Position numbers and translations under genes: made by a program. Shown one piece after another: positions 1 through 64,000 of a stretch of 64,000 nucleotides of DNA (position 1 is its first letter; every line of letters begins with the position of its first letter). The notes below the pieces were generated by a model that worked only from the letters and a program-made list of their open reading frames with translations, was not told the DNA's origin and did no database searches. The stretch comes from Candidatus Latescibacterota bacterium (GTDB lineage Bacteria; Latescibacterota; UBA2968). Location: assembly GCA_022823725.1 (NCBI GenBank), contig JAJEHL010000026.1:620001-684000 (forward strand), read 5' to 3'.

Positions 1-1387
1 GTGCCGGGGTGCCGGCATAGAGTACGACTTCGCTGTCGCTTTTGATATTTTCGCCGGGGATGTACATGTCCCAGGTCATGCCGCCTTTGGGGTTGATGCC
101 ATCGACCATGACGTCTTTTGATGGCACGCCCATGCCTTCGGCAATGGCGGTTGCATAGCGTACAAAGGATTTGCTAAATGTGGCAAAAAATCGCGTGGAG
201 AAGTAATTGACCGCGGTATTGACGCCAAATCCCGCTGTTTGGGTCGATACGCCTATTTCGTCTGTTTGGCTCGAGAGATCCAGGCCGATGAACAGGTCGA
301 TGTCAATGGGTTCGGTCATGAGCGCGGCAAAGTGCTCTTCTTTGCGCGAGTGCCGGTTCAGGAAGTCGCATATACCCCGGAATCCCAGGTGGTGTGCGGA
401 GGATGCGAGGAAGAGGACGGTGTATTTGGGACGATGTGCTTGAAAATATTCAGCGAGGCGCATAAGTGCGACGATGCCACACGCCATTTCAGCGCCGGGT
501 GCCTGTGCGGGTACGACAGACATGGCGTCGTAGTAGGCGTTGATGACTACGATTTTTTTCTTCATTACTGGATCCGATCCTTCGATCCAGCCCAATACGT
601 TGGCTGCGTCGTCTTTCTTCCAGGGCATTCGAGATTCGAGTTGTACTTCTATTTCGCCCTGGTCTGCCAACAGAGTGCGTAACTTCTCACCGCGCTCGCG
701 GTCGATCCAGAATCGCTCTACAGTGTTGGGTACTTGCAAAAATTTTGTTTCGGCCTGTGTATAAGATGTGGTGTCTGGCGCGATGAAAATGATTTGTTGC
801 GCGCCCAGAACAGCGGCGTTGAGCCATTTGTTCCAGGTGTTGAAGTTCAGGAGGACGACTGTGTTTTCTACATTTTTGCCGTCGTAGGCTTTAAATTCGC
901 CGTCGCCGCCGTCGATCAGGCGCGTTCGTATGCCGCCCGGTGGCAAGGTGGAGGTTTTCACGAGGTTGGGCCATAGTCCGGAGAGCGGAAAGACTGCGCC
1001 GGAGGAGAGGATGGTTAATTGGCTGCCTTCATCTACGGGTGAGGTTACGCCATAAGTTTCTGTTTCTACGTTTTTTAGATCCAGCGCGCGGAAGCGCTGT
1101 TCGATAAATTTCGCGGCGGCATCGTGTCCCGGATAGCCCGGTACGCGGGATTTATATTGGGTAAAGGTCGCCATTAATGCGCGTACTTCGGCTTCTGTGA
1201 TTTCGCGTTTTACGCGATCAGCTACGACTTCAGCTCCCGGTACAGGGGCTGGTTCTACGGGTTCGGGGGGTTGTAATCCCAGCATATTACGTAGCAAAGG
1301 GTCAACCGTACCGGGTCCTGAGATGACCGCGCCAAACCCAAATACAGCAACCCCGATTATTGCCAACCAACCGATGCGACGAGACAT
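1..1387 (-). CDS. M28-like metallopeptidase-fold protein, N-terminal part (runs off the window)
   Basis: Starts at the ATG at 1387, 4-5 bases after a GAAAGGA ribosome site, and stays open to base 1, so the C-terminus is missing. Residues 5-25 form one hydrophobic segment (signal anchor), after which the protein would be extracytoplasmic. The segment around residues 283-340 aligns with the M28 aminopeptidase core, but the usual metal positions are changed: the His-x-Asp is Y285-Y286-D287, the Asp of the GAND-type motif is E300, and the paired acidic GEE-type residues are H332-H333. What is seen is an M28-like fold with altered ligands. That it has lost peptidase activity, or uses other ligands, is inference. 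It lies 23 bases downstream of a DUF2283 gene on the same strand and may be co-transcribed with it. Confidence 0.7.
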   Translation of the reverse strand, partial: MSRRIGWLAIIGVAVFGFGAVISGPGTVDPLLRNMLGLQPPEPVEPAPVPGAEVVADRVKREITEAEVRALMATFTQYKSRVPGYPGHDAAAKFIEQRFRALDLKNVETETYGVTSPVDEGSQLTILSSGAVFPLSGLWPNLVKTSTLPPGGIRTRLIDGGDGEFKAYDGKNVENTVVLLNFNTWNKWLNAAVLGAQQIIFIAPDTTSYTQAETKFLQVPNTVERFWIDRERGEKLRTLLADQGEIEVQLESRMPWKKDDAANVLGWIEGSDPVMKKKIVVINAYYDAMSVVPAQAPGAEMACGIVALMRLAEYFQAHRPKYTVLFLASSAHHLGFRGICDFLNRHSRKEEHFAALMTEPIDIDLFIGLDLSSQTDEIGVSTQTAGFGVNTAVNYFSTRFFATFSKSFVRYATAIAEGMGVPSKDVMVDGINPKGGMTWDMYIPGENIKSDSEVVLYAGTPA

Positions 1388-1391
1388 GGTG

Positions 1392-1408
1392 TTCCTTTCA
1401 AAAAGGAA
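1392..1408 (-). promoter_or_regulatory. Palindrome overlapping the ribosome site of the M28-like gene
   Basis: On the minus strand TTCCTTT and AAAGGAA form a perfect 7-bp inverted repeat with a 3-base loop. The right arm is the ribosome-binding site of the gene starting at 1387. The left arm begins just after the stop of the DUF2283 gene. As RNA it could hide the ribosome site or separate the two genes' translation; that role is inferred. Confidence 0.4.
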
Positions 1409-1410
1409 TT

Positions 1411-1647
1411 TTAGCGATTCGAACCAAAGCGCGTTCGCGCATTGGGCAGTGTAATACCAACAAGACGTTTGTTGCGATAGTGGTAAATATTTCCGTCATC
1501 TTCCATCACACTGTCATTGGCACACTGGGGCTTTTCAAAGCTGAGATACAGGACATCAGCCCCTTCATCATAATCACTCCAAACTTGCGGATATGGCAAA
1601 CGCAACAGTTCTGTAGCAAATGTCAGGTCAATTGTGGACGTGTCCAT
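1411..1647 (-). CDS. DUF2283 family small protein (possible antitoxin)
   Basis: 78 residues, no membrane segment. The YDEGADVLYLSF stretch (26-37) and the RLVGITLPNA stretch (61-70) match the DUF2283 pattern of an acidic Y-D-x-x-A-D-x-L-Y start followed by a G-x-L-V-G-I end. The ATG at 1647 has AGGAG 9 bases upstream. Its start lies inside the last codons of the 115-residue gene upstream (25-base overlap), which implies coupled translation. DUF2283 proteins often sit beside small nuclease-like genes in the way antitoxins do. The antitoxin role here is inferred from this arrangement. Confidence 0.7.
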   Translation of the reverse strand: MDTSTIDLTFATELLRLPYPQVWSDYDEGADVLYLSFEKPQCANDSVMEDDGNIYHYRNKRLVGITLPNARTRFGSNR

Positions 1648-1970
1648 ATCGTAGTTCTCCTGCGCATAATTTTATCCGGCCTTGAAGTTAAAAATGCTGT
1701 AATAATGAATCCATCTTCTTCGTCGCGATATATGGCACTACAGGTCTTCTCTGTAATATTAGTTGCTGCATAATGCCGCAATGCAATTGTTGCTCCTAAT
1801 TCTCCTGTGACCAGGTAATCAGGATCGGCAACTGTTTCGAGCACCTTTTCCCGGTTTCCGACCATATAATCATGAGACTCAGTGATATGAACCCATTGCC
1901 TGTGGGTCAATCTTATCGTATGCCCGTTAACAGAGGGTACCGTTGACAAAACAATATCTTCAAGTGACAT
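1623..1970 (-). CDS. Small BECR/RelE-like protein (possible toxin) paired with DUF2283
   Basis: 115 residues. It opens with a Thr-His-x-x-W-x-H-I segment (22-29), then a DPD turn (49-51), an RHY (65-67) and a conserved-looking IITAFLTSRPDK strand (89-100) followed by basic residues. This layout (early His, a mid Asp-Pro, then a strand ending in TAF) is what I associate with barnase-EndoU-colicin-RelE fold nucleases of phage and toxin origin. The match is from memory and not a full family call. It is the first gene of a two- or three-gene unit with DUF2283 and has its own promoter at 1979-2007. Predicted transcription starts at or next to the ATG and there is no ribosome site, so the message may be leaderless. 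Confidence 0.5.
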   Translation of the reverse strand: MSLEDIVLSTVPSVNGHTIRLTHRQWVHITESHDYMVGNREKVLETVADPDYLVTGELGATIALRHYAATNITEKTCSAIYRDEEDGFIITAFLTSRPDKIMRRRTTIWTRPQLT

Positions 1971-1978
1971 AAAGCTAA

Positions 1979-2007
1979 AATATATAGTATATAGTGCAGG
2001 GAATCAA
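1979..2007 (-). promoter_or_regulatory. Sigma70-type promoter for the BECR-DUF2283 pair
   Basis: On the minus strand TTGATT (2007-2002), a 17-base spacer and TATATT (1984-1979). Transcription would begin about at the ATG at 1970, so the transcript would be almost leaderless. Confidence 0.55.
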
Positions 2008-2041
2008 TCCTCTAATCAGTGGGCTTCTTTCACTGCCCTGC

Positions 2042-2081
2042 CGTCATTGCGGCATGGTGTTGAGCCGCGATCCAGAAGGTT
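2042..2081. repeat. Dispersed palindromic repeat, copy 1
   Basis: An 8-bp stem ATTGCGGC (2046-2053) and GCCGCGAT (2064-2071, one wobble pair) encloses loop ATGGTGTTGA and is followed by CCAGAAGGTT. It sits about 10 bases beyond the stop codon of the GWxTD gene at 2092. Related copies are at 9036, 26069 and 28604. Confidence 0.75.
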
Positions 2082-2091
2082 ATTTCTTTTT

Positions 2092-4536
2092 TTAATCTCG
2101 AATAATTCTAAAAAAGGTCTCGTTATGCGCCACGGTTTTGCCCACTTTGTCATGGGCGGTAACCGTCAGCTTGTGAATGCCCGAAGGCACTTGAGACACA
2201 TCGATCTGCAAATACGTAAACTCATCCTCACGATTGCCAAGATAGTCTGCCGTTACCGTTGTTTCATGCGCCACACCTTCTTCCAACACTTTGACCAATT
2301 CTTCTGATGTCTGTTGTTGGGGCACTACATACTTTACGACGGATGCCCCGGGATCATAGACCAGTTCAGATAAAAGTTTCTGTCTTTCAAGCGCGGAATC
2401 AGGACTTTCAGATTCTTCATTATCAACATCTGGATTTGGATTTTCGCGTCCCAAAGAGGAGGCATCCACTCTGGCGGCAAGTGTAGATAGTTGATCTGGA
2501 TCTTCTGATGGTTCAATCCGTTCAATACGTGCGGGAGTGACGCGTTGGCGAATAAAAAACATATTGGGGTCTATTTCTTGTACGGCAGGTTTAGATAGGG
2601 TATAGGAAACTTGAAACTGGGTCTGGTTAAATTCGTCCTGTGATAGATTGTACACCTCGAAATACACATAGACAGGTGAGGCGTGTCCATAAGTCCGCAA
2701 AGGATTGGGTATGACCTTCAGGTCTGCTCGGCTTTCTGGAAAAGTTGCCTGAGATTGAATAATATTTGCCAGGAGTAAATCGCTTACCTGAAGCGTTGTG
2801 TCTGAATACGTCAGCGTTTTCTGATTTCTAAATTCTCCTATTGAACCAGAGACCTTATCGCGCACTTCACCTCGGATTTGATATGTGCCGGGATTAACGG
2901 AGACATCTTTGAGAGCCCAAAAGTACGCGTTTCTCAAGCTGTCTATGGGGCTCTTATAGTTGCGGGTAGGAGAAAAAGGCAAGACACCAGGCTCAACACT
3001 GCGATAGATCATCTGATTATTGTTGTCGAGCATAAAGAGGCCGTTGTCAATTATGAACTGTTCCTGATCTGATGAACTGAATCTCGCTTTGGGGAGCGCG
3101 TATGAGACTTCAAGGCGGATGCTGTCTGCGCGCTTAAAAGCGGTCATTTGGCTAAACAGGTGATATCTTTTGTTGGCATAAGGATCGATAAATCGCGGTG
3201 GCAGAGATTTCAGCACGTTTTTGGGTGAAGCGGATACTTTTCGAATGCGGTTCACATACCTCCGCTGTTCTTTCTTGGCATCATATTCTACATTGGGATC
3301 GCCAGTATTCGGATCCCTAAGGTAAATATAAGCAACATCTATCATAAAGGGTCTGGCAGTTCTAATCAGACCAGAAAAAGTATCGAACATCCAGCCCGTG
3401 GTGCCATCTGCACTGCGAAACGCCATCTCAAATCCCTCGTAATACCACATCTGACGATAGACATGACTGGTAAAATTTGAATGAAAATAGGGACTCCCAA
3501 TAGGACTCCCCTCATTTATACCTGGACGCACGATGCGTTTTGATAGTGGTTGCCCAAATTTGAGAAACGTCTGTCCCCGATCTGTTTCCCAACCCTTAAT
3601 ACCCTTCTCAGGACGTCCCAAACACAAGATCACATACGCTGCACGACCATACCGCTCGAGCACATGTTCGTTATATTCCGTTAATAACAGGGGATCTACT
3701 ATGTCTGAGACTGTGGAAGATTCAGAATCCGGTGTATAAGCCATTGCCTGAGACGCATACCGATCCTCCTCCACAGTCTTTATGACCGCGAGTTCAGCTT
3801 TGGGTAATTTTTCCTTTGCCGTCAGGAAAAACTGCTCTGCCATCGCACCATCATCACTCAGGTGATGACTCAAACCACACCAGAGTATGGTCTCCCAATC
3901 ATCGGGAAAATGGCGCAACATACGCCGCGATAGGGCAACCAGAGGCTCTGTCTGATTGCTCTCAAGATATGTCGCAGCCAAATGTAGATATGCCTCCCGA
4001 TAACCCGGATGCAACTCTATCGCTCTGTAAAAATACTTCACAGCCTCTTGAAAGTCTTTTCTCGCAAACTGCTTATTGCCAGCAATATTCAGATTGCGAT
4101 ATTTCAAAAACTCCCCGAGATGAAAGTGCCCAATGCCAACGAGTGCAGCAGGCTCATTGGGAGACCGCTTGAGAACCTTTTTATATTGACCCAGAGCGAG
4201 TGCGTGCTTGTCCTGTATCCGAAAAAAGTCCCCGAATGCAATCATATAGGTGATATTCCCTGGTTCCAACCTGAGGGCTTGCTTTAATGCTCTGTGTGCA
4301 TCCTGGTAGGCTTCCGGGGTGTGGTCTTCAATCAACACCTTGTGCAAATCATAATGGGCTTGTGCGTATTTGGGATGTACGCGAATGAAATCTCTTATAG
4401 CCTGGCGGCGTGACTGTTTGGACAGCGATTCGAGGTGTAATTGGTCATACGCTATATCAGGCGGGTCCTCAAGTGCCCACAAAAGTTGTGGGATCAGGAA
4501 GATCCAGAGCACCAACCAGTGGTTCTTGCCAGTCAT
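2092..4536 (-). CDS. TPR and GWxTD domain protein, secreted or periplasmic (paralogue 1)
   Basis: 814 residues. Residues 1-22 are a signal peptide (hydrophobic core after a Lys, ending LLWALE). TPR-like helical repeats run from about 43 to 250. A GWETDRG signature at 315-321, followed by TFLKFGQP, is the hallmark of the GWxTD family, whose function is unknown. The C-terminal half is predicted beta-rich and carries VYFEVYNLSQDEFNQT, also found in the two other GWxTD proteins of this block, and it ends in an immunoglobulin-like strand pattern. It is the last gene of the co-directional run that begins near 15.9 kb, 75 bases after the DUF6785 gene. The envelope location is inferred from the signal peptide. 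Confidence 0.8.
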   Translation of the reverse strand: MTGKNHWLVLWIFLIPQLLWALEDPPDIAYDQLHLESLSKQSRRQAIRDFIRVHPKYAQAHYDLHKVLIEDHTPEAYQDAHRALKQALRLEPGNITYMIAFGDFFRIQDKHALALGQYKKVLKRSPNEPAALVGIGHFHLGEFLKYRNLNIAGNKQFARKDFQEAVKYFYRAIELHPGYREAYLHLAATYLESNQTEPLVALSRRMLRHFPDDWETILWCGLSHHLSDDGAMAEQFFLTAKEKLPKAELAVIKTVEEDRYASQAMAYTPDSESSTVSDIVDPLLLTEYNEHVLERYGRAAYVILCLGRPEKGIKGWETDRGQTFLKFGQPLSKRIVRPGINEGSPIGSPYFHSNFTSHVYRQMWYYEGFEMAFRSADGTTGWMFDTFSGLIRTARPFMIDVAYIYLRDPNTGDPNVEYDAKKEQRRYVNRIRKVSASPKNVLKSLPPRFIDPYANKRYHLFSQMTAFKRADSIRLEVSYALPKARFSSSDQEQFIIDNGLFMLDNNNQMIYRSVEPGVLPFSPTRNYKSPIDSLRNAYFWALKDVSVNPGTYQIRGEVRDKVSGSIGEFRNQKTLTYSDTTLQVSDLLLANIIQSQATFPESRADLKVIPNPLRTYGHASPVYVYFEVYNLSQDEFNQTQFQVSYTLSKPAVQEIDPNMFFIRQRVTPARIERIEPSEDPDQLSTLAARVDASSLGRENPNPDVDNEESESPDSALERQKLLSELVYDPGASVVKYVVPQQQTSEELVKVLEEGVAHETTVTADYLGNREDEFTYLQIDVSQVPSGIHKLTVTAHDKVGKTVAHNETFFRIIRD

Positions 4537-4611
4537 GTCATCCGCCTATTGAAAAAAGATGAACAATCAAACGCCTTACCTTTATACAGCTTTACACAGC
4601 AATAGTTTCGA

Positions 4612-6597
4612 TCAATACCATTTGTGAACCGTGTGGCCCTGGGGCATGAACCAGATTGCATCTACGACGAGGCCCAGTGCGGTTGATAGGACATAAGCCA
4701 CGAGCATGCCGACGAAGAACGGTTTTGAGCGGCGGTAAAAGGGTGCTCCGCCGATGCGCAATAATGTGAATTTGATCAGCCAGGCGACAAAGATGGTGAA
4801 ACTGGTGAGGCGGGCGAGCATGGTGCCTGATAGGGCGAGTCCGATGGGGTGCAGGGGCCACGATGTGAATTGGTATCGCAAGAATAGCAGGGCATACATG
4901 GCAAGTGCGCCGATGAGAAAGAACCAGTAGTCGATTACTTCCATAGGTTGCGGCGATACGATCGCGTTGACGGAATTTTGATATCCGCCTACGCCAGCGC
5001 GAATGATGAGCCAGTTTGGCGAGAAATTATACCCGCCAATGCGATAGCCCAGCCATATTGTAAATAGGGTGGATGAGACGATACCGACTACAAAAGCCAC
5101 ACAGAGACCGCCAAAGAGGGGGCGTTTGTTGCCGGGGATGAAGTCGGATAGGCGGTTGAGGTGCGTGCCCACGGAAAAGGTAAATCCGCGGAAGTGGTTG
5201 ATGGCAACAGATGCGGGATAGAGCATGGCGTGTGTTGCCGCTGGAATGGCGCGGGCGCCGCCCATGAGCGCGGTTGTCAGGGTCCAGGCTGAGGCCGGCG
5301 CATTTACGTAAATAAGTCCCGAGTCGGCGAGGATTTTCGATACGGCACCATAGGTCAAGAACATGGTTGGCAACAGGATGGCGATGATTTTCCACGCGAT
5401 GCCCGATGCAGACAACCAGACCAGGGCATAGGCGATTGAAACGGCGAGGCCACAGAAGGCCGCGCGATAAGACATGAGTTCTCTGCTGTCGTCTATGTGC
5501 GCGCTTTTTGGATAAAGTGCTTTTTGAAATGCCTCTTTTAGATGTGTCCGCGCAATCCATACCCACCACAGAGATAGGGCGACATAAGCGCCCGTTGTTT
5601 GCCAGGAATAGCGTTTGGTGGCATAGTAGCGGTGAAAGGCCGGTATGCCCAGTTGGTCGAGGATACCGGATTCTACGGTGAACATGAGGTCGAAGAGCCA
5701 CAGGCTGAGCAATACTTCCAGGCTCGCGAAATACGAAAAACATATTCCCACGGTACTTACGAATACCCACTGTGGCGGAAAGTTTCGGCCAATGGGTACC
5801 CAGGTGCCGCCGGCGGTTGGAAATTTTGGCAGCGCGGGATGAAACCAGGCGATGATATTCCACGTAAATATTACGCCTACGACACCAAATCCGGTCCAGA
5901 ACATCCGCCCCTGCATAAATTCGGGCAAATAGGTCCGCCCGGTGCCGGGCTGTGTGGTCAGTTCAACGATGGGTTCCATCGCGGGATAGACCAGTTTTTC
6001 GTGCTCTGCCCATTGTTTGCGCATGATGACCGAGGCACAAAAGCCGGCGAGTGCTACGGCACATACAAAGGTGAACCACCAGAATAGGGGACCGATCCAG
6101 ACGGACCAGGGCACGGGCGCACCGGCGGGCAAGCCGTCGTAGAACCAGTTCATTGCGCCGTCGCGATTGGACGGAATAATCCAATCGGGCAAGTATGGGT
6201 GCAAAAATTCTGCCCATCGGTTTTCGGGCGTGGAAAAATAATAGGGGGTTACGATTACGCCGACGAGATATCCGCTTACGCCATAGGTGGGACCGAGGGA
6301 ACTGATAAAGCCCATTGAAAAGATTACGAGCCATTCGCTCGAGGAGAAGGCAAAGGGTTTGCCAAACCACCGCGCGAGCACACTGCAGACGATCAAACAC
6401 AGCAGTGTGAGCATCAGGTTGCCCATGGGCATGTGGCTGTAGGCCATGAAGGAACTGTGCAAGATGTATCGCACGACCGTTGCCAGTGCACTGATTGTAA
6501 TAACCAGCACAAGCCCAAAGATCAATGATCGGACTGTGACCCCTTTGTTTGCAGGATCTGGCGAATCTGCGGTTGGATATGTTTGTTCTGCGATCAA
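4612..6597 (-). CDS. DUF6785/DUF6784-type polytopic membrane protein (OPT-like), copy 1
   Basis: 661 residues with a cytoplasmic N-terminus and about 12-14 hydrophobic segments. It has the landmarks of a family usually split into DUF6785 (N-terminal) and DUF6784 (C-terminal): YDGLPAGAPVPWSVWIGP near residue 150, RKQWAEHEKLVYP, FIPGNKRPLF, and a Gly/His-containing C-terminus. The family resembles oligopeptide-type transporters but its substrate is unknown. A paralogue at 34.0 kb keeps the same landmarks. It starts 10 bases after the stop of the GWxTD gene upstream, so the two are almost certainly in one operon, which links transport to that protein. Confidence 0.75.
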   Translation of the reverse strand: MIAEQTYPTADSPDPANKGVTVRSLIFGLVLVITISALATVVRYILHSSFMAYSHMPMGNLMLTLLCLIVCSVLARWFGKPFAFSSSEWLVIFSMGFISSLGPTYGVSGYLVGVIVTPYYFSTPENRWAEFLHPYLPDWIIPSNRDGAMNWFYDGLPAGAPVPWSVWIGPLFWWFTFVCAVALAGFCASVIMRKQWAEHEKLVYPAMEPIVELTTQPGTGRTYLPEFMQGRMFWTGFGVVGVIFTWNIIAWFHPALPKFPTAGGTWVPIGRNFPPQWVFVSTVGICFSYFASLEVLLSLWLFDLMFTVESGILDQLGIPAFHRYYATKRYSWQTTGAYVALSLWWVWIARTHLKEAFQKALYPKSAHIDDSRELMSYRAAFCGLAVSIAYALVWLSASGIAWKIIAILLPTMFLTYGAVSKILADSGLIYVNAPASAWTLTTALMGGARAIPAATHAMLYPASVAINHFRGFTFSVGTHLNRLSDFIPGNKRPLFGGLCVAFVVGIVSSTLFTIWLGYRIGGYNFSPNWLIIRAGVGGYQNSVNAIVSPQPMEVIDYWFFLIGALAMYALLFLRYQFTSWPLHPIGLALSGTMLARLTSFTIFVAWLIKFTLLRIGGAPFYRRSKPFFVGMLVAYVLSTALGLVVDAIWFMPQGHTVHKWY

Positions 6598-6607
6598 TTT
6601 TTAATTC

Positions 6608-8971
6608 TTATCGATTTGCAATTCGGAATATCCCTTCCCGAACAGTGGTCTGGGTGGTATTGAGGTCTTTTACTGTCATGATTAACCGATACCGTCCGGT
6701 TTCAATACGGCCGATGTCCAGTTCGACGTAGTCGGCAATCCAGAGGTCGCGCCCTGTTTGTTCGTATTGTACGGTGATCAGTTCCCCATCGCTTCGCCGT
6801 ATTCTGGGTTGCGAGGCGAGTTCGCGTCCTTTTTCCGGTGCTACGGCAAAGGCGACCTGGTAGCGCGTTTGCCCGAAGGTGTCTCGCGTCAGGTTGTAAA
6901 TTTCAAAATAGACGAAGATGGGAGTACCGCGAAAAAAGGTGCGAGATGGCGATGAGGTGATGCGCCATTTGTTGCGTGTAGTCGTGGTATTGCTCTGGCT
7001 TTCGGTTGAGGACGCCGGTTCTTCAATATGCTGTGCGATTTGTAGATCGCTGAGCATTAAACTGTCGCCTGAAAAATCGTGCAGGCGCACTTTTTCCCGA
7101 TAATTGCCCAGGCGGTTGGTGTTGACGCGCCACATTTGTACGGCGAGGTCGTATTCGCCGGGGGATAGGGGGATGTCGATGCGGTCTCTGGCGATCAGGC
7201 TTTTTCCGCGAAGTCCAGGGGGTAGAGGTATGGCGACATTTTCCCGAAGGCGTTTTGCTTCGCGGTTCTGGTCATCTACGAGGGCGATGCGGCGTTCGAT
7301 TACGACTGTGGTGTCCGGGTCGCTGGACATCGCCACTTCGTCTATTGGGAGGCCGATGTTGATCTGGAGGTCTGTTTTGCCATTTTTTCCGCGAAAGGAC
7401 AGGGCCTCGTAATAGAAATTGAGCGGGTCGAGGTCGGATGTGTCGTAGCGTTCGGGTTTTTTCGCTGCTGCTGTTGCGACTTGCGATGCGGGCGAGAAGT
7501 CGTTCATCAGTCGGAGGAATCTGAGTGGGGATCCGCGGGAAGCGACATCGTAAGCGTCTTCTCTGTCGATGGTCGGTACGGGGGCATAGCCGTAGATATT
7601 CGTGTGCATTTCGTCGGTGAATACGACTTCTATGCCGTGGTTGATGTCGGGATAGATCCACACTTCCCAGGGTACGCTGGAGAAATCGTTCCCGGCTGTG
7701 ACGGGTTTCCATCCGCGCAGGCCGAGGGTGCCGTCGTCGTCTTCGAGGGGGAGGTTGCTTTCGACGTTTCGAAGCGCGATGCGGACGGGAAATACGGGTC
7801 CGGTATAGGTGACGGTTGTGCCGGGACGGCCGTAGAGTTGAAATGCGAGTTTTTCCTGGATGCGTTGTACGGGGATCGGTACGCTGGCATTGGGTTCTCG
7901 CCAGGTTGAGCGGTAGTCCGGTTCGCCGTATCGGATATAGATTTCGCCCCGCTGGTCAAAGGGGTATTTGTAACGCCCGAAGAAGGTCCGCGCATGCCAG
8001 ACGCGGCGGTAGTGTTCCGCGCGTCTCTGGCTTCCGCCAGTTGTGCCAAAGGGGTCTTTGCGGATCCAGAAGGCGTTCAGAAAAGCGTCCACATCTTCGT
8101 CTGGGATTGCGCGATACGATGCGATTTCTTCCGGGGTGGCGATCAGGGAGATATCTTCATAGATTGCTTTTTCTCGTTGAGATAGGGTATCCAGGTATTT
8201 TTGAAATACGGATAGGGCGTCTTCATAACGCCGCGAGGCCAATAGTACCTGCGCCAATAGCGGAAGTCTGCGCGCATCGGACATGTGCGCGGCAATCTGA
8301 GTCACGATGTTGTAGCGTTTTTCGGTCAGGAATTCAAGGGCAAATTCAAGGGCGGGCGTTTCGTCCTGTGCGCCATGGGACAGGTAGGTGTTGTAATGGG
8401 ATAGTGCTTGAAGGGTATCGCCTTTTTTGCGATAGAGGCGGGCGAGCAGCAGGTGGGCGGGTCCATAGCGGGGGTTGATTTGCAGTGCTTTGTTTGCCGC
8501 TTGCATTGCGTCTTTTTCTTTGCTGCGTGCCAGATAGGTTCTGCCGAGAACTTCGTAGCTTTCAGCGCGGTTGGAGTCGGCCTGTATCGCCTGTTTGAGG
8601 TGGGAGGTCGCGCGCTTGAGTTTGTTGCGATATTCCAGAAGGACGCGTCCCATTCCCAGGTGGGCCTCTGCCTGATGCGGGTCGTTTTTCAGCGATTGCT
8701 CAAATGCGGCTTCGGCACTGTCGGGCAGTTGGAGTCGGAGATAGAGATGGCCGATGCGGGCGAGTAATAAGGTGGAGTCCGCTGAACTCGGCACGGCTGC
8801 GTTTAGCGTTTTGAGGACTTCTCTGATCAGGGTTTTTCGACCAAGAGTCTGAGCTTTGAGATACAGGGCGTCCAGGTCTGTGTCTTCGGCGGAGGCAGGT
8901 CCAAATGGGATCAGACATAAAATCCCAATACAATACATCCGCGATAAGAAACTATTTATCCGAATATTCAT
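6608..8971 (-). CDS. TPR and GWxTD-type protein, secreted or periplasmic (paralogue 2)
   Basis: 787 residues from the ATG at 8971, chosen because AAGGTAA lies just upstream and the protein then starts with a clean signal peptide ending GPASA. A longer in-frame ATG at 9016 lacks these features. TPR helices cover roughly 30-250. A W-x-R-K-D-P segment leads to YPFDQRGEIYIRYGEPDY, the degenerate GWxTD core (the GW is lost while the D-x-R-G-x-I-Y-I-x-Y-G-x-P is kept). The C-terminal beta region has FVYFEIYNLTRDTFGQT, shared with its two paralogues, and ends in an Ig-like strand set. It is followed after 10 bases by the DUF6785 gene. Molecular function is unknown. Confidence 0.8.
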   Translation of the reverse strand: MNIRINSFLSRMYCIGILCLIPFGPASAEDTDLDALYLKAQTLGRKTLIREVLKTLNAAVPSSADSTLLLARIGHLYLRLQLPDSAEAAFEQSLKNDPHQAEAHLGMGRVLLEYRNKLKRATSHLKQAIQADSNRAESYEVLGRTYLARSKEKDAMQAANKALQINPRYGPAHLLLARLYRKKGDTLQALSHYNTYLSHGAQDETPALEFALEFLTEKRYNIVTQIAAHMSDARRLPLLAQVLLASRRYEDALSVFQKYLDTLSQREKAIYEDISLIATPEEIASYRAIPDEDVDAFLNAFWIRKDPFGTTGGSQRRAEHYRRVWHARTFFGRYKYPFDQRGEIYIRYGEPDYRSTWREPNASVPIPVQRIQEKLAFQLYGRPGTTVTYTGPVFPVRIALRNVESNLPLEDDDGTLGLRGWKPVTAGNDFSSVPWEVWIYPDINHGIEVVFTDEMHTNIYGYAPVPTIDREDAYDVASRGSPLRFLRLMNDFSPASQVATAAAKKPERYDTSDLDPLNFYYEALSFRGKNGKTDLQINIGLPIDEVAMSSDPDTTVVIERRIALVDDQNREAKRLRENVAIPLPPGLRGKSLIARDRIDIPLSPGEYDLAVQMWRVNTNRLGNYREKVRLHDFSGDSLMLSDLQIAQHIEEPASSTESQSNTTTTRNKWRITSSPSRTFFRGTPIFVYFEIYNLTRDTFGQTRYQVAFAVAPEKGRELASQPRIRRSDGELITVQYEQTGRDLWIADYVELDIGRIETGRYRLIMTVKDLNTTQTTVREGIFRIANR

Positions 8972-9035
8972 AATTACCTTATACCAATGAAAAAATATAT
9001 TAACCTTGCCCATCAATCAGTCCCATCAATAGAGC

Positions 9036-9076
9036 TGTCATCGCGGCAGGATGTTAGCCGCGATCCAGTGGTTTTC
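9036..9076. repeat. Dispersed palindromic repeat, copy 2
   Basis: A perfect 8-bp stem ATCGCGGC (9040-9047) and GCCGCGAT (9057-9064) around loop AGGATGTTA, then CCAGTGGTTTT. Relative to the copy at 26069 the T-A pair at stem position 3 is C-G, a compensating change. It lies just beyond the stop of the gene ending at 9080. Confidence 0.75.
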
Positions 9077-9079
9077 CGC

Positions 9080-12000
9080 TCATTGCGCCACCACAAAGAG
9101 GGCATTTTTAGAGGCGGTTTGTTCGCTGTTCAAATCGGTTATCACGACTTCCAGCGCGTAGCGTCCCGGTTCGCGGTCGCCCAATTCCAGTTCTGTATAG
9201 ACGGTTTCCAGGTTCATTGTTCCGACCTGTTCATATCCCAGTAATACTTTTTCTCGTTTGCCGCCGAGCGTTCTCACCAGGCGAGATACGGCACCGCCCA
9301 CGCCTTTGCCTTTTGGCGCGATTGTGTATTCTACCTGGTATTTGGTCTGGCCGAATTCATCGCGTTTTAGATTGTAGATTTCGTAATAGACAAAGATGCT
9401 CTGTCCCTTTAGATAGGTTCGCGTGGGCATGGGTACGACGTGTAACTCGCCTTTGCGGAATTTGTCCTGGGGTCCGCCTTCTGCAATGCGCCATGCGAGT
9501 TCCAGGTCGCTCACTTTCATTGAGCGGGTTTGATATTTTTCCAGTTCGATTATTTGCCGATAACGCCCCTGTCGCCCGGACAGACGGTCCATCAGATGTA
9601 CTTCCAGCTTGTAATATCCCGGGGGGGCATCCAGGCGCACTACGTCGGGGACAAAGGCGCCCAGTATGCCAGTTTGATCGCCTTCATTGCGATATCGCAC
9701 ATCGCCTGTGCGCCGATACACATCGCCGGTCTGTTCGTTTAAGAGGGATACGGTTCGCTCTACGACCAGTTCGGTGGTATTGTTTTCGGCGAAATACCGC
9801 CCCAGTGTCTGCGGGATTCCGGTATAGACTTCCAGCGCGCTTACGTCATTTTGGAGGCTTTGAAAATCCGCGAGGTCGTAATAAAATTGTAGGGGGCGGG
9901 TGTTTTCTGGGGTTGCGTAATAATCCGGTGTTACCCGCGCGGCAAATTCGGTAACCCTGCGGGGATTGTACCGGTTCAACAGGGCAAGTGTGCGGATGGG
10001 GATATTGGGATCCAGGGGCGCGGGCGCGTAGTCGAAACTGCCCGTCATGGCTTCGTCGGTGAAGGTTATTTCGATGCCCCCATTCACATCGGTATAGATC
10101 CAGGTCTCCCACCGCACCATAGAGGCGTCTTCCGGAACGGAGACCGCGTTGAAATCCGGCTGGAGATCAAAAAATCCACTTCCCATGTTTCCGGCGTTGA
10201 CGACTGTATTTGCCAGCCGTTCAAAAGCGCTGATGTCTTCTCCGGTCTGGTCATCGCCTGTTGCCTGTCCCGTACGCACGGTTCGTTGTTCTTCATCGCC
10301 TGATTCCAGTTGTTGTCGATCCCGTTCCTGTGTCTGTTCAATGGCTTCCTGCAGATATTCGGCTTCGAGTTGCGCCCTCACATCGGTTGTGCCACTTAGT
10401 CTGGCTTGAAGTCCTCGCACGGGATATACCGGGCCAAAGTATGTCTGTTGTGCAGCCTCGCCACCAAATAGCGTTTGGGCTACGCGTTCTTTTACACGCT
10501 GCACGGATAGGCTTTGTTGCAGGTTTAACATGTTGGATCGCGATCGATAGTCAGGTTCTCCGAAGCGGATATAGACCTCACCGCGCCGGTCAAAGGGTTT
10601 TTTCCCCTCTGAGAAATTGGTCAGGGCATACCACACCCGTCTGTAGTGTTCGAGTTTGCGCTCGTTGGTCGCGGTGATCAGATTTGGATCTTTCAGTGCC
10701 CAGAATTGTCGCAAAAATGAGGAACGCGCCGTTTCTGTGTCGAGGCTGTTGTATTCTTCGAGCTCTTCGACGGATGCGAGGAATTGGATGTCTTCGTATA
10801 GTGCGCGGCGTTGCGGGTCCAGGTGCGCCACATAGCGGGAAAAATAGGTTTGTGCCCAGTTTGGACGCTTCAGTTCCAAACACGCCTGCGCGAGGATGGG
10901 CAGGGATGTTATTTCTTCGGGGTACTGTCGGATGTGGTCTTCCAGCAACTGTACGATGCGGTCGAAGTTTTTGCTGCGTAAATAGGCTCTTGAGAGCAGT
11001 TCTCTGCCTTCCGGGTCTTCGGGCGCGAGTGTTATATAGCGGGCATAGGCCATGGCCGCCTGTTCGTAGTTTTCTTCCTGCTCTTCCCACCATTTGCCCA
11101 GGAGTTTGTAGGTCGGCGCGTAGGTCGGGTCCAGTGAGATGACGTGGTCGAGGTCGCGTTTTGTGTCGTATTCTTTGAGCTTATATCGTGTCTGCGCCAT
11201 GTTGAAACGGGCATCGCGGTGGATATTGTATAGCTGCGATAGCCGTTCATTTGGAGGCCACTGCAGAGCTTTTCTGAAATAGCGGATGGCACTGTACAGG
11301 CCTTTGGGGCGATTTTGGAAGACGAGTCCCAGTCCGTTGTACGCCTCGGAAAGGCGGTGGTTGAGGTCTATGGCTCGCTCAAAAGCGTTTCGCGCGCGGT
11401 CGTAATTTTCTACCTCCAAATAGGCATAGCCCAGGAGGCAATGCCCCAGTTCCAGTTCGGGTGCCACGCGCGTGAGGACGGTTAGTATGGGCACGGCGAG
11501 TGAGTCGTTTTGGGAGAGGAGTGTTTTGCCCATTTCTACGAGTGAGTCTATCTGTGTTTGTCCAATGAGTCGGTCCTGTATGCGATAGTTTTCGGTGTGT
11601 CGGACCAGTTCTACGAGGCGACCGGGATAGAAATAGCTTATGACAACGGCTTCACCTGTAGCGGCGTTGGGTCTGTAAAAATAGCTGATGGGCCGCGTGT
11701 TGTCCCGATCTGCGGGTGCGCGGAACAGACGGGCGATGGCCTCGGGATCTGCCCGGGATTCCGCGATGGCCCATTTTTGAAGCGTGGCGAGTTGGTCGGG
11801 CATTTCTCCGCGATGGTCGCGGCGATATGCGGTTAATAGTGTGGAGATTGCGGTGAGGTGGTCGCGGCAAACCCAGCGCGATCCGTTTTTCCGAATTTCT
11901 CGCGCGGCGGTTTGAAAGGTTTGCACGTAGTCCCGTATTGGCGATTCGGATAGGCCGTTTTTCGCGGATTGTCTGGCCAGGGATTCAAAATGGCGCGCGG

Positions 12001-12556
12001 CTTGTTTGTAATAGGCAGCGGCTTGTTTGAACTCCCAGCGCGAGAGGCTCAATTGCGCCAGGCGTACGGCGTTAAAGCCCGATGTGAGGTTGGGTAGGGC
12101 TTCTTCATCGATGGCTGGCGCGACCGGTTTTAATCCTTTTATCGCTTTTTCAGTGGTCCAGATGATGGATTCCATGTCCGGATCATCTATCATGAGGATG
12201 TCGCGTCCAGGTGACGTCAGTTCCCAGTATCGAGATGGGGCGAGAGAGATGGTGTGTCCCCGATGCAAGATGTCGCCGGGGGCGGGCAATAATAGGGGGA
12301 TGGATTGGTAGATAATGGTTCCGGTTTCTGTTAGACCCAGTTGACCGGGTCGCCCGGGGAAGATGCCGAGACACTGTTCCCGTTCCGCACCATCGGTCCA
12401 CAGTTCTGTCAGTGCAATGCCGCTCATCTCTCGAGAGAAGGTCCACACCTGACTGGTCGCGCCAGTGCGGAGAATTAGATCCTCCTGAGCGTCTGCGGTG
12501 CTCCAGAGCGCGACGGCTATGAGCAATGCGTATCTGACCATTGGTGAAGTGAACAC
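9080..12556 (-). CDS. Large TPR and GWxTD-type protein, secreted or periplasmic (paralogue 3)
   Basis: About 1158 residues. I place the start at the GTG at 12556 because AGGAG precedes it by 7 bases. The reading frame is open to 12580, and an ATG at 12541 is the other choice. A signal peptide ends STADAQ. The N-terminal third is not assigned. Two TPR groups occupy about 350-600. The GWxTD-like core is PFDRRGEVYIRFGEPDYRS, followed much later by WETWIYTDVNGG, where a small-residue/Trp pattern is kept. The C-terminal module has FVYYEIYNLKRDEFGQT, as in the other two. It follows the methyltransferase-glycosyltransferase fusion by 27 bases, so co-transcription is likely. Function is unknown. Confidence 0.8.
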   Translation of the reverse strand: MFTSPMVRYALLIAVALWSTADAQEDLILRTGATSQVWTFSREMSGIALTELWTDGAEREQCLGIFPGRPGQLGLTETGTIIYQSIPLLLPAPGDILHRGHTISLAPSRYWELTSPGRDILMIDDPDMESIIWTTEKAIKGLKPVAPAIDEEALPNLTSGFNAVRLAQLSLSRWEFKQAAAYYKQAARHFESLARQSAKNGLSESPIRDYVQTFQTAAREIRKNGSRWVCRDHLTAISTLLTAYRRDHRGEMPDQLATLQKWAIAESRADPEAIARLFRAPADRDNTRPISYFYRPNAATGEAVVISYFYPGRLVELVRHTENYRIQDRLIGQTQIDSLVEMGKTLLSQNDSLAVPILTVLTRVAPELELGHCLLGYAYLEVENYDRARNAFERAIDLNHRLSEAYNGLGLVFQNRPKGLYSAIRYFRKALQWPPNERLSQLYNIHRDARFNMAQTRYKLKEYDTKRDLDHVISLDPTYAPTYKLLGKWWEEQEENYEQAAMAYARYITLAPEDPEGRELLSRAYLRSKNFDRIVQLLEDHIRQYPEEITSLPILAQACLELKRPNWAQTYFSRYVAHLDPQRRALYEDIQFLASVEELEEYNSLDTETARSSFLRQFWALKDPNLITATNERKLEHYRRVWYALTNFSEGKKPFDRRGEVYIRFGEPDYRSRSNMLNLQQSLSVQRVKERVAQTLFGGEAAQQTYFGPVYPVRGLQARLSGTTDVRAQLEAEYLQEAIEQTQERDRQQLESGDEEQRTVRTGQATGDDQTGEDISAFERLANTVVNAGNMGSGFFDLQPDFNAVSVPEDASMVRWETWIYTDVNGGIEITFTDEAMTGSFDYAPAPLDPNIPIRTLALLNRYNPRRVTEFAARVTPDYYATPENTRPLQFYYDLADFQSLQNDVSALEVYTGIPQTLGRYFAENNTTELVVERTVSLLNEQTGDVYRRTGDVRYRNEGDQTGILGAFVPDVVRLDAPPGYYKLEVHLMDRLSGRQGRYRQIIELEKYQTRSMKVSDLELAWRIAEGGPQDKFRKGELHVVPMPTRTYLKGQSIFVYYEIYNLKRDEFGQTKYQVEYTIAPKGKGVGGAVSRLVRTLGGKREKVLLGYEQVGTMNLETVYTELELGDREPGRYALEVVITDLNSEQTASKNALFVVAQ

Positions 12557-12583
12557 GGTATGTCTCCTCAAGGGGTACACCGT

Positions 12584-14002
12584 TCAATGCAGTTTGCGAA
12601 AAGCAGTCCAGCATACGCGCAGTAGCAAAAAGCCGTGCCGGAAGCGGTGGATCTGCGTGGTTCCGTACACCCGATCTCGATAGCGCACGGGTACTTCTAC
12701 GATTTTGCGAACGAGTTTGGACGCGCCGAGGAGGAGATCGAAGTCGCCAAAGGGGTCGAAGTCACATACGTCTCGACGCGCTTTTGCCAGTTTTTTGTAG
12801 TCCGAGGCGAACAGGACTTTGGTGCCGCACAGTGCATCTATAATGCGCTGTCCCAAAAGGCAACTCAATATCCAGCCGAAGAACCGATTGCCCAGAAGGT
12901 TCAGGAATCGCATGGCCTGTTGCTCCATGGGATACACGAGGCGAGATCCCACTGCCAGTTCGGCGCGGCCGGATATCAGGGTGTCGAAGAATTTGGGCAA
13001 GTCCTCTGGCGCGACGGTCAGGTCGCCGTCCAGGATCATCAATATATCACCTCTGGCTGCGTCAAATCCCTGCCGCACAGCGTCACCTTTGCCCGTTCCG
13101 GTTTGTCGGATCAGGCGGATGTCTGTTCCACTATATACCGCCATGCATCGCTCGACTTCTTCGGCGGTGCCGTCGGTTGAATTGCCTACGACAAAGATCA
13201 GTTCTGTGTGCGCTCCCATCGCAGGTGTGCGCGCGATTGCGGCTTCCACTGTGCCGCGCTCATTTTTGCAGGGTATTATTACCGAGCAGGAGACTGCGGA
13301 TGCTTCCCGCGCGGGAAAGACGGGACGGGCGACGAGTGTTTGTATGAGACACAGGCGTCTCAGTCCCGGTACTCTTGCCAGGAGGCGATTTGAAAACCAC
13401 GCGAGTAGCGGTACGCGGCGCGGCAAGAGCAGGCGGTTCTCTCGTCGTATTTCTTCAAAGTTTGATAGGTAAAGTAAATTCTGAATGTCCCGGTGTGTCA
13501 ACCAGTTTTGTACGGGCTCGGGCATTTTTAAGCGACATATTTCCGCGGTTTTTAGTATGGGTTTCCACAGGGGGTTGTAGTGTGTAATCAGGATGCGGGA
13601 TCCGGGTAGTGAGACTTTCCACAGTTCGCTGAATACGCGCTGGATGTCCGGCAGAAAACCCAGCAGGTCCGATAAGATGATCCATTCGAATCGCTCCCCT
13701 TCGGGCAAATTCTCGGCGCGACCCACGCGAAATTCGAGGTGGGGGTATTTTTTGCGCGCGCGTTTTATCATTGCTTCGCTGAAGTCAATGCCGAGTCCCC
13801 GCCCCGGTTTCAGGCCCGCGAGCAGGTCGCCGGTGCCGCATCCAAGGATGAGTACAGACGCCCCTTCGGGTATCGCGCAGCGACAAAACCGCAGGACTTC
13901 TTCGTGGTAGGTGCGGTTGCGCCTGCGCCAACGGTCCCGGTTTTCGGCAGCTTTGTCGAAAAATTTCCGAATGGCACGGCTATCGGGAAGGGGGGTTTTC
14001 AT
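12584..14002 (-). CDS. SAM methyltransferase fused to family 2 glycosyltransferase
   Basis: 472 residues with two domains. Residues 45-150 form a class I methyltransferase: VLILGCGTGDL is the SAM-binding loop, followed by GIDFSEAMI and a D/L-rich post-motif. From about 240 a GT2 domain starts with SVIIPCKNERGTVEAAI. It has GTGKGDAVRQGF and the metal-binding ILDGDLTV (Asp-Gly-Asp), and a basic C-terminus instead of membrane helices. The likely role is addition and methylation of a sugar on a lipid-linked or surface glycan (inferred). It overlaps the TMTC-like gene by 23 bases, so the two products are probably made together. Confidence 0.8.
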   Translation of the reverse strand: MKTPLPDSRAIRKFFDKAAENRDRWRRRNRTYHEEVLRFCRCAIPEGASVLILGCGTGDLLAGLKPGRGLGIDFSEAMIKRARKKYPHLEFRVGRAENLPEGERFEWIILSDLLGFLPDIQRVFSELWKVSLPGSRILITHYNPLWKPILKTAEICRLKMPEPVQNWLTHRDIQNLLYLSNFEEIRRENRLLLPRRVPLLAWFSNRLLARVPGLRRLCLIQTLVARPVFPAREASAVSCSVIIPCKNERGTVEAAIARTPAMGAHTELIFVVGNSTDGTAEEVERCMAVYSGTDIRLIRQTGTGKGDAVRQGFDAARGDILMILDGDLTVAPEDLPKFFDTLISGRAELAVGSRLVYPMEQQAMRFLNLLGNRFFGWILSCLLGQRIIDALCGTKVLFASDYKKLAKARRDVCDFDPFGDFDLLLGASKLVRKIVEVPVRYRDRVYGTTQIHRFRHGFLLLRVCWTAFRKLH

Positions 14003-15851
14003 GTGAGGTCTCGTTGTTTTTTATAAGTATTTCCAATTCTCGCCGTGCCAGTTGCGCGACTTGCGGGTCTCCCCGCCAGAGTTCTATGAAGCGCGTGTAC
14101 GCCTGTATGGCTGCGGTTTTTTCGCCGTTGTCCCGATGGGCTTTGCCCAGGTTGAAATACGCTTCAGCCCAATTTGGGCGCAGTGCGATGGCGCGGGCAT
14201 AAGCCGTCGTTGCCTGTGCGGGATGGCCCATTTTTTCGCGGACTACACCGAGGTTGTAGTAGATCTCCGCGTTGGTGGGGTTGAGAACCGCGGCTCGTTC
14301 AAAGGCCGAATGCGCGTCGGTTATTTGTTCGGATTGCATGGCTGCGAGGCCCTTGTTCATATAGGCTTCGACGTAGTCCGGTTCTATTTGTACTGCTTTT
14401 TGGTACGCTGCTGTGGCGTGCTTGAAACGACCTGTTGCAGCGTAGAGATTTCCCAGGTTGTTATAGGTGAGGGCGCTTTCTCGAATCGATAGCGCGTTTG
14501 CATAAGCTGTTTCGGCCTGGGAAATCCGACCGCGCTCAGATAGGGCGTCGCCCAGGGCGTGTTGCATTTTCGCGCTTCTGGGATGCGCTGTTACGGCACT
14601 TTGATAAAGTGTTAAGTCGTCGCGCCAATCCGCGTTTCGGATAATGGTTCGGGTGCTATAGGCTATGAGGATCAGGGCGGCGAGGGCAATGGCGACCGTT
14701 TTTTGATGTTTTTCAAGGTGTTCAAATCCCAGACCGCACAGCGTGAATAAACCGAGAACCGGGATGTATAGAAATCGTTCCTGGAAAATGGCGTTGATCA
14801 GGACGAGTGTTTGCGATACGGCTGAATAGGGCACAAAGAATAATGATAGAGCAAAAAATACGCAGGGCCAGCGCCAGCGAAAAGCACCCGTCCATAATAA
14901 TAGTCCTGCGATGCCGAGGGCGATGCCCGCTATTGCTTTGGGCGCGAGTATCGAGGTGATGACGGGTATGGCGTTGTAAGAGTAATCTACGGAAAGTTTG
15001 AAGGGTAACAAAATGAGAATGCAATATTTCCAGAAGAGTCCGGCGGCTGTCAAGAGTCTGTGGTCGAGGGGCTGGTCTATGAGTGGGTTGTTGAGAGATA
15101 GTATGTTTTCGGCTGAGAATCCCAGGCCCGCAGCGACTTTTCGCACGGTTAGATAGAGAATAAAAGTTCCGATGAAGCCAGCCCAGCGCGCGGCGCGTTG
15201 CCACAGGAGACGGCGCATTCCTTTTGGACGGGACAGGGCAAAGGTCAGATCGCTGGCGATGACCAGTCCCATTACGGCTATCGCGCTTTCTTTAGAGAGC
15301 AAGGCGAGAAAGAATCCCGCGAGGGCCAATCTGTAATATTTTTCTGCGCCCCGGTTATGCCAGTGGATATACAGGAGCAGGGCTGATAGAGAAAACAGAC
15401 CCGCCAATAAATCTGCACGCCCAAATGTGATGCCTGCGACGACTTCGGCATGGATGGGGTGTACGGCAAATAGCAATGCGGCCAAGATCGCGCCTCGCTT
15501 CAGGCCCAGGTTCAGGCAGAGGAGATAGGCGAGGAGGCTGTTGACCACGTGCAGGATTACGTTGGTGAGGTGAAATCGGAAAGGCCAAATCCCTCCCAGG
15601 CCATCCAGCATAAAAGACAGGACTGTGAGGGGGCGGTATTGTCCGTTGACGTTGGCTTCACCCTCGTATCCGGCCCAGTAGTGCGTGGTTAAAATGCCCC
15701 ACACATCGGCTTCGCGAAGCAAGCTGTTGCGCTCGATCAGGAAGTGGTCGTCATAGACCAATCCGTTGCCGAGACTGTTTGCGAATACCAGAAAGGCCAC
15801 CAATCCCACCGCGACGAAAGGATAGGTTTTTCCGCGTTGATTTGTAGGCAT
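13980..15851 (-). CDS. TMTC-like polytopic membrane protein with C-terminal TPR repeats
   Basis: 623 residues from the ATG at 15851. The frame is open to 15929, but that extension crosses a hairpin that looks like the terminator of the upstream gene. The N-terminal two thirds are membrane helices carrying YDDHFLI near residue 35, NGQYRPLTV, and HPIHAEVVAG followed by GRADLLA, the pattern of protein O-mannosyltransferase-like (TMTC/DUF1736) enzymes. From about residue 420 there are five or six TPR units. These proteins are thought to transfer a sugar from a lipid donor to proteins. That activity here is inferred from the fold and from the glycosyltransferase gene that overlaps its end. Confidence 0.75.
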   Translation of the reverse strand: MPTNQRGKTYPFVAVGLVAFLVFANSLGNGLVYDDHFLIERNSLLREADVWGILTTHYWAGYEGEANVNGQYRPLTVLSFMLDGLGGIWPFRFHLTNVILHVVNSLLAYLLCLNLGLKRGAILAALLFAVHPIHAEVVAGITFGRADLLAGLFSLSALLLYIHWHNRGAEKYYRLALAGFFLALLSKESAIAVMGLVIASDLTFALSRPKGMRRLLWQRAARWAGFIGTFILYLTVRKVAAGLGFSAENILSLNNPLIDQPLDHRLLTAAGLFWKYCILILLPFKLSVDYSYNAIPVITSILAPKAIAGIALGIAGLLLWTGAFRWRWPCVFFALSLFFVPYSAVSQTLVLINAIFQERFLYIPVLGLFTLCGLGFEHLEKHQKTVAIALAALILIAYSTRTIIRNADWRDDLTLYQSAVTAHPRSAKMQHALGDALSERGRISQAETAYANALSIRESALTYNNLGNLYAATGRFKHATAAYQKAVQIEPDYVEAYMNKGLAAMQSEQITDAHSAFERAAVLNPTNAEIYYNLGVVREKMGHPAQATTAYARAIALRPNWAEAYFNLGKAHRDNGEKTAAIQAYTRFIELWRGDPQVAQLARRELEILIKNNETSHENPPSR

Positions 15852-15870
15852 TTTTTGTACAGAATACAAA

Positions 15871-15905
15871 GGGCGATTGCCAGGGTGCAACCCCGGCAGT
15901 CGCCC
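15871..15905 (-). terminator. Hairpin after the PorV-like gene
   Basis: On the minus strand GGGCGACTGCC pairs with GGCAATCGCCC (one mismatch) around an internal loop, followed by a short CTTTGTATT. It lies 49 bases beyond the PorV-like stop. The T-run is weak, so attenuation rather than full termination is possible. Confidence 0.45.
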
Positions 15906-15953
15906 AAAAAGTGTACAAACTATGGTCATCGCAGAAACTGCGATATCCGTTTG

Positions 15954-16952
15954 TTAGAACGTGCCGCCTATTGATATGCGCAGCGGCGAGTCGAACAGAG
16001 CCACGCCGTCGATATCCTTCAGCAGTGAGTAGGATACATCTATGGCGAATGTGCGTCCACCCACTGTCTGCTTGACGCCAGCGCCAAGGGCAAAGGATTC
16101 GAGGTCGTAATTCCACTTATAGCCCGCGCGCACAGCTACCATATTCTGGACCCAGAGTTCGGCGCCAAAGTGATAGCGTTGCTCGAAATCTACGGGGAAT
16201 ACGCTCTCGGCTGCCAGCGTCAAAAAGGTCGGATCGCCTTTTTCGCCATAAACTTCGGCGGCCAGACCCATGTTGTAGGTCAGGGGCATCAGATACGAGA
16301 ACGCCTCTTCCCTGGATTTTTGATCTGGGCCAAAGTTCTTGAACGACATTGCCACGCGCAGGCTTCTAAACCCGGTGTAGAAATGACTGCCCAGATCTAT
16401 GGTAAATGTGCTGGTTTTTTGCGTGTAGAGCTTTTCCTGCACATAGTTGGCCTTGGCGCTGAACGAGAACTTATCCGTGAATTTTATGGCGTAGAGCAAG
16501 CCCACTGCCATGTAGTTCACATCGACAAACTGACCCGTTCCACTCGGCTGGAAGATGGTGGTTTCTTCGATGGGTTCAACCTGCTGTGTAATCAGGCTGA
16601 TACCCAGGACTTCGCCCCGAGACGAGTGGGTGTTGAAGACGGCTGCCGCCGAATACAGTTCTGTGCCTGCCAGCCACTTGGTGTAATTGGCCTGATAGGC
16701 GAACTTTTCCACATGGGTCAGTCCAGCACCGTTCCAGAAGATGGCGTTGATATCATCGGCAATTGCCGTGTATGAATCACCCATCCCCACGGCACGCGCA
16801 CCCTGTCCGATTTTCAAAAACTGCATGCCTGAGATGTTGACTTTCTTGACTCCGTCGATCGCGGTTACGCCTTCCCATTCAAGCCCCAGAGCGGGACTGG
16901 CGATCAGCAGCAAGCTCAGGAACGCTGTAAGTATGAGATTTTTTCGTTTCAC
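15954..16952 (-). CDS. PorV/PorQ family outer-membrane protein
   Basis: 332 residues with a signal peptide (1-23, ending SPALG). The region after it, FLKIGQGARAVGMGDSYTA then INAIFWNGAGL, is the recognisable PorV/PorQ (UPF0164) start, and the rest alternates in the way of a beta-barrel, ending in a strand with terminal Phe (SIGGTF). PorV-type proteins are barrels that shuttle type IX secretion cargo to the surface in Bacteroidota. Here it is the last gene of a cluster with a secreted protein that has a type-IX-like C-terminus and a TonB receptor, which fits that role. Proof would need the rest of the secretion machinery elsewhere. Confidence 0.85.
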   Translation of the reverse strand: MKRKNLILTAFLSLLLIASPALGLEWEGVTAIDGVKKVNISGMQFLKIGQGARAVGMGDSYTAIADDINAIFWNGAGLTHVEKFAYQANYTKWLAGTELYSAAAVFNTHSSRGEVLGISLITQQVEPIEETTIFQPSGTGQFVDVNYMAVGLLYAIKFTDKFSFSAKANYVQEKLYTQKTSTFTIDLGSHFYTGFRSLRVAMSFKNFGPDQKSREEAFSYLMPLTYNMGLAAEVYGEKGDPTFLTLAAESVFPVDFEQRYHFGAELWVQNMVAVRAGYKWNYDLESFALGAGVKQTVGGRTFAIDVSYSLLKDIDGVALFDSPLRISIGGTF

Positions 16953-16970
16953 AATGAATACCTCCTCCGG

Positions 16971-19382
16971 CTACTTGATCACCACAAAGGTGCCGCGCTG
17001 GATTTTGTTTTCGCTGCCCGGGGTTTCGGATACGACGACGAAGTAGTACAGTCCGGTCTGGATTTCGCCAGCCAGATTGTAGGTCACCTGCCGAAACTGG
17101 GCTTCGCCGCGGTCTGGATTATCGTGCGTGATGGTATAGACCCTGTCGCCAGAAGCCGAAAAGATGTGGATTTTGCACTTTTGGGGAATCCCCACAAAGC
17201 GCAGATTTCGGCTGTTGGGATACTGGTGCTTGCCATCCACGAAATAGGGATTTGGCACCACCGTCACCTTTCGGTCGAGCTGATCGGTTTCGGAGGTGGT
17301 CGGCTGGAAGGGCCGTCTGTCATCGGCGTCATAAGTACGCGCAGTGGCGGGACCCCAACCGCTCTCGTATCCACCCGTGGCATTGGCGCGCGCCCTGCCT
17401 GTCGGCAGATCTCCTATTGCCATTCCGCCGCCCATCCAGTTGCTATATCCACTGTTGTAGGGTCGCACCGAGTAGTGGTATGCAAACCCGGCGGCCGTAG
17501 CCAGATCTTCATACGTGTATTTCCCGCCAGAGAGCGACCACTGTCCGTTGAGGCTGGAACCGCTTTGACCCTTCAACACGGTATCGTGCAATTCCCAGGG
17601 ACCCCACCCAAACCAGGTGGAGCGATAAACGCGGTAACCCGCGATGTCCTGTTGCCCGATGTAGGGATTGACCGCGCGGTCAGAAGCGTCTGACCATGAA
17701 ATCTGTTGCCGGGCAAATCCACTGGAAGTGAGATCATCGGGACTGATAAACGCGTTCGTCGGTGCCGGTGGATGGTGAAAATTGGAATCGTAAATAAAAT
17801 GCGCGAGTTGCAGATTCTCATAAGCCGCTTGCTCGCCCAGGGTTTTGAATTCCTGGATTTTCGTTTCTACTGGCGCATCCGAACGGTCCCAGGTCAGAAT
17901 ATCCTGGTTCTTCATCTGAGCCGGGTGACCGGCGACATAAGCCATAACGATCTTGGCACTTTCGCCCGCCTGAAGCGTGTACGGACCATAAACTTGCGAG
18001 AAAATGTAAATTTTTCGGTCATCTACATTGTTCTCATTCGGGTTGTCTTTGACGCCTCCTTTTAACATAGCACCATACATCTGAGACTCGGTGTCTTTCT
18101 CGGTATAGGGATCGTCAAAGTCGTCCTTGGACCGCGCCTGCCACCACTGCGCCGAGAAGGGCTGGTCGCCCTGTGGCTGGACGTATTTGCCCATGTCCCG
18201 GCTGTTAAAGGCGTGTAGCCCCGGTGCATCGGTGAACGCGATGGGGGCCATCACGATGTGCTGCGCGGCTCGAAGCTGGCCTTCTGTTTGCAGGATATCG
18301 AGTTGTCCCAGGCGCTTGAAAAACGGGTCGCCCGTGTCGTCATCTGGCGTTAGCGGGTTGTCGGAATCGCGGAAGATGCTGGCTTTATAACCGGGGTCAA
18401 AAGCACCCGTGTAGTTGCCCGCATCGGAATAAAAATAAATATCATCCACGCCGCGACCACCCGACGTCACATATCCATCCCAGCCAAATGCCTCCTGAAG
18501 TCCCATTGCTGCGGACACCCAGGAATTTACAAAAGAGAAATAGATATCGTGCTGGGTCCGCGTGCCGCCGGGATTGTCTTCCTGTCCGTCCCCGTCGAAG
18601 TCACCCGTATTGGTGAATGTCAGATCCACGAGATAAAAATCGTCAAAGTCCGGGTGGCTCCAATTATAGACCCGCCGCGTTACCTCAATGCCCTGCTTGA
18701 TGTGTACCCAGCGGGTAATAATGGTCTCTTCGGGAAGCGAAGGATCGATGATATACCCGTGGAGATTGTAGTTTGCGATTACGAGGGGAACAGACGAAGA
18801 CGGATCCAGGTTGTTCGAAAAATAATACCCGGGGTCCGCTGCTGTTATACTTGGCCAGTAATTGGACAACCACGGCAAGTCTTCGCCACCGCTCCAACTG
18901 GCAATGGCGCTTCCAGTGCTTTCAGACACCGGCACAGGCTGCACGCCCCAGTGTTCTTCCGGGTTGCCTCTGGGATCATAAGGCAATGGACGAATAAAAT
19001 CTTTGATCCACGGCGAGGCCCTCGGTCCGGTCAAACTGATTTGTCCGTCGGAGGTCATAATCCACAGACCATCGCCCATTGAGGTTTTGTAGTCGTTGTA
19101 CACCTGGGACTTTGGACCGCTTGTGAATTGCGACAGCACCTGTCCGAAAGAGCCTGGCCCCACGCCATTGTGGGGATAGGCATTTCGGTCCCCGCCGCGG
19201 TTGATCTCGGGATTGCCGCCCTGGATACCCATGTTGTTCCAGGAACTGGAGATCAATGCCCTGGTGTTTTCCCTGAAAGGGACTGTGTTCGGGTCGAATT
19301 GTGCCGTGGCATCGGTAGCTATAATAGCTCCCACTACAGCAAATAGTGCGACCCATCCTGTACAAATTTTAAATCGCGTCAT
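16971..19382 (-). CDS. Large secreted protein with type-IX-like C-terminal sorting domain
   Basis: 803 residues from the ATG at 19382, preceded by GAGGA. Upstream in-frame codons give no signal peptide. The signal peptide ends ATDATAQ. The middle is an extracellular beta-rich region with an acidic DGDGQEDNPGG loop (possible Ca2+ site) and a fibronectin-type-III-like stretch rich in Trp/Tyr (about 575-680). The last 85 residues start at VTVVPNPYFVDG, continue with an IHIFSASGDRVYTI strand, and end LYYFVVVSE...GTFVVIK, like FlgD-like or type A type IX sorting domains. It sits between the TonB receptor and the PorV-like protein. Its own ligand or enzyme activity is not recognisable. Confidence 0.7.
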   Translation of the reverse strand: MTRFKICTGWVALFAVVGAIIATDATAQFDPNTVPFRENTRALISSSWNNMGIQGGNPEINRGGDRNAYPHNGVGPGSFGQVLSQFTSGPKSQVYNDYKTSMGDGLWIMTSDGQISLTGPRASPWIKDFIRPLPYDPRGNPEEHWGVQPVPVSESTGSAIASWSGGEDLPWLSNYWPSITAADPGYYFSNNLDPSSSVPLVIANYNLHGYIIDPSLPEETIITRWVHIKQGIEVTRRVYNWSHPDFDDFYLVDLTFTNTGDFDGDGQEDNPGGTRTQHDIYFSFVNSWVSAAMGLQEAFGWDGYVTSGGRGVDDIYFYSDAGNYTGAFDPGYKASIFRDSDNPLTPDDDTGDPFFKRLGQLDILQTEGQLRAAQHIVMAPIAFTDAPGLHAFNSRDMGKYVQPQGDQPFSAQWWQARSKDDFDDPYTEKDTESQMYGAMLKGGVKDNPNENNVDDRKIYIFSQVYGPYTLQAGESAKIVMAYVAGHPAQMKNQDILTWDRSDAPVETKIQEFKTLGEQAAYENLQLAHFIYDSNFHHPPAPTNAFISPDDLTSSGFARQQISWSDASDRAVNPYIGQQDIAGYRVYRSTWFGWGPWELHDTVLKGQSGSSLNGQWSLSGGKYTYEDLATAAGFAYHYSVRPYNSGYSNWMGGGMAIGDLPTGRARANATGGYESGWGPATARTYDADDRRPFQPTTSETDQLDRKVTVVPNPYFVDGKHQYPNSRNLRFVGIPQKCKIHIFSASGDRVYTITHDNPDRGEAQFRQVTYNLAGEIQTGLYYFVVVSETPGSENKIQRGTFVVIK

Positions 19383-19455
19383 AGTATTCCTCGCCCTCCA
19401 TGTCGGGTTTCGGAAAGGGTATGCGAGCGGGCACAAGACCCACTCGCACAACCCG

Positions 19456-22400
19456 CTACCAGTTAAATCGCACGCCTACCTGGGTCAGTCTGGGTGTGCT
19501 CGCAAAGGTGCGATCGCGCACATCGCCGTATTCCAGATAGGTGCTGTCGGTCGGACGGGGTCCGTCAACCCCGTAGTACGTGTAGTCATTGCTGTTGGTC
19601 GGGCTTGTCCGGTCTTTCTGGTTGAACATATTGCGTATATCCAGGAAGAGCGAGGTCTGAACCCGAGACGTCAGGGCGAAGGTCCTTTCCAGTGCCAGGT
19701 CTGTGCGAGAGTCCATGGCCAGTTCGCGGTAGGGCCTCACGCCACCTTCTGGCGGGCTATAGAGGAATAATCCACCCGTTTCAACCCGCGTGACCAGGTT
19801 GATGCGCATGTTGCGCAACACTTTGCTGACGATGCCGCCCCGTTCGTAATCGGCAGGGAAGGATGCCAGTACTGAGGCACTTCCAAACTGCCGTCGATCT
19901 CCCGCACGGGGTCTCAGGAATAGCTGGGTATAACCGCCGGTAAGCAAGTAAACGCCTTTATCTTCGGATACGCCCTCGGCGGGGCGCATGCCATCCCACT
20001 CGCCCGTACCCAGAACGTTGCCATAAGACAGGGCATTACCGTTTGATTCGAAGCGATTACCGGCTCGAACAGCGTACAGATCAATATCCTCCTGTGACAT
20101 CATTACAGGCACTTCGCTGCCCGAGGAGTGGGCTGCCCATTCCACCCACACATCGGGAACTGGCACGCCCAGTTCGGGATGCGTATAGGCAATATTGACG
20201 GCACCTTTTCTAATGCCTGCTTCATCCATATAGGCTCTGCGTATCACATTGCCGCGCTTGCCCGTGGTAAATGATGCCCACTGGTAGTTGTAGGACAGAT
20301 TGAATGAGAAATTGTGGCTGAACTGCTTGCGCAGTGCGAGTTCCACGCCCCGCGTATCTCCATAAGCTCCGTTGTCGAGTGTGCGGGAATATCTCAGATG
20401 GCTGACGCGAGGTCCTCGCCAGTCTTCGTTGGGATACCAGGTGTATTGCTCAACCTCGGAGCGATAATAAGCGGTTAGCGCCACGGTATAGTCCGAAACA
20501 AAGTTCCAGTCTGCACCCACTTCAAATGCCGTGGTTTTGGCGGGTCGCAAGAGGTGCGTGCCATTTCGACCGCTATAAGTCGTTTCCAGGTTGTTGTAGC
20601 GTTCTGTATCGTCGATGCGGCCGTTGCCGTTGACATCTCTGTCTTCGGCTTTGCCCGCTACCCAGAAGTCTTCGCCAAAGTAGAACCACAGGTCGGCCCA
20701 CTGGAGGTAAACACCCGACGAGAACCGGAATTGCGCCCGTTCGGTGATGGGATGCGAAATTCCGATGCGGGGGCTAAATACCACGTGCCAGGGGGCTTGT
20801 GTTGACCAGATTGATCCTTCATTATAGGCGTAATCCCGTGCCAGGGTGGGTCTGCGGAGCATCTCGGAACCGCGGAATCCGCCGTGCGTGATTCTGCGGG
20901 CATTGGGATTGAAAGCATCCATGCGCAATCCCAGGTTCACGATCATGCCCTCAAATTCCATCTTGTCCTGCACATAAGCATTGATGGAATACGGCTTGAC
21001 GCCTTCCTCGCCAAATCGCCCTTCATCTGATACAAACATCAGGTGTCTATCCGCGGGGCTGGAATTGGCGATGATCATCATCATGATGTCCCGGCGCATA
21101 AGTTCAATACCGCCCTTGAGCAGGTGGCCTTTTGTTACCTGAGAAGTCAAATCGACCTTAATGCCGAGCCGATTGCGGTCGCCCACTTTCCAGCGGGCGG
21201 CTGTTCGCCCGGTGTTAAACCAGTTGGCGTCGCCCGTGTTGTTGGCCGATGTTGTCTGATATACGCCGCTGGTATCTGTTAGTGAACGGCTGCGCGACAC
21301 GCGTACTTCGTAAAATGTTTTGGGTGACAGCGTGTGGGTCACGACCAGATATTGCATTTCTTCGCTTTCAATGCGCCTTCCCGCTGCGGACCAATCTGGC
21401 GGCAAAAACAGATCTCGACCACCGTTGCCCAGGCCCCGATGTACGCCCGGAATTGAATCTGCCGTGCGGATCCACGGATCGGCCACGCCGTCAGACCAGT
21501 ATTCGTATCCCTGGTAAAGTCCGCCCAGCTTGAGCTTCAAATTTGGGCTTGGCCTGAAGGTGAAACTGCCGGAGAGCGTCAGGTTGTCCGGTCCTGTGGG
21601 GATAAATCTGTTGACGTCGTTGTAAAATCCGGTCTGTTTGGATCCCGGATAGCGATTGGCTAAACGGCTGTGTTTTGCCGTGGCGACAAAAGACACGTTA
21701 GTGCCAATTGGTCCCGAAAGATTTGCCTCTGCATCCACACCGCTCACTTCTGTATAGTCTTCCCGGATATGCAGGGGTTCGCCGGCTAATTCTGTCAGCG
21801 TCATGTTGTCCAAACCCAGGTCGGGTCTGCGTTGTGTTAGCCAATCGGGGTTGTCCCACTGCATTTTGTCCTGGTGTTGGGGAGAGTCATAGACATTCGT
21901 GCCCCAGTGTTTTTTTCCGGCAGGCTCATAGCGAAATTCGCCCCAGCCATTGTACTGGTTGCCGCCGTCTTTTGTGACAATTTGCACCACGCCGGCCTGT
22001 GCATTGCCAAATTCGGCGGGTGTTACGCCAGTGAGCACTGACAATTCCTGGATCGCTCCGCGGTTCACGGTTTTGAACTGTCCGCCAGCACCGCGGCCAT
22101 CATTGTAGTTGATCCGTATGCCATCTACCATATAGGCAACGTCGCTGCCCCAGGCTACTTCGCCGGCATTGGCGCCACTGCCGCCACGGCTACCGCGCAA
22201 GCGATTGGCACCATCTACGGATACACCGGGCTGCAATTGCAAAATTTCGGCTGTGTTCCGCACGATGCTCAAAAGGCGTTCGGTTTCTTCAACGGTTACG
22301 GTGTATTTACTCGTGGTCTTGTCTGGTTCCACGAGTGGACGTTCGGCAACGACGACCAGTTCGCCGAGTTCTACAGCGGCTTCTTTGAGTGTGAAATTCA

Positions 22401-22704
22401 CAGTGGCAGTCTGATCGGCGATGATCAGGACGTCTTGAACCAGAACGGTCTCATAACCGACGAGGGAGCCGGTGAGGGTGACGCGCCCCGGATCTGCCTG
22501 GATAATTGCATAGTATCCATCGGCATCGGTGACAGCACCGCGCTGAGTGCCTCTGATGACGACGTTGGCACCCGGCAGTGGCTGCCCGTTGGCATCTTTA
22601 ACGACCCCGTTGACCTTGCCCGTGCTGCCCGCCCACAGGTCGCCGGTTCCTGCCAATAGGAAACCAACAGCTATCAAACTGAAAAACAACAGTCTGTGCT
22701 TCAT
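19456..22704 (-). CDS. TonB-dependent outer-membrane receptor with carboxypeptidase-regulatory-like domain
   Basis: 1082 residues. The ribosome site AAGGAGGT precedes the ATG at 22704. Signal peptide 1-25; residues 28-110 form the CarboxypepD_reg-like domain (GVVKDANGQPLPGANVVIRG). The plug follows from about 130 to 250 (YMVDGIRINYND, GVTPAEFGNAQAGVVQIVTK), then a large 22-strand-type barrel ending in Trp after RLTQVGVRFNW. Receptors of this SusC-like build import oligosaccharides, siderophores or other nutrients with energy from TonB. No SusD-like lipoprotein lies beside it; the partner here is the secreted protein downstream. The substrate cannot be read from the sequence. Confidence 0.85.
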   Translation of the reverse strand: MKHRLLFFSLIAVGFLLAGTGDLWAGSTGKVNGVVKDANGQPLPGANVVIRGTQRGAVTDADGYYAIIQADPGRVTLTGSLVGYETVLVQDVLIIADQTATVNFTLKEAAVELGELVVVAERPLVEPDKTTSKYTVTVEETERLLSIVRNTAEILQLQPGVSVDGANRLRGSRGGSGANAGEVAWGSDVAYMVDGIRINYNDGRGAGGQFKTVNRGAIQELSVLTGVTPAEFGNAQAGVVQIVTKDGGNQYNGWGEFRYEPAGKKHWGTNVYDSPQHQDKMQWDNPDWLTQRRPDLGLDNMTLTELAGEPLHIREDYTEVSGVDAEANLSGPIGTNVSFVATAKHSRLANRYPGSKQTGFYNDVNRFIPTGPDNLTLSGSFTFRPSPNLKLKLGGLYQGYEYWSDGVADPWIRTADSIPGVHRGLGNGGRDLFLPPDWSAAGRRIESEEMQYLVVTHTLSPKTFYEVRVSRSRSLTDTSGVYQTTSANNTGDANWFNTGRTAARWKVGDRNRLGIKVDLTSQVTKGHLLKGGIELMRRDIMMMIIANSSPADRHLMFVSDEGRFGEEGVKPYSINAYVQDKMEFEGMIVNLGLRMDAFNPNARRITHGGFRGSEMLRRPTLARDYAYNEGSIWSTQAPWHVVFSPRIGISHPITERAQFRFSSGVYLQWADLWFYFGEDFWVAGKAEDRDVNGNGRIDDTERYNNLETTYSGRNGTHLLRPAKTTAFEVGADWNFVSDYTVALTAYYRSEVEQYTWYPNEDWRGPRVSHLRYSRTLDNGAYGDTRGVELALRKQFSHNFSFNLSYNYQWASFTTGKRGNVIRRAYMDEAGIRKGAVNIAYTHPELGVPVPDVWVEWAAHSSGSEVPVMMSQEDIDLYAVRAGNRFESNGNALSYGNVLGTGEWDGMRPAEGVSEDKGVYLLTGGYTQLFLRPRAGDRRQFGSASVLASFPADYERGGIVSKVLRNMRINLVTRVETGGLFLYSPPEGGVRPYRELAMDSRTDLALERTFALTSRVQTSLFLDIRNMFNQKDRTSPTNSNDYTYYGVDGPRPTDSTYLEYGDVRDRTFASTPRLTQVGVRFNW

Positions 22705-22732
22705 AGCACGACCTCCTTAAAGGGTAAATGAT

Positions 22733-23446
22733 TTAACGCCAGAAATAAAACTTAACTCCGGCACCTATATCAAAAAACATTAACGGACGAGCGCGTTCCA
22801 GATCGTAAAAGAGCATGGGTCTCAATTCGCCCACTACGAAATTTAAGCGCCCGCGTACATCCAGACTGATATTGTCGGTGACAAAGGCCTCCATGCCCGC
22901 ACCAGTGGTGAGTGCAATGGTGGTGCGTTTGTCAATCTGCGGATCCATTACTGTATTTAAGTCAATTGGATCGCTGGTTTGAGCTGGCCATACCAGGTCG
23001 CGGTTTTCGGCGTTATAACGAAAAAAACCACCGCCGAGGGCTATGTAATGACGATAGTCTTTTGCCCGAAATCCGTGTTGCCGATTCTCTTCGCCCACAA
23101 AGACGAGCGCGTTTACGGATACGCTGTTGAAGGTCATTGTCGATGAAGCGTTGGGGCTGGTATATTCAAGGCCGTCAATCGGATATACAAACGGTTTGGA
23201 CGCCAGTTTCCCGTTGTCGAATTTGGAATAGTGGTATTCCACTTCAACAGTCACGAGGTCGCTGGCCACATAGTTCACGTTTATGCCGTATTTCCCCGCC
23301 TGGTCGTAGCGGTCCCGCAAATTGGACAGGGGTACGTGGTAATTGGCAAATCCACCAAGACCCCATCCGTTCTGCTGGGCAAACAAATCTCCCGATACAA
23401 GTACCAGTAATACGCCTACCAGGAAAGTAGCCAAGGTGCGTATCAT
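22733..23446 (-). CDS. Outer-membrane beta-barrel protein
   Basis: 237 residues from the ATG at 23446, chosen for its AAGGAG ribosome site and the signal peptide that follows (ending GDLFAQQ). A 13-codon longer frame exists. The mature part has alternating hydrophobic residues and repeated aromatic girdle residues (VTVEVEYHYSKFDN, ALGGGFFRYNAE), with a C-terminal GAGVKFYFWR strand, as in OmpA-like or OmpW-like small barrels. It is the promoter-proximal gene of the surface operon, 29 bases before the TonB receptor. Its exact family is not assigned. Confidence 0.7.
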   Translation of the reverse strand: MIRTLATFLVGVLLVLVSGDLFAQQNGWGLGGFANYHVPLSNLRDRYDQAGKYGINVNYVASDLVTVEVEYHYSKFDNGKLASKPFVYPIDGLEYTSPNASSTMTFNSVSVNALVFVGEENRQHGFRAKDYRHYIALGGGFFRYNAENRDLVWPAQTSDPIDLNTVMDPQIDKRTTIALTTGAGMEAFVTDNISLDVRGRLNFVVGELRPMLFYDLERARPLMFFDIGAGVKFYFWR

Positions 23447-23644
23447 AAACTCTCCTTTCTGCAGCTCAAAACTGCGGCGATGCAATACTTCTGTTATACG
23501 GTTGACGAGATACTTAGTGTGCTAACCCGGACTATTTAGTGCATTGGCCTCACCCCATTTCTAATTTAGGTATTTTAATAATAAAATAAACAGAAACTTA
23601 ATAGTACATACAAAAACAGTAATTTATATACAATATTTCATGTC

Positions 23645-23674
23645 ATGATAGCTTATTAATTATAGACATGTCAA
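23645..23674 (-). promoter_or_regulatory. Sigma70-type promoter of the surface operon
   Basis: On the minus strand TTGACA (23674-23669) with an 18-base spacer and TATCAT (23650-23645). The predicted leader is about 190 bases to the ATG at 23446. The AT-rich gap 23447-23732 holds nothing else I can identify. Confidence 0.5.
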
Positions 23675-23732
23675 GCCTTTTTTGATTCGATTGTAATTTT
23701 TTGTAAAAAATCTCAAATCCCGTTGTGCGCTA

Positions 23733-25226
23733 TCAGGGCGCCAATTTGTCGAACAGGTGTTTTACCTCTTCTTCTTTTTTTGGGGTGCGCGTTCCGATCC
23801 ATCCTTCACCGAAATACAAGCACAAGCCGACCAGGATTTCGCCTCCGGTGTAAATGGCGAAGTTGTCCGTTATTTGCACGAGGATGGCGTAGGTCAGTAG
23901 TCCGCCTGCGAGGGCGAATATCGCGCCCCGCGCTGTGGGTTTTCGGAAGAGCATGCCGAACATGAGCGGTATCGCTATGGGAGATAGGAGTGCCCCAAAT
24001 ATCTGGACAGTTGCCGTGAATACTTTTTCCGCTCCTTTGCTTTCGGCGATGATAATGCCTGTGATGATTATCGCCAATCCAAAGATCAATGTGACGATTT
24101 TTCCGACCCGGAAGAGTGTCTGCTGTGTCCATGCGCGCTTGATATTGCGCTGATAGATGTCTTTTGTGAATACGGCGGCGAGCGCATTGAGGTCGCTGTC
24201 GATCATGGACATGGTGGCGGCGAATATGGAGCAGATGAGGAGGCCTATTAATCCGGGCATTAGTCCGGAGAGCACGCGTTGGGCCATTAATACGTAAGTT
24301 TGCTGGAGGTCAAAGCCGGGCAGGGGCGCGAGCGTTACGGGGTCGAAATATTCGGTGAGTAATAAGGGCGCGGCCCAGGCGGGCAGGAAGATGACGATGG
24401 GATATAGCAGGTAGAGAAATCCCGAAAGGAGTGCGGCTTTTTGGGTATCTCGGGGGTCGGATACGGATATGAATCGTTGTGCTAATCCCCAGGTGGCGCC
24501 GTTATAGCTGAAGATTACGACGATTAGATAGACAAACCAGAAGTCTATTCCAATGCCGGCTTCTGCGTTGAAGAATGCGCCGCGTTCGACGGGCAATTGT
24601 TCCCACAGGGGGTTCCATCCGCCAATGTTGTCGAGCACGAGATAGAGTACGATTAAGCTGATTGCGAACTGGACGACAAATTGGATCAGGTCGGTTAATA
24701 CCGCGGCCCACAGTCCGCCTATGAGGACGTAGGCTACAGTGATTATGCCTGCGACCAGTACAACGGGCAATACTGCCCAGCCCGTGACGGTTTGTACGAC
24801 GACGGAAATTGCGTAGAGTTTGATTCCGAGGTCTATAAATTTGACGCCGATGCCGCAGATCGCGACCAAAAAACGCACGGAGTTGCCGTATCGCGCTTCG
24901 AGATATTCTACGGGTGTGAGTACTTTGAGGCGAGACCAGCGCGGTGCCCATAAGAGGCAGCCGATCATCATGGCGATAAAACACGATAGGGAGAATAACG
25001 TCCACATGCTAAATCCAGCGGTTGCCGCTCGTCCCGCAAAGCCCACGAAGACGACCGCGCTGTATCCAGAGACGTGGTGAGATATGGCGGCCATCCACCA
25101 GGGCAGGTTGTGGCCAGCGGCGAAATACGCATCTATATCTTGAGATTTTCGTTTGGCAACGCCGCCCACCCAGGCCATGAGCAGGGCGTAGAGAAGGATG
25201 ACGACAAAGTCTGCGAGTGATAGCAT
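23733..25226 (-). CDS. Sodium/solute symporter (SSS family)
   Basis: 497 residues with about 13 membrane segments. RKSQDIDAYFAAGHNLPWW near residue 30 and the SGYSAVVFVGFAGRAATAG segment are the SSS landmarks, and a GGLWAAVLTDLIQFVVQF helix lies at about 165-185. SSS carriers couple Na+ entry to uptake of sugars, organic acids or amino acids. It starts 3 bases after the stop of the isochorismatase-fold gene, with GGAG 6 bases before the ATG, so the two form an operon. Nearby lyase-like genes suggest the substrate could be a uronate or related carboxylic acid, but that is inference. Confidence 0.85.
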   Translation of the reverse strand: MLSLADFVVILLYALLMAWVGGVAKRKSQDIDAYFAAGHNLPWWMAAISHHVSGYSAVVFVGFAGRAATAGFSMWTLFSLSCFIAMMIGCLLWAPRWSRLKVLTPVEYLEARYGNSVRFLVAICGIGVKFIDLGIKLYAISVVVQTVTGWAVLPVVLVAGIITVAYVLIGGLWAAVLTDLIQFVVQFAISLIVLYLVLDNIGGWNPLWEQLPVERGAFFNAEAGIGIDFWFVYLIVVIFSYNGATWGLAQRFISVSDPRDTQKAALLSGFLYLLYPIVIFLPAWAAPLLLTEYFDPVTLAPLPGFDLQQTYVLMAQRVLSGLMPGLIGLLICSIFAATMSMIDSDLNALAAVFTKDIYQRNIKRAWTQQTLFRVGKIVTLIFGLAIIITGIIIAESKGAEKVFTATVQIFGALLSPIAIPLMFGMLFRKPTARGAIFALAGGLLTYAILVQITDNFAIYTGGEILVGLCLYFGEGWIGTRTPKKEEEVKHLFDKLAP

Positions 25227-25229
25227 AAA

Positions 25230-25997
25230 TTACTCCGGTAACCCTGCGATTAGCTCTTTCGATTTGAGAGAGTAGTGTCCAAACATTTCCAGGAAGAGTA
25301 CGGCGCCCCGCGTCTGTCCGAGGCTTTCGTGCGTTTCATAAGATTCCATTCCCGTGGTGCAGTCCCGAAGGAGGATGATTTCATATCCGCGGCGTCCCAT
25401 TGCGAGGGTTCCATAGTCTCTCATCAAGATGCAGGCGTTGGTGTTGAAGCCGAGATAGAAGAGGAAGAGTATGCCCTGTTGTTTGCACCAGCGGTGGAGT
25501 TCTTCGCCTGTGGAGATGACGGCTTCTTTGCCTTCGACCTGTACGAGGGGATGCATTGCGAGTTTGGCGCGGGTTTTGGTGAGTTCTTCTTCGCGCGGTT
25601 CTATGGGGCGCGCATAGTGTTCATAAGTTCCCGTTTTGCTGCGGAATTCTGAGGGGGGCCAGTTGTCCCTGTTTTCGGTGTCTCCTTTTTCGATCAGGTT
25701 CACCCAGGATGGATGCGCTTCGGCCAGACGAGGTGCTGGCGCGTGAACGATGGGCATTTTCGCTTTTCTGCAGGCGGATAGGAGGGGGACAATTTTGTTG
25801 TGTACGATTTTCTCAGACCGGGCTGCGGTGTCTTGCAGGTAGTGATGCGACCAGATATCGACGAGGACGAGTGCTGTTTGCGATATCGGGATTTTCCAGT
25901 TGAGGTGGGCATAGTTCGTGTTCTTTTCGATCCAGACGACGCCTTTGTCAACGTGCCAGCGGTAGTAACGGGGGGCGATGGTTATTTTGTTTTTCAT
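25230..25997 (-). CDS. Isochorismatase-fold cysteine hydrolase
   Basis: 255 residues, cytoplasmic. TALVLVDIWSHH gives the catalytic Asp (D47) and GFNTNACILMRDYG the nucleophile Cys (C189) with the usual N-T-N-x-C context. A Lys between them would complete the triad, most likely in the 130-147 region. A longer than usual insert (about 100-140) and an N-terminal extension set it apart from small members. The family hydrolyses amides or esters (nicotinamide, N-carbamoyl compounds, biuret and others). The ATG at 25997 has GGAG 9 bases upstream. It is the first gene of an operon with the symporter, so it may act on the imported compound. Confidence 0.8.
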   Translation of the reverse strand: MKNKITIAPRYYRWHVDKGVVWIEKNTNYAHLNWKIPISQTALVLVDIWSHHYLQDTAARSEKIVHNKIVPLLSACRKAKMPIVHAPAPRLAEAHPSWVNLIEKGDTENRDNWPPSEFRSKTGTYEHYARPIEPREEELTKTRAKLAMHPLVQVEGKEAVISTGEELHRWCKQQGILFLFYLGFNTNACILMRDYGTLAMGRRGYEIILLRDCTTGMESYETHESLGQTRGAVLFLEMFGHYSLKSKELIAGLPE

Positions 25998-26055
25998 TCG
26001 TTAAGTCTCCATGTTGGTAGTAACGAATCAACGGTCAGTGATCAAAAATCAACGA

Positions 26056-26112
26056 TCAATCCCATCCATCGTCATTGCGGCAGGGTGTAAGCCGCAATCC
26101 AGAGGTTTTGGG
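26056..26112. repeat. Dispersed palindromic repeat, copy 3
   Basis: A perfect 8-bp stem ATTGCGGC (26074-26081) and GCCGCAAT (26091-26098) with loop AGGGTGTAA, preceded by CGATCAATCCCATCCATCGTC and followed by CCAGAGGTTTT. It lies 20-70 bases beyond the stop of the gene ending at 26131. Confidence 0.8.
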
Positions 26113-26130
26113 TGGTTGGGCGGGGTTCGT

Positions 26131-28533
26131 CTATTCGTCTATTCGCCTGCTTTCTCCACGGCCAATGGTGTGCGTGCCGTTTTCCCCTGTGATTTTTACT
26201 TCTGCATGTTCGGATCCGGAGACGTAAAGAGCGCCGTCGGGGATGGCGTCTATACGTGCGTCGCCTTCTATGTTCAGCGTTTGGATAGCGCGGAGGAGAC
26301 AGGCTGATTCGCCGCCGATGGGGATGCGATATAGTACGCGGTTTCCGCGGGTTTCGAGGATGGCGCCAGGGAAGATTGGCAGTTGTTCGGTTCTGTTTGT
26401 GGTGAAGGTACATATTTGTTGTGTGGAACCGAAGTTTGCGGCGGCGAGATATTCTTCGGCTATGAGGCCAACGCTGTTTTCCGATGCGGTCAGTATTTCG
26501 AGGGCGATGTCGGGTGTGTCGGCGGCATTTTGTTCGGGTATGAGCAGGGCTGCGAGACGGCCCGCTTCTTCGCCCGCGCGAAGGGGTTTTTCACCCGATA
26601 ATCGGGAGAGTGTGAGGTCGTCGGCTATGGCGCGGTAGGGGTTGAAGTATTGCCGGTTGTGATAGATTGTGTCGCCAGTTCCGGTAAAGTGTATGCCCAG
26701 GCGGTTGTCGATGTTGAGCCACGGGGGATGGCCCAGGTTGTCGATTATGTCGTCTGCTTCGATTTCGCCGTGCCAGCCCGCGTATGGGGTCTCGCCGTCG
26801 GGACGATATAGTATGCGTTCGCCGCGGCAGTTGGGGGCCATGTGTGAGAAGTGTTCGTTGGTGATGCGCAAAAATCCCTGGTTGAGTTCTTCCAGTACGA
26901 GGTCTTCCCGAGCAGTGAATTTTTCAAAGGACAAGACGCGGCCATCTGGCAGGCTGGCAAAGAGTACTTGTTGCCGCAGGGATTCCTGGCAGCGGTCTAT
27001 GACGAGGGCGGCGGCAAAGCTGTCGTCGTATTCGGCAACGCGCACGGTTTTGAGGCGGTGGCTGTCGGGGCGGTTTTGTACGATGGGTGTGCCGAGCCAT
27101 GTGTCTGAACAAGGGGCGATGGTGTAGATGCCTTCCCGCGTGAGGGGCAGGGCCATGATTGAATTGCGCCAGGCAAATGAGGTCTGTCCGTGCGGGTGTC
27201 TGTGGTGTACAAATCCCGCGTGGGGAAAGTGGCGTACGCCCGAGAGACGCGATTCCATTTCTTCGGTGGGGGAAGGCGATGGGGCTGGCCCAAAGAGGCG
27301 ATGGAGGAGGTACAGGTCGGCGGCGCCCGAGATCGAGACTTCGCGCATGATCATGGGGTCTTGTTGGTCGTGTGCTTTTTGGGCGAGGTCAGGGTCGTAC
27401 ATCCGTCCCTTATTTCCGCGCTGGCGGTGTTCGGCATGTTCCAACCCCAGGCGTTCCAGGGCTGCGGCGTCCGGGTCGTCGAAAAATAAGGCGGCAATCG
27501 CGTGTGCCGAAATGGTTGAGAGTATGTGTAGATAATGCCAGTCCATTCCCTGAACGGCCTGGGCATATCCGCCGCCGTCGGTGAGTGCTTTGAGGTTTTC
27601 GTACACGCGCTGTTTGTTCCAGAAGAGTTCTGGCGGTAGTTCGCGTCCCCAGAGTTGGTATAGACAGCCGACGCTTATGAGGGGAGAGAGGCCAGAGGCC
27701 GTGTAACTGGGGTGGACCATGCCGTGGTTTTCCGCGAGATAATCGGGGAGTGCTGTGAAGATTTTTCCGGTCAGGGTTCGCGCGGTTTCGCGGCCTACGA
27801 GGCCGAGGTCTTTGGTGTCTTGCGGCGCGGCGCATGTGGAGAACATCCATCTGCGGGCGGTTGCTTCCCAGGCTGCGGCGTCCGCGTGTTCGGATAGGAA
27901 GAGAAAACAGGAGGTGAGTCCGTGAGAGGTCCAGGCGTTTTCTTCCATTTGTGTGTCTGTATAGACGCCGCTTTTGGGGGCCATGTTGCCGAACCGCGCG
28001 GCGTAGTCTTCGTGTACGCGGGCGACCATCATATAGGTTTCCTGGTCGATCCATTCCCGCAATAATAAGCAGATGCGCGCGAGGCCAGCAATGGTGCTGC
28101 CGCACTGGCTTTCGCGGAAGAAGCCTTTGCCCCGTTCTCCCCATTTGGTGCCGCAGTTTTCCGGACGGCCCAGTCCTTCTGATGGACGCACGCAGTCTTC
28201 GGGTCCAGAGTCGTGTGTGTAACAGAGGTATCGCACGCCTTTGATCGCCATTTCCCGCAGGGTGTCGCGGGATACGCCTGTGGATGTTTCGTCGTATTCT
28301 GGAGACGTACTGGCGTAGGCAAAGGTTTCAGCACAGCTGATGGTTTCGATTCCATACCAGTGGCATCCGCCGAAGAAATGCCCGCAGTTGGGGCGGTCGG
28401 GCCAGTCGGCAAAATACGCGATGCCGGTTGGTATCCACTGTTCGATCATTCGAAGATAACGGCGACTCATTTCGTTTTCCGTGTCGGGAAGGTGCGGATG
28501 CTGCAGGTCTGTGGTGTCGGTCAGGCGTACCAT
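26131..28533 (-). CDS. Large cytoplasmic protein of unknown family, possibly alpha/alpha-toroid lyase-like
   Basis: 800 residues. AAGGAG lies 5-6 bases before the ATG. No signal peptide or membrane helix. The first 450 residues are mostly helical with Trp, His and Tyr-rich turns (GHFFGGCHWYGIET near 50, MDWHYLHILSTISAHAIA near 330). The rest is beta-rich, with FPHAGFVHHRHPHGQTSFAW about 440-460 and WLNIDNRLGIHFTGTGDTIY about 620. A helical toroid plus beta-sandwich is the build of several polysaccharide lyases, and a heparinase II/III-type gene is the next gene upstream, but I cannot name a family. The His cluster could be a metal or substrate site. Polysaccharide or uronate degradation is the most reasonable guess. 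Confidence 0.55.
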   Translation of the reverse strand: MVRLTDTTDLQHPHLPDTENEMSRRYLRMIEQWIPTGIAYFADWPDRPNCGHFFGGCHWYGIETISCAETFAYASTSPEYDETSTGVSRDTLREMAIKGVRYLCYTHDSGPEDCVRPSEGLGRPENCGTKWGERGKGFFRESQCGSTIAGLARICLLLREWIDQETYMMVARVHEDYAARFGNMAPKSGVYTDTQMEENAWTSHGLTSCFLFLSEHADAAAWEATARRWMFSTCAAPQDTKDLGLVGRETARTLTGKIFTALPDYLAENHGMVHPSYTASGLSPLISVGCLYQLWGRELPPELFWNKQRVYENLKALTDGGGYAQAVQGMDWHYLHILSTISAHAIAALFFDDPDAAALERLGLEHAEHRQRGNKGRMYDPDLAQKAHDQQDPMIMREVSISGAADLYLLHRLFGPAPSPSPTEEMESRLSGVRHFPHAGFVHHRHPHGQTSFAWRNSIMALPLTREGIYTIAPCSDTWLGTPIVQNRPDSHRLKTVRVAEYDDSFAAALVIDRCQESLRQQVLFASLPDGRVLSFEKFTAREDLVLEELNQGFLRITNEHFSHMAPNCRGERILYRPDGETPYAGWHGEIEADDIIDNLGHPPWLNIDNRLGIHFTGTGDTIYHNRQYFNPYRAIADDLTLSRLSGEKPLRAGEEAGRLAALLIPEQNAADTPDIALEILTASENSVGLIAEEYLAAANFGSTQQICTFTTNRTEQLPIFPGAILETRGNRVLYRIPIGGESACLLRAIQTLNIEGDARIDAIPDGALYVSGSEHAEVKITGENGTHTIGRGESRRIDE

Positions 28534-28587
28534 TTTGTTCTCCTTGGGAAATAAGCGGTCAGGGGTCAGTGTGGCCAGCGATCTCAG

Positions 28588-28672
28588 CGATCAATCCCAT
28601 CCATCGTCATTGCGGCACGCTTAAAGCATGTCCCGTAGGGGTGTAATACGGGGCCGCAATCCAGAAGGTTTT
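28588..28672. repeat. Dispersed palindromic repeat, copy 4 with an inserted second hairpin
   Basis: The outer stem ATTGCGGC (28609-28616) and GCCGCAAT (28653-28660) is the same as in copy 3. Between its arms is an extra segment containing CCCGTA (28632-28637), loop GGGGTGTAA and TACGGG (28647-28652). It is followed by CCAGAAGGTTTT. It lies about 12 bases beyond the stop of the lyase gene at 28684. Confidence 0.75.
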
Positions 28673-28683
28673 GTTTTTAGCAG

Positions 28684-31600
28684 TCAGCGATCAGTTTTCC
28701 ATTCATAATCAATGGTCGCACATAAGGTCTCGATTTTACCATTGGCGATGTGAAGGTGTACCGCGTTTTGTATTTCGCACGGGTCGCCTGTAGAGATATC
28801 ATAAATAAAGCCTTTTTCGTAATTTTCACGGGATACGAGGCCGCGGATGAAGGAGGTGTCGCCCACTTCTACGCGGACTTTGTTTTTTTCTATGGGCGAT
28901 ATGTCGGTGATGGTGTAACAGGCGTCCCGGATGCCGTCGTTTAAGATGCGTAGCTGTGCGCCGATGAGGCGTTTGTCTGCGGAGAGATGGCCTTCTATTT
29001 CGACCCAGGCGGGGCCGGTTTCTTCGCGGTGAAAGTCCGTTACGGTGCCGCGGTGCGTTGGGGTGTTGATCCGCAGGGTTCCAGAGGGGGTGTTTACGTG
29101 GGTTCCGCCGACTATGAAGATGGATGTTTGTCCATTGTCCCGGGATATGATTGCAAATCGCCCAGCGGCTGAGATGCCTTCGCTCAGGTCAAATACGCGG
29201 TTCGGGTCGTCGGATGACAGGATGTGATCTGTCCGGCCTGTGTGGGTTGTTACCCTTATGGCCGCTGCCGTCAGGTCGTCTGGTTCTGTGCCGAGGTCGA
29301 TGCGAGTGGCGTCTGCTATATGAGGTTGGTTCTCGCGGTAAGGTTCTATGATGGAGGCAAAGAGGCTTTTTCGGTCTGGGCCTGTGTTGTGCAATAGTAC
29401 GTAGCGGATGCGACGGGGGTTGCCGGGTTTGTTTTGGGGGGGATCGCCCCATGATAGGGCCGCGTCTTCTACGTCGGATAATACGCGGTAGCGCAGGTGT
29501 AGAGGTGTTTTTCCGTGCTGGGTTTTCCAGGTATCTGCGAGTTGCCAGTCTGCCCACCATCCGGCTGCGGGTTTCTCGGCGCGGTGAACGCCGTAGAGGT
29601 AGGCAAAGCCACTGCCGCGATAGCGTCCGTCATTGGGGCCGTCGTAGTGCGTGCCGAAGGGGATGGTTTCGCTGGCGTACGTTCCTTTTTCTTGTGGGGT
29701 GAGTTCGATTCCACGGGTGGTGACGTGGCCTTCTCCGGCGTGGAAACTCATGACGTGGTCGTTTCCGCCAGCTACGCGGAAGAAATCGATGAGGTAAGAT
29801 TCTGTGGCGGATATGTCGATCATCGCAAAGGTGCGTCGATAGTCCTGTGCGTCCGGATATATTTCAGGGGATGCGATTTCGACAACGCCCACACCCTGCG
29901 AGGTGGCAAAGTATTGGCAGTGTCCGATCCAGTTTATTTCTTGCTGCTGGCGGTTTATCATTACGGTGTTGTGAGAGATGGTGTTTGTGGTCCAGCCCGC
30001 CCGTTTGGGCCATTTGCTGTCGGCGTATTCGGGATATCCCAGGTCGGGCAATACGTCCATTCCGCGGTAGTACATGCCAAAGTTTAACCGGTCTTTGTGG
30101 CCGTGTCCGCCGTTGCGTCCGTAATACAGATAGGCTGCTCGTTGGTCGGTTCCTTCGCCGTGTCGGAATACGGTGAGGCCATAGCCGTTCAGGTTTTCGC
30201 TTTGTAGTTCTATTTCGCCGTGTTGTTTTACGATGTTGAGGACGGTTTTCTGGATTGCTTCGGGTTCGGTGTCGAAGATGGCGGTGTGTAATCCCTGTAC
30301 ACTGTCTCCGTTGAGTTTGTACGCGAGGCGCGCGAGGTCGGTGTCGCCGAGCCGGGCATAAGCACTGATGACGGTTTCGAGATCTACGCTTACCATTCCC
30401 TCGCCTCCGGTGTTGCCGGTGTCGCCGATGTGGGGGGTGTAGCGGTCCAGTGCGGTGAGGCGATAGGGCGCGCCGTACATGCGCTTGAGGCGGGGATAGT
30501 CGCGGTACAGGTCGTAGTCCCGATATTTGTGGCACCGATCCAGTACCCATGCACAGCGGGCAAATGCGTTCATCCAGCCAAAGCAATAGCCGGGTGCTGC
30601 TTCGTTGCCAACGCCGTCTCGATCTACTTCTCCGATGAGGGTTGCCGGGATGTGTCCCCCACCGGTGCCGCGGGATCCTCCGGGTTCAAAGAGCCAGTCG
30701 AGTGCTTCGGGCGTTTCCTGTGGGTCGTCCAGTACTGCCGCTGCTGTGGCCATGGCGGTTTGGGTCATGCCTTCGTTGCCGCGGATGCGCCGATCTCGAC
30801 AGGAGCGTATAAATTCTCGCAGGAGTCCGCGTTCGATGTTTTCGCGGATGTGGGCAATGTTCGTTTTGGGCTGTGTGATCTGCCATTTTTCCGCTTGTAT
30901 GGATAGGAATTTGACCAAATCTTCGTCGTCTTCTATGCCTTCGGAGATCATGTCGTAGGATAGGGATAGGGTTTCTGCCATGCCGTTTTCCCATATACAG
31001 CCTTTGATGCGGCCCATGCCCGTGCCGCCGTGGGAGTTGTAGAGACCCAGGTCCGAATAGGGGGTTAAGTCCATGTCGGGATATACGTCTGCTATGCGGT
31101 CGAGGATGACGGCACTTTTGTGGGCATAGGCGGTGTTTCCTGTGTAGAGATACGCTTTGCCCAGGGCGAGTGCCGCTGCTGGCAGTTCGGTCCAGGTGCA
31201 ATAATGGCTGTAGTAGGCGATGAACCACCAGCGGTTTCCCGATTCGTCGATCCAGCCCATGCCGTCATCTACTGCGAATTGGGGATCATTGGGGTGTTCG
31301 GCGTTGTATAGCAGGGATTCATCGGCGAGTTTGCGATCGAATACGCCGCCAGGTCCCAGGCCGCTTTTGTAAAATGCCTCGAAGTCATTTTTGGGCCAGA
31401 TTTCTCCGCACGACGGACATTCCAGTTTATAGGGGCGGTGCAGCGATACTTTCCAGGGGTAGTTGCCGAATGCATAGACGTCTCGGCCGCATTCGGGACA
31501 GCCGAGGTCGGGGTTGACGTGGATGCCGCGGGGGATGGTTTGTCCGGTGATCAGGTTCCAGATTTCCCCGTCGGTTCGCGCTATCCAGGACGCGCATGTT

Positions 31601-31692
31601 TCGATTGCGGTATCTCGCTCAGTTTTTGCCCAGGCGTAGCGTTGGATGTTTCGCCGGGCATTGTTTATTTCTTCGGGGGTGTATAGTCCCAT
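28684..31692 (-). CDS. Heparinase II/III family polysaccharide lyase-like protein
   Basis: 1002 residues. AAGGAG lies 8 bases upstream of the ATG at 31692. Near the N-terminus C65-P-E-C68 and C92-P-S-C95 make a zinc-ribbon-like four-Cys site. The helical toroid spans about 140-480. GHGHKDRLN (529-537) carries the His and Arg usual in the heparinase II/III active site, followed by GYPEYA and SHNTV (573-577), and the C-terminal half is a beta-sandwich. The family cleaves uronate-containing glycans (heparin, alginate) by beta-elimination. The lack of a signal peptide implies action on imported oligosaccharides. It lies upstream of the unknown 800-residue gene and may be co-transcribed with it. 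Confidence 0.8.
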   Translation of the reverse strand: MGLYTPEEINNARRNIQRYAWAKTERDTAIETCASWIARTDGEIWNLITGQTIPRGIHVNPDLGCPECGRDVYAFGNYPWKVSLHRPYKLECPSCGEIWPKNDFEAFYKSGLGPGGVFDRKLADESLLYNAEHPNDPQFAVDDGMGWIDESGNRWWFIAYYSHYCTWTELPAAALALGKAYLYTGNTAYAHKSAVILDRIADVYPDMDLTPYSDLGLYNSHGGTGMGRIKGCIWENGMAETLSLSYDMISEGIEDDEDLVKFLSIQAEKWQITQPKTNIAHIRENIERGLLREFIRSCRDRRIRGNEGMTQTAMATAAAVLDDPQETPEALDWLFEPGGSRGTGGGHIPATLIGEVDRDGVGNEAAPGYCFGWMNAFARCAWVLDRCHKYRDYDLYRDYPRLKRMYGAPYRLTALDRYTPHIGDTGNTGGEGMVSVDLETVISAYARLGDTDLARLAYKLNGDSVQGLHTAIFDTEPEAIQKTVLNIVKQHGEIELQSENLNGYGLTVFRHGEGTDQRAAYLYYGRNGGHGHKDRLNFGMYYRGMDVLPDLGYPEYADSKWPKRAGWTTNTISHNTVMINRQQQEINWIGHCQYFATSQGVGVVEIASPEIYPDAQDYRRTFAMIDISATESYLIDFFRVAGGNDHVMSFHAGEGHVTTRGIELTPQEKGTYASETIPFGTHYDGPNDGRYRGSGFAYLYGVHRAEKPAAGWWADWQLADTWKTQHGKTPLHLRYRVLSDVEDAALSWGDPPQNKPGNPRRIRYVLLHNTGPDRKSLFASIIEPYRENQPHIADATRIDLGTEPDDLTAAAIRVTTHTGRTDHILSSDDPNRVFDLSEGISAAGRFAIISRDNGQTSIFIVGGTHVNTPSGTLRINTPTHRGTVTDFHREETGPAWVEIEGHLSADKRLIGAQLRILNDGIRDACYTITDISPIEKNKVRVEVGDTSFIRGLVSRENYEKGFIYDISTGDPCEIQNAVHLHIANGKIETLCATIDYEWKTDR

Positions 31693-31773
31693 CGGGGTTC
31701 TCCTTTTATTTCCGCGTTGGAATCGGCGATTACAGGCGGCGGACTTGCATGCAGGGGGGTCTCGCGGTGAATA

Positions 31774-31801
31774 ATAGTAGTATGAAGACCAGAATTTTCA
31801 A
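31774..31801 (-). promoter_or_regulatory. Candidate promoter for the heparinase-type gene
   Basis: On the minus strand TTGAAA (31801-31796), a 16-base spacer and TACTAT (31779-31774), about 75 bases upstream of the ATG. The rest of the 276-base gap to the adenine methylase is AT-rich with nothing else recognisable. Confidence 0.4.
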
Positions 31802-31968
31802 TTTGTGATTCATTTAAAATATCTTTGCGATAAATTTTTATGGCTTATTGCCGCTATGTGTGACTATATTAGGCAAAGTTAGTTGAGAAAAAGTAAGTCG
31901 CCAAAGGCATGAAAAGCAACACAAAATGAATTAGCATAATAATACTCTGTGATCGAATTGGAGCAACG

Positions 31969-32817
31969 ATGGGCAAACTTATAGCTTTTGGTTGGTACGG
32001 GGGCAAGTTCAGCCATCTCGATTGGTTGCTTCCATTGCTACCTGAAGCTCAGCATTTCTGCGAGCCGTTTGGTGGTTCGGCGGCAGTCCTGCTGAACCGA
32101 AGGCCATCGCCTGTTGAAACCTATAATGACATAGATGGGGAGGTCGCCAACTTCTTCCGCGTTCTGAGAGAGCGAAAGAACAAGCTGGTAGAGGAAATTG
32201 GCCTGACACCATTTTCTCGTGAAGAGTTCGAAAGCGCGATTAATGAGCCAACTCACGACGTATCAGATGTAGAGAGGGCAAGGCGTTTTTATATTCGCGC
32301 CAGGCAAGTCCGCACTGGTTTGGCTCAGAAGGCCAGCGCAGGCAGATGGGCGCACTGCCGCCTGACGAGCCGCGCAGGTATGGCGGGGGCTGTCTCTCGA
32401 TGGCTTGGAGCCGTTGAAGGTCTTCCTCTCATCGCTCAAAGGCTCCTTCGCGTTCAGATAGAGAATGACAGAGCAACCAATGTGATCATGCGTTATGACA
32501 GCGAAGACACCTTGTTCTATTGCGATCCACCTTATCCTCATGATTCTCGTGGTGACAACAATGCCTACGGCTACGAAATGACGGACGATGAACATAGAGA
32601 GTTGGCAGAAGTTCTCCATAAGGTAAATGGCAGAGTTGCCCTTTCCAGCTATCGCTCCAAATTGATGGATGAACTTTATGGCGATTGGCGTTGTATAGAA
32701 GCCCCTGCAAAGATCGTTCACTCTGTGAAAACCTTCAGACAAGAACTCCTCTGGATAAACTACGAACCCGATAGTGTGGAGAGTCCATGCCCAGTCCACC
32801 AGGAATCCTTTCTATAG
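31969..32817 (+). CDS. DNA N6-adenine methyltransferase, D12/Dam class
   Basis: 282 residues. GGAG precedes the ATG by 6 bases. WYGGKFSHLDWLLPLLP is the N-terminal SAM motif region, EPFGGSAAVLLN (32-43) followed by YNDID (52-56) is motif I in the D12 class, and YCDPPY (184-189) is the catalytic D-P-P-Y. Together these make an adenine-specific methylase of the Dam/M.DpnII type. Its stop lies 31 bases inside the next gene, a SacI-like endonuclease, so the two are translated together and form a restriction-modification pair. Both run opposite to the flanking minus-strand genes, a sign of acquisition. Confidence 0.85.
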   Translation: MGKLIAFGWYGGKFSHLDWLLPLLPEAQHFCEPFGGSAAVLLNRRPSPVETYNDIDGEVANFFRVLRERKNKLVEEIGLTPFSREEFESAINEPTHDVSDVERARRFYIRARQVRTGLAQKASAGRWAHCRLTSRAGMAGAVSRWLGAVEGLPLIAQRLLRVQIENDRATNVIMRYDSEDTLFYCDPPYPHDSRGDNNAYGYEMTDDEHRELAEVLHKVNGRVALSSYRSKLMDELYGDWRCIEAPAKIVHSVKTFRQELLWINYEPDSVESPCPVHQESFL

Positions 32818-33914
32818 CTTTTCAGCGTGCATCCGAAGGTCTCGACAAGTCTCTCATAGAAGATATCGATATGGCGAACGATATAGAGTTCGTTTGCAGG
32901 AATGTTCAGAACAGGGCTGGCACTCGGCTATTGATGGCTTCATTACTCGCCAAAATTCATCGCCCGGAGGTGGATATACGCAAGCCTTACACTGAAATTG
33001 GAGATGACGACACCTACTCAGGAAGGACCTACGACGAATCCTATGTATCCACATTCATCAACCAGCATGATCTTCCCTGTAACTCAACCACCGCATTTCT
33101 AACACCTGCGTTCAGAAATAGGAATATTGTGTTGACGCCAGATGTGAACCTTGTGGGACGACCTCCGAAATTATACCAGATAGTCCTACAACTCCTCAAC
33201 CATGTATATATGGGCAGAGTTTCACCAGATGATTTGCTGGCAGAAACTGTAAGACATCTTCTTATAGTTAGAAATGAAAGGCAGCAACGAATTACGTCAT
33301 TGCGTGCAGACTTGAAAACCTCAGAAGAATCCGTTCCTCTGTCATCTGAGGCTATCGTTTCCCTCATCCAACAACATCTCGCCTCTCCTCATTCAAGTCG
33401 GCTACCAGTACTGGTTGTCGCGGCGGCCTACCAATGCGCCTCCGTTCATTTGAGGGAACGAGTGCTTCCTCTCAAATCTCATACATCCGCCGACGAACAG
33501 ACCGGAGCACTGGGGGACGTACAGATTACTTTGATTGGTGACGACTCGGTGGCCACGGCGTATGAAATGAAAACAAGGCGCGTGACACAGGAGGATATTG
33601 ATCGCGCTCTTCAAAAGCTCGGTACCAGTGGCCTAACAACAATAGACAATTATGTTTTTATTACCACGGACGAGATTGACCAGAGAGTTCAAGAATATGT
33701 CAAAGGCATATACGATGAGACTGGCGGTATTGAGGTAGTTATTCTGGATTGTATAGGCTTCTTGCGTCATTTCCTGCACCTGTTTCACAGGATTCGGACA
33801 AATTATCTCGAAGCCTATCAAAACCTCGTTCTCGATGAGCCGCATAGTGCCGTCAACCAACCCCTGAAAGTGGCGTTCTTGGCTTTGCGCCGGGCGGCTG
33901 AGAGCGGTGAATAA
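32787..33914 (+). CDS. SacI-type (RE_SacI family) type II restriction endonuclease
   Basis: 375 residues. The conserved order I recall for RE_SacI proteins is present: TTAFLTPAFRN (101-111), VGRPPKLY (123-130), SRLPVLVVAAAYQ (204-216), DEQTGALGDV (236-245), AYEMKTRRV (258-266), then ITTDEID, LDCIGFLRHFLHLFHR and a C-terminal AFLALRRAAES. D244 with E260-x-K262 fits a PD-(D/E)xK active site. SacI itself cuts GAGCTC; whether this enzyme does is unknown. It overlaps the adenine methylase gene by 31 bases. Most SacI relatives are paired with a methylase but the partner type varies. Confidence 0.8.
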   Translation: MPSPPGILSIAFQRASEGLDKSLIEDIDMANDIEFVCRNVQNRAGTRLLMASLLAKIHRPEVDIRKPYTEIGDDDTYSGRTYDESYVSTFINQHDLPCNSTTAFLTPAFRNRNIVLTPDVNLVGRPPKLYQIVLQLLNHVYMGRVSPDDLLAETVRHLLIVRNERQQRITSLRADLKTSEESVPLSSEAIVSLIQQHLASPHSSRLPVLVVAAAYQCASVHLRERVLPLKSHTSADEQTGALGDVQITLIGDDSVATAYEMKTRRVTQEDIDRALQKLGTSGLTTIDNYVFITTDEIDQRVQEYVKGIYDETGGIEVVILDCIGFLRHFLHLFHRIRTNYLEAYQNLVLDEPHSAVNQPLKVAFLALRRAAESGE

Positions 33915-34007
33915 TTCGATATTTTGAATAAGTGGTCAGTAAAAAATCTGAGCTCGTTTTAAGCGAGCATTTGACGATATCGCAGAGCCTTTTCTTTTTC
34001 AAACACT

Positions 34008-35996
34008 ATGGCCCTACCCGAATCCCTGTCTCCCACATCTGAAGATGCCCAAAGAAGAGCGGCGCGCATTACGCCTCGCAGTGTCGCGCTGGGGCTTCTG
34101 ATTTCTTGTCTGGCGAGTGCATGGGTGACGTATTCCCGCACGGCTGCAAATACTTCTGCGGTTAATATTACGCATCTTCCGGTTTCTATTTTTGCGATTT
34201 TTTTGTGCGTTTTTATTGTCAATACGCTTCTGAAGATTCGGTTCGAGAAGCAGGGTCTGGCTTCCCGAGAATTGGCTGTTATTTTCGCTATGGGGCTGGT
34301 CGGGGCGATTATTCCCGCGCGTGGGTTGACCGGTGTCTGGCTGGGGCTGATGGCCGCACCGCATTATCTGGCTACGCCGGAGAATGGGTGGATTGATAAT
34401 GTTCAACCCTTTCTTCCGCCCTATCTATTTCCCTCTAATGATCACCAGCAGACGACGTTTTTGTACGAGGGTTTGCCGTCTGGCGTGTCTATTCCGTGGG
34501 AGGTGTGGATTGGTCCGATTTTCTGGTGGGTTACACTGATTCTGGCGGGGTTTGTGGTGTGTTTTTGCATTGTGGTTATTCTTCGCAAGCAATGGGTTGA
34601 GAGCGAGCGTCTGGATTATCCTTTGCTCGCGCCCGTTCTCGAGATGGTTGCCGAGGCACGGGATTCTTCGGGGCGAAGTGGCTGGCCGATCCTTTTTAGA
34701 GGGTATCTTTTTTGGATTGGTTTTGGGCTGGCGTTTGGGATTATCGGGTGGAATATTATTACTTATTTTTATACGACTGTTCCCCGCATTAGCATGAGTC
34801 CGAATGGCGGGCTTTTTTATTTTGCGCGCCTTTTTCCGCCGCTGTTGACGCATATCAATACTTATACGATTGGCTTTGGCTATTTTGTGAATCTGGAAAT
34901 TCTTTTTTCGATCTGGTTTTTCCACTTTTTGCTGATGGGCGAGATTGCGCTTATTCGGAAGACGGGTTTTCAGTTTGGGCGGATGCACCAGAAGGGCGGT
35001 GGATGGGGTGATCCCCTGGTGCAGTGGCAGTGCATGGGCGCGCTTTTTGTGTTTGTGGGCTGGGGTCTCTGGACTGCGCGGCGGCATTTGAAGGCGGTTT
35101 TCAGGAAGGCGTGGAATAATGATCCCGATGTGGATGATGCGGATGAGCTTCTTTCCTATCGCACGGCTGTGATTGGCTTGATTGTGGGTGTGGCTTATAT
35201 CATAGCCTATCTTTTGAAGGCGGGGGTTGCGCCGGGTCTTTTGATGATTACGATACCGGCTGCGATTGTTATTTATATCGCGCTTGCCCGTTTTGTGTGT
35301 GAGTCGGGCACGCTGTATCTGGGTATTCCCACGACGCCTCTGGATATGGGTTTTCAACTGATCGGTACGGTTACGATTGATCCGAAGACGATTGCCGTGG
35401 GTTCTACGGCTCATGCGCTGCGCTGGATGCTGTTTATGCCGGCTTTGTCGCAGAATGTCAAAGTTTTTGATCGCGTGCCGGGCAATAAGCGCGCGCTTTT
35501 TTGGGTGTTGCTTTTGGGGTTGGTCGGTGCGCTGGTGGTCAATATTTCTATGGTGCTCTATCTGGGCTATACACATGGGGCGTACAATTTTACGGAGTAT
35601 CCGTTTACCCGGTACGCGCCCCGTCTTTACGATGCGATTGTCACGAAGATCAAGTCTCCCGAACCGGCTTCATGGGAGCGGATGGTGCTGTTCGGTTTTG
35701 GAGGCTTCATTTTTGCGATTCTCACGGCGCTTCGGTACCGCCTGCCCTGGTGGCCTATCCATCCCGTGGGTTTTATTATTACGACGACGAGTATTCTTCA
35801 CGAGATTACGTCTCTTATTATTGTCTGGCTATTTAAAGCTATTGTGATCCGGGTGGGCGGTGTGTCTCTTTACGAAAAATACCGTCCGCTATTTTTTGGC
35901 ATTATTGCAGGCAGGGCGACGGGGGTGCTGGTTTCGTTTGTTGTCGATTTGATCTGGTTCCCCGGGGGTGGGCATGGGGTACACGGTTGGGCGTGA
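34008..35996 (+). CDS. DUF6785/DUF6784-type polytopic membrane protein (OPT-like), copy 2
   Basis: 662 residues with about 12-14 membrane segments. It keeps the landmarks of the paralogue at 4612-6597: YEGLPSGVSIPWEVWIGPIF, RKQWVESERLDYP, RVPGNKRALF, FVCESGTLYLGIP and a Gly-rich C-terminus ending HGVHGWA. The start codon has no clear ribosome site. The gene follows the restriction-modification pair by 93 bases on the same strand, and it ends in a strong hairpin (36019-36052). Substrate and direction of transport are not known. Two copies in one window suggest family expansion in this genome. Confidence 0.75.
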   Translation: MALPESLSPTSEDAQRRAARITPRSVALGLLISCLASAWVTYSRTAANTSAVNITHLPVSIFAIFLCVFIVNTLLKIRFEKQGLASRELAVIFAMGLVGAIIPARGLTGVWLGLMAAPHYLATPENGWIDNVQPFLPPYLFPSNDHQQTTFLYEGLPSGVSIPWEVWIGPIFWWVTLILAGFVVCFCIVVILRKQWVESERLDYPLLAPVLEMVAEARDSSGRSGWPILFRGYLFWIGFGLAFGIIGWNIITYFYTTVPRISMSPNGGLFYFARLFPPLLTHINTYTIGFGYFVNLEILFSIWFFHFLLMGEIALIRKTGFQFGRMHQKGGGWGDPLVQWQCMGALFVFVGWGLWTARRHLKAVFRKAWNNDPDVDDADELLSYRTAVIGLIVGVAYIIAYLLKAGVAPGLLMITIPAAIVIYIALARFVCESGTLYLGIPTTPLDMGFQLIGTVTIDPKTIAVGSTAHALRWMLFMPALSQNVKVFDRVPGNKRALFWVLLLGLVGALVVNISMVLYLGYTHGAYNFTEYPFTRYAPRLYDAIVTKIKSPEPASWERMVLFGFGGFIFAILTALRYRLPWWPIHPVGFIITTTSILHEITSLIIVWLFKAIVIRVGGVSLYEKYRPLFFGIIAGRATGVLVSFVVDLIWFPGGGHGVHGWA

Positions 35997-36018
35997 GGGG
36001 AAGTGTGAAGTAAAAGAT

Positions 36019-36052
36019 AAAGCCCCGTTTGACCTTTGTCAGACGGGGCTTT
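36019..36052. terminator. Bidirectional intrinsic terminator
   Basis: AAAGCCCCGT (36019-36028) and ACGGGGCTTT (36043-36052) form a perfect 10-bp stem. It lies between the convergent stops of the DUF6785 gene (plus) and the basic-protein gene (minus); the minus read continues TTTATCTTTT. Confidence 0.85.
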
Positions 36053-36073
36053 CGATGTTGGCGGGTATATGCT

Positions 36074-37267
36074 TCAAGCGTTCTTCAAGGCATTGACGGC
36101 TTCTATCAATCGCCGGTCGGCTTTGTAGCGCAACTCTAAGATCGCGTCTATATCCGATAGTGCGTTGGACTCGGCCTGGAGTCGGCACACGTCAATGCGG
36201 TCTGACAGGGCATTCATGACCACGTCGAGCAACATCAAATCTGTAATGTCGTCGGCTACCATACACTCGTCGGCCAGAATTTTGCGGATCATTTGTAGGG
36301 GCTTTTTGAGCCTCTCGGCGTCCGGGATGGTTTCGCTTTTGCCGTTGTTGACCAGTTCGGGCGACAAGCTGCCGAGAAACCCTTCACTGATGAATTGCCG
36401 CGTTTTGTCTTCGGTCCACGATTGCGCCAATATTTGTGTCAATTTGTTCGATGGTTGTTCGGGTTTCTGGCTCCGATTTCGATCACTGCTGCGCTTTGAA
36501 GATCGTTGTTTGTTCTGGCCGCCTTGATTGCGTCCTTTGGGCGGGCGAGATACTTTGCGTGTGTCTTCTTTTTTTGGTTCATCCCGCTTGCTCTGAGCAG
36601 GTGTTTCGGTTCTCGCAGGTTTCGCTGATGCTTGAACGGTTTTTTCTTCTGTGTCCGCGTTTTGCTGCCGCGTGGGTTGAACGGGTGTGCTTACACCCGA
36701 TGCTTGAACGGGTTGGTTCTCTGTATTCGCGTTTTGCTGTCGCGTGGGTTGTACAGGTGTGTTTACACCGGCGCGATCTTCCCAGCCAATTGGTGCAGAC
36801 CGCCTTGTTCGACGCCCCCATTGCATTTCTTCTGGTTGCACATCCTGGGGCGTTTGTGTTTGCGCGGTTTCTGCCTCTTTTCGATTCTGTTCGGCAGAAG
36901 CCTTTGCCTGAACCTGTTCCCTTCGCTGTCTGGATGGCGGCGATGAGATCACCGTGCGCTCTTCCTGTGCAGCAGACCTTTCGATCTTTTTCGCAGGTTT
37001 TTTGGCCTGTTTTGCAGGTTTCTTGGCTGTTTTTTTAGTTGCCTGCTTTTTGGCTGTTTTTTTAGATGGTTGCTTTTTCGCAGGCTTTTTGGACGACCGC
37101 TTTTTTGATACACGCGGTGTAGAAGATCTGGTGCTCGTTTTCTTAGCTGGCTTTTTGGCTGTTTTTTTAGTTGCCTGCTTTTTGGACGGGCGTTTTGCTT
37201 TTTTTGCTGTGGATGTTGCGCCTTCAGTTTCCCGAGGTTCATCGGTCTGTGATTTCGTTTTTGCCAT
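36074..37267 (-). CDS. Histone-H1-like lysine/alanine/proline-rich DNA-binding protein
   Basis: 397 residues. Residues 21-94 are repeated KKTAKKPAKK and KKQATKK units as in eukaryotic H1 tails and bacterial H1-like (Hc1/HctB-type) proteins. Residues 95-270 are low-complexity, rich in Gln, Arg, Ser and Pro, with two near-identical 24-residue repeats (167-190 and 191-214). Residues 275-397 form an ordered, acidic helical domain (ILADECMVADDITDLMLLDVV) of unknown family. The likely role is nucleoid binding or compaction with a protein-protein C-terminal domain. It has its own promoter and ends at a bidirectional terminator, so it is monocistronic. Confidence 0.7.
   Translation of the reverse strand: MAKTKSQTDEPRETEGATSTAKKAKRPSKKQATKKTAKKPAKKTSTRSSTPRVSKKRSSKKPAKKQPSKKTAKKQATKKTAKKPAKQAKKPAKKIERSAAQEERTVISSPPSRQRREQVQAKASAEQNRKEAETAQTQTPQDVQPEEMQWGRRTRRSAPIGWEDRAGVNTPVQPTRQQNANTENQPVQASGVSTPVQPTRQQNADTEEKTVQASAKPARTETPAQSKRDEPKKEDTRKVSRPPKGRNQGGQNKQRSSKRSSDRNRSQKPEQPSNKLTQILAQSWTEDKTRQFISEGFLGSLSPELVNNGKSETIPDAERLKKPLQMIRKILADECMVADDITDLMLLDVVMNALSDRIDVCRLQAESNALSDIDAILELRYKADRRLIEAVNALKNA
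36626..36769 (-). repeat. Two tandem 72-base repeats inside the basic-protein gene
   Basis: Codons 167-190 and 191-214 encode GVNTPVQPTRQQNAN... and GVSTPVQPTRQQNAD..., differing at a few residues only. This is an in-frame tandem duplication. The codons for the Lys-rich N-terminal part (around 37018-37060 and 37145-37190) are also direct repeats. Confidence 0.75.
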
Positions 37268-37304
37268 AATATCCTTTCGTCAAATTTGGTTTAAGTCTTT
37301 GCAT

Positions 37305-37333
37305 AATATAGATAAAACTGCCCACAAATTCAA
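37305..37333 (-). promoter_or_regulatory. Promoter of the basic-protein gene
   Basis: On the minus strand TTGAAT (37333-37328), a 17-base spacer and TATATT (37310-37305). The predicted leader of about 30 bases contains AAAGGA before the ATG at 37267. Confidence 0.6.
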
Positions 37334-37342
37334 CCAAACACG

Positions 37343-37371
37343 AAAAAAAGGCTGACCATTGGTCAGCCTTT
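37343..37371 (-). terminator. Intrinsic terminator of groES-groEL
   Basis: On the minus strand AAAGGCTGACC and GGTCAGCCTTT make a perfect 11-bp stem with a 3-base loop, directly followed by a T-run. It lies 33 bases beyond the groEL stop. Confidence 0.9.
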
Positions 37372-37403
37372 TGTGGAGGTTGAGCATATTTTGACAGTTC
37401 GAT

Positions 37404-39023
37404 TTAGTGCATGTGTCCGTGGTCGTGGGCGGGCGCAGCACCTTCGTTTTCTTCTGGCTTATCTGTCACCAGAGCTTCGGTTGTCAATAACAGTCCCGCG
37501 ATGGATGCCGCATTTTCGATTGCGGTGCGCACCACTTTTGTGGGGTCAATGACACCGGCTTGTATGAGGTCTTCGTATTGCTCGGTGCGTGCATTAAACC
37601 CATAAGCGCCTTCGCCTTCTTTCACTTTTTGTACGACGAGACTGCCTTCTATGCCAGCATTATCGGCGATTTGACGCAGCGGTGCTTGCAGTGCGCGACG
37701 CACGATATCTACGCCCGTGCTCTGGTCGCCCTGCACATCCGTTTCGTCTAATGCGCTAATACTGCGCAGGAGGGCGACCCCCCCGCCGGGCACAATGCCT
37801 TCTTCAACAGCAGCGCGTACGGAATGGAGTGCATCTTCGACGCGGGCTTTCTTTTCTTTCATTTCTGTTTCGGTTGCCGCACCAACGTTGATGACGGCCA
37901 CACCACCGGCCAATTTTGCCAATCGCTCTTCGAGTTTTTCACGGTCGTAGTCAGAGGTGGTATCTTCAATTTGCCGACGAATCTGGCTCGTTCTGCCCTG
38001 GATATCGGCTACAGATCCCGCGCCTTCTACGATTGTGGTGTCGTCTTTGTCGATTACTATGCGCTTGGCCTGCCCGAGGTCGCTGATTTCGACGTTTTCG
38101 AGCTTGATGCCGAGGTCTTCCGTAATGACACGCCCACCCGTCAGGACGGCGATATCACCCAGCATTTCTTTCCGGCGGTCGCCATATCCCGGTGCTTTTA
38201 CGGCACAGGCAGCGAGGGTGCCGCGCACTTTGTTGACGACAAAAGTGGCGAGGGCTTCACCTTCCACGTCTTCGGCAATGACCAGAAGCGGCTTGCCTGC
38301 GCTGGCGACTTTTTCGAGGAGAGGCAATAAGTCGTTCATGTTTGACAATTTTGCCTCGTGAATGAGGATCAGCGCGTCTTCCAGTACGGCTTCCATGTTT
38401 TCCTGATCGGTCACAAAATAGGGCGATAGATAACCGCGATCAAACTGCATCCCTTCGACCACATCCAGCGTTGTTTCGATGCTCTTGGCCTCTTCGACTG
38501 TGATTGTGCCGTCTTTGCCGACTTTGTCCATTGCATCGGCTATGATTTCACCAATGCTGCTGTCGCTGTTGGCGGATATTGTCCCGACTTGTGCAATTGA
38601 ATTGCGGTCTTTTACTGGCTGGCTCTGGTCTCCCAGTGCTTTGACTACGGCCCCGACAGCCACATCAATGCCGCGCTTGAGGTCCATTGGGTTGGCTCCG
38701 GCGGTCACGTTGCGCAAGCCTTCGCGGAAGATGGCCTCGGCCAGAACAGTCGCCGTGGTTGTGCCGTCACCCGCAACGTCAGAAGTCTTTGCGGCGACTT
38801 CTTTGACCATCTGCACGCCCATGTTTTCGTAAGCGTCTTCGAGTTCGATTTCTTTGGCTACAGTCACGCCGTCTTTTGTTACGGTGGGAGAACCCCAGGA
38901 TTTTGCGATAACCACATTTCGGCCAGCAGGTCCCAATGTGGCTTTCACGGCTTTGCTCAAGAGCGTTACACCATCGAGAATGCGCTCTCGAGCATCTATT
39001 CCATAGGCAATCTGCTTTGCCAT
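37404..39023 (-). CDS. groEL: Chaperonin GroEL (Hsp60)
   Basis: 539 residues, near the usual 540-550. It starts [15 protein letters not shown], and [15 protein letters not shown] (about 86-100) is the ATP/Mg2+ site with the catalytic Asp. [11 protein letters not shown], the [11 protein letters not shown] stretch and [15 protein letters not shown] (about 400) are intact. The C-terminus is not the usual GGM repeat but a His-rich tail, PAHDHGHMH, which might bind metal ions. It forms the 14-subunit ring that folds proteins with GroES. It lies 15 bases after groES and is expected to be induced by heat through HrcA. Confidence 0.97.
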
Positions 39024-39038
39024 AATATCAATCTCCTT

Positions 39039-39326
39039 CTACTGAATAATGCCCAATACGTCATCTTCGTTTACGATTACGTAATCATCGCCGTCAACTT
39101 CAATTTCCGTGCCGGCGTATTTGCCAATTAAAATTTTTTCTCCGGATTTTACCGCTGGCGCGATTACGTCTCCATTCTTATTGCGTTTGCCCGGCCCAAC
39201 GGCTATGACTTCTGCTTCCTGTGGTGTTTCTTTTGCGGTATCGGGGATGATAATGCCCCCCTTTACCTGCTCATCAGCATCCACCCGTCGCACCAAAATG
39301 CGATCGGAAAGCGGACGGACATTCAT
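39039..39326 (-). CDS. groES: Co-chaperonin GroES (Hsp10)
   Basis: 95 residues. RPLSDRILVRRVDADEQ at the N-terminus, GGIIIPDTAKETPQ (mobile loop, about 23-35) and DYVIVNEDDVLGII at the end are typical. It caps GroEL during folding. AAGGAGG lies 7 bases before the ATG. It is the first gene of a two-gene operon behind a CIRCE operator. Confidence 0.97.
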   Translation of the reverse strand: MNVRPLSDRILVRRVDADEQVKGGIIIPDTAKETPQEAEVIAVGPGKRNKNGDVIAPAVKSGEKILIGKYAGTEIEVDGDDYVIVNEDDVLGIIQ

Positions 39327-39381
39327 GAGAACCCTCCTTAAAAAACAGTTAAATGTAATAAATTTAATTGTTTATATGTTG

Positions 39382-39408
39382 TTAGCACTCCACCATTTTG
39401 AGTGCTAA
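39382..39408. promoter_or_regulatory. CIRCE operator (HrcA binding site)
   Basis: TTAGCACTC, nine bases, GAGTGCTAA: a perfect inverted repeat identical to the CIRCE consensus, just downstream of the groES -10 box. HrcA is expected to bind here and repress groES-groEL until heat or unfolded protein releases it. Confidence 0.95.
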
Positions 39409-39416
39409 GGCGGGAA

Positions 39417-39445
39417 AATATACAGAAGCACCAATATTTGCGCAA
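39417..39445 (-). promoter_or_regulatory. Promoter of groES-groEL
   Basis: On the minus strand TTGCGC (39445-39440), a 17-base spacer and TATATT (39422-39417). The CIRCE operator starts 8 bases downstream, so bound HrcA would block initiation. Confidence 0.7.
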
Positions 39446-39514
39446 GTGAAAAGGTGGTGAGACGTAAAACGTGAGACGTGAGAGGCGTTGGGTAGTCGTC
39501 TTACGTCTTGCCTC
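39446..39514. repeat. GAGACGTGAGA-type dispersed element, copy 1
   Basis: Carries GAGACGT and ACGTGAGACGTGAGAGGCG, then GGGTAGTCGTCTTACGTCTTGCCTCTTAC. The GAGAGGC and GCCTCT arms can pair, giving a hairpin after the rhodanese stop. The same element in the other orientation lies at 51845-51945. Confidence 0.6.
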
Positions 39515-39988
39515 TTACCTGCTTTCAGTCAGTTTTGTTTTTTTTTGAGCCAATACTTTTTCCAGATGATCAATTTGCTCTTTGAGCAGTTCGGGGGGGT
39601 CTGGCGCACCCGTTTCTTCAGGTGGCGGCGGAATTTCAGCTGGCAAATGCGCATCTTCCCAGTCTCCGTATCCGCCGTCCATTGAGATTACCTTTTCGTA
39701 TCCCATGGCTTTCAGGGTTTCGCCAGCGAGGAGGGATCGCACGCCGCCTGCACAAATTACAATTACTTCACGCGATTTGTCGGGCATTACCGCTTCAGCT
39801 TTATATTCCAATTCACCGCGCGGTATGTGTACTGATCCTTTTAAGTGCCCGCGCTCCCATTCATCCAGTCCTCGCACGTCGAGTAATACGGGATTATTGC
39901 CCTCGTCCAAATACTCATTTACTTCCTGTACAGTCATTTCTGGAATATTTTGACGCGCATCATCCAGCAAATTTTCACGCGACTTCAT
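39515..39988 (-). CDS. Rhodanese-domain protein
   Basis: 157 residues. The rhodanese core spans about 12-118: LLDVRGLDEWERGHLKG then VIVICAGGVRSLLAG, where the Cys of C-A-G-G-V-R is the sulfur-carrying residue. The remaining 40 residues are a Pro-rich linker and a short predicted coiled coil (LLKEQIDHLEKVLAQKK). It is a cytoplasmic sulfur-transfer or redox protein. It starts 21 bases after secA on the same strand, so the two may share a transcript. The sulfur acceptor is unknown. Confidence 0.85.
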   Translation of the reverse strand: MKSRENLLDDARQNIPEMTVQEVNEYLDEGNNPVLLDVRGLDEWERGHLKGSVHIPRGELEYKAEAVMPDKSREVIVICAGGVRSLLAGETLKAMGYEKVISMDGGYGDWEDAHLPAEIPPPPEETGAPDPPELLKEQIDHLEKVLAQKKTKLTESR

Positions 39989-40009
39989 ACGTTTATCTCC
40001 TCATTGGCT

Positions 40010-43000
40010 TTAAGTTCTTCCATGGCAGTGTTTGTACTTTTTTCCACTTCCGCACGGACACGGCGCGTTTCGTCCCACCTTTTTTTCAACGCGCACCGGC
40101 TGTTTTTTGGGCGCATCGCCTTCTGTAGAATTGGCGGTCAATTCATCGGCGCCCGGTTCGGGCATGCCAGCAAAGCCCATTCCCGTGGCATCGCGGTGTT
40201 CCAATGACAGGCGTGCAGGCTGCTGGGTGCGCGGTTGTGCGGGTGTTTCTTCAATAGAAATGCGGAATAACAATCGCAGTGTTTCTCGGTTGATGTCTTC
40301 GAGCAATGCTACAAACATCTCGTAACCTTCGCGCTTGTACTCGATCAATGGATTTTTTTGTCCATAACCGCGAAGGCCAATGCCCTCTTTCAGATCGTCC
40401 ATTTCGCGGAGGTGTTCTTTCCACTTCTCATCAAAGACACTCAGGTAAATCATGCGTTCTATCTGGCGCATACGGTCTTCCCCAATGACCCTTTCGCGGC
40501 GATCATAAGCCTCGCGAACCCCGCGCAATACGCGATCTCGCAAACCCGCTTCGCGCAATTGGGGCAGATCTTCATCGGGTATGACGGGTGCCTGTAAAAA
40601 CACATTGCGCAAATCTTCCATCAAGCCATCGAAATTCCAGTCTTCGGGATGTGCGTCGGGCGGTATATGAATATCCAATAGCGCATCGATGGTTTCGTCG
40701 ATCATTTCGCTGATCATCGCCGAGATATCTTCTTCTTCCAGCGCGTGTCTGCGTCTGTCGTAAATCACTTCGCGCTGTTGGTTCATTACGTCGTCGTAAT
40801 CCAGCACCTGTTTTCGAAATTCAAAATTGCGCGCTTCAACCCGTTTTTGCGCGGTTTCAATGGATTTTGTCACCCAGCTGTGTTCGATCACTTCGCCTTC
40901 TTCAGCACCCAGGCGGTCCATGACACGGGCAATGCGCTCGGATCCAAACAAACGCATCAGGTCGTCTTCCAGTGAAATGAAAAACCGCGAGCTTCCCGGG
41001 TCCCCTTGCCGTCCGGAGCGACCGCGCAATTGCCGGTCTATGCGCCGGGATTCGTGTCGTTCAGTGCCGATGATATTCAAGCCACACGGGACTTCATCCC
41101 GACACCCGTATTCGTCTATGTAAGGACATAGGGGCTGGGCGTCATCGGGATTTGCAATCAATGCACACTGGTGCCCTTCGGGCGCTTTTACGATGCCGGG
41201 TCCCAGTTTGATATCTGTACCGCGCCCGGCCATATTGGTTGCAATTGTCACGGCACCCGGTTGTCCGGCTTGTGCGATGATCTGCGCTTCTTGTACATTT
41301 TGTCGGGCATTGAGGACCTGATGTTTGATTTTTTTGCGCGTGAGCATCCGCGAAATCAACTCGGAGGTTTCAACGGAAATTGTGCCGACCAGGACCGGCA
41401 ATTTTTGTTCGTGTAGATGCACGATTTCATCGAGTAGAGCATTGTATTTTTCGCGTTTTGTGCGATAGATCCAGTCGTTAGAATCGATGCGGCGCACCGG
41501 CTCATGCGTTGGAATCGATACCACATCGAGTTTGTAGATTTGATGAAATTCTTCGGCTTCTGTCTCGGCAGTGCCGGTCATCCCCGCCAGTCGGTCATAG
41601 AGTCTGAAATAATTTTGTAATGTAATGGTTGCCACAGTTTGCGTGTCGCGTTCGACTTTTACCTTTTCTTTTGCTTCCAATGCCTGGTGCAATCCATCGG
41701 CAAAACGGCGTCCGGGCTGTGGCCGTCCCGTATATTCATCAATGATGACAACCCTGCCGTCGTCGATCATATATTGCACGTCTTTTTCGTATAGAGAATA
41801 GGCTTGCAACAATTTTCGCACGCTGTGGATAGACTCATTCTTTTCTCCATAGTCCTGATAGGCGGCTTCCTTTGCGTGGTCTTTGTCTGAATCGGATAGC
41901 GATTTATTTTGTTCGATATCCCGAAGTACTTCGTCGAGGTCTGGCAATACAAAATCGTCTGGATTGCGGCTGATTTCGTCGCGTCCCTTTTCTGTCAGGT
42001 CGATGATGTGGCTTTTTTCATCGATGCTAAAATAGAGGTCTTCGTCCAGCTCTCCCGTGCGCTTATCGCGGATATAATCGGATTCAACCCGCTGCACGAG
42101 GCGCTTGATGCCCTCTTCTTGAAGGCGCTTCATAAAGCGACTGTTTTTGGGCATTCCGCGCTGAACCTGCAATAACAAGATGCCGGCTTCGTATTCATCG
42201 CCAGACTCGAGTTCTTCTTCTGCTTGCTTTAAAATATTATTTACGATTCGGGTTTGGGCGCGCACCAATTTTTCGACCAGAGGGCGCATTTCTTCATACC
42301 GATGCGATGAGGATTCCGACACGGGTCCCGAGATGATCAGCGGTGTGCGCGCCTCGTCGATCAGGATGCTATCTACCTCGTCAATAATTGCAAAATAGTG
42401 CTCGCGCTGTATCAGGTCTTCGGGGCGAATCGCCATGTTATCGTAGAGGTAATCAAAACCAAACTGATCTTTTGTGCCGTACACGATATCCATAAGACAG
42501 GCGTCTTTGTGGTCGCACACGCGCATGCGATACCCGTCTTCACCCTCTTCTTCCATAATAAAACCTTCCACGCCCAACGCTCGGTCCTGAATGACGCCTA
42601 CGGTGAGGCCCAGGAACAAATACACGGGTCCCAGCCACATGGCGTCGCGCTTGGCGAGGTAGGAATTTACGGTGACGAGATGCACGCCGCGCCCGAGCAA
42701 GCCATTCAGGTACAAAGCCAGGCCCGCAGCCAGTGTTTTGCCTTCGCCCGTGGCCATTTCGGCGATCTTGCCCTGATGCAATACGGTCGCGCCGATCAAT
42801 TGCACGTCGTAGGGTATTTCATGCCACACGATTTGATCGCCAGCCCGATCCCAGGATTTGCCCCGTTCTTTGAAGCGCCGACACGTTTCCTTAAAGACAG
42901 CAAATGCTTCTGGGTGAATTTCATCGAGTACATCGCGCTCAATATCCTTGATTTCGGCTTCGACTTCGGCAATGGCTTCCAATTGTTCGGTGCGGTCTTC

Positions 43001-43228
43001 ATCTCGCTGCATCGCAGCCAATTCTTCCTTGAGCTGGATGAGATGCTTTTGAGCGTCGTCAGTCGCTTCGGCAATGCGCGCGCGGAACTCAGTTGTTTTG
43101 CCTTTTAATTTCTCGTCGGACAAAGAGGCATATTCTTCGTAGAGTTGATTAATTTCATCCACAACCGGTTGCATCTTTTTGACATCCCGATCGTGTTTGC
43201 TGCCGAAAATTTTTGTCAGGAAATTCAT
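40010..43228 (-). CDS. secA: Protein translocase ATPase SecA
   Basis: 1072 residues, longer than the E. coli 901 mainly through an extra N-terminal coiled coil (about 55-105, with AAMQRDEDRTEQLEAIAEVE) ahead of the first nucleotide-binding fold, as in FCB-type SecA. GEGKT (161-165) is the Walker A, IIDEVDSILIDEARTPLI the DEVD box, and ATNMAGRGTDIKLG the helicase motif V region. CPCGSGKKYKHCH at the C-terminus is the zinc-binding SEC-C motif. It drives preproteins through SecYEG. It lies in the rib-nusB-secA stretch, which probably forms a long operon. Confidence 0.97.
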   Translation of the reverse strand: MNFLTKIFGSKHDRDVKKMQPVVDEINQLYEEYASLSDEKLKGKTTEFRARIAEATDDAQKHLIQLKEELAAMQRDEDRTEQLEAIAEVEAEIKDIERDVLDEIHPEAFAVFKETCRRFKERGKSWDRAGDQIVWHEIPYDVQLIGATVLHQGKIAEMATGEGKTLAAGLALYLNGLLGRGVHLVTVNSYLAKRDAMWLGPVYLFLGLTVGVIQDRALGVEGFIMEEEGEDGYRMRVCDHKDACLMDIVYGTKDQFGFDYLYDNMAIRPEDLIQREHYFAIIDEVDSILIDEARTPLIISGPVSESSSHRYEEMRPLVEKLVRAQTRIVNNILKQAEEELESGDEYEAGILLLQVQRGMPKNSRFMKRLQEEGIKRLVQRVESDYIRDKRTGELDEDLYFSIDEKSHIIDLTEKGRDEISRNPDDFVLPDLDEVLRDIEQNKSLSDSDKDHAKEAAYQDYGEKNESIHSVRKLLQAYSLYEKDVQYMIDDGRVVIIDEYTGRPQPGRRFADGLHQALEAKEKVKVERDTQTVATITLQNYFRLYDRLAGMTGTAETEAEEFHQIYKLDVVSIPTHEPVRRIDSNDWIYRTKREKYNALLDEIVHLHEQKLPVLVGTISVETSELISRMLTRKKIKHQVLNARQNVQEAQIIAQAGQPGAVTIATNMAGRGTDIKLGPGIVKAPEGHQCALIANPDDAQPLCPYIDEYGCRDEVPCGLNIIGTERHESRRIDRQLRGRSGRQGDPGSSRFFISLEDDLMRLFGSERIARVMDRLGAEEGEVIEHSWVTKSIETAQKRVEARNFEFRKQVLDYDDVMNQQREVIYDRRRHALEEEDISAMISEMIDETIDALLDIHIPPDAHPEDWNFDGLMEDLRNVFLQAPVIPDEDLPQLREAGLRDRVLRGVREAYDRRERVIGEDRMRQIERMIYLSVFDEKWKEHLREMDDLKEGIGLRGYGQKNPLIEYKREGYEMFVALLEDINRETLRLLFRISIEETPAQPRTQQPARLSLEHRDATGMGFAGMPEPGADELTANSTEGDAPKKQPVRVEKKVGRNAPCPCGSGKKYKHCHGRT

Positions 43229-43256
43229 TGTGATTTATCCTGTGGATAATGAGGTG

Positions 43257-43991
43257 TCACATCCCCAATTCAATGCGCTCGGCCAAAAAAGGCGGAAGTC
43301 CCGCCGATAGAATTTTGGCCTGTGCTGCTGCCACATCGTAAGACACGCGGCGCAATTGGAGGTTCCCTTTTTCTCGATCCCATACGACAAAAGCCGCCCG
43401 CGCATCGCCGTCGCGAGGTTGTCCTACACTGCCGACATTTACCAGGTATCGGTCATTATCGGATAACTGCACTTCTCCTTCGCGTGTAAGTACCGTTTTT
43501 TCAGATGCCGAGCACACAAATGCGCGGTGAGAATGACCGACAAAACACATCTCGAAATTGGTTTGAGCGAGCATTGACCAGCCATCTTCGGGGTCGAATA
43601 AATAGTGCCACAACTCGGGTTCAATTGGCGAAGAATGGGCATAACAATAAGCAGATTCGTTTTGAAAGGGTTGGTAAGATCGCAATAGCGAGGCGTTTTC
43701 ATCACTCAGCTTATGAACAGTCCATTGTATTGCCGCCAGTGCCACGGGGTTAAAAAACCCCGGATCTTCCAGGCCCACTGCCGCCCAATCGTGATTGCCC
43801 GCCAACACGAGGTCCGATACTTCGCGCACGCGTTCTATACACATATTGGGGTCTGCGCCGTATCCAACCATATCGCCCAAACAAATAATTCGATCTACCT
43901 GTGCTTCTGCAATTTTTTCCAGCACTGTTTGCAAGGCTTCGAGATTTCCGTGTACATCTGAGAAAATCGCGATGCGTCCAATATTATCCAT
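43257..43991 (-). CDS. Calcineurin-like metallophosphoesterase (YfcE/diadenosine-type)
   Basis: 244 residues. I use the ATG at 43991, 4 bases after the nusB stop; the in-frame ATG at 44006 overlaps nusB. All metal-binding motifs are present in order: FSDVHGN, GDMVGYGADP, AGNHDWA, YAHSSP and GHSHRAF. Cytoplasmic, single domain. Members cut phosphodiesters or phosphomonoesters, often nucleotide or protein phosphate; the substrate is not known here. Spacing suggests it belongs to the nusB-secA transcript. Confidence 0.85.
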   Translation of the reverse strand: MDNIGRIAIFSDVHGNLEALQTVLEKIAEAQVDRIICLGDMVGYGADPNMCIERVREVSDLVLAGNHDWAAVGLEDPGFFNPVALAAIQWTVHKLSDENASLLRSYQPFQNESAYCYAHSSPIEPELWHYLFDPEDGWSMLAQTNFEMCFVGHSHRAFVCSASEKTVLTREGEVQLSDNDRYLVNVGSVGQPRDGDARAAFVVWDREKGNLQLRRVSYDVAAAQAKILSAGLPPFLAERIELGM

Positions 43992-43995
43992 TGGG

Positions 43996-44406
43996 TTATC
44001 CCGCATTCATCTTGGACAGGGTATCGAGGATACCGTTGATAAAGTTAGAAGCATTGGCTTCGCTGAATTGCTTGGCCAGTTCTATTGCTTCGTCAATAGA
44101 GACTTTGTAGGGAATATCTTCGAAATAGCGCATTTCGGCAAGTGCCATCCAGAGGACGATGCGATCGATGCGCGAAACCCGATCTAATGACCAATTTTCC
44201 AGTACGGGTTCAATAGATGCGTCCAGTTCTTCGCGGTGCTCCCAGGCTGTTTGGGCCAGAGTTATCGCAAAATCCGAGCTCGATGCCGAAAGGCGCGCAC
44301 GGATGCACATGGTCTGCGCTGTCTGTTGTACTGGGTCGCCAACGCTCGCGGTCCAATAAAGTGCTTGCAACGCAGCCTGACGCGCTTTGCGTCTCGATTT
44401 TATCAT
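43996..44406 (-). CDS. nusB: Transcription antitermination factor NusB
   Basis: 136 residues, all-helical. [16 protein letters not shown] opens the protein, and [21 protein letters not shown] and [13 protein letters not shown] followed by FINGILDTL are the conserved C-terminal helices. NusB with NusE (S10) binds boxA RNA and stabilises transcription of rRNA operons. Its ATG overlaps the ribH stop by 4 bases, the common ribH-nusB arrangement. Confidence 0.93.
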
Positions 44407-44879
44407 TTTTTTGACTCCCAGGCAGCGATAACGCCAATCATTTCAATCGCGCCCAGTGCAGCTTCCCAACCCTTATTGCCAGCTTTGGTCCCCGCCCTCT
44501 CAATCGCTTGTTCAATGGTATCGGTTGTCAAAATACCAAATATGGTGGGTACACCTGTTTCGCGACCAATAGATGCCACGCCTTTTGATGCTTCGTTGCA
44601 TACGTAGTCAAAATGTGGTGTGCTGCCTCTGATTATTGCGCCCAGACAGATAAGCGCGTCATATTGGCCGCTTTGCGCCATTTTTTGTGCCATGGTGGGA
44701 ATTTCAAAACTTCCCGGTACCCATACCACGTCTATGGCATCTGTATCGCCGCCGTGTCGCGCAATACAATCGAGCGCGCCACCGAGCAATTCTTTGCTGA
44801 TAAACGCATTGAATCGCCCCACCACAATGCCAAATCGCATGCCTTCTGCCGATAGCTGACCTTCATAAACTCTGGGCAT
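44403..44879 (-). CDS. ribH: 6,7-dimethyl-8-ribityllumazine synthase
   Basis: 158 residues. [31 protein letters not shown] and [21 protein letters not shown] (about 80-100, with the catalytic His after T-P) match RibH. It condenses the ribitylamino-pyrimidine with dihydroxybutanone phosphate, the step before riboflavin synthase. Subunits usually form pentamers or 60-mers. It overlaps ribBA by 17 bases and nusB by 4. Confidence 0.96.
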
Positions 44880-46113
44880 CGCGATCTCCTTCTTCGCCTA
44901 ATTGCAATTCGTCTTCTTTAAATAAATGCCCCATTTTTTCCTGCTTGGTTCGCATATATGATAGGTTCCATTTGTTGACCTGAATGGCGACCGGGATGCG
45001 GTCTATGATTTCTATCCCATACGCTTCCAGGCCCACGCGCTTTGATGGGTTATTGGTGATGAGTGCGACTTTTCTGATACCCAAATCCGACAGAATTTGC
45101 GCGCCAATGCCGTAGTCTCGTTCATCCATTTTAAACCCGAGTTTCATGTTGGCTTCTATGGTATCATAACCATCTTCCTGTAATTTGTACGCGTGCAATT
45201 TTGCCCGCAGGCCAATACCCCGCCCTTCTTGCCGCATATACACCAGTGCCCCGCGTCCTTCTTTTTCAATCATCTCGAGTGCAGAGTGCAAATTTTTTTC
45301 GCAGTCACATCGCAATGAGCCGAGCGAGTCGCCCGTCAGACATTCGGAGTGCATCCGCACCATTACGGGTGCATCGCCAGAAAGGTCGCCTTTTACCAGT
45401 GCGACGTGTTCGCGTTCATCTACGTCGCTTTCATACAGGTGTAATTGAAATGCGCCAAATCGCGTGGGCATATCCACTTGCTCGACACAGCGCACCAGTT
45501 TTTCGGAGCGACGGCGATAGGCAATTAGATCGTGAATTGTCGTCACTTTCAAGCCAAATTGATCGGCAATTTCCAAAAGCTGTGGCAAGCGGGCCATGGT
45601 GCCGTCTTCATTCAGTATTTCACACAGTACACCGGCGGGATACAGACCTGCCAAACGCGCCAGATCTACCGCTGCTTCTGTGTGTCCCGCTCGTCGCAAA
45701 ACCCCGCCGGGCATTGCGCGCAGTGGAAAAATGTGACCTGGCCTACCAAAATTCTCAGACTGCGATTTGGGATCTACAAATTGTCGAATTGTTTCCGCTC
45801 GATCCTGTGCGGAGATACCGGTCGTTACACCGTAGAGCGCGTCGATGCTCACCGTAAAGGGCGTGCCGTGAAGCGCTGTGTTGGTATTGACCATCATGTC
45901 CAGGTCGAGTTCTTTGAGACGGTCGGGCATTGCGGGCAAGCAGACCAGTCCGCGTCCATGGCGCGCCATAAAATTAATGGCTTCAGATGTTACTTTTTCC
46001 GCGGCCATAATGAAGTCGCCTTCATTTTCCCGGTCTTCGTCATCAACGACAATGACGATTTTCCCCGCTCGAATATCTTCGAGGGCTTCTTCGATTGTTG
46101 CGATTTTGCCCAT
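44863..46113 (-). CDS. ribBA: Bifunctional dihydroxybutanone-phosphate synthase / GTP cyclohydrolase II
   Basis: 416 residues. Residues 1-200 are the DHBP synthase: [16 protein letters not shown] near 24, [10 protein letters not shown], and [14 protein letters not shown] with the metal-binding His. From about 205 comes GTP cyclohydrolase [22 protein letters not shown] holds the three zinc Cys, then [19 protein letters not shown] with the catalytic Arg. Both committed steps of riboflavin synthesis are thus encoded. AGGAAGG lies a few bases before the ATG. It sits in the operon ribD-ribE-ribBA-ribH-nusB. Confidence 0.96.
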
Positions 46114-46130
46114 ATATACCTTCCTGTAAA

Positions 46131-46775
46131 CTATTGGTCGCTCATCATCGCTCCAATGCGATCTTCTGTGAGCTTATTTTTGCCATTTCCAAGTTGCACC
46201 AAACGCTCCAGATAGCGCGCGATCATATCCACTTCGATATTTACCCGGTCACCCGGATATTTTTCCGACAATGTCGTCACTCTTAATGTGTGCGGAATTG
46301 CCGCGATTGAAAAGGTGCGGTCTGTTACTGAAACCACTGTCAGACTGATTCCGTTGACGGTGACAGAGCCTTTTTGGGCAATATAAGGAGCCAGCTCAGA
46401 CGGTACTTCAAACTCAAATACAATTTGATCGAGAGATTCCGTGCGGTCTGTCACGCGCCCCACGCCATCTACGTGTGCGGCAACGAGATGACCGTCGAGG
46501 CGGTCGCCGAGTTTTAATGACCGCTCCAGATTGACGCGGTTGCCCACGCGACAATCACCCAATGTCGTTCTTTGCAGTGTTTCTGCCACGGACTCGATTA
46601 CAAATGTGTCGGCATCAAAATATACGACGGTATGACACGCACCTTCGATGGCAATGCTGTCGCCTATTTTTACGCCGTTGAGCACCTGTTTTGCTGCAAT
46701 GGTCGTGCGCTGATAACCCGCGCGCGATTCAATATGCCGAATTGTTCCCACTTCTTCTACAATGCCGGTAAACAT
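46131..46775 (-). CDS. ribE: Riboflavin synthase, alpha subunit
   Basis: 214 residues with two lumazine-binding repeats. The start [12 protein letters not shown] is the family signature, [14 protein letters not shown] closes repeat one and [13 protein letters not shown] marks repeat two (about 97-190). It joins two molecules of dimethyl-ribityllumazine to give riboflavin. It overlaps the reductase gene by 19 bases. It is encoded next to RibH, with which it may form a complex. Confidence 0.95.
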
Positions 46776-47473
46776 GGTTGCTCAGATGTTTTTGGACGAT
46801 TTTTTACGCGAGCAGTGAACAAGAAATCATTGCCGATGGATTCGACTTTCACATTTTCAAGTGCAATCGCATCAGTTATTGACGTGATGTTTAAGGATCC
46901 GATTGAAGGTATTCCCGCACCCAGTATTTTGGGCGCGACAAATGCTGCTATTCGATCTACCAGGCTCAGGCGCAATGCCGATGCAGCCACGCGACTACCG
47001 CCTTCGATCAGGATGTGTCGCAATCCCGATAGAGCGGCTTTTTGCAAGACTGCCTTCAAGTCTATTTGACCATTGCGTATTGGCAACTGCCAGACCTGCG
47101 CTCCTTTTTTTTTTCGATCTTTTATCCGTTTTCTGCACATTTCTTCAGTTGTTGCTATAATCAGAGGTGCCCCGCCAAAAATTTTTGCGTTTAATCCAAT
47201 TTTTAGCTGAGAATCCAGAACGATTTTTGTCGGGCTGCATCCATCGACATATCGCACGGACAATTCCGGGTCATCAGTCATCACTGTGCCGCGTCCGACC
47301 AGAATCGCGTCGGCCTCTGCGCGAAGTTGATGCCCGCGCACCCGCGATGTTTTTGATGTGATCCATTTCGAGTCGCCCGTGCAGGTGGCGATGTTGCCGT
47401 CCAGTGTTTGCGCCAGCTTTAAGGTGACAAAAGGCAATTCGGTTGACCGATATTTGATTTCGAATTCGTTCAT
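46757..47473 (-). CDS. Pyrimidine reductase, RibD C-terminal domain only
   Basis: 238 residues. LPFVTLKLAQTLDGNIA (about 13-29) starts the dihydrofolate-reductase-like fold; ADAILVGRGTVMTDDPELSVR (55-75) and HILIEGGSRVAASAL (about 153-167) are the NADPH/substrate motifs of the RibD C-terminal domain. It reduces the phosphoribosylamino-pyrimidine. The N-terminal deaminase (zinc His-Ala-Glu) is absent, and upstream is a different gene, so the deaminase must be encoded elsewhere. It starts immediately at the stop of the propeller gene, so the two are translationally coupled. Confidence 0.88.
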   Translation of the reverse strand: MNEFEIKYRSTELPFVTLKLAQTLDGNIATCTGDSKWITSKTSRVRGHQLRAEADAILVGRGTVMTDDPELSVRYVDGCSPTKIVLDSQLKIGLNAKIFGGAPLIIATTEEMCRKRIKDRKKKGAQVWQLPIRNGQIDLKAVLQKAALSGLRHILIEGGSRVAASALRLSLVDRIAAFVAPKILGAGIPSIGSLNITSITDAIALENVKVESIGNDFLFTARVKNRPKTSEQPCLPAL

Positions 47474-49494
47474 TATTTTACTTCAAAAACAGTTTTTCCA
47501 ACCCCCACGTTGCCCAGTGCATCTTCCGCTTTCACTACGAGTGTATAAGAGCCGGTTTTCAGATTTTGAATAGAAAAATTCAGTGTCTCTGTCGGCGAAT
47601 CAAATATCTGGTCAGTGGGGAAGACGACCTTCCAATCGTCGGAGTTGAGCGAGTACGCTGCCTTGTGAATTGCAGTGGCAGCGTCCTGGATTGAACCGGT
47701 TACGCTTATCTTTTTGTCGATCTGCCTTATGTCGTGCAACTGCACAGTTGGCGCCGAATTATCAATTTCAAAGGGCGCACTGACCGCCTCGGCTGTTAAT
47801 TCGATGGGGTTGTCCAATCGGTCTGATGCAACGACCTTAACTTCGACTGTGCCATCGGGAACAGCTTCGGTGTGCCAAAAATAATGTGAGGTCTTCAAAT
47901 CGTCTTTTAACAGCCGCCAGTGCGATTCGCCAATACTTCTAAAATACAGGGTATAAATCAAGGTATCGTCGTTGGCATCACCAGCAGTCCAATCAATTTT
48001 CCACACGCCTTTTTCCATAAATTCTGGATTTTCACCTTCGTTGCCAGACAGGTCGGTCTCGGCTTTAACCCTTAATATTCTGGGATGAACATTGTCCTGC
48101 AAGCCAGCGAGTTTGATAAAACGCACCAGAGGTGTCGCATTTTCTGATTGTGTCTTTAAGACCAACCGATATTGCAAAAAGCGCCCAGGGCGGCTGGTAA
48201 TGGGTTTTCCCGATGTGGTGATTGGCTCTGACCACGCGCTCCACGTATCATCGGGTTCTTCGCTGTTACCGGACCGCGTTTGAACAGCGACTGATGTTTT
48301 TGCGGGTGTTTCGCTTTGCCATGATACGCGCCCCCAATGCGATACCCGATCAAAGTCGTAGGGTTCAGAAGTAAGTTGCCCTTCTCTGGCAAATTCTTTT
48401 TCTATTCGATAAATTTCACCGGATCCACTGCATCCAATCCACAGTGCATTTTTGTGCGCAGCAGCCATAACATAGGGATTTACATCTTTTAATACTGTGA
48501 GCAAAGTGGCGTTGCCATCGGGCCAAATGCGATGTATGCGGCCGTGTTTCCCCGTGACTACTGTTACTGTTCCATTGGCATTAATTACAGAATCTAACAA
48601 CATCGGATCATTCGTATTCCACAGTCGCATTGCCAATCCCGAAGGTTGGATCGCATATAGTGTTGCGCCGGATTGATCTGATCCTTTTTGCTCTCTCCCA
48701 TTTCCTTCCGTTCGACCGCTTTGCGCCATCGCTGTTGCGTAAATTGTGCCATTGGGTGCTACACTTAGCGAATGAATCTCTTTTTCTCGGGCGTCGTAAA
48801 GCACATCTGCACCACCCTGATCGCGCACCCGATAAATCAGGCCGCTGTTGTCTGTGCCAGCATAAATTTCACCCTGAGCACCTATCGCGAGCGATACCAC
48901 ATTGGGGTCCTTGCCCGCGTACAGCGCGACGACTTTGCCCTGTTTGTCAATTTTCAAAATGCGCCCGCGGTCACCACCTGTACCCGCATATAATCCACCG
49001 TCCGGACGCGCGACTATTGCAAATATATGGCGATCACCTGTCTGACAAAATTCCGTGGGTTCTCGTCCTGGTGCGATGCGATAAATCAGCCCATCTGGCG
49101 ATGTGCCCGCATAGAGCGCGCCATCTATACCAATGGCGAGGCTAAATATGTGAACCTCAGGGGAATCAAATAACAATTCTGCCCGATCGCTGTCGGGATT
49201 GAGCATATAGATTCGACCTTCTTTGCCGGTTCCGATGTACAGGGTTTTGTTTTTATCTACAGATAGTGCCCATACAAAGTCTTCACCTGTGTCCGCTACC
49301 CGTTTATAAGACGGTGCCAATGTCACTGTGCCTTCCCGCGTGAGCGACACGCCATCGGGTTCTCCTTTTAGGAAAGCCGTCTGTGAATCTTCTCGCCAAA
49401 TTTTGGGCGACACTGCGTTTGCGATTGTTCCAAGGAGGACAAAAAGCAGCACATGTGTCATCCCCGATCTCAATATACTATCTTTTTTCTTCAC
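47473..49494 (-). CDS. Secreted beta-propeller protein with C-terminal fibronectin/Ig-like domains
   Basis: About 673 residues from the GTG at 49494, which follows AGGAGAGG by 5 bases. The frame is open to 49524. A signal peptide ends near TIANAVSP. From about residue 80 to 370 a repeat appears seven or so times, with LYIGTGKEGRIYML, LYAGTSPDGLIYRI, IYAGTDNSGLIYRV as examples, i.e. blades of a beta-propeller. Residues 400-670 look like Ig/fibronectin-type modules ending FEVK, a C-terminal end used by many secreted FCB proteins. It lies between an S55 peptidase and the riboflavin genes, with short overlaps on each side. The function is unknown. Confidence 0.7.
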   Translation of the reverse strand: MKKKDSILRSGMTHVLLFVLLGTIANAVSPKIWREDSQTAFLKGEPDGVSLTREGTVTLAPSYKRVADTGEDFVWALSVDKNKTLYIGTGKEGRIYMLNPDSDRAELLFDSPEVHIFSLAIGIDGALYAGTSPDGLIYRIAPGREPTEFCQTGDRHIFAIVARPDGGLYAGTGGDRGRILKIDKQGKVVALYAGKDPNVVSLAIGAQGEIYAGTDNSGLIYRVRDQGGADVLYDAREKEIHSLSVAPNGTIYATAMAQSGRTEGNGREQKGSDQSGATLYAIQPSGLAMRLWNTNDPMLLDSVINANGTVTVVTGKHGRIHRIWPDGNATLLTVLKDVNPYVMAAAHKNALWIGCSGSGEIYRIEKEFAREGQLTSEPYDFDRVSHWGRVSWQSETPAKTSVAVQTRSGNSEEPDDTWSAWSEPITTSGKPITSRPGRFLQYRLVLKTQSENATPLVRFIKLAGLQDNVHPRILRVKAETDLSGNEGENPEFMEKGVWKIDWTAGDANDDTLIYTLYFRSIGESHWRLLKDDLKTSHYFWHTEAVPDGTVEVKVVASDRLDNPIELTAEAVSAPFEIDNSAPTVQLHDIRQIDKKISVTGSIQDAATAIHKAAYSLNSDDWKVVFPTDQIFDSPTETLNFSIQNLKTGSYTLVVKAEDALGNVGVGKTVFEVK

Positions 49495-51250
49495 CCGAAC
49501 CTCTCCTGCCTGAAAAAGTTGCACTACCGTCTTTGCCCACGACCAGAAGCACCGTTTGACTGCCGGTCAATACATAGTTAGTCCGTACGTATTTTTGGCT
49601 ATATACCGACTGCTGTGATTTTTGCACGACATCTGATCCACGCGCCAGCGATAGTGCTGACAGAACCGATGTGGGCAATCCAGAAATTTCGCGTCCGCCC
49701 ATTGTCACGCCGGGACGGGAAGCTATAAATCGCGCAACGAGTACATCATTGCGTCCCGATTTCTGGATCAGACCAATCAGTTCTTCCAGTGTTTTGGGTT
49801 GATAAGCGGTGCGCTTTATATCTTGCGATCGCTGTTGTTGCTCATTCACAACCTGCAATATCAAACGCCCTGGTGTTATAAACTCGGGGATTGGCAGGGC
49901 GACATCTACGATTTCTCGCTTGCCCAGCAATGGAGCCAGAGCAACAGAGACATGGACTGTATCGCCCGGTTCGTATTGCAAACGGTCCAATCTCAGCCCC
50001 TCAACACGGGCACTTTGGGCGCGTTCCTCAACGGATAATTGAAATACAGCCGAGTCAATATTGGCTTCGACAAAAGGATTCTGAATCACTTGTGCAAGGG
50101 GTTGTGTCAAGCCCAGCACCGCCAGTCCAAGCCCTTGAGCACCTGCGTATTTATTTTTTAGAATCACGGGTTCGCGTTTGGGCATGTGCAATGTCAATTG
50201 CCCTGCGACGGTGGTTTCACCCGTCAATTTTTCAGCGGAGATAACGGAGGTTGCTACAGCCATCCGCACCAGCAACGGGCCCAATTCTCTGTGGCGAAAT
50301 ACCTCCATATTAAACGAAGCGTCGTGATTGGGAGATACGACAGAGATACGCACGGGCATCATTTCTGCTTCAGATCCTATCAAGCCAGCAATGCCCGGTG
50401 CGCGGTCTTGCAAGATCACACCGATATGTTGCGATGCCGTGCCCACCTTAAACGAAAGCATCTGGCTGGAGATTACTTCGTGAATAAATGCTGCGGTCAT
50501 AGACATTGCCGTGCGACCACCAAATAACAGGGGATGACCAAACCCCACGACTTTATTACCCACGCGATGTGTCAGCGTGCCAATACCCGTGACACTGAGA
50601 TCGCCCCGGACCAATTGCACGCCCAGAGGTGCGCCCGGTTCAAATGGACCGATAGATAGGGATGGGTCTGTTCCGCCGCCGCCCTGCATGGGCAACAGGC
50701 CGTATTTTGACAGTTCTTCGCGAAATTCCGCGACTACTTGCGGGGCAAACCCCGAAAGCATCAAAGGTACAGCCACGGGTTTTAGCACACCGCCGTGTAC
50801 ACCGGTTATTTGTCCGTCCCAGGGCGGAGATCCAAATGTCGCGCTCGACATGGTATCCCGCGATGCGCGTTGGAGTACCGTCATCATCTCGCCAATTGGC
50901 GTGATCCCCGCGATTGGCTCTTCGGCGAATGCACCAATGCTGTAGCCGACTGCGCCGACGAGTTTGCCCTCGATATATACCGGGCTGCCACTCATGCCGG
51001 CGATGACGCCCGTTTGTGCCATGGGACCGCCGGACAGACGAGCGAGAATCATATTGCTTTTTGGACCAAAGACATTGCGCAAGACACCTAATACTTCAAC
51101 GCCAAATGTATCGATTTGGGTGCCTTGAAATACCGTGCGCCCCACGCCTTTCATGCCGCGCTGGATATCATCTACAGGCATGTACAGCTCAGCACTGGTC
51201 GATCCATGTAGTATGCAGATCGTAAAAAATGTCAAAAATCGAGAAAGCAT
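49478..51250 (-). CDS. S55-type (SpoIVB-like) serine peptidase
   Basis: 590 residues with a signal peptide (1-20, ending STSAEL). The pattern PVDDIQRGMKGVGRTVFQG, GVIAGMSGSPVYIEGKLVGA (81-100, Ser87/Ser89 region) and later VVGFGHPLLFGG is that of the SpoIVB peptidase S55 domain. S55 members cleave signalling proteins outside the membrane in spore formers and are common in FCB genomes, where their role is unclear. The protein is longer than the peptidase domain; the C-terminal 250 residues are beta-rich and unassigned. It is the first gene from a strong promoter at 51301-51329 and leads into the propeller and riboflavin genes. Confidence 0.8.
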   Translation of the reverse strand: MLSRFLTFFTICILHGSTSAELYMPVDDIQRGMKGVGRTVFQGTQIDTFGVEVLGVLRNVFGPKSNMILARLSGGPMAQTGVIAGMSGSPVYIEGKLVGAVGYSIGAFAEEPIAGITPIGEMMTVLQRASRDTMSSATFGSPPWDGQITGVHGGVLKPVAVPLMLSGFAPQVVAEFREELSKYGLLPMQGGGGTDPSLSIGPFEPGAPLGVQLVRGDLSVTGIGTLTHRVGNKVVGFGHPLLFGGRTAMSMTAAFIHEVISSQMLSFKVGTASQHIGVILQDRAPGIAGLIGSEAEMMPVRISVVSPNHDASFNMEVFRHRELGPLLVRMAVATSVISAEKLTGETTVAGQLTLHMPKREPVILKNKYAGAQGLGLAVLGLTQPLAQVIQNPFVEANIDSAVFQLSVEERAQSARVEGLRLDRLQYEPGDTVHVSVALAPLLGKREIVDVALPIPEFITPGRLILQVVNEQQQRSQDIKRTAYQPKTLEELIGLIQKSGRNDVLVARFIASRPGVTMGGREISGLPTSVLSALSLARGSDVVQKSQQSVYSQKYVRTNYVLTGSQTVLLVVGKDGSATFSGRRGSGEEKR

Positions 51251-51300
51251 GCGTTCACTTCCGCGTAGAAGGGAGTGAGAGAAAATTTTTGCATTCTGAT

Positions 51301-51329
51301 ATTATACCGTTTTTTGAGGCGGTGAACAA
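51301..51329 (-). promoter_or_regulatory. Promoter of the S55-propeller-riboflavin run
   Basis: On the minus strand TTGTTC (51329-51324), a 17-base spacer and a perfect TATAAT (51306-51301). The leader to the ATG at 51250 is about 45 bases. Confidence 0.7.
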
Positions 51330-51338
51330 GTTTCTTGT
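51326..51338. promoter_or_regulatory. Palindrome between two divergent -35 boxes
   Basis: ACAAG-TTT-CTTGT is a perfect inverted repeat placed so that its halves lie in the -35 boxes of the S55 promoter (51324-51329) and the rlmH promoter (51335-51340). A shared operator is possible. Confidence 0.35.
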
Positions 51339-51363
51339 AAAACATATCTAATCTGTGTATAAT
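51335..51363 (+). promoter_or_regulatory. Promoter of rlmH, probably leaderless
   Basis: TTGTAA (51335-51340), a 17-base spacer and TATAAT (51358-51363). The -10 box includes the first in-frame ATG (51362), and transcription should start at about 51370, i.e. at the second ATG (51371). Confidence 0.65.
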
Positions 51364-51370
51364 GGCAAAT

Positions 51371-51841
51371 ATGAAGATCACTTTGCTCACTGTGGGTAAG
51401 TTCAAAGACGCGTGTTATCGAGATGCCGCACAAAATTATATCAAGCGGCTGCAACACTACGTCGCTTATGATGAGATTGAAGTGCGCGAAGAGCGCGCGA
51501 GTAAAAATGCCCGTGTGTCTGATATTATCGAGAAAGAAGGCCATCGCCTTTTAAGTGCGCTGCATCCAGATGCCACTGTGGTTGCTCTTGGGCCTTCTGG
51601 CAAATTGTGTCGTTCTGAAGCCTTAGCCAAACGTTTGAACCATCTGCGCGTACAAAAAAAAAGCCGCCTCGTTTTTCTCATTGGCGGCCCTTTTGGGCTT
51701 GCATCTCGAGTTTTGTCGTGTGCAGATTGGCATTTGTCACTTTCACCTATGACTTTCCCACACGAATTGGCGCGTGTGATTTTGCTGGAGCAACTCTATC
51801 GCGCTTTCACGATTATCAGAGGTGAAAATTATCACAAGTAA
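51371..51841 (+). CDS. rlmH: 23S rRNA pseudouridine-1915 N3-methyltransferase RlmH
   Basis: 156 residues from the ATG at 51371. This start is favoured because the -10 box overlaps the ATG at 51362; known members are about 155 long. MKITLLTVGKFK opens it. ALGPSGKLCRSEALA, FLIGGPFGL and SLSPMTFPHELARVILLEQ form the SPOUT knot and SAM site, and it ends YRAFTIIRGENYHK. It methylates pseudouridine 1915 in helix 69 on assembled 70S ribosomes. No ribosome site; the transcript is likely leaderless. Divergent from the S55 gene. Confidence 0.93.
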   Translation: MKITLLTVGKFKDACYRDAAQNYIKRLQHYVAYDEIEVREERASKNARVSDIIEKEGHRLLSALHPDATVVALGPSGKLCRSEALAKRLNHLRVQKKSRLVFLIGGPFGLASRVLSCADWHLSLSPMTFPHELARVILLEQLYRAFTIIRGENYHK

Positions 51842-51844
51842 AAA

Positions 51845-51945
51845 AGCGGTAAGAGGTGAGATGCAAAAGAGCCTGCCCCGTAGGGTGTAATACGGGGTAA
51901 GAGGACTACCTAACCCCTCTCACGTCTTTCGTCTCACGTCTTTAA
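51845..51945. repeat. GAGACGTGAGA-type element, copy 2, with a GGGTGTAA-loop hairpin
   Basis: Contains CCCCGTA (51876-51882), loop GGGTGTAA and TACGGGG (51891-51897), a perfect 7-bp hairpin. The flanking segments GTAAGAGGTGAGATGC and CCTCTCACGTCTTTCGTC are the reverse complement of the element at 39446. It lies just after the rlmH stop. Confidence 0.6.
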
Positions 51946-51951
51946 AATTAG

Positions 51952-52036
51952 CTCGGGGGCAAACGACTCACATAGCCTGGGAGAGATGATTCTGCGGGAA
52001 TCCGGCTACGTTGAGTCAACTCGCCCCCGGGTTTTT
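51952..52036 (+). ncRNA. Long nested hairpin with T-run, candidate structured RNA or attenuator
   Basis: CTCGGGGGC (51952-51960) pairs with GCCCCCGGG (52023-52031, with one G-U pair on the plus strand and a mismatch on the minus). Inside it GACTCA (51965-51970) pairs with TGAGTC (52012-52017), TAGCC (51973-51977) with GGCTA (52004-52008), and GATTC (51988-51992) with GAATC (51998-52002). TTTTT follows directly. The long arms and internal loops are more elaborate than an ordinary terminator, though it may also end rlmH transcription. I could not match it to SRP RNA, 6S, tmRNA, RNase P or any riboswitch class I know. Confidence 0.5.
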
Positions 52037-52070
52037 AACATGTCAAAATCAAACAAGGGGTAAATCAGTA

Positions 52071-52187
52071 ATGGCGAGTCCGCTTATTCAGAGTACTGCT
52101 GTAGGAATTGAAATGGGGAGTTCAGATAAGCAATTCAACACTCAGATGACCGAGAAATCCGATGGGGAATCGGTGTCACCTGCTTGA
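52071..52187 (+). CDS. Unrecognised 38-residue ORF after the structured hairpin
   Basis: ATG at 52071, TGA at 52185, with AAGGGG about 10 bases upstream. The peptide begins MASPLIQSTAVGIEMG and ends DGESVSPA. It is polar, with no membrane segment, Cys or His. The same DNA can fold: GCTTAT (52082-52087) with ATAAGC (52125-52130), and CCGAT with ATCGG near 52158-52172, so it may instead be part of a structured RNA. It lies 35 bases beyond the T-run. From 52188 to 52303 I see nothing. Confidence 0.3.
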   Translation: MASPLIQSTAVGIEMGSSDKQFNTQMTEKSDGESVSPA

Positions 52188-52303
52188 TTCAGGGGGATTG
52201 ACGAGTCTTTACCACAAGAACGCGCTTAAGATAAGCCATTGTTTTTATTAAGTCAAGATTACTTTTTTGTTTTTTTGATATGCGCCAGATATTGTATATC
52301 ACA

Positions 52304-53608
52304 TCATTGTTTACCACAGCCCAATGTGGTTCTATTTTTAAATAATTGCGTGTACACGGCCGGTTCTTCAAAAATCCCTCCGCTTTGATCGTAGTAGTTC
52401 TCATCCAGCACATAAGCACCACCTCTGGGTCGCAACCACGATGCATTGGGCACGGGATATTCCGAGAGCATGTGATTCCAGGTGCCGTAATTTTCCGGGC
52501 CGTTGGATTCCATTAATCCCCCTTTCACTCCCGGAAATGCGGGCAATCGCGCAGCCACGTTTTTGTTCCATTCCACCAGCACGGGCACACACGCATTATC
52601 CGCTACAAAACACGGCACATTAGACAGTGTTGCCGCTTCGATCATGCGAAAAGCCAATGACAGGGTTTTACCCGCGGGTTTGATCGCCATAGCACCGTAT
52701 CCCTGCTCCAATCGGGTGTGTACATCTGCAACAGTTTCGATGCTTTCATCCCCTGCAAAACGCGCAGGTAAGCCGTGTACATCGATATCTGCTGGATGCA
52801 AAAAAGGTTCTTCAATCAGGACAATGCGATCCAGAATACCTTCTTTTTTGGCATGATCCAATAAGCGCGCCATGCTGTCTTTTTTGCCATACCGACCATT
52901 GGCATCGAGATAATAGAGCACATGGCCCGAATCGGTCATCTCCGTTTCATACTGAGATGCCAGATTGTGAATCTGCGACAGACAGGCCATGTCTTTTTCC
53001 ACCATTTCGGCTTCATCTCCCGGATGCCCAATTTTGATTTTTAGTATGTACGCTCCGCTATCTAATATTGCCCGCAATTCATCTATGGGCAGGGTATAAC
53101 TCACAGCAGGTACAAGCGCGACATGCGATTGACGATGGGATAAAAATGAGCGAAATTTTTCTGGGATTAAGGCGTCGAACGTCGCCAATCCCATCCGTTT
53201 TGCATGCAAGACCCATGCGGCGTTGTCCAGTGCTACCAGCGCAATCAGTGCAAATGTTCGGCGCAAATCCCCATGGCCTGTAATGGCTTTGGCATAAGAA
53301 AAGACATCGTTTTCAACGGTGTCAAATAATGCCATCGGGTCGGCAAATTCTTTTCCCTTGATCTGTTGCAGTGCAAATTCCAGAAGAGATGCTTGAAGCA
53401 AATTGCCGCCCATTTCTGTATGTGCAGCAAATACGGCAGCGTCTGACCACAGTACGGCCAAACCACCTATACCAAAAGCTTCATGTCCGTCGGCATCTTT
53501 TAAACGCACGATGAGATTCCACTTTTCGTGAAAAGCCGATCCCTTAAATGCAAAGGGCCGCGCGAATGGTTCGCGCTGAATTTCTAAATCTGTTTCGACA
53601 ATGTTCAT
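52304..53608 (-). CDS. Enolase-superfamily (mandelate racemase / muconate lactonising type) enzyme
   Basis: 434 residues. K190-I-K192 is the KxK catalytic pair, D235, E266/E267 and D287 are in the metal-ligand positions, and K310 lies on the following strand (AMAIKPAGKT). The N-terminal capping domain covers about 1-140. The fold and ligand spacing are those of the MR/MLE subgroups, which abstract a proton next to a carboxylate (acid-sugar dehydration, racemisation or epimerisation). The exact substrate is not clear. The gene is convergent with rlmH and its ORF, with a possible barrel gene downstream of a terminator. Confidence 0.85.
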   Translation of the reverse strand: MNIVETDLEIQREPFARPFAFKGSAFHEKWNLIVRLKDADGHEAFGIGGLAVLWSDAAVFAAHTEMGGNLLQASLLEFALQQIKGKEFADPMALFDTVENDVFSYAKAITGHGDLRRTFALIALVALDNAAWVLHAKRMGLATFDALIPEKFRSFLSHRQSHVALVPAVSYTLPIDELRAILDSGAYILKIKIGHPGDEAEMVEKDMACLSQIHNLASQYETEMTDSGHVLYYLDANGRYGKKDSMARLLDHAKKEGILDRIVLIEEPFLHPADIDVHGLPARFAGDESIETVADVHTRLEQGYGAMAIKPAGKTLSLAFRMIEAATLSNVPCFVADNACVPVLVEWNKNVAARLPAFPGVKGGLMESNGPENYGTWNHMLSEYPVPNASWLRPRGGAYVLDENYYDQSGGIFEEPAVYTQLFKNRTTLGCGKQ

Positions 53609-53631
53609 TTGCCTGTATCCCTAAAAATTAA

Positions 53632-53655
53632 GGGGAGGTCTAACAAGACCTCCCC
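53632..53655 (-). terminator. Intrinsic terminator after the porin-like gene
   Basis: GGGGAGGTCT (53632-53641) and AGACCTCCCC (53646-53655) form a perfect 10-bp stem with a 4-base loop. On the minus strand it is followed by TTAATTTTTA, so it terminates the gene ending at 53733. Confidence 0.85.
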
Positions 53656-53732
53656 ACCTCGCCTGGTCGCATCTGATTAACCACGCCACGAAGCAAACCA
53701 GAAATGCTGACCCGGATCGAGAATTGGATACC

Positions 53733-54461
53733 TTATTGTCCAAATCCGATGTTTATGCCCCCCCAGAAAGTGCGGTTGTCGGGGTTGATTTTTGTATCGG
53801 CATAAGAAAATCCAAGGGTGGGCGCGATCGAAATTGCACAAGCATTACAACTGAGAGAAGCTGTAACTGTGACATCGTTAAAACCCGTTTTATCTTCGTA
53901 ATCGCTCATGGCAACACTTGCACCAATACTCAGTACTTGTCCTTCTTCTGAGCCGAGCGGAATGTCATAGCCACCTGACAAAGACACGTACCATGCCTCG
54001 ACCAGACCAAAGTCGTAATAAAATGTCACTGCCGGTGATATGGCGTTATCCAGAGAAAACCCAATATAAGCTTCTTGTGAGAGATTTGAGTCTTCAGACG
54101 CACTGGGGAATACATATTGAATATAACCGATAGAAACGCCCAGGCCCATGTCGTCGCTCAAGGACCTTGAATAGTCGGCATAAAAGTCAAGTTCATCGAC
54201 ATTTTGGGTTTGTGTATCGGGATTTCTGTCATCAATGCGGTCCTGCACAAACCACGATCCCCATGCACCTATAGACAAACCCGTTTCACCGAATCCCACC
54301 TCAATACCCGGCTGTGCCACAATTTTGTCATCGGCTCCGAGTACATAACCACGCCAGATATATCCCGTATAGCTATCCAGAGTGATACCGACCGACATCT
54401 GGGCGTTTGCGGGTGCGATTAGAAAAATTCCCACAAGTAAAATGCCACATAATTTTTTCAT
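53733..54461 (-). CDS. TorF/porin-like outer-membrane beta-barrel
   Basis: 242 residues. The ribosome site AGGAGGG precedes the ATG at 54461. A signal peptide ends APANAQ. GYIWRG near residue 33 is a motif of the TorF/putative-porin group, and the rest is alternating strands with acidic loops (DDRNPDTQTQN) and a GGINIGFGQ end. Barrels of this type let small solutes cross the outer membrane. The gene is alone between a terminator and the 233-base AT-rich gap at 54462-54694, which shows no clear gene or promoter. Confidence 0.75.
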   Translation of the reverse strand: MKKLCGILLVGIFLIAPANAQMSVGITLDSYTGYIWRGYVLGADDKIVAQPGIEVGFGETGLSIGAWGSWFVQDRIDDRNPDTQTQNVDELDFYADYSRSLSDDMGLGVSIGYIQYVFPSASEDSNLSQEAYIGFSLDNAISPAVTFYYDFGLVEAWYVSLSGGYDIPLGSEEGQVLSIGASVAMSDYEDKTGFNDVTVTASLSCNACAISIAPTLGFSYADTKINPDNRTFWGGINIGFGQ

Positions 54462-54694
54462 AATTCCCTCCTGATGGATTTATACACAGTGATGCATTAT
54501 GACCTGTATGCAAAACTTTGTGGCGTACACACAGACCATATTTTGGATTTTGACACTTTTAGTTTTTCGTTTTCTCCTTTCTAAAAATATAGGTGGAAGA
54601 TGTTTCATTGGGATTTCTTAAACATAAAAAAAAATAAAATAAAAACCAAAAATACGTCCAATGTTTCAAATGTGTAAACGGCACACTTGTTTTG

Positions 54695-56380
54695 CTAAAA
54701 ATAATAAATCAGATAGATTGCGAGAAAAATAATTGCGAGAAGCACATTGCTTTGCGATAACCACGATCGGCCAAATAATCCCCTGTTATTGTGTTGCGTC
54801 CGAATACCGGCAATGAGTTTTCGAATCAACGCCTTTCCTCCATTGAAAAAGGCATCGACAAGTGGGCCGCCCGTTCGGACAATGGCGCGAATACCGTTGG
54901 GTAATGCACGTCGATAAATCCAATCGGCATCGAGGTTGACACTGGGCCGTTCGGCTGGGTAATTGCCCGTTAGCATAAGGGCCGCAAATGCCAGCACGCC
55001 GAAGAATACCAGTTGCAGTTGGAGCACGACGTGGGTTGTCGTGTAAGATATATAATCTACAGGATATGGCAACAGATTGTAAAGAAGTGGTGGATAGGAG
55101 CCGATGGCGACACAGAGTATGGCTGAGATTGTCATGGCGATCCGCATATTGAGCGGTGCTTCGGGGCAGCGAATTTTTGAATCGTGCGCGAAAAATGTGA
55201 AAAATGGAATTTTGACACCCGCGTGGTGAAGCACGCCCGCCGATGCAGCTAACAGCACCAGCCAGATTCCCACAGCGCCCATGTTGGCGACGCCTTGCAT
55301 AACCATGGGCTTGCTGATAAATGCATTGAATAGCGGAAGCGCGGAAATAGATGCGGCACCTATCAGACAGCACGCACAGGTCCAGGGCATGGACTTGTAA
55401 AGGCCGCCCAGATCCGTGGCATTCATTCGCCCGGTGCGATACAAGACAGCACCCATGGACATGAATAGCAGCCCTTTGAAGATCACGTCATTGAAGGCAT
55501 GCGATACTGCGCCGTTAATACCCAGGGCACCTCCCACGCCAATGCCCACGACCATAAATCCGATCTGGTTGATCATGCTGTAGCTCAATACGCGGCGCAG
55601 ATCATTTTCGATAACAGCAAAGAAAACCGGAAACATGGTCATGATCGCGCCGATGTAGATGAGTAGTTCTTCTCCAGCAAATCCGCGCGCGAGAGCATAT
55701 ACAGCGGTTTTGGTGGTAAATGCGCTCAGAAATACCGTGCCCACGGGTGTGGATTCTGGATAGGCGTCGATCAGCCAGTTGTGGAGCAGGGGAAAGGCGC
55801 ATTTGATTCCAAAGGCCAAAAATATCAAATAGTGATGTCCCTCATTTAGTCCGATGTGTTCGAATGCAAGGGATTTTGTGTTCAAAAAGTAGAATACCGC
55901 GCCCAGTAGCAGCAGCAAGCCCGACAAGATGTGCATGACCAGATAGCGCATGCCAGAGCGCAGTGCGCGCTCACCGCCGCGCGCCCATATCAGGAATACC
56001 GATGTGATTGCCAGCAATTCCCAGAAGATGAACAGGGTGATCAGATCGCCGGCAAATACTGCGCCAACCGCCGATCCCGCGTAGATCAATCCCGTGCCGA
56101 TTTGCAGCCGATCCTTGAGATGCAGGGCGTAGATTGCGCCGAGAAAAGCCGCGAGATGGAATAGATATCCAAATAGCATGCTCAATCGGTCCGCGCGCAG
56201 TACGGTCAGTTCGTATCCGCCCCATGTGATGTGCCACAGGGTACCTTCGGCAATAGTCAGAAGGTTTAAAAAGCCGAGCACGGGCAGGCACACCGACACC
56301 ATGCGACGCGGTGTGCCTGGCAGACAAAATAAAAATAGGCCGCCCGCCAGCAAGATCAATGCGGGATGAATCTCACTCAT
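54695..56380 (-). CDS. Cation/proton antiporter subunit D-type (NuoM/MrpD family), third copy
   Basis: 561 residues, about 14 membrane helices. LLAITSVFLIWARGGERA carries the Glu of the first half-channel, FGIKCAFPLLHNWLIDAYPESTPVGTVFLSAFTTK the Lys/His pair that transmits the proton, and SYSMINQIGFMVVGIG the second half. The extra C-terminal 80 residues are hydrophilic. It is the last gene of the Mrp-like operon and overlaps the small gene before it by 8 bases. It is one of three D-type subunits and may fill the MrpA role, since no full-length MrpA is present. Confidence 0.85.
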   Translation of the reverse strand: MSEIHPALILLAGGLFLFCLPGTPRRMVSVCLPVLGFLNLLTIAEGTLWHITWGGYELTVLRADRLSMLFGYLFHLAAFLGAIYALHLKDRLQIGTGLIYAGSAVGAVFAGDLITLFIFWELLAITSVFLIWARGGERALRSGMRYLVMHILSGLLLLLGAVFYFLNTKSLAFEHIGLNEGHHYLIFLAFGIKCAFPLLHNWLIDAYPESTPVGTVFLSAFTTKTAVYALARGFAGEELLIYIGAIMTMFPVFFAVIENDLRRVLSYSMINQIGFMVVGIGVGGALGINGAVSHAFNDVIFKGLLFMSMGAVLYRTGRMNATDLGGLYKSMPWTCACCLIGAASISALPLFNAFISKPMVMQGVANMGAVGIWLVLLAASAGVLHHAGVKIPFFTFFAHDSKIRCPEAPLNMRIAMTISAILCVAIGSYPPLLYNLLPYPVDYISYTTTHVVLQLQLVFFGVLAFAALMLTGNYPAERPSVNLDADWIYRRALPNGIRAIVRTGGPLVDAFFNGGKALIRKLIAGIRTQHNNRGLFGRSWLSQSNVLLAIIFLAIYLIYYF

Positions 56381-56657
56381 CGTAATAGTCCTCTGATCGC
56401 ATGATCATTTTTCGCAAGGGTATAGCCCCCAGAACGATCAATGTACAAGCCACAAATCCGTAAATGGCATAAAATCCAAACCAGCCTTCAACTGGCAATG
56501 CGCCTTCGGCAAACGTCAGGTGCCGATGCACGATCAGGTCGGTCAGGATCAACAACGCGCAACAAACAAAAAAGCCCAGAATCAAGCGGCGCACATTACC
56601 GGGATTGTCAAAAATATGTGGGCGTTCATTTTTTTCAGGAGATTCGGGATTGTTCAT
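56373..56657 (-). CDS. Small two-helix membrane protein of the antiporter operon
   Basis: 94 residues. Two hydrophobic segments, about 26-46 and 66-86, flank a short loop (VEGWFGFYAI). A charged N-terminus (NNPESPEKNERPHIF) and a tail rich in Asp/Tyr (SEDYYDE) are cytoplasmic or periplasmic. Its ATG overlaps the previous stop by 4 bases and its stop overlaps the next gene by 8, so translation is coupled. It may be an accessory subunit between two D-type subunits. I do not recognise a family. Confidence 0.65.
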   Translation of the reverse strand: MNNPESPEKNERPHIFDNPGNVRRLILGFFVCCALLILTDLIVHRHLTFAEGALPVEGWFGFYAIYGFVACTLIVLGAIPLRKMIMRSEDYYDE

Positions 56658-58123
56658 GGTCTGGCCTCTCCGATCATAAGCAGCAGATTTAGAACAGGGG
56701 CGGGATAGATATAGAGCAGCAGGCAGCCGGCGGCCGTAAATAATAAGGGGAGCACACAGGCAAGCGGTGCTTCGTGCAGGCCGTCTGCGTGATGGTCATT
56801 TGTTGCGGGCGCAAAGAATGCATAAATGGGAATGGGCAATAAATAGAGGACATTGAGTAGCGAACTGATGAGCAATACGCCTGCAGCCACATATTGATGG
56901 GCTTCAATTGTAGCCATAATTAGATACCACTTGCTCCACGCGCCCGCAAAAGGCGGAATTCCGATAATGCTCAGAGAGCCGATCAAAAAGGCGAACATGG
57001 TAAATGGCATCTGCCGTCCAATGCCTTTCATGTCGCTGATTTCTGTTTTGTGCAGGGCCACCAGGATGGCTCCGGCACAGAAGAACAGGGTGATTTTGCC
57101 AAAGGCGTGCGTTACGATGTGCATGCTGCCGCCCAGCACACCCAAATCATTTGCAAGCGACGCCCCCAGTACGATATAGGATAACTGGCTGATTGTAGAA
57201 TACGCCAGTCGCGCTTTCAAATTGTCTTTTGTCATCGCTACCAGCGATCCCACCAGAATGGTGAAGCAGGCGATGTAGGTCAGCCATTCGCTAAGGCCCG
57301 CGTCGGAAAGCAATTCTGTGCCAAAGAGGTAAATCACCACTTTCATGACGGTAAATACACCGGCTTTTACCACGGCTACGGCGTGTAGCAATGCGCTGAC
57401 GGGTGTGGGCGCGACCATAGCTGCGGGCAACCATCTATGGAAGGGCATTAGCGCGGCTTTCCCGGTTCCAAAAGCATAGAGACCCAGCAGGACGATTACA
57501 ATGCCTTCGCTCGCTTTGCCAGTTAAAATACCGCCCGGTGTAAATTCCAGTGTGCCGGTCAATTGCCAGGTCCACACCATGCCCAGCAATAGAAAACCCA
57601 CCGATGTGCTCAGCAAGATGCCCATGTAAATTCGCCCGGCGCGCATGGCTTCTTCGCTGCGGTGGTGCGTTACAAGCGGATAGGTCGATAGGGTCAATAG
57701 CTCGTAAAATATGAAGAGGGTGAACATGTTGCGGGCAAAAGCCACGCCCAGAGCAGCGGAGATCGCAAATGCGAAGAACACAAAAAACCGCGTCTGATTT
57801 TCTTCGTGATGCCCGCGCATGTATCCGATGGCATATACTGTGGTGACAATCCACAAGCCCGACGCGATCAGGGCAAATATCATGCCCAATGGCTCTACTT
57901 TAAATGCCAGTGATAGGCCCGGCATTACGTCTATGACATGCGCGGCGGGTTGTGCGCCATCCATGACCGATGGCAGGAGTGAAATGACTGTGCCAAAGGT
58001 CAATACCGCCGCAATCAACGTGATTGTTTCACGCATATTGGGGCTGCGCGAGGTCAGTGCAATAAAGGGCATGCCCAAAAGAGGTAACGCGATGGATAGG
58101 AGTATGGCGGTTGATCCACTCAC
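56654..58123 (-). CDS. Cation/proton antiporter subunit D-type (NuoM/NuoN/MrpD family), second copy
   Basis: 489 residues from the GTG at 58123, which shares GTGA with the preceding stop. The longer frame to 58222 is only shadow of the previous gene. It has about 14 membrane helices, with the FYELLTLSTYPLVTHH segment holding the Glu, FGTGKAALMPFHRWLPAAMVAPTPVSALLHA the Lys/His pair, and RLAYSTISQLSYIVLGAS the second Lys. It acts as a proton- or Na+-channel subunit in the complex. Confidence 0.87.
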   Translation of the reverse strand: MSGSTAILLSIALPLLGMPFIALTSRSPNMRETITLIAAVLTFGTVISLLPSVMDGAQPAAHVIDVMPGLSLAFKVEPLGMIFALIASGLWIVTTVYAIGYMRGHHEENQTRFFVFFAFAISAALGVAFARNMFTLFIFYELLTLSTYPLVTHHRSEEAMRAGRIYMGILLSTSVGFLLLGMVWTWQLTGTLEFTPGGILTGKASEGIVIVLLGLYAFGTGKAALMPFHRWLPAAMVAPTPVSALLHAVAVVKAGVFTVMKVVIYLFGTELLSDAGLSEWLTYIACFTILVGSLVAMTKDNLKARLAYSTISQLSYIVLGASLANDLGVLGGSMHIVTHAFGKITLFFCAGAILVALHKTEISDMKGIGRQMPFTMFAFLIGSLSIIGIPPFAGAWSKWYLIMATIEAHQYVAAGVLLISSLLNVLYLLPIPIYAFFAPATNDHHADGLHEAPLACVLPLLFTAAGCLLLYIYPAPVLNLLLMIGEARP

Positions 58124-59598
58124 GGCATTACCCCCAGCAATAATCCAGCGGCGCGTTGTGCCACGTTGACGGTCAAGTCCGTTTGAATACCAAAATACAC
58201 TGTTGCCCCCGTCAAAACCCACATGGAGATCTGCATCATTAACGGTGCTTCCTTTACATTGAGATCGTCATCGGCTTTCTGAAAATAGGCGACTTCAACG
58301 ACGCGCCACATATAAACTACGGCGAGTAGAGAACTGAGCAAGGCGAGTAGTGCTATGGGCCACCACCCGGCTTCCAGCGCGGCCAAAATTAAATACCATT
58401 TGCTGATAAAGCCCACGGTTAATGGCACGCCGATTAAGCTCAAACCCGCCAGTACAAAAGCCGCCATTGTCACGGGCATGCGTCGTCCAAGGCCTTTCCA
58501 GTCGGCAAGGTCAGATGATCCGAGGCGCAATACCACGCAGCCCACAGCCAAAAATAGTGCGGCTTTCATCAGTGCGTGATTAAACAGGTGTACAATCCCT
58601 CCCGTCAATCCAGCGAGTGAAACAAAGCCGATGCCCAGCATCATGTATCCGATTTGCGCCACGCTCGAATAGGCCAATAATCGCTTTATATTGGTCTGGT
58701 AAATAGCGGATAGGGATGCCACGTAAATCCCGATGAGGGATAGGGGGATTAAAAAGACATCGAGGTTGAGTTTTTCAAATACAAACTCGGCACCCCATAC
58801 GGTAAATGTGAATCTCAAAAATACGTAGATGGATACTTTTGTCGCTGTTGCAGCTAAAAATGCCGTGACCACAGAGGGGGCGTAACAATAGGCATTGGGC
58901 AACCACATGTGCAGCGGGAACATTGCCAGTTTGATCAACATGCCCACGGTTAAGAAGGCGAATGCGACCATTGCTGTGCGGGTTTCGAACATGGCGGGCA
59001 AGCGTTGGGATAGATCAAACATATTTAGCGTGCCGGTCATCATATACATCAGTCCGATGCCGATGACAATAAATGTGGCTCCCAATGTGCCCATGAGCAA
59101 ATATTGATAAGATGCCGTCAATGCGCGCCGGTCGCGTCCCATCGCGATGAGGGTATAGGACGATAGCGATGATATTTCCAAAAATACAAAAACATTAAAC
59201 GCATCGCCTGTGATTGTAATGCCCATCAATCCGGTGAGGCAGAGCAAATAAGCTGTATAAAACAAATAATGCTGCTTACCGGAGATTTCATCAGCCACGC
59301 TCGGCAGTGCAAAAAACGTCAGCACGGCGGCGATGATCGAAACCAGTAGCAGCACAAAAGCATTGATTGTATCGACGCGATATTCAATGCCCCAGGGCGC
59401 AATCCATCCGCCTATTGCATAAGAGACCACGCCTTCTTCAAGGACGCGGATGAGCAGCATGGAAGCCATGCATAGGGCGGCCAAACACACGAGAGATGTA
59501 AAAGCCCATACCAGCGTCTTTTGCCGCAACAACACACATAAGGGGGCTGCCACAAGGGGTATAACGATCAGCAATATGGGCAGGTGCATATCAATCAT
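58120..59598 (-). CDS. Cation/proton antiporter subunit D-type (MrpD/MbhH-like), first copy
   Basis: 492 residues, about 14 helices. FVFLEISSLSSYTLIAMG (the key Glu), FAFLTVGMLIKLAMFPLHMWLPNAYCYAPS (Lys and His) and RLLAYSSVAQIGYMMLGIGF (Lys) are the conserved channel residues of NuoL/M/N-type subunits. It overlaps the C-type subunit gene by 8 bases, the usual MrpC-MrpD order. With the other two D-type genes it provides the ion translocation channels. Confidence 0.9.
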   Translation of the reverse strand: MIDMHLPILLIVIPLVAAPLCVLLRQKTLVWAFTSLVCLAALCMASMLLIRVLEEGVVSYAIGGWIAPWGIEYRVDTINAFVLLLVSIIAAVLTFFALPSVADEISGKQHYLFYTAYLLCLTGLMGITITGDAFNVFVFLEISSLSSYTLIAMGRDRRALTASYQYLLMGTLGATFIVIGIGLMYMMTGTLNMFDLSQRLPAMFETRTAMVAFAFLTVGMLIKLAMFPLHMWLPNAYCYAPSVVTAFLAATATKVSIYVFLRFTFTVWGAEFVFEKLNLDVFLIPLSLIGIYVASLSAIYQTNIKRLLAYSSVAQIGYMMLGIGFVSLAGLTGGIVHLFNHALMKAALFLAVGCVVLRLGSSDLADWKGLGRRMPVTMAAFVLAGLSLIGVPLTVGFISKWYLILAALEAGWWPIALLALLSSLLAVVYMWRVVEVAYFQKADDDLNVKEAPLMMQISMWVLTGATVYFGIQTDLTVNVAQRAAGLLLGVMP

Positions 59599-59944
59599 TC
59601 ACGAGGTCCCGTTCTATAATTTCATCTTCTTCAATTGTATCATAAGCTTCTCCGATTCGCACGACGAGTGCCAGGCCCAGGGAGAGGGTGGCGATGCCCA
59701 CGACAATTGCGGTCAGGATGAGTACATGGGGCAATGGGTTCGAGTACACTTCAATACCTTCGCTCAAAATTGGCGCAGTACCTCCGCTGACTTTTCCCAT
59801 GCTGATATAGAGCAAGAAAACCGAAACCTGAAAGATACTCAGGCCAATCAATTTTTTGACGAGATTGGGACGCGCAATTACAGTGTATAGTCCAATCATC
59901 ATCAAGACCATGCATGCCCAATCGTTCAATAATCCGACAGTCAT
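59591..59944 (-). CDS. mrpC: Cation/proton antiporter subunit C (MrpC/NuoK-like)
   Basis: 117 residues with three membrane helices, the NuoK-like fold: LVKKLIGLSIFQVSVFLLYI (about 30-49) and PLPHVLILTAIVVGIATLSLG (about 71-92). The Glu residues of NuoK are reduced, as in Mrp. GGAGG precedes the ATG at 59944. It overlaps MrpB by 4 bases. Confidence 0.9.
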   Translation of the reverse strand: MTVGLLNDWACMVLMMIGLYTVIARPNLVKKLIGLSIFQVSVFLLYISMGKVSGGTAPILSEGIEVYSNPLPHVLILTAIVVGIATLSLGLALVVRIGEAYDTIEEDEIIERDLVND

Positions 59945-60366
59945 CGCAATCGCCTCCGGCCTGCAAAAGCAAAAAAGATCGCTATCATTACTGCAGCTAC
60001 AGTAATACCCACGCCGAGTTCGACCAGAAAGATGCCCAGATGTTGTCCGTGCGGTGCACTATCTGGGTCCAGAGCAGTATAATCCAGGAAATTGTAGCCG
60101 AGAAATAGGGAGATCAATCCCGTGCCCGCATAGAGCAAGACGCCGAGGGCGACGAGCGTTTCAATGATGCGGGGTTTTACAATTTGTTTTGCGGCTTGCA
60201 GGCCAAAAATTAGCGCGTAGAGCACGACTGCTGCGGCAAAAATTACACCGGCTTGAAATCCTCCTCCAGGCCCGAAGTCGCCGTGAAATTGCACGTAGAG
60301 CGCGAATAATAGTATCGGAGGGATTAACCACTTGCCCACTACGCGGGGAATACTCTGATGTTTCAC
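59941..60366 (-). CDS. mrpB: Cation/proton antiporter subunit B (MrpB/MnhB)
   Basis: 141 residues, four helices. The signature FHGDFGPGGGFQAGVIFAAA (about 28-47) is that of MnhB. The start is the GTG at 60366, with GGAGG upstream and GTGA overlap with the preceding stop. It sits between the A'-type subunit and C, as in Mbh and Mrp group 2 modules. Confidence 0.92.
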   Translation of the reverse strand: MKHQSIPRVVGKWLIPPILLFALYVQFHGDFGPGGGFQAGVIFAAAVVLYALIFGLQAAKQIVKPRIIETLVALGVLLYAGTGLISLFLGYNFLDYTALDPDSAPHGQHLGIFLVELGVGITVAAVMIAIFFAFAGRRRLR

Positions 60367-60902
60367 TGCTCGTCCTCCTTGCGCCAGATATATCCCAGGA
60401 GCAATATTACGCCGACGCCAGCCGTAAAAATCACCGTGACTTCACCCAGTGTATCGTACCCCCGGTAGCTCGCCAATACCGATGTTACAATATTGGGTAT
60501 TCCCATTTCTTCTCCCGATTTTTCAATATAGCGATCGGCAACGTGCTGGTGAACGGGTGCATTGGGGTCGCCGAACATCGGCATGTCCAGTGTGCCGTAA
60601 ATAAGCGCGCTGCCCGTAATGAGTACGACGAGCAGTGCCAATGCGTTATTTTTTGGAGCAACTTTTTCTTCGCGCGTCGTCAATGATAGGGTGCCCAGCA
60701 GGAGCACGGTTGACACGCCAGCACCAACAGCGGCTTCGGTAAATGCGACATCGACAGCGTCGAGCAATGTAAATATAATAGCTGATAGGAAGCTGAATAT
60801 GCCCATCATCATTGCGGCCATAAACAGATTGTGCATTCGGGAAATTGCAACCGCAAGTACGATCATCAAAATTAGCAGAACAATATCTGCAATTTCAGTC
60901 AT
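60363..60902 (-). CDS. MrpA C-terminal-like subunit (DUF4040 / MbhD-E-type)
   Basis: 179 residues from the ATG at 60902, preceded by GGAGG at 4 bases. The frame is open to 60953. About five helices; LLDAVDVAFTEAAVGAGVSTVLLLGTL (about 48-74) is the MbhD (DUF4040) signature with the conserved Glu, and the rest matches MbhE-like helices. So the MrpA C-terminal part is a separate gene here. Its GTGA overlap with mrpB couples translation. Confidence 0.85.
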   Translation of the reverse strand: MTEIADIVLLILMIVLAVAISRMHNLFMAAMMMGIFSFLSAIIFTLLDAVDVAFTEAAVGAGVSTVLLLGTLSLTTREEKVAPKNNALALLVVLITGSALIYGTLDMPMFGDPNAPVHQHVADRYIEKSGEEMGIPNIVTSVLASYRGYDTLGEVTVIFTAGVGVILLLGYIWRKEDEQ

Positions 60903-60956
60903 GATGCCTCCATTATGACATCGTGGGTTTTGTCGTATATGTGCATAGGGCAAGAG

Positions 60957-62276
60957 CTATGGTCGAGATGAGCGCGTCGAAAAATATAAAACTGAGCAGC
61001 CAATGAGTGCCGAAGTAAGCGATCCCAGCAACACGCCAGCTTTCGCTACTTCGGCCAAGGATTCGTCCGGGAAGGCCAGGGTGGAGATAAACAAGGCCAT
61101 GGTAAAACCAATGCCTGCTAACAGGCCCACACCGACGACCTGCGAGAAGTTCAGGTCCTGGGGCAATTCGGCAGCACCTATCTTTACCGCCAGATAGGAG
61201 AATAACCAGATACCGAGGGGTTTGCCCACGGCAAGCCCAAAAATAATACCGCTGGCAATTGGGTTCGCAATCAGTGCTGACATATCGCCTGCAAATACTA
61301 CGCCCGCGTTCGCCAGTGCAAAGAGCGGCAAGATCACAAAGGTTACGACAGGCATCAAGGCGTGTTCGAGTTCCTGCAATGGCGCGATAGCCTGTTCGCT
61401 CATCTGTTCCATGGAATGGACAATGGTGTGCTGTTCGCTGCTGAGCAGCAACCTGCCCTGAGGTAGTCCGGTCTTCCTGAGTCGGTGCAGCAGTTCTTCC
61501 GTCTGTTCGCAAAACTCCTGCCCGTCAATATGGGTTCTGGAGGGAATTGTAAAGGCCATCAGCACAGCGGCGAGCGTTGCATGGACGCCCGATTTCAGGA
61601 AGGCAACCCAGACGACAAAGCCGATCAAAAAATAGACCACTGGATTACGCACACCAGCGATATTCGAGCCAATAGAAAACAACAGGAATAAACCGCCAAT
61701 TACAAGGCTTTGCAGCGCGATGGCGTCCGTGTAGAAAATCGCTACGACTATAATGGCTCCAATGTCATCTACAATGGCGAGCGCAGTGAGGAACACCTTC
61801 AGCGAAACAGAAACCGGGAATAAGGCCAGTATGCCAAGGGCAAATGCAATATCCGTTGCCATGGGTATGCCCCAACCGCGAAAGGCTTCTCCTGATGGAT
61901 TGAACAACAAGTAGATCAACGCAGGCATGACCATGCCCCCTATGGCTGCAAAGATAGGGAACGCGGCTTGGCGAGGATTGGCGAGTTCGCCGGCGAGAAA
62001 CTCCCGTTTGATTTCGAGACCAACGACAAAAAAGAATATGCCCATGAGGCCATCGTTAATCCAGTGGCCGATGGTTTTGGATAGACCGTATTCACCCAGT
62101 GCCAGCGTTGCTTTGATATGCAGCCAGTCGTAGTAGTAGGGATAGAAGGCCGAATTTGCCCAGATCAAGGCGACAATTGCCATGGCGAGCAGCAAACAAG
62201 CTCCGGCCAATTTGTGCATGAGAAATGTCTTTAAGGGGCGGAGGAGTCTATCAATTAGAGCCTGATCAGTGGGCAT
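60957..62276 (-). CDS. nhaA: Na+/H+ antiporter NhaA
   Basis: 439 residues from the ATG at 62276 (AGGA about 7 bases upstream). The frame is open to 62660, but the first 128 codons of that extension overlay mrpG out of frame and look like shadow. GHWINDGLMGIFFFVVGLEIKRE (in parts), GWGIPMATDIAFALGILAL (the D133-like Asp) and LAIVDDIGAIIVVAIFYT (the paired D163/D164-like Asp) are present, and GKPLGIWLFSYL holds the C-terminal Lys. It exchanges two H+ for one Na+. It lies between mrpG and the A'-type gene, which is unusual. A cytoplasmic loop of about 60 residues (about 285-345) is longer than in E. coli. Confidence 0.93.
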   Translation of the reverse strand: MPTDQALIDRLLRPLKTFLMHKLAGACLLLAMAIVALIWANSAFYPYYYDWLHIKATLALGEYGLSKTIGHWINDGLMGIFFFVVGLEIKREFLAGELANPRQAAFPIFAAIGGMVMPALIYLLFNPSGEAFRGWGIPMATDIAFALGILALFPVSVSLKVFLTALAIVDDIGAIIVVAIFYTDAIALQSLVIGGLFLLFSIGSNIAGVRNPVVYFLIGFVVWVAFLKSGVHATLAAVLMAFTIPSRTHIDGQEFCEQTEELLHRLRKTGLPQGRLLLSSEQHTIVHSMEQMSEQAIAPLQELEHALMPVVTFVILPLFALANAGVVFAGDMSALIANPIASGIIFGLAVGKPLGIWLFSYLAVKIGAAELPQDLNFSQVVGVGLLAGIGFTMALFISTLAFPDESLAEVAKAGVLLGSLTSALIGCSVLYFSTRSSRP

Positions 62277-62287
62277 AGGCAATCCTA

Positions 62288-62602
62288 TCAATCTATATGT
62301 TCGTCTGTCACAACGGGCTTGAGACCTGAAATAAGTGCTGCTTTGCCCAATGCATGGGTCGATGTGGGGCTGGTGATGAACAATACTATCAGAATCATCG
62401 CCAGTTTTACTGTGACCATTGTCAGACCGCTCTGAAACATCAATCCTATGAGAATGAGACCCGCCCCCAGCGAGTCGGTAATACCGCCGCCGTGCAGGCG
62501 GCTGTAAAAATCGGGCAAGCGCAACAGCCCCAGGCCGCCTATTATGCAGAGAATACTTCCCAGGATAAGACAAATCCAGCTCAATATATCGATAATTATC
62601 AT
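62288..62602 (-). CDS. mrpG: Cation/proton antiporter subunit G (MrpG/MnhG)
   Basis: 104 residues, three helices. GGLGLLRLPDFYSRLHGGGITDSLGAG (about 22-48) is the MnhG signature. ITSPTSTHALGKAAL follows. An ATG at 62602 is close to the mrpF stop at 62620. It is the third subunit of the E-F-G set. Confidence 0.92.
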   Translation of the reverse strand: MIIIDILSWICLILGSILCIIGGLGLLRLPDFYSRLHGGGITDSLGAGLILIGLMFQSGLTMVTVKLAMILIVLFITSPTSTHALGKAALISGLKPVVTDEHID

Positions 62603-62619
62603 GGTGTTCAGGTCCTTTT

Positions 62620-62889
62620 TTATTCTTCTGGCTCAGCCCCCAGATCATTATAGCGCACAAATTTTAGAACGGCCAATGTGCCGATAAAATTGATCAATAC
62701 ATAAATCAGGGCGAGGTCTAAAAAATCCGGACGACCAGTCAAAAATTCGAGCACGGCAATAAATAATACGGTTTTGGTGCCAAACATATTTACCGATAGG
62801 ATGCGGTCGTACACAGTTGGGCCCAATAATGCGCGGCAAAGTGCCAGTGCCATAGTGACCAATATGCCGATCATTGCCGCAATAAACAT
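62620..62889 (-). CDS. mrpF: Cation/proton antiporter subunit F (MrpF/MnhF)
   Basis: 89 residues from the ATG at 62889, one base after the mrpE stop and the most likely start. The frame is open to 62943. ALCRALLGPTVYDRILSVNMFGTKTV (about 15-40) and the pattern GRPDFLDLALIYVLINFIG are those of MnhF. Three membrane helices. Confidence 0.9.
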   Translation of the reverse strand: MFIAAMIGILVTMALALCRALLGPTVYDRILSVNMFGTKTVLFIAVLEFLTGRPDFLDLALIYVLINFIGTLAVLKFVRYNDLGAEPEE

Positions 62890-62890
62890 C

Positions 62891-63367
62891 TCATCGCTCC
62901 ATTGCCGTCGCGCGGCGGTCCATATCGCCGCTCTGTACATCATCAGCGGCTTCTTCTGTCAGGGCATGTACCACGATGTCTTCTCCGTCCAGGTCGAGTG
63001 ATACGGTGCCGGGGGTCAGGGTTATTGAATTGGCAAATATGACGCGGCAGAGATCGGTTTTTTGCGTTCCCCTTACGCGTACGATGCGCGGGGCAATGGG
63101 TAACTTGGGGCTCAATATTCGTTTTGCCACGTCGATATTCGCTTTGATAATGGCCCAGAGCAACCACGGAATATATAAAAATAGGTGCCGGGCCAGATGA
63201 ATCTGGATCCCTTCTTCATCTACAATATCCAGACGACTCACCAGATAAACGACGAAACCGCAGGACAACACACCCATGGCGAGGACGAGAGGGTGATGAA
63301 GTGCGTACTGTCCAGACCAGAGCATCCAGAGGGTGAATGAGAAAATGCAAAAAAAGATGTAACGCAT
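62891..63367 (-). CDS. mrpE: Cation/proton antiporter subunit E (MrpE/MnhE)
   Basis: 158 residues. Two N-terminal helices (1-45) followed by IPWLLWAIIKANIDVAKRILSP, then a soluble domain with NSITLTPGTVSLDLDGEDIVVHAL (about 114-137), the MnhE landmark. GAGG lies 5 bases before the ATG. It is the first gene of the operon. The gap 63368-63617 upstream is AT-rich, with a weak hairpin (CACTC-ATCC with GGATGGAGTG around 63465-63495). Confidence 0.92.
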   Translation of the reverse strand: MRYIFFCIFSFTLWMLWSGQYALHHPLVLAMGVLSCGFVVYLVSRLDIVDEEGIQIHLARHLFLYIPWLLWAIIKANIDVAKRILSPKLPIAPRIVRVRGTQKTDLCRVIFANSITLTPGTVSLDLDGEDIVVHALTEEAADDVQSGDMDRRATAMER

Positions 63368-63554
63368 ATAGACCTCGAGTAAAAGCGGTGAGACGTGGAT
63401 TCAATAGGAGGGTACACCGCCCAACCACCCAGCCCTTATAGTTGAAACGCTATCGGGAAAGGCACAAGAATTCCACTCATCCGGACGGATGGAGTGAATG
63501 AGTGAATCTTTTTATTTATATTTATAAACGCGAAAAATCAAGCAAAATATCGCG

Positions 63555-63582
63555 TTGTGTCCTATCTTGGGATAGGTACAAA
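63555..63582 (+). promoter_or_regulatory. Candidate promoter with palindromic spacer for the small membrane protein
   Basis: TTGTGT (63555-63560), a 16-base spacer and TACAAA (63577-63582). The whole spacer is the palindrome CCTATC-TTGG-GATAGG. A regulator that binds within the spacer, as MerR-type proteins do, is possible. Confidence 0.35.
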
Positions 63583-63617
63583 TTAGAGACGGTTTAATTA
63601 ATAGAAAGGTATAATCT

Positions 63618-63917
63618 GTGTCAACTATTCTGATCGCATATTTGTTTACAGCACTTATTTTTGGATTTTTTATCTATTATTTTGTTTGGCGCAATCGCTA
63701 TGTGACACAGATTCGCCTATCTGTTTACAAGATTGAAGGGCGGGTTGTGAGTATTGAGCGCGTGGTGAGGGAGATTCAGGTGAATGAGCATCAGGATCTG
63801 CTGGCGTTAAAACGCATTGAGTGGAAGGTTATTTACAAAGATCGCAATGACAATCTCTGCGAGACTCGCTGCCGTGTTAGAGATGGACAACTCGACTGGC
63901 ATCCGCCACTGCGCTGA
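63618..63917 (+). CDS. Small single-helix membrane protein, unknown
   Basis: 99 residues from the GTG at 63618 (AAAGG about 8 bases upstream). Residues 2-23 are one membrane segment (ILIAYLFTALIFGFFIYYFVW). The other 75 residues form a basic soluble part with alternating strands (GRVVSIERVVREIQVNEHQ). I recognise no family. It is divergent from mrpE and about 35 bases after a candidate promoter. From 63918 to 64000 there is no gene I can support. Confidence 0.6.
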   Translation: MSTILIAYLFTALIFGFFIYYFVWRNRYVTQIRLSVYKIEGRVVSIERVVREIQVNEHQDLLALKRIEWKVIYKDRNDNLCETRCRVRDGQLDWHPPLR

Positions 63918-64000
63918 CTATTACACCTTTTCCGCGATGGAAGCGGTGGTCTGATCTCAAAGAATTAGGACTTAAAAAGACCGGGCAACTCGAAAACCGA

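What the first reader, a model, noticed from the sequence alone, without database searches (positions are those of the whole stretch)
51952..52187. Unmatched structured RNA with an adjoining 38-codon ORF
In the only long gene-free stretch of the window there is an 85-base nested hairpin of at least four stacked helices. Its outer stem pairs fully only when read on the plus strand (a G-U pair there is a mismatch on the minus), and it ends in TTTTT. Thirty-five bases on, an ORF with its own ribosome site begins, and that DNA can also form a GCTTAT/ATAAGC-closed multibranch fold. A terminator does not need such long arms. It could be a trans-acting small RNA, a riboswitch-like attenuator before a small protein, or one larger structured RNA covering both. 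I know no family that fits.
Basis: partly seen in the sequence, partly recalled or inferred. Interest (0 to 1): 0.62.

Follow-up and report, generated by a model that had tools for sequence, protein, structure and literature searches.

The report
Order-wide Latescibacterota small RNA gene
The hairpin is the 3' end of a roughly 280-base small RNA gene that runs on the opposite strand from the one first proposed, matches no known RNA family, and is kept once per genome across a whole order of uncultured Latescibacterota, so it is probably a core regulatory RNA.

Summary
On the minus strand a sigma-70-type promoter (TTGACT-N17-TATCTT, 52256-52228) precedes a ~280-nt RNA whose 3' end is the reported hairpin (52034-51947). 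A covariance model of the hairpin finds one copy in 19 of 21 genomes of the order (in the other two the contig ends beside this locus) and none elsewhere in the phylum. All 19 have the same promoter with an almost fixed spacer; copies in the second family end in GGGCTTTTT, a minus-strand terminator. The 38-codon plus-strand ORF is not conserved. Rfam has no match; no 6S RNA was found. The RNA displays unpaired C-runs: a two-tier hairpin with an NCCCC loop and an AUCUCUCCC bulge. This genome's Shine-Dalgarno is AAAGGAGA, not GGGGA, so simple anti-SD pairing is unlikely. I favour a trans-acting sRNA that pairs with G-tracts (GsrN-like), with a protein decoy as rival. Four sister genomes carry the same promoter ahead of a secreted CARDB-protein gene whose leader also has C-loop hairpins. 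Expression, targets and function are untested.

The parts
52228..52256 (-). promoter: -35 TTGACT, 17-nt spacer TAATAAAAACAATGGCT, -10 TATCTT
   Evidence: Found by the consensus scan and present ahead of all 19 homologues. Only copy in G000 at up to 2 mismatches; reversed-pattern control gives 0 in G000.
51944..52221 (-). the small RNA, ~275-280 nt (start inferred ~7 nt after the -10, not mapped; end inferred from the terminator hairpin)
   Evidence: Conservation from promoter to hairpin; whole-RNA fold z -2.6 on minus against -1.1 on plus.
52186..52207 (-). hairpin H1, variable stem with a CCCCC loop in most f1 genomes (C-run ~52192-52196); stem poor in G000 itself
   Evidence: ACUCA/UGAGU, ACUCG/CGAGU, CAGUUGG/CCAACUG, GGAGAC/GUCUCC in different genomes.
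52143..52182 (-). hairpin H2, two-tier stem with loop UCCCC (52164-52168)
   Evidence: Present at about +54 in most homologues; inner stem CCGAU/AUCGG, UCGGU/AUUGA, CGAU/AUCG, GGCCG/CGGCC, CCGGU/ACCGG.
52114..52122 (-). single-stranded AACUCCCC element
   Evidence: Conserved in the genus, predicted mostly unpaired.
51947..52034 (-).
   Evidence: Covariance model R1: 19 of 21 genomes of the order. Terminator T-run on minus: GGGCTTTTT in family f2; weaker CTAATTTT here.
51362..51841 (+). rlmH (SPOUT methyltransferase), convergent neighbour
   Evidence: Pfam PF02590 E 3.5e-52; next to the RNA in 18 of 19 homologous loci.
52071..52187 (+).
   Evidence: Start codon, frame and stop not conserved.

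Best explanation
A stand-alone non-coding small RNA gene on the minus strand, ~280 nt, with its own sigma-70-type promoter and a terminal hairpin that doubles as terminator, probably in both directions because rlmH converges on it. Inferred mechanism: a trans-acting regulator that exposes several C-rich single-stranded elements (H1/H2 loops, CUCCCC linker, AUCUCUCCC bulge of H4) and uses them to pair with G-rich tracts of mRNAs, as GsrN of Caulobacter does with its C-rich loop. Shown computationally: gene boundaries on one strand, promoter, structure, order-wide single-copy conservation, lack of coding capacity. Inferred: that it is transcribed, that the C-rich elements are the active sites, and that the partners are mRNAs. 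My estimate is about 0.9 for 'independent ncRNA gene on minus' and about 0.45 for the pairing mechanism.
For: Promoter on minus in all 19 homologues at a consistent 240-310 nt from the hairpin's end, with spacer AAAACAATGGC almost fixed. One copy per genome in 19 of 21 genomes of the order; in the other two (G005, G010) the contig ends inside rlmH, at the edge of the locus. Hairpin: 30 pairs, 95% of cells paired against at most 47% when slid, 5 pairs changed on both sides against 1.2 in shuffles. G-U against A.C asymmetry favours minus. Minus-strand terminator T-runs in family f2. H2 keeps its shape and NCCCC loop while its stem letters change. No conserved ORF on either strand. No Rfam match. 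The upstream neighbour varies while the RNA stays, so it is not a leader of that gene. C-rich loops pairing with G-tracts of leaders are an established sRNA mode (GsrN, PMC5869019).
Against: No expression data. In the window's own genus the T-run after the hairpin on minus is short and displaced (CTGATTTT), so termination there may be inefficient. The structural statistics are modest (11-17 related sequences; the H2 alignment from MAFFT is imperfect for distant members; the pairing scheme was drawn on the minus fold). The 5' domain of G000 alone does not fold better than shuffles (z 0.14). The Shine-Dalgarno sequence of this genome is AAAGGAGA/AGGAGG; GGGGA occurs ahead of 0 of 231 starts, so the loops do not target generic ribosome sites. 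A search for the complement of the H4 bulge in 11 genomes gave no convincing shared 5' UTR target.
Confidence: 0.55

Rival explanations
1. Protein decoy: the RNA is a sponge. Its repeated NCCCC hairpins bind an RNA-binding protein and keep it away from mRNA leaders with the same hairpins, in the logic of CsrB/CsrA or CrcZ but with C-rich instead of GGA or A-rich sites.
For: Several similar C-loop hairpins in one RNA. In four sister genomes (G011-G014) the same promoter stands ahead of a secreted CARDB-protein gene, and the leaders also hold C-loop hairpins; the G014 leader has H1 and H2 in the same order and folds with z -4.2.
Against: The CARDB gene was not found in the window's genus apart from a weak match in G008, where the RNA is nevertheless conserved; no candidate protein identified; hairpin number is small (2-4).
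Confidence: 0.2
2. A 6S-type RNA: a mimic of an open promoter that binds RNA polymerase, standing in for the 6S RNA that is not found in this phylum.
For: Single copy, order-wide, housekeeping-like; no RF00013 match above cut-off in 64 genomes of the phylum, none at all in G000.
Against: No long rod with a central bubble closing the two ends; separate hairpins instead. The 6S model rings in only 4-5 of the 14 control genomes, so its silence is weak evidence of absence.
Confidence: 0.07
3. Only a bidirectional terminator between rlmH and a leftward transcription unit, the rest being an untranslated remnant.
For: The hairpin abuts the rlmH stop in several genomes and has T/A runs on both sides.
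Against: The apical arms and bulge are the most conserved letters, which a terminator does not need; promoter and 5' hairpins are conserved too; nothing is encoded between promoter and terminator.
Confidence: 0.06
4. One reading: a plus-strand RNA or attenuator followed by a 38-residue protein.
For: TTTTT after the hairpin on plus and a ribosome-site-like AAGGGG.
Against: ORF not conserved; no promoter found on plus by the scan; G-U asymmetry and promoter are on minus.
Confidence: 0.02

Closest known systems
GsrN of Caulobacter and GsrN-like sRNAs (PMC5869019)
   Same: Stand-alone sRNA with an exposed C-rich loop that is the best conserved part; clade-restricted.
   Different: GsrN homologues by sequence were limited to Caulobacteraceae; no sequence relation seen here; ours has several C-rich elements, and no target is known.
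Staphylococcal RNAIII and Rsa sRNAs (C-rich, UCCC loops; from general knowledge and PMC2837412, PMC9217828 by title and abstract)
   Same: Several hairpin loops expose C-runs.
   Different: Those loops match the ribosome sites of their hosts; here GGGGA is absent from ribosome sites. No Rfam match.
CsrB/CsrC/RsmZ and CrcZ decoy RNAs
   Same: Repeated small hairpin motifs in one RNA; possible shared motif in mRNA leaders.
   Different: No GGA or AANAA repeats noted; Rfam models for these do not match at threshold (the CrcZ hit is chance level, on the A-rich promoter).
6S RNA (RF00013)
   Same: Single-copy, conserved, similar size class.
   Different: Different secondary structure and no model match.

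Membership tests
trans-encoded bacterial sRNA (general kind) | own promoter and terminator in an intergenic region, no conserved ORF | tested here: met
   Promoter in 19 of 19, GGGCTTTTT terminator in family f2, weaker in the genus, no conserved ORF.
trans-encoded bacterial sRNA (general kind) | transcribed as a discrete RNA | not testable with these tools
   No RNA-seq available.
trans-encoded bacterial sRNA (general kind) | conserved base pairing with target mRNAs | tested here: inconclusive
   Complement of the H4 bulge searched in 11 genomes; no convincing shared leader site.
any Rfam family | covariance model score above gathering threshold | tested here: not met
6S RNA | RF00013 match / rod with central bubble | tested here: not met
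   separate hairpins.
RNAIII/Rsa-type anti-Shine-Dalgarno sRNA | loop complementary to the host's ribosome sites | tested here: not met
   GGGGA 0 of 231, GGGG 2% (control 4%); the H4 bulge's UCUCC does match GGAGA, 15% of sites.
Csr/CrcZ-type decoy | repeated protein-binding motif shared with regulated mRNA leaders | tested here: inconclusive
   C-loop hairpins shared with CARDB leaders in four sister genomes, gene essentially absent in the window's genus.
riboswitch/attenuator with small protein | conserved downstream coding sequence | tested here: not met
   ORF lost in relatives; the upstream gene varies and rlmH is convergent.

The most novel reading that the evidence does not exclude
The promoter with its fixed spacer plus C-loop hairpins is a regulatory module used both by this sRNA and, in sister genera, by the leader of a secreted CARDB-repeat gene: a previously undescribed post-transcriptional regulon in which an unknown protein or ligand reads NCCCC hairpins and the sRNA acts as decoy.
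Probability: 0.13. Interest if true: 0.68.

Novelty: new member of a known kind. Interest (0 to 1): 0.45.

Why it matters
It would be a core small RNA of an order in an uncultured phylum, unmatched in Rfam 15; my literature searches found no sRNA work on Latescibacterota, though they were keyword searches of open-access papers only. A promoter whose 17-nt spacer is nearly fixed across two families is unusual and suggests a dedicated regulator. The covariance model and promoter pattern make the gene easy to find in metatranscriptomes, so its expression can be tested without a culture.

Tried and rejected
(1) Rfam at gathering and at lax thresholds: nothing real. (2) tRNA/tmRNA: ARAGORN finds none in the window. 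(3) 6S RNA in the genome and phylum: one sub-threshold hit in a distant genome only. (4) Plus-strand peptide: rejected. (5) Minus-strand peptide starting at the ATG inside the promoter spacer (MAYL...): stops at once in G013, start lost in G019; by reading. (6) Other genes in G000 with the same promoter: 20 of the 34 near matches to the spacer were fetched; none of those displayed has a -35 at the right place. (7) Generic anti-Shine-Dalgarno model: loops do not match this genome's sites. (8) Targets of the H4 bulge: more near matches than the reversed-pattern control, but those inspected lie mostly inside frames or in repeats, none clearly at a start shared by genomes. (9) A divergent copy beside rlmH in family f4: other sequence follows rlmH, no promoter of this kind. 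(10) Promoter pattern in viral contigs: no match. (11) Literature searches: no Latescibacterota sRNA found.

Full report
OBSERVATION. The window lies in a Latescibacterota MAG genome (held as G000; relatives' record titles name the phylum). The reported hairpin is real at 51950-52034. It folds better than every shuffle on plus (-40.0 kcal/mol, z -3.7) and on minus (-40.6, z -4.8). The larger plus-strand fold including the ORF does not (z -0.96). Rfam gives nothing at threshold for the whole window and only chance-level hits at this locus.

WHICH STRAND. Homologues from 8 of 10 same-genus genomes and two further genera of the family, aligned on the minus strand, show a block with TTGACT, 17 nt, TATCTT at window 52256-52228, then conservation to the hairpin's end 240-310 nt on. 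The simple consensus scan picks this as the only promoter-like site in the region (1.2 expected by chance, so the scan alone proves nothing). In the hairpin, 41 cells are G-U on minus and 9 are A.C. The structure was drawn from the minus fold, which biases this count, so I lean on the promoter and terminator more.

HOW WIDESPREAD. A covariance model of the hairpin (R1) finds one copy in each of 19 genomes out of 21 in the order, at bits 46 to 112, and none in 26 other genomes of the class or 17 of the rest of the phylum (E-values are rough, stricter filters were used). The two missing genomes (G005, G010) have rlmH cut off by a contig end within its last codons, exactly where the RNA would follow, so absence there is an assembly gap. 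All 19 copies have the promoter on the same strand, found also by a promoter pattern with one match per genome in most cases and almost no control matches. The spacer letters AAAACA(A/T)(T/A)GGC are nearly fixed, which a plain sigma-70 promoter does not need. In the second family (f2) the hairpin is followed by GGGCTTTTT on the minus strand. In the window's genus it is CTGATTTT, a weaker terminator, and the plus side has the better T-run, so the hairpin probably terminates both rlmH and the RNA.

NEIGHBOURS. rlmH lies convergent, next to the RNA, in 18 of 19 loci, with a SpoIVB-like S55 peptidase gene beyond it; in G019 rlmH is missing but the S55 gene is there. The gene upstream of the promoter differs between genera; in the window it is a 434-residue protein without a Pfam match at 0.001. 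The RNA is therefore not the leader of either neighbour. In family f4, other sequence follows rlmH and there is no promoter of this kind.

STRUCTURE. From 5' to 3': H1, a variable hairpin often with CCCCC in its loop; H2, a two-tier hairpin with an NCCCC loop about 54 nt from the start; a linker with CUCCCC; H4, the terminal hairpin, whose apical GCCGGAUUC...GAAUCAUCUCUCCC(A/C)GGCUGU is almost invariant. Pair counts: H4 95% of cells paired, 5 pairs changed on both sides (shuffles 1.2); H2 inner stem 72% against at most 40% slid, 4 pairs changed on both sides (shuffles 2.2), on an imperfect alignment. H2 stems read CCGAU/AUCGG, UCGGU/AUUGA, CGAU/AUCG, GGCCG/CGGCC, CCGGU/ACCGG in different genera. 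The 5' domain folds significantly in some genomes (z -3.5, -2.6, -2.2) but not in G000 itself (z 0.14) or G020 (-0.28). C-runs are more frequent than in shuffles (4.4 against 2.5 per RNA), but their mean unpairedness is not clearly above shuffles (0.73 against 0.70); it is the H2 loop that is reliably open.

NOT CODING. The plus-strand ORF loses its ATG in 5 of 8 genus relatives and breaks in frame in all. No ORF is shared on the minus strand.

FUNCTION. 'Independent ncRNA gene on minus' I hold at about 0.9. For mechanism, the exposed C-runs suggest pairing with G-tracts. A first version of that idea, anti-Shine-Dalgarno loops as in RNAIII, fails a direct test: ahead of 231 starts in 464 kb of this genome the ribosome site is AAAGGAGA/AGGAGG, and GGGGA is never seen (starts were called by a simple first-ATG rule on long ORFs). 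GsrN shows that C-rich loops can instead bind G-tracts in leaders (PMC5869019), and I keep that as the favourite at about 0.45. A target search with the H4 bulge was inconclusive.

SHARED MODULE. In G013 and G014 the promoter recurs with 0-1 mismatch ahead of a secreted CARDB-repeat gene (Pfam PF07705), and in G011 and G012 with weaker forms. Their leaders hold C-loop hairpins; in G014 both H1- and H2-like hairpins lie inside a closing stem followed by TTTTT (z -4.2). This is the most novel lead: a shared promoter is well supported, a shared hairpin code is only suggestive. The CARDB gene was not found in the window's genus except for a weak match in G008, so it cannot be the RNA's only purpose.

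VERDICT. Real, ordinary in kind (a new lineage-specific sRNA family), unusual in its fixed promoter and order-wide single-copy conservation; strand and boundaries corrected.

Noticed in passing
L082 (G014), L083 (G013), L084 (G011), L111 (G012): The sRNA's promoter, spacer included, recurs ahead of genes for secreted CARDB-repeat proteins with long structured leaders; the G014 leader is a three-way junction followed by TTTTT and could be an attenuator.
   Followed up: partly
window 51843-51945: About 100 bases between rlmH and the RNA (GGTAAGAGGACTACCTAACCCCTCTCACGTCTTTCGTCTCACGTC) look like a repeat: 42 bases of it match at 81-88% at three other places in the genome (L002-L004), and a copy sits at the same place in G007 but not in most relatives.
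   Followed up: no
window 52270-52330 (upstream of the promoter): A block ATACACAATATCTGGCGCATA some 20-40 nt upstream of the -35, and CACATTGGGCTGTGG further up, are conserved in the genus; possible activator site or terminator of the upstream gene.
   Followed up: no
L164, L167, L173 (G010, G006, G001): GGCGGGATAGATGATTCCAGATCACACAGA recurs after a CCCGCCC-type hairpin in several genus genomes; looks like a repeat element.
   Followed up: no
G005:C385 and G010:C119: Both assemblies break within the last codons of rlmH, right beside the RNA gene, perhaps because of its very stable hairpin.
   Followed up: no
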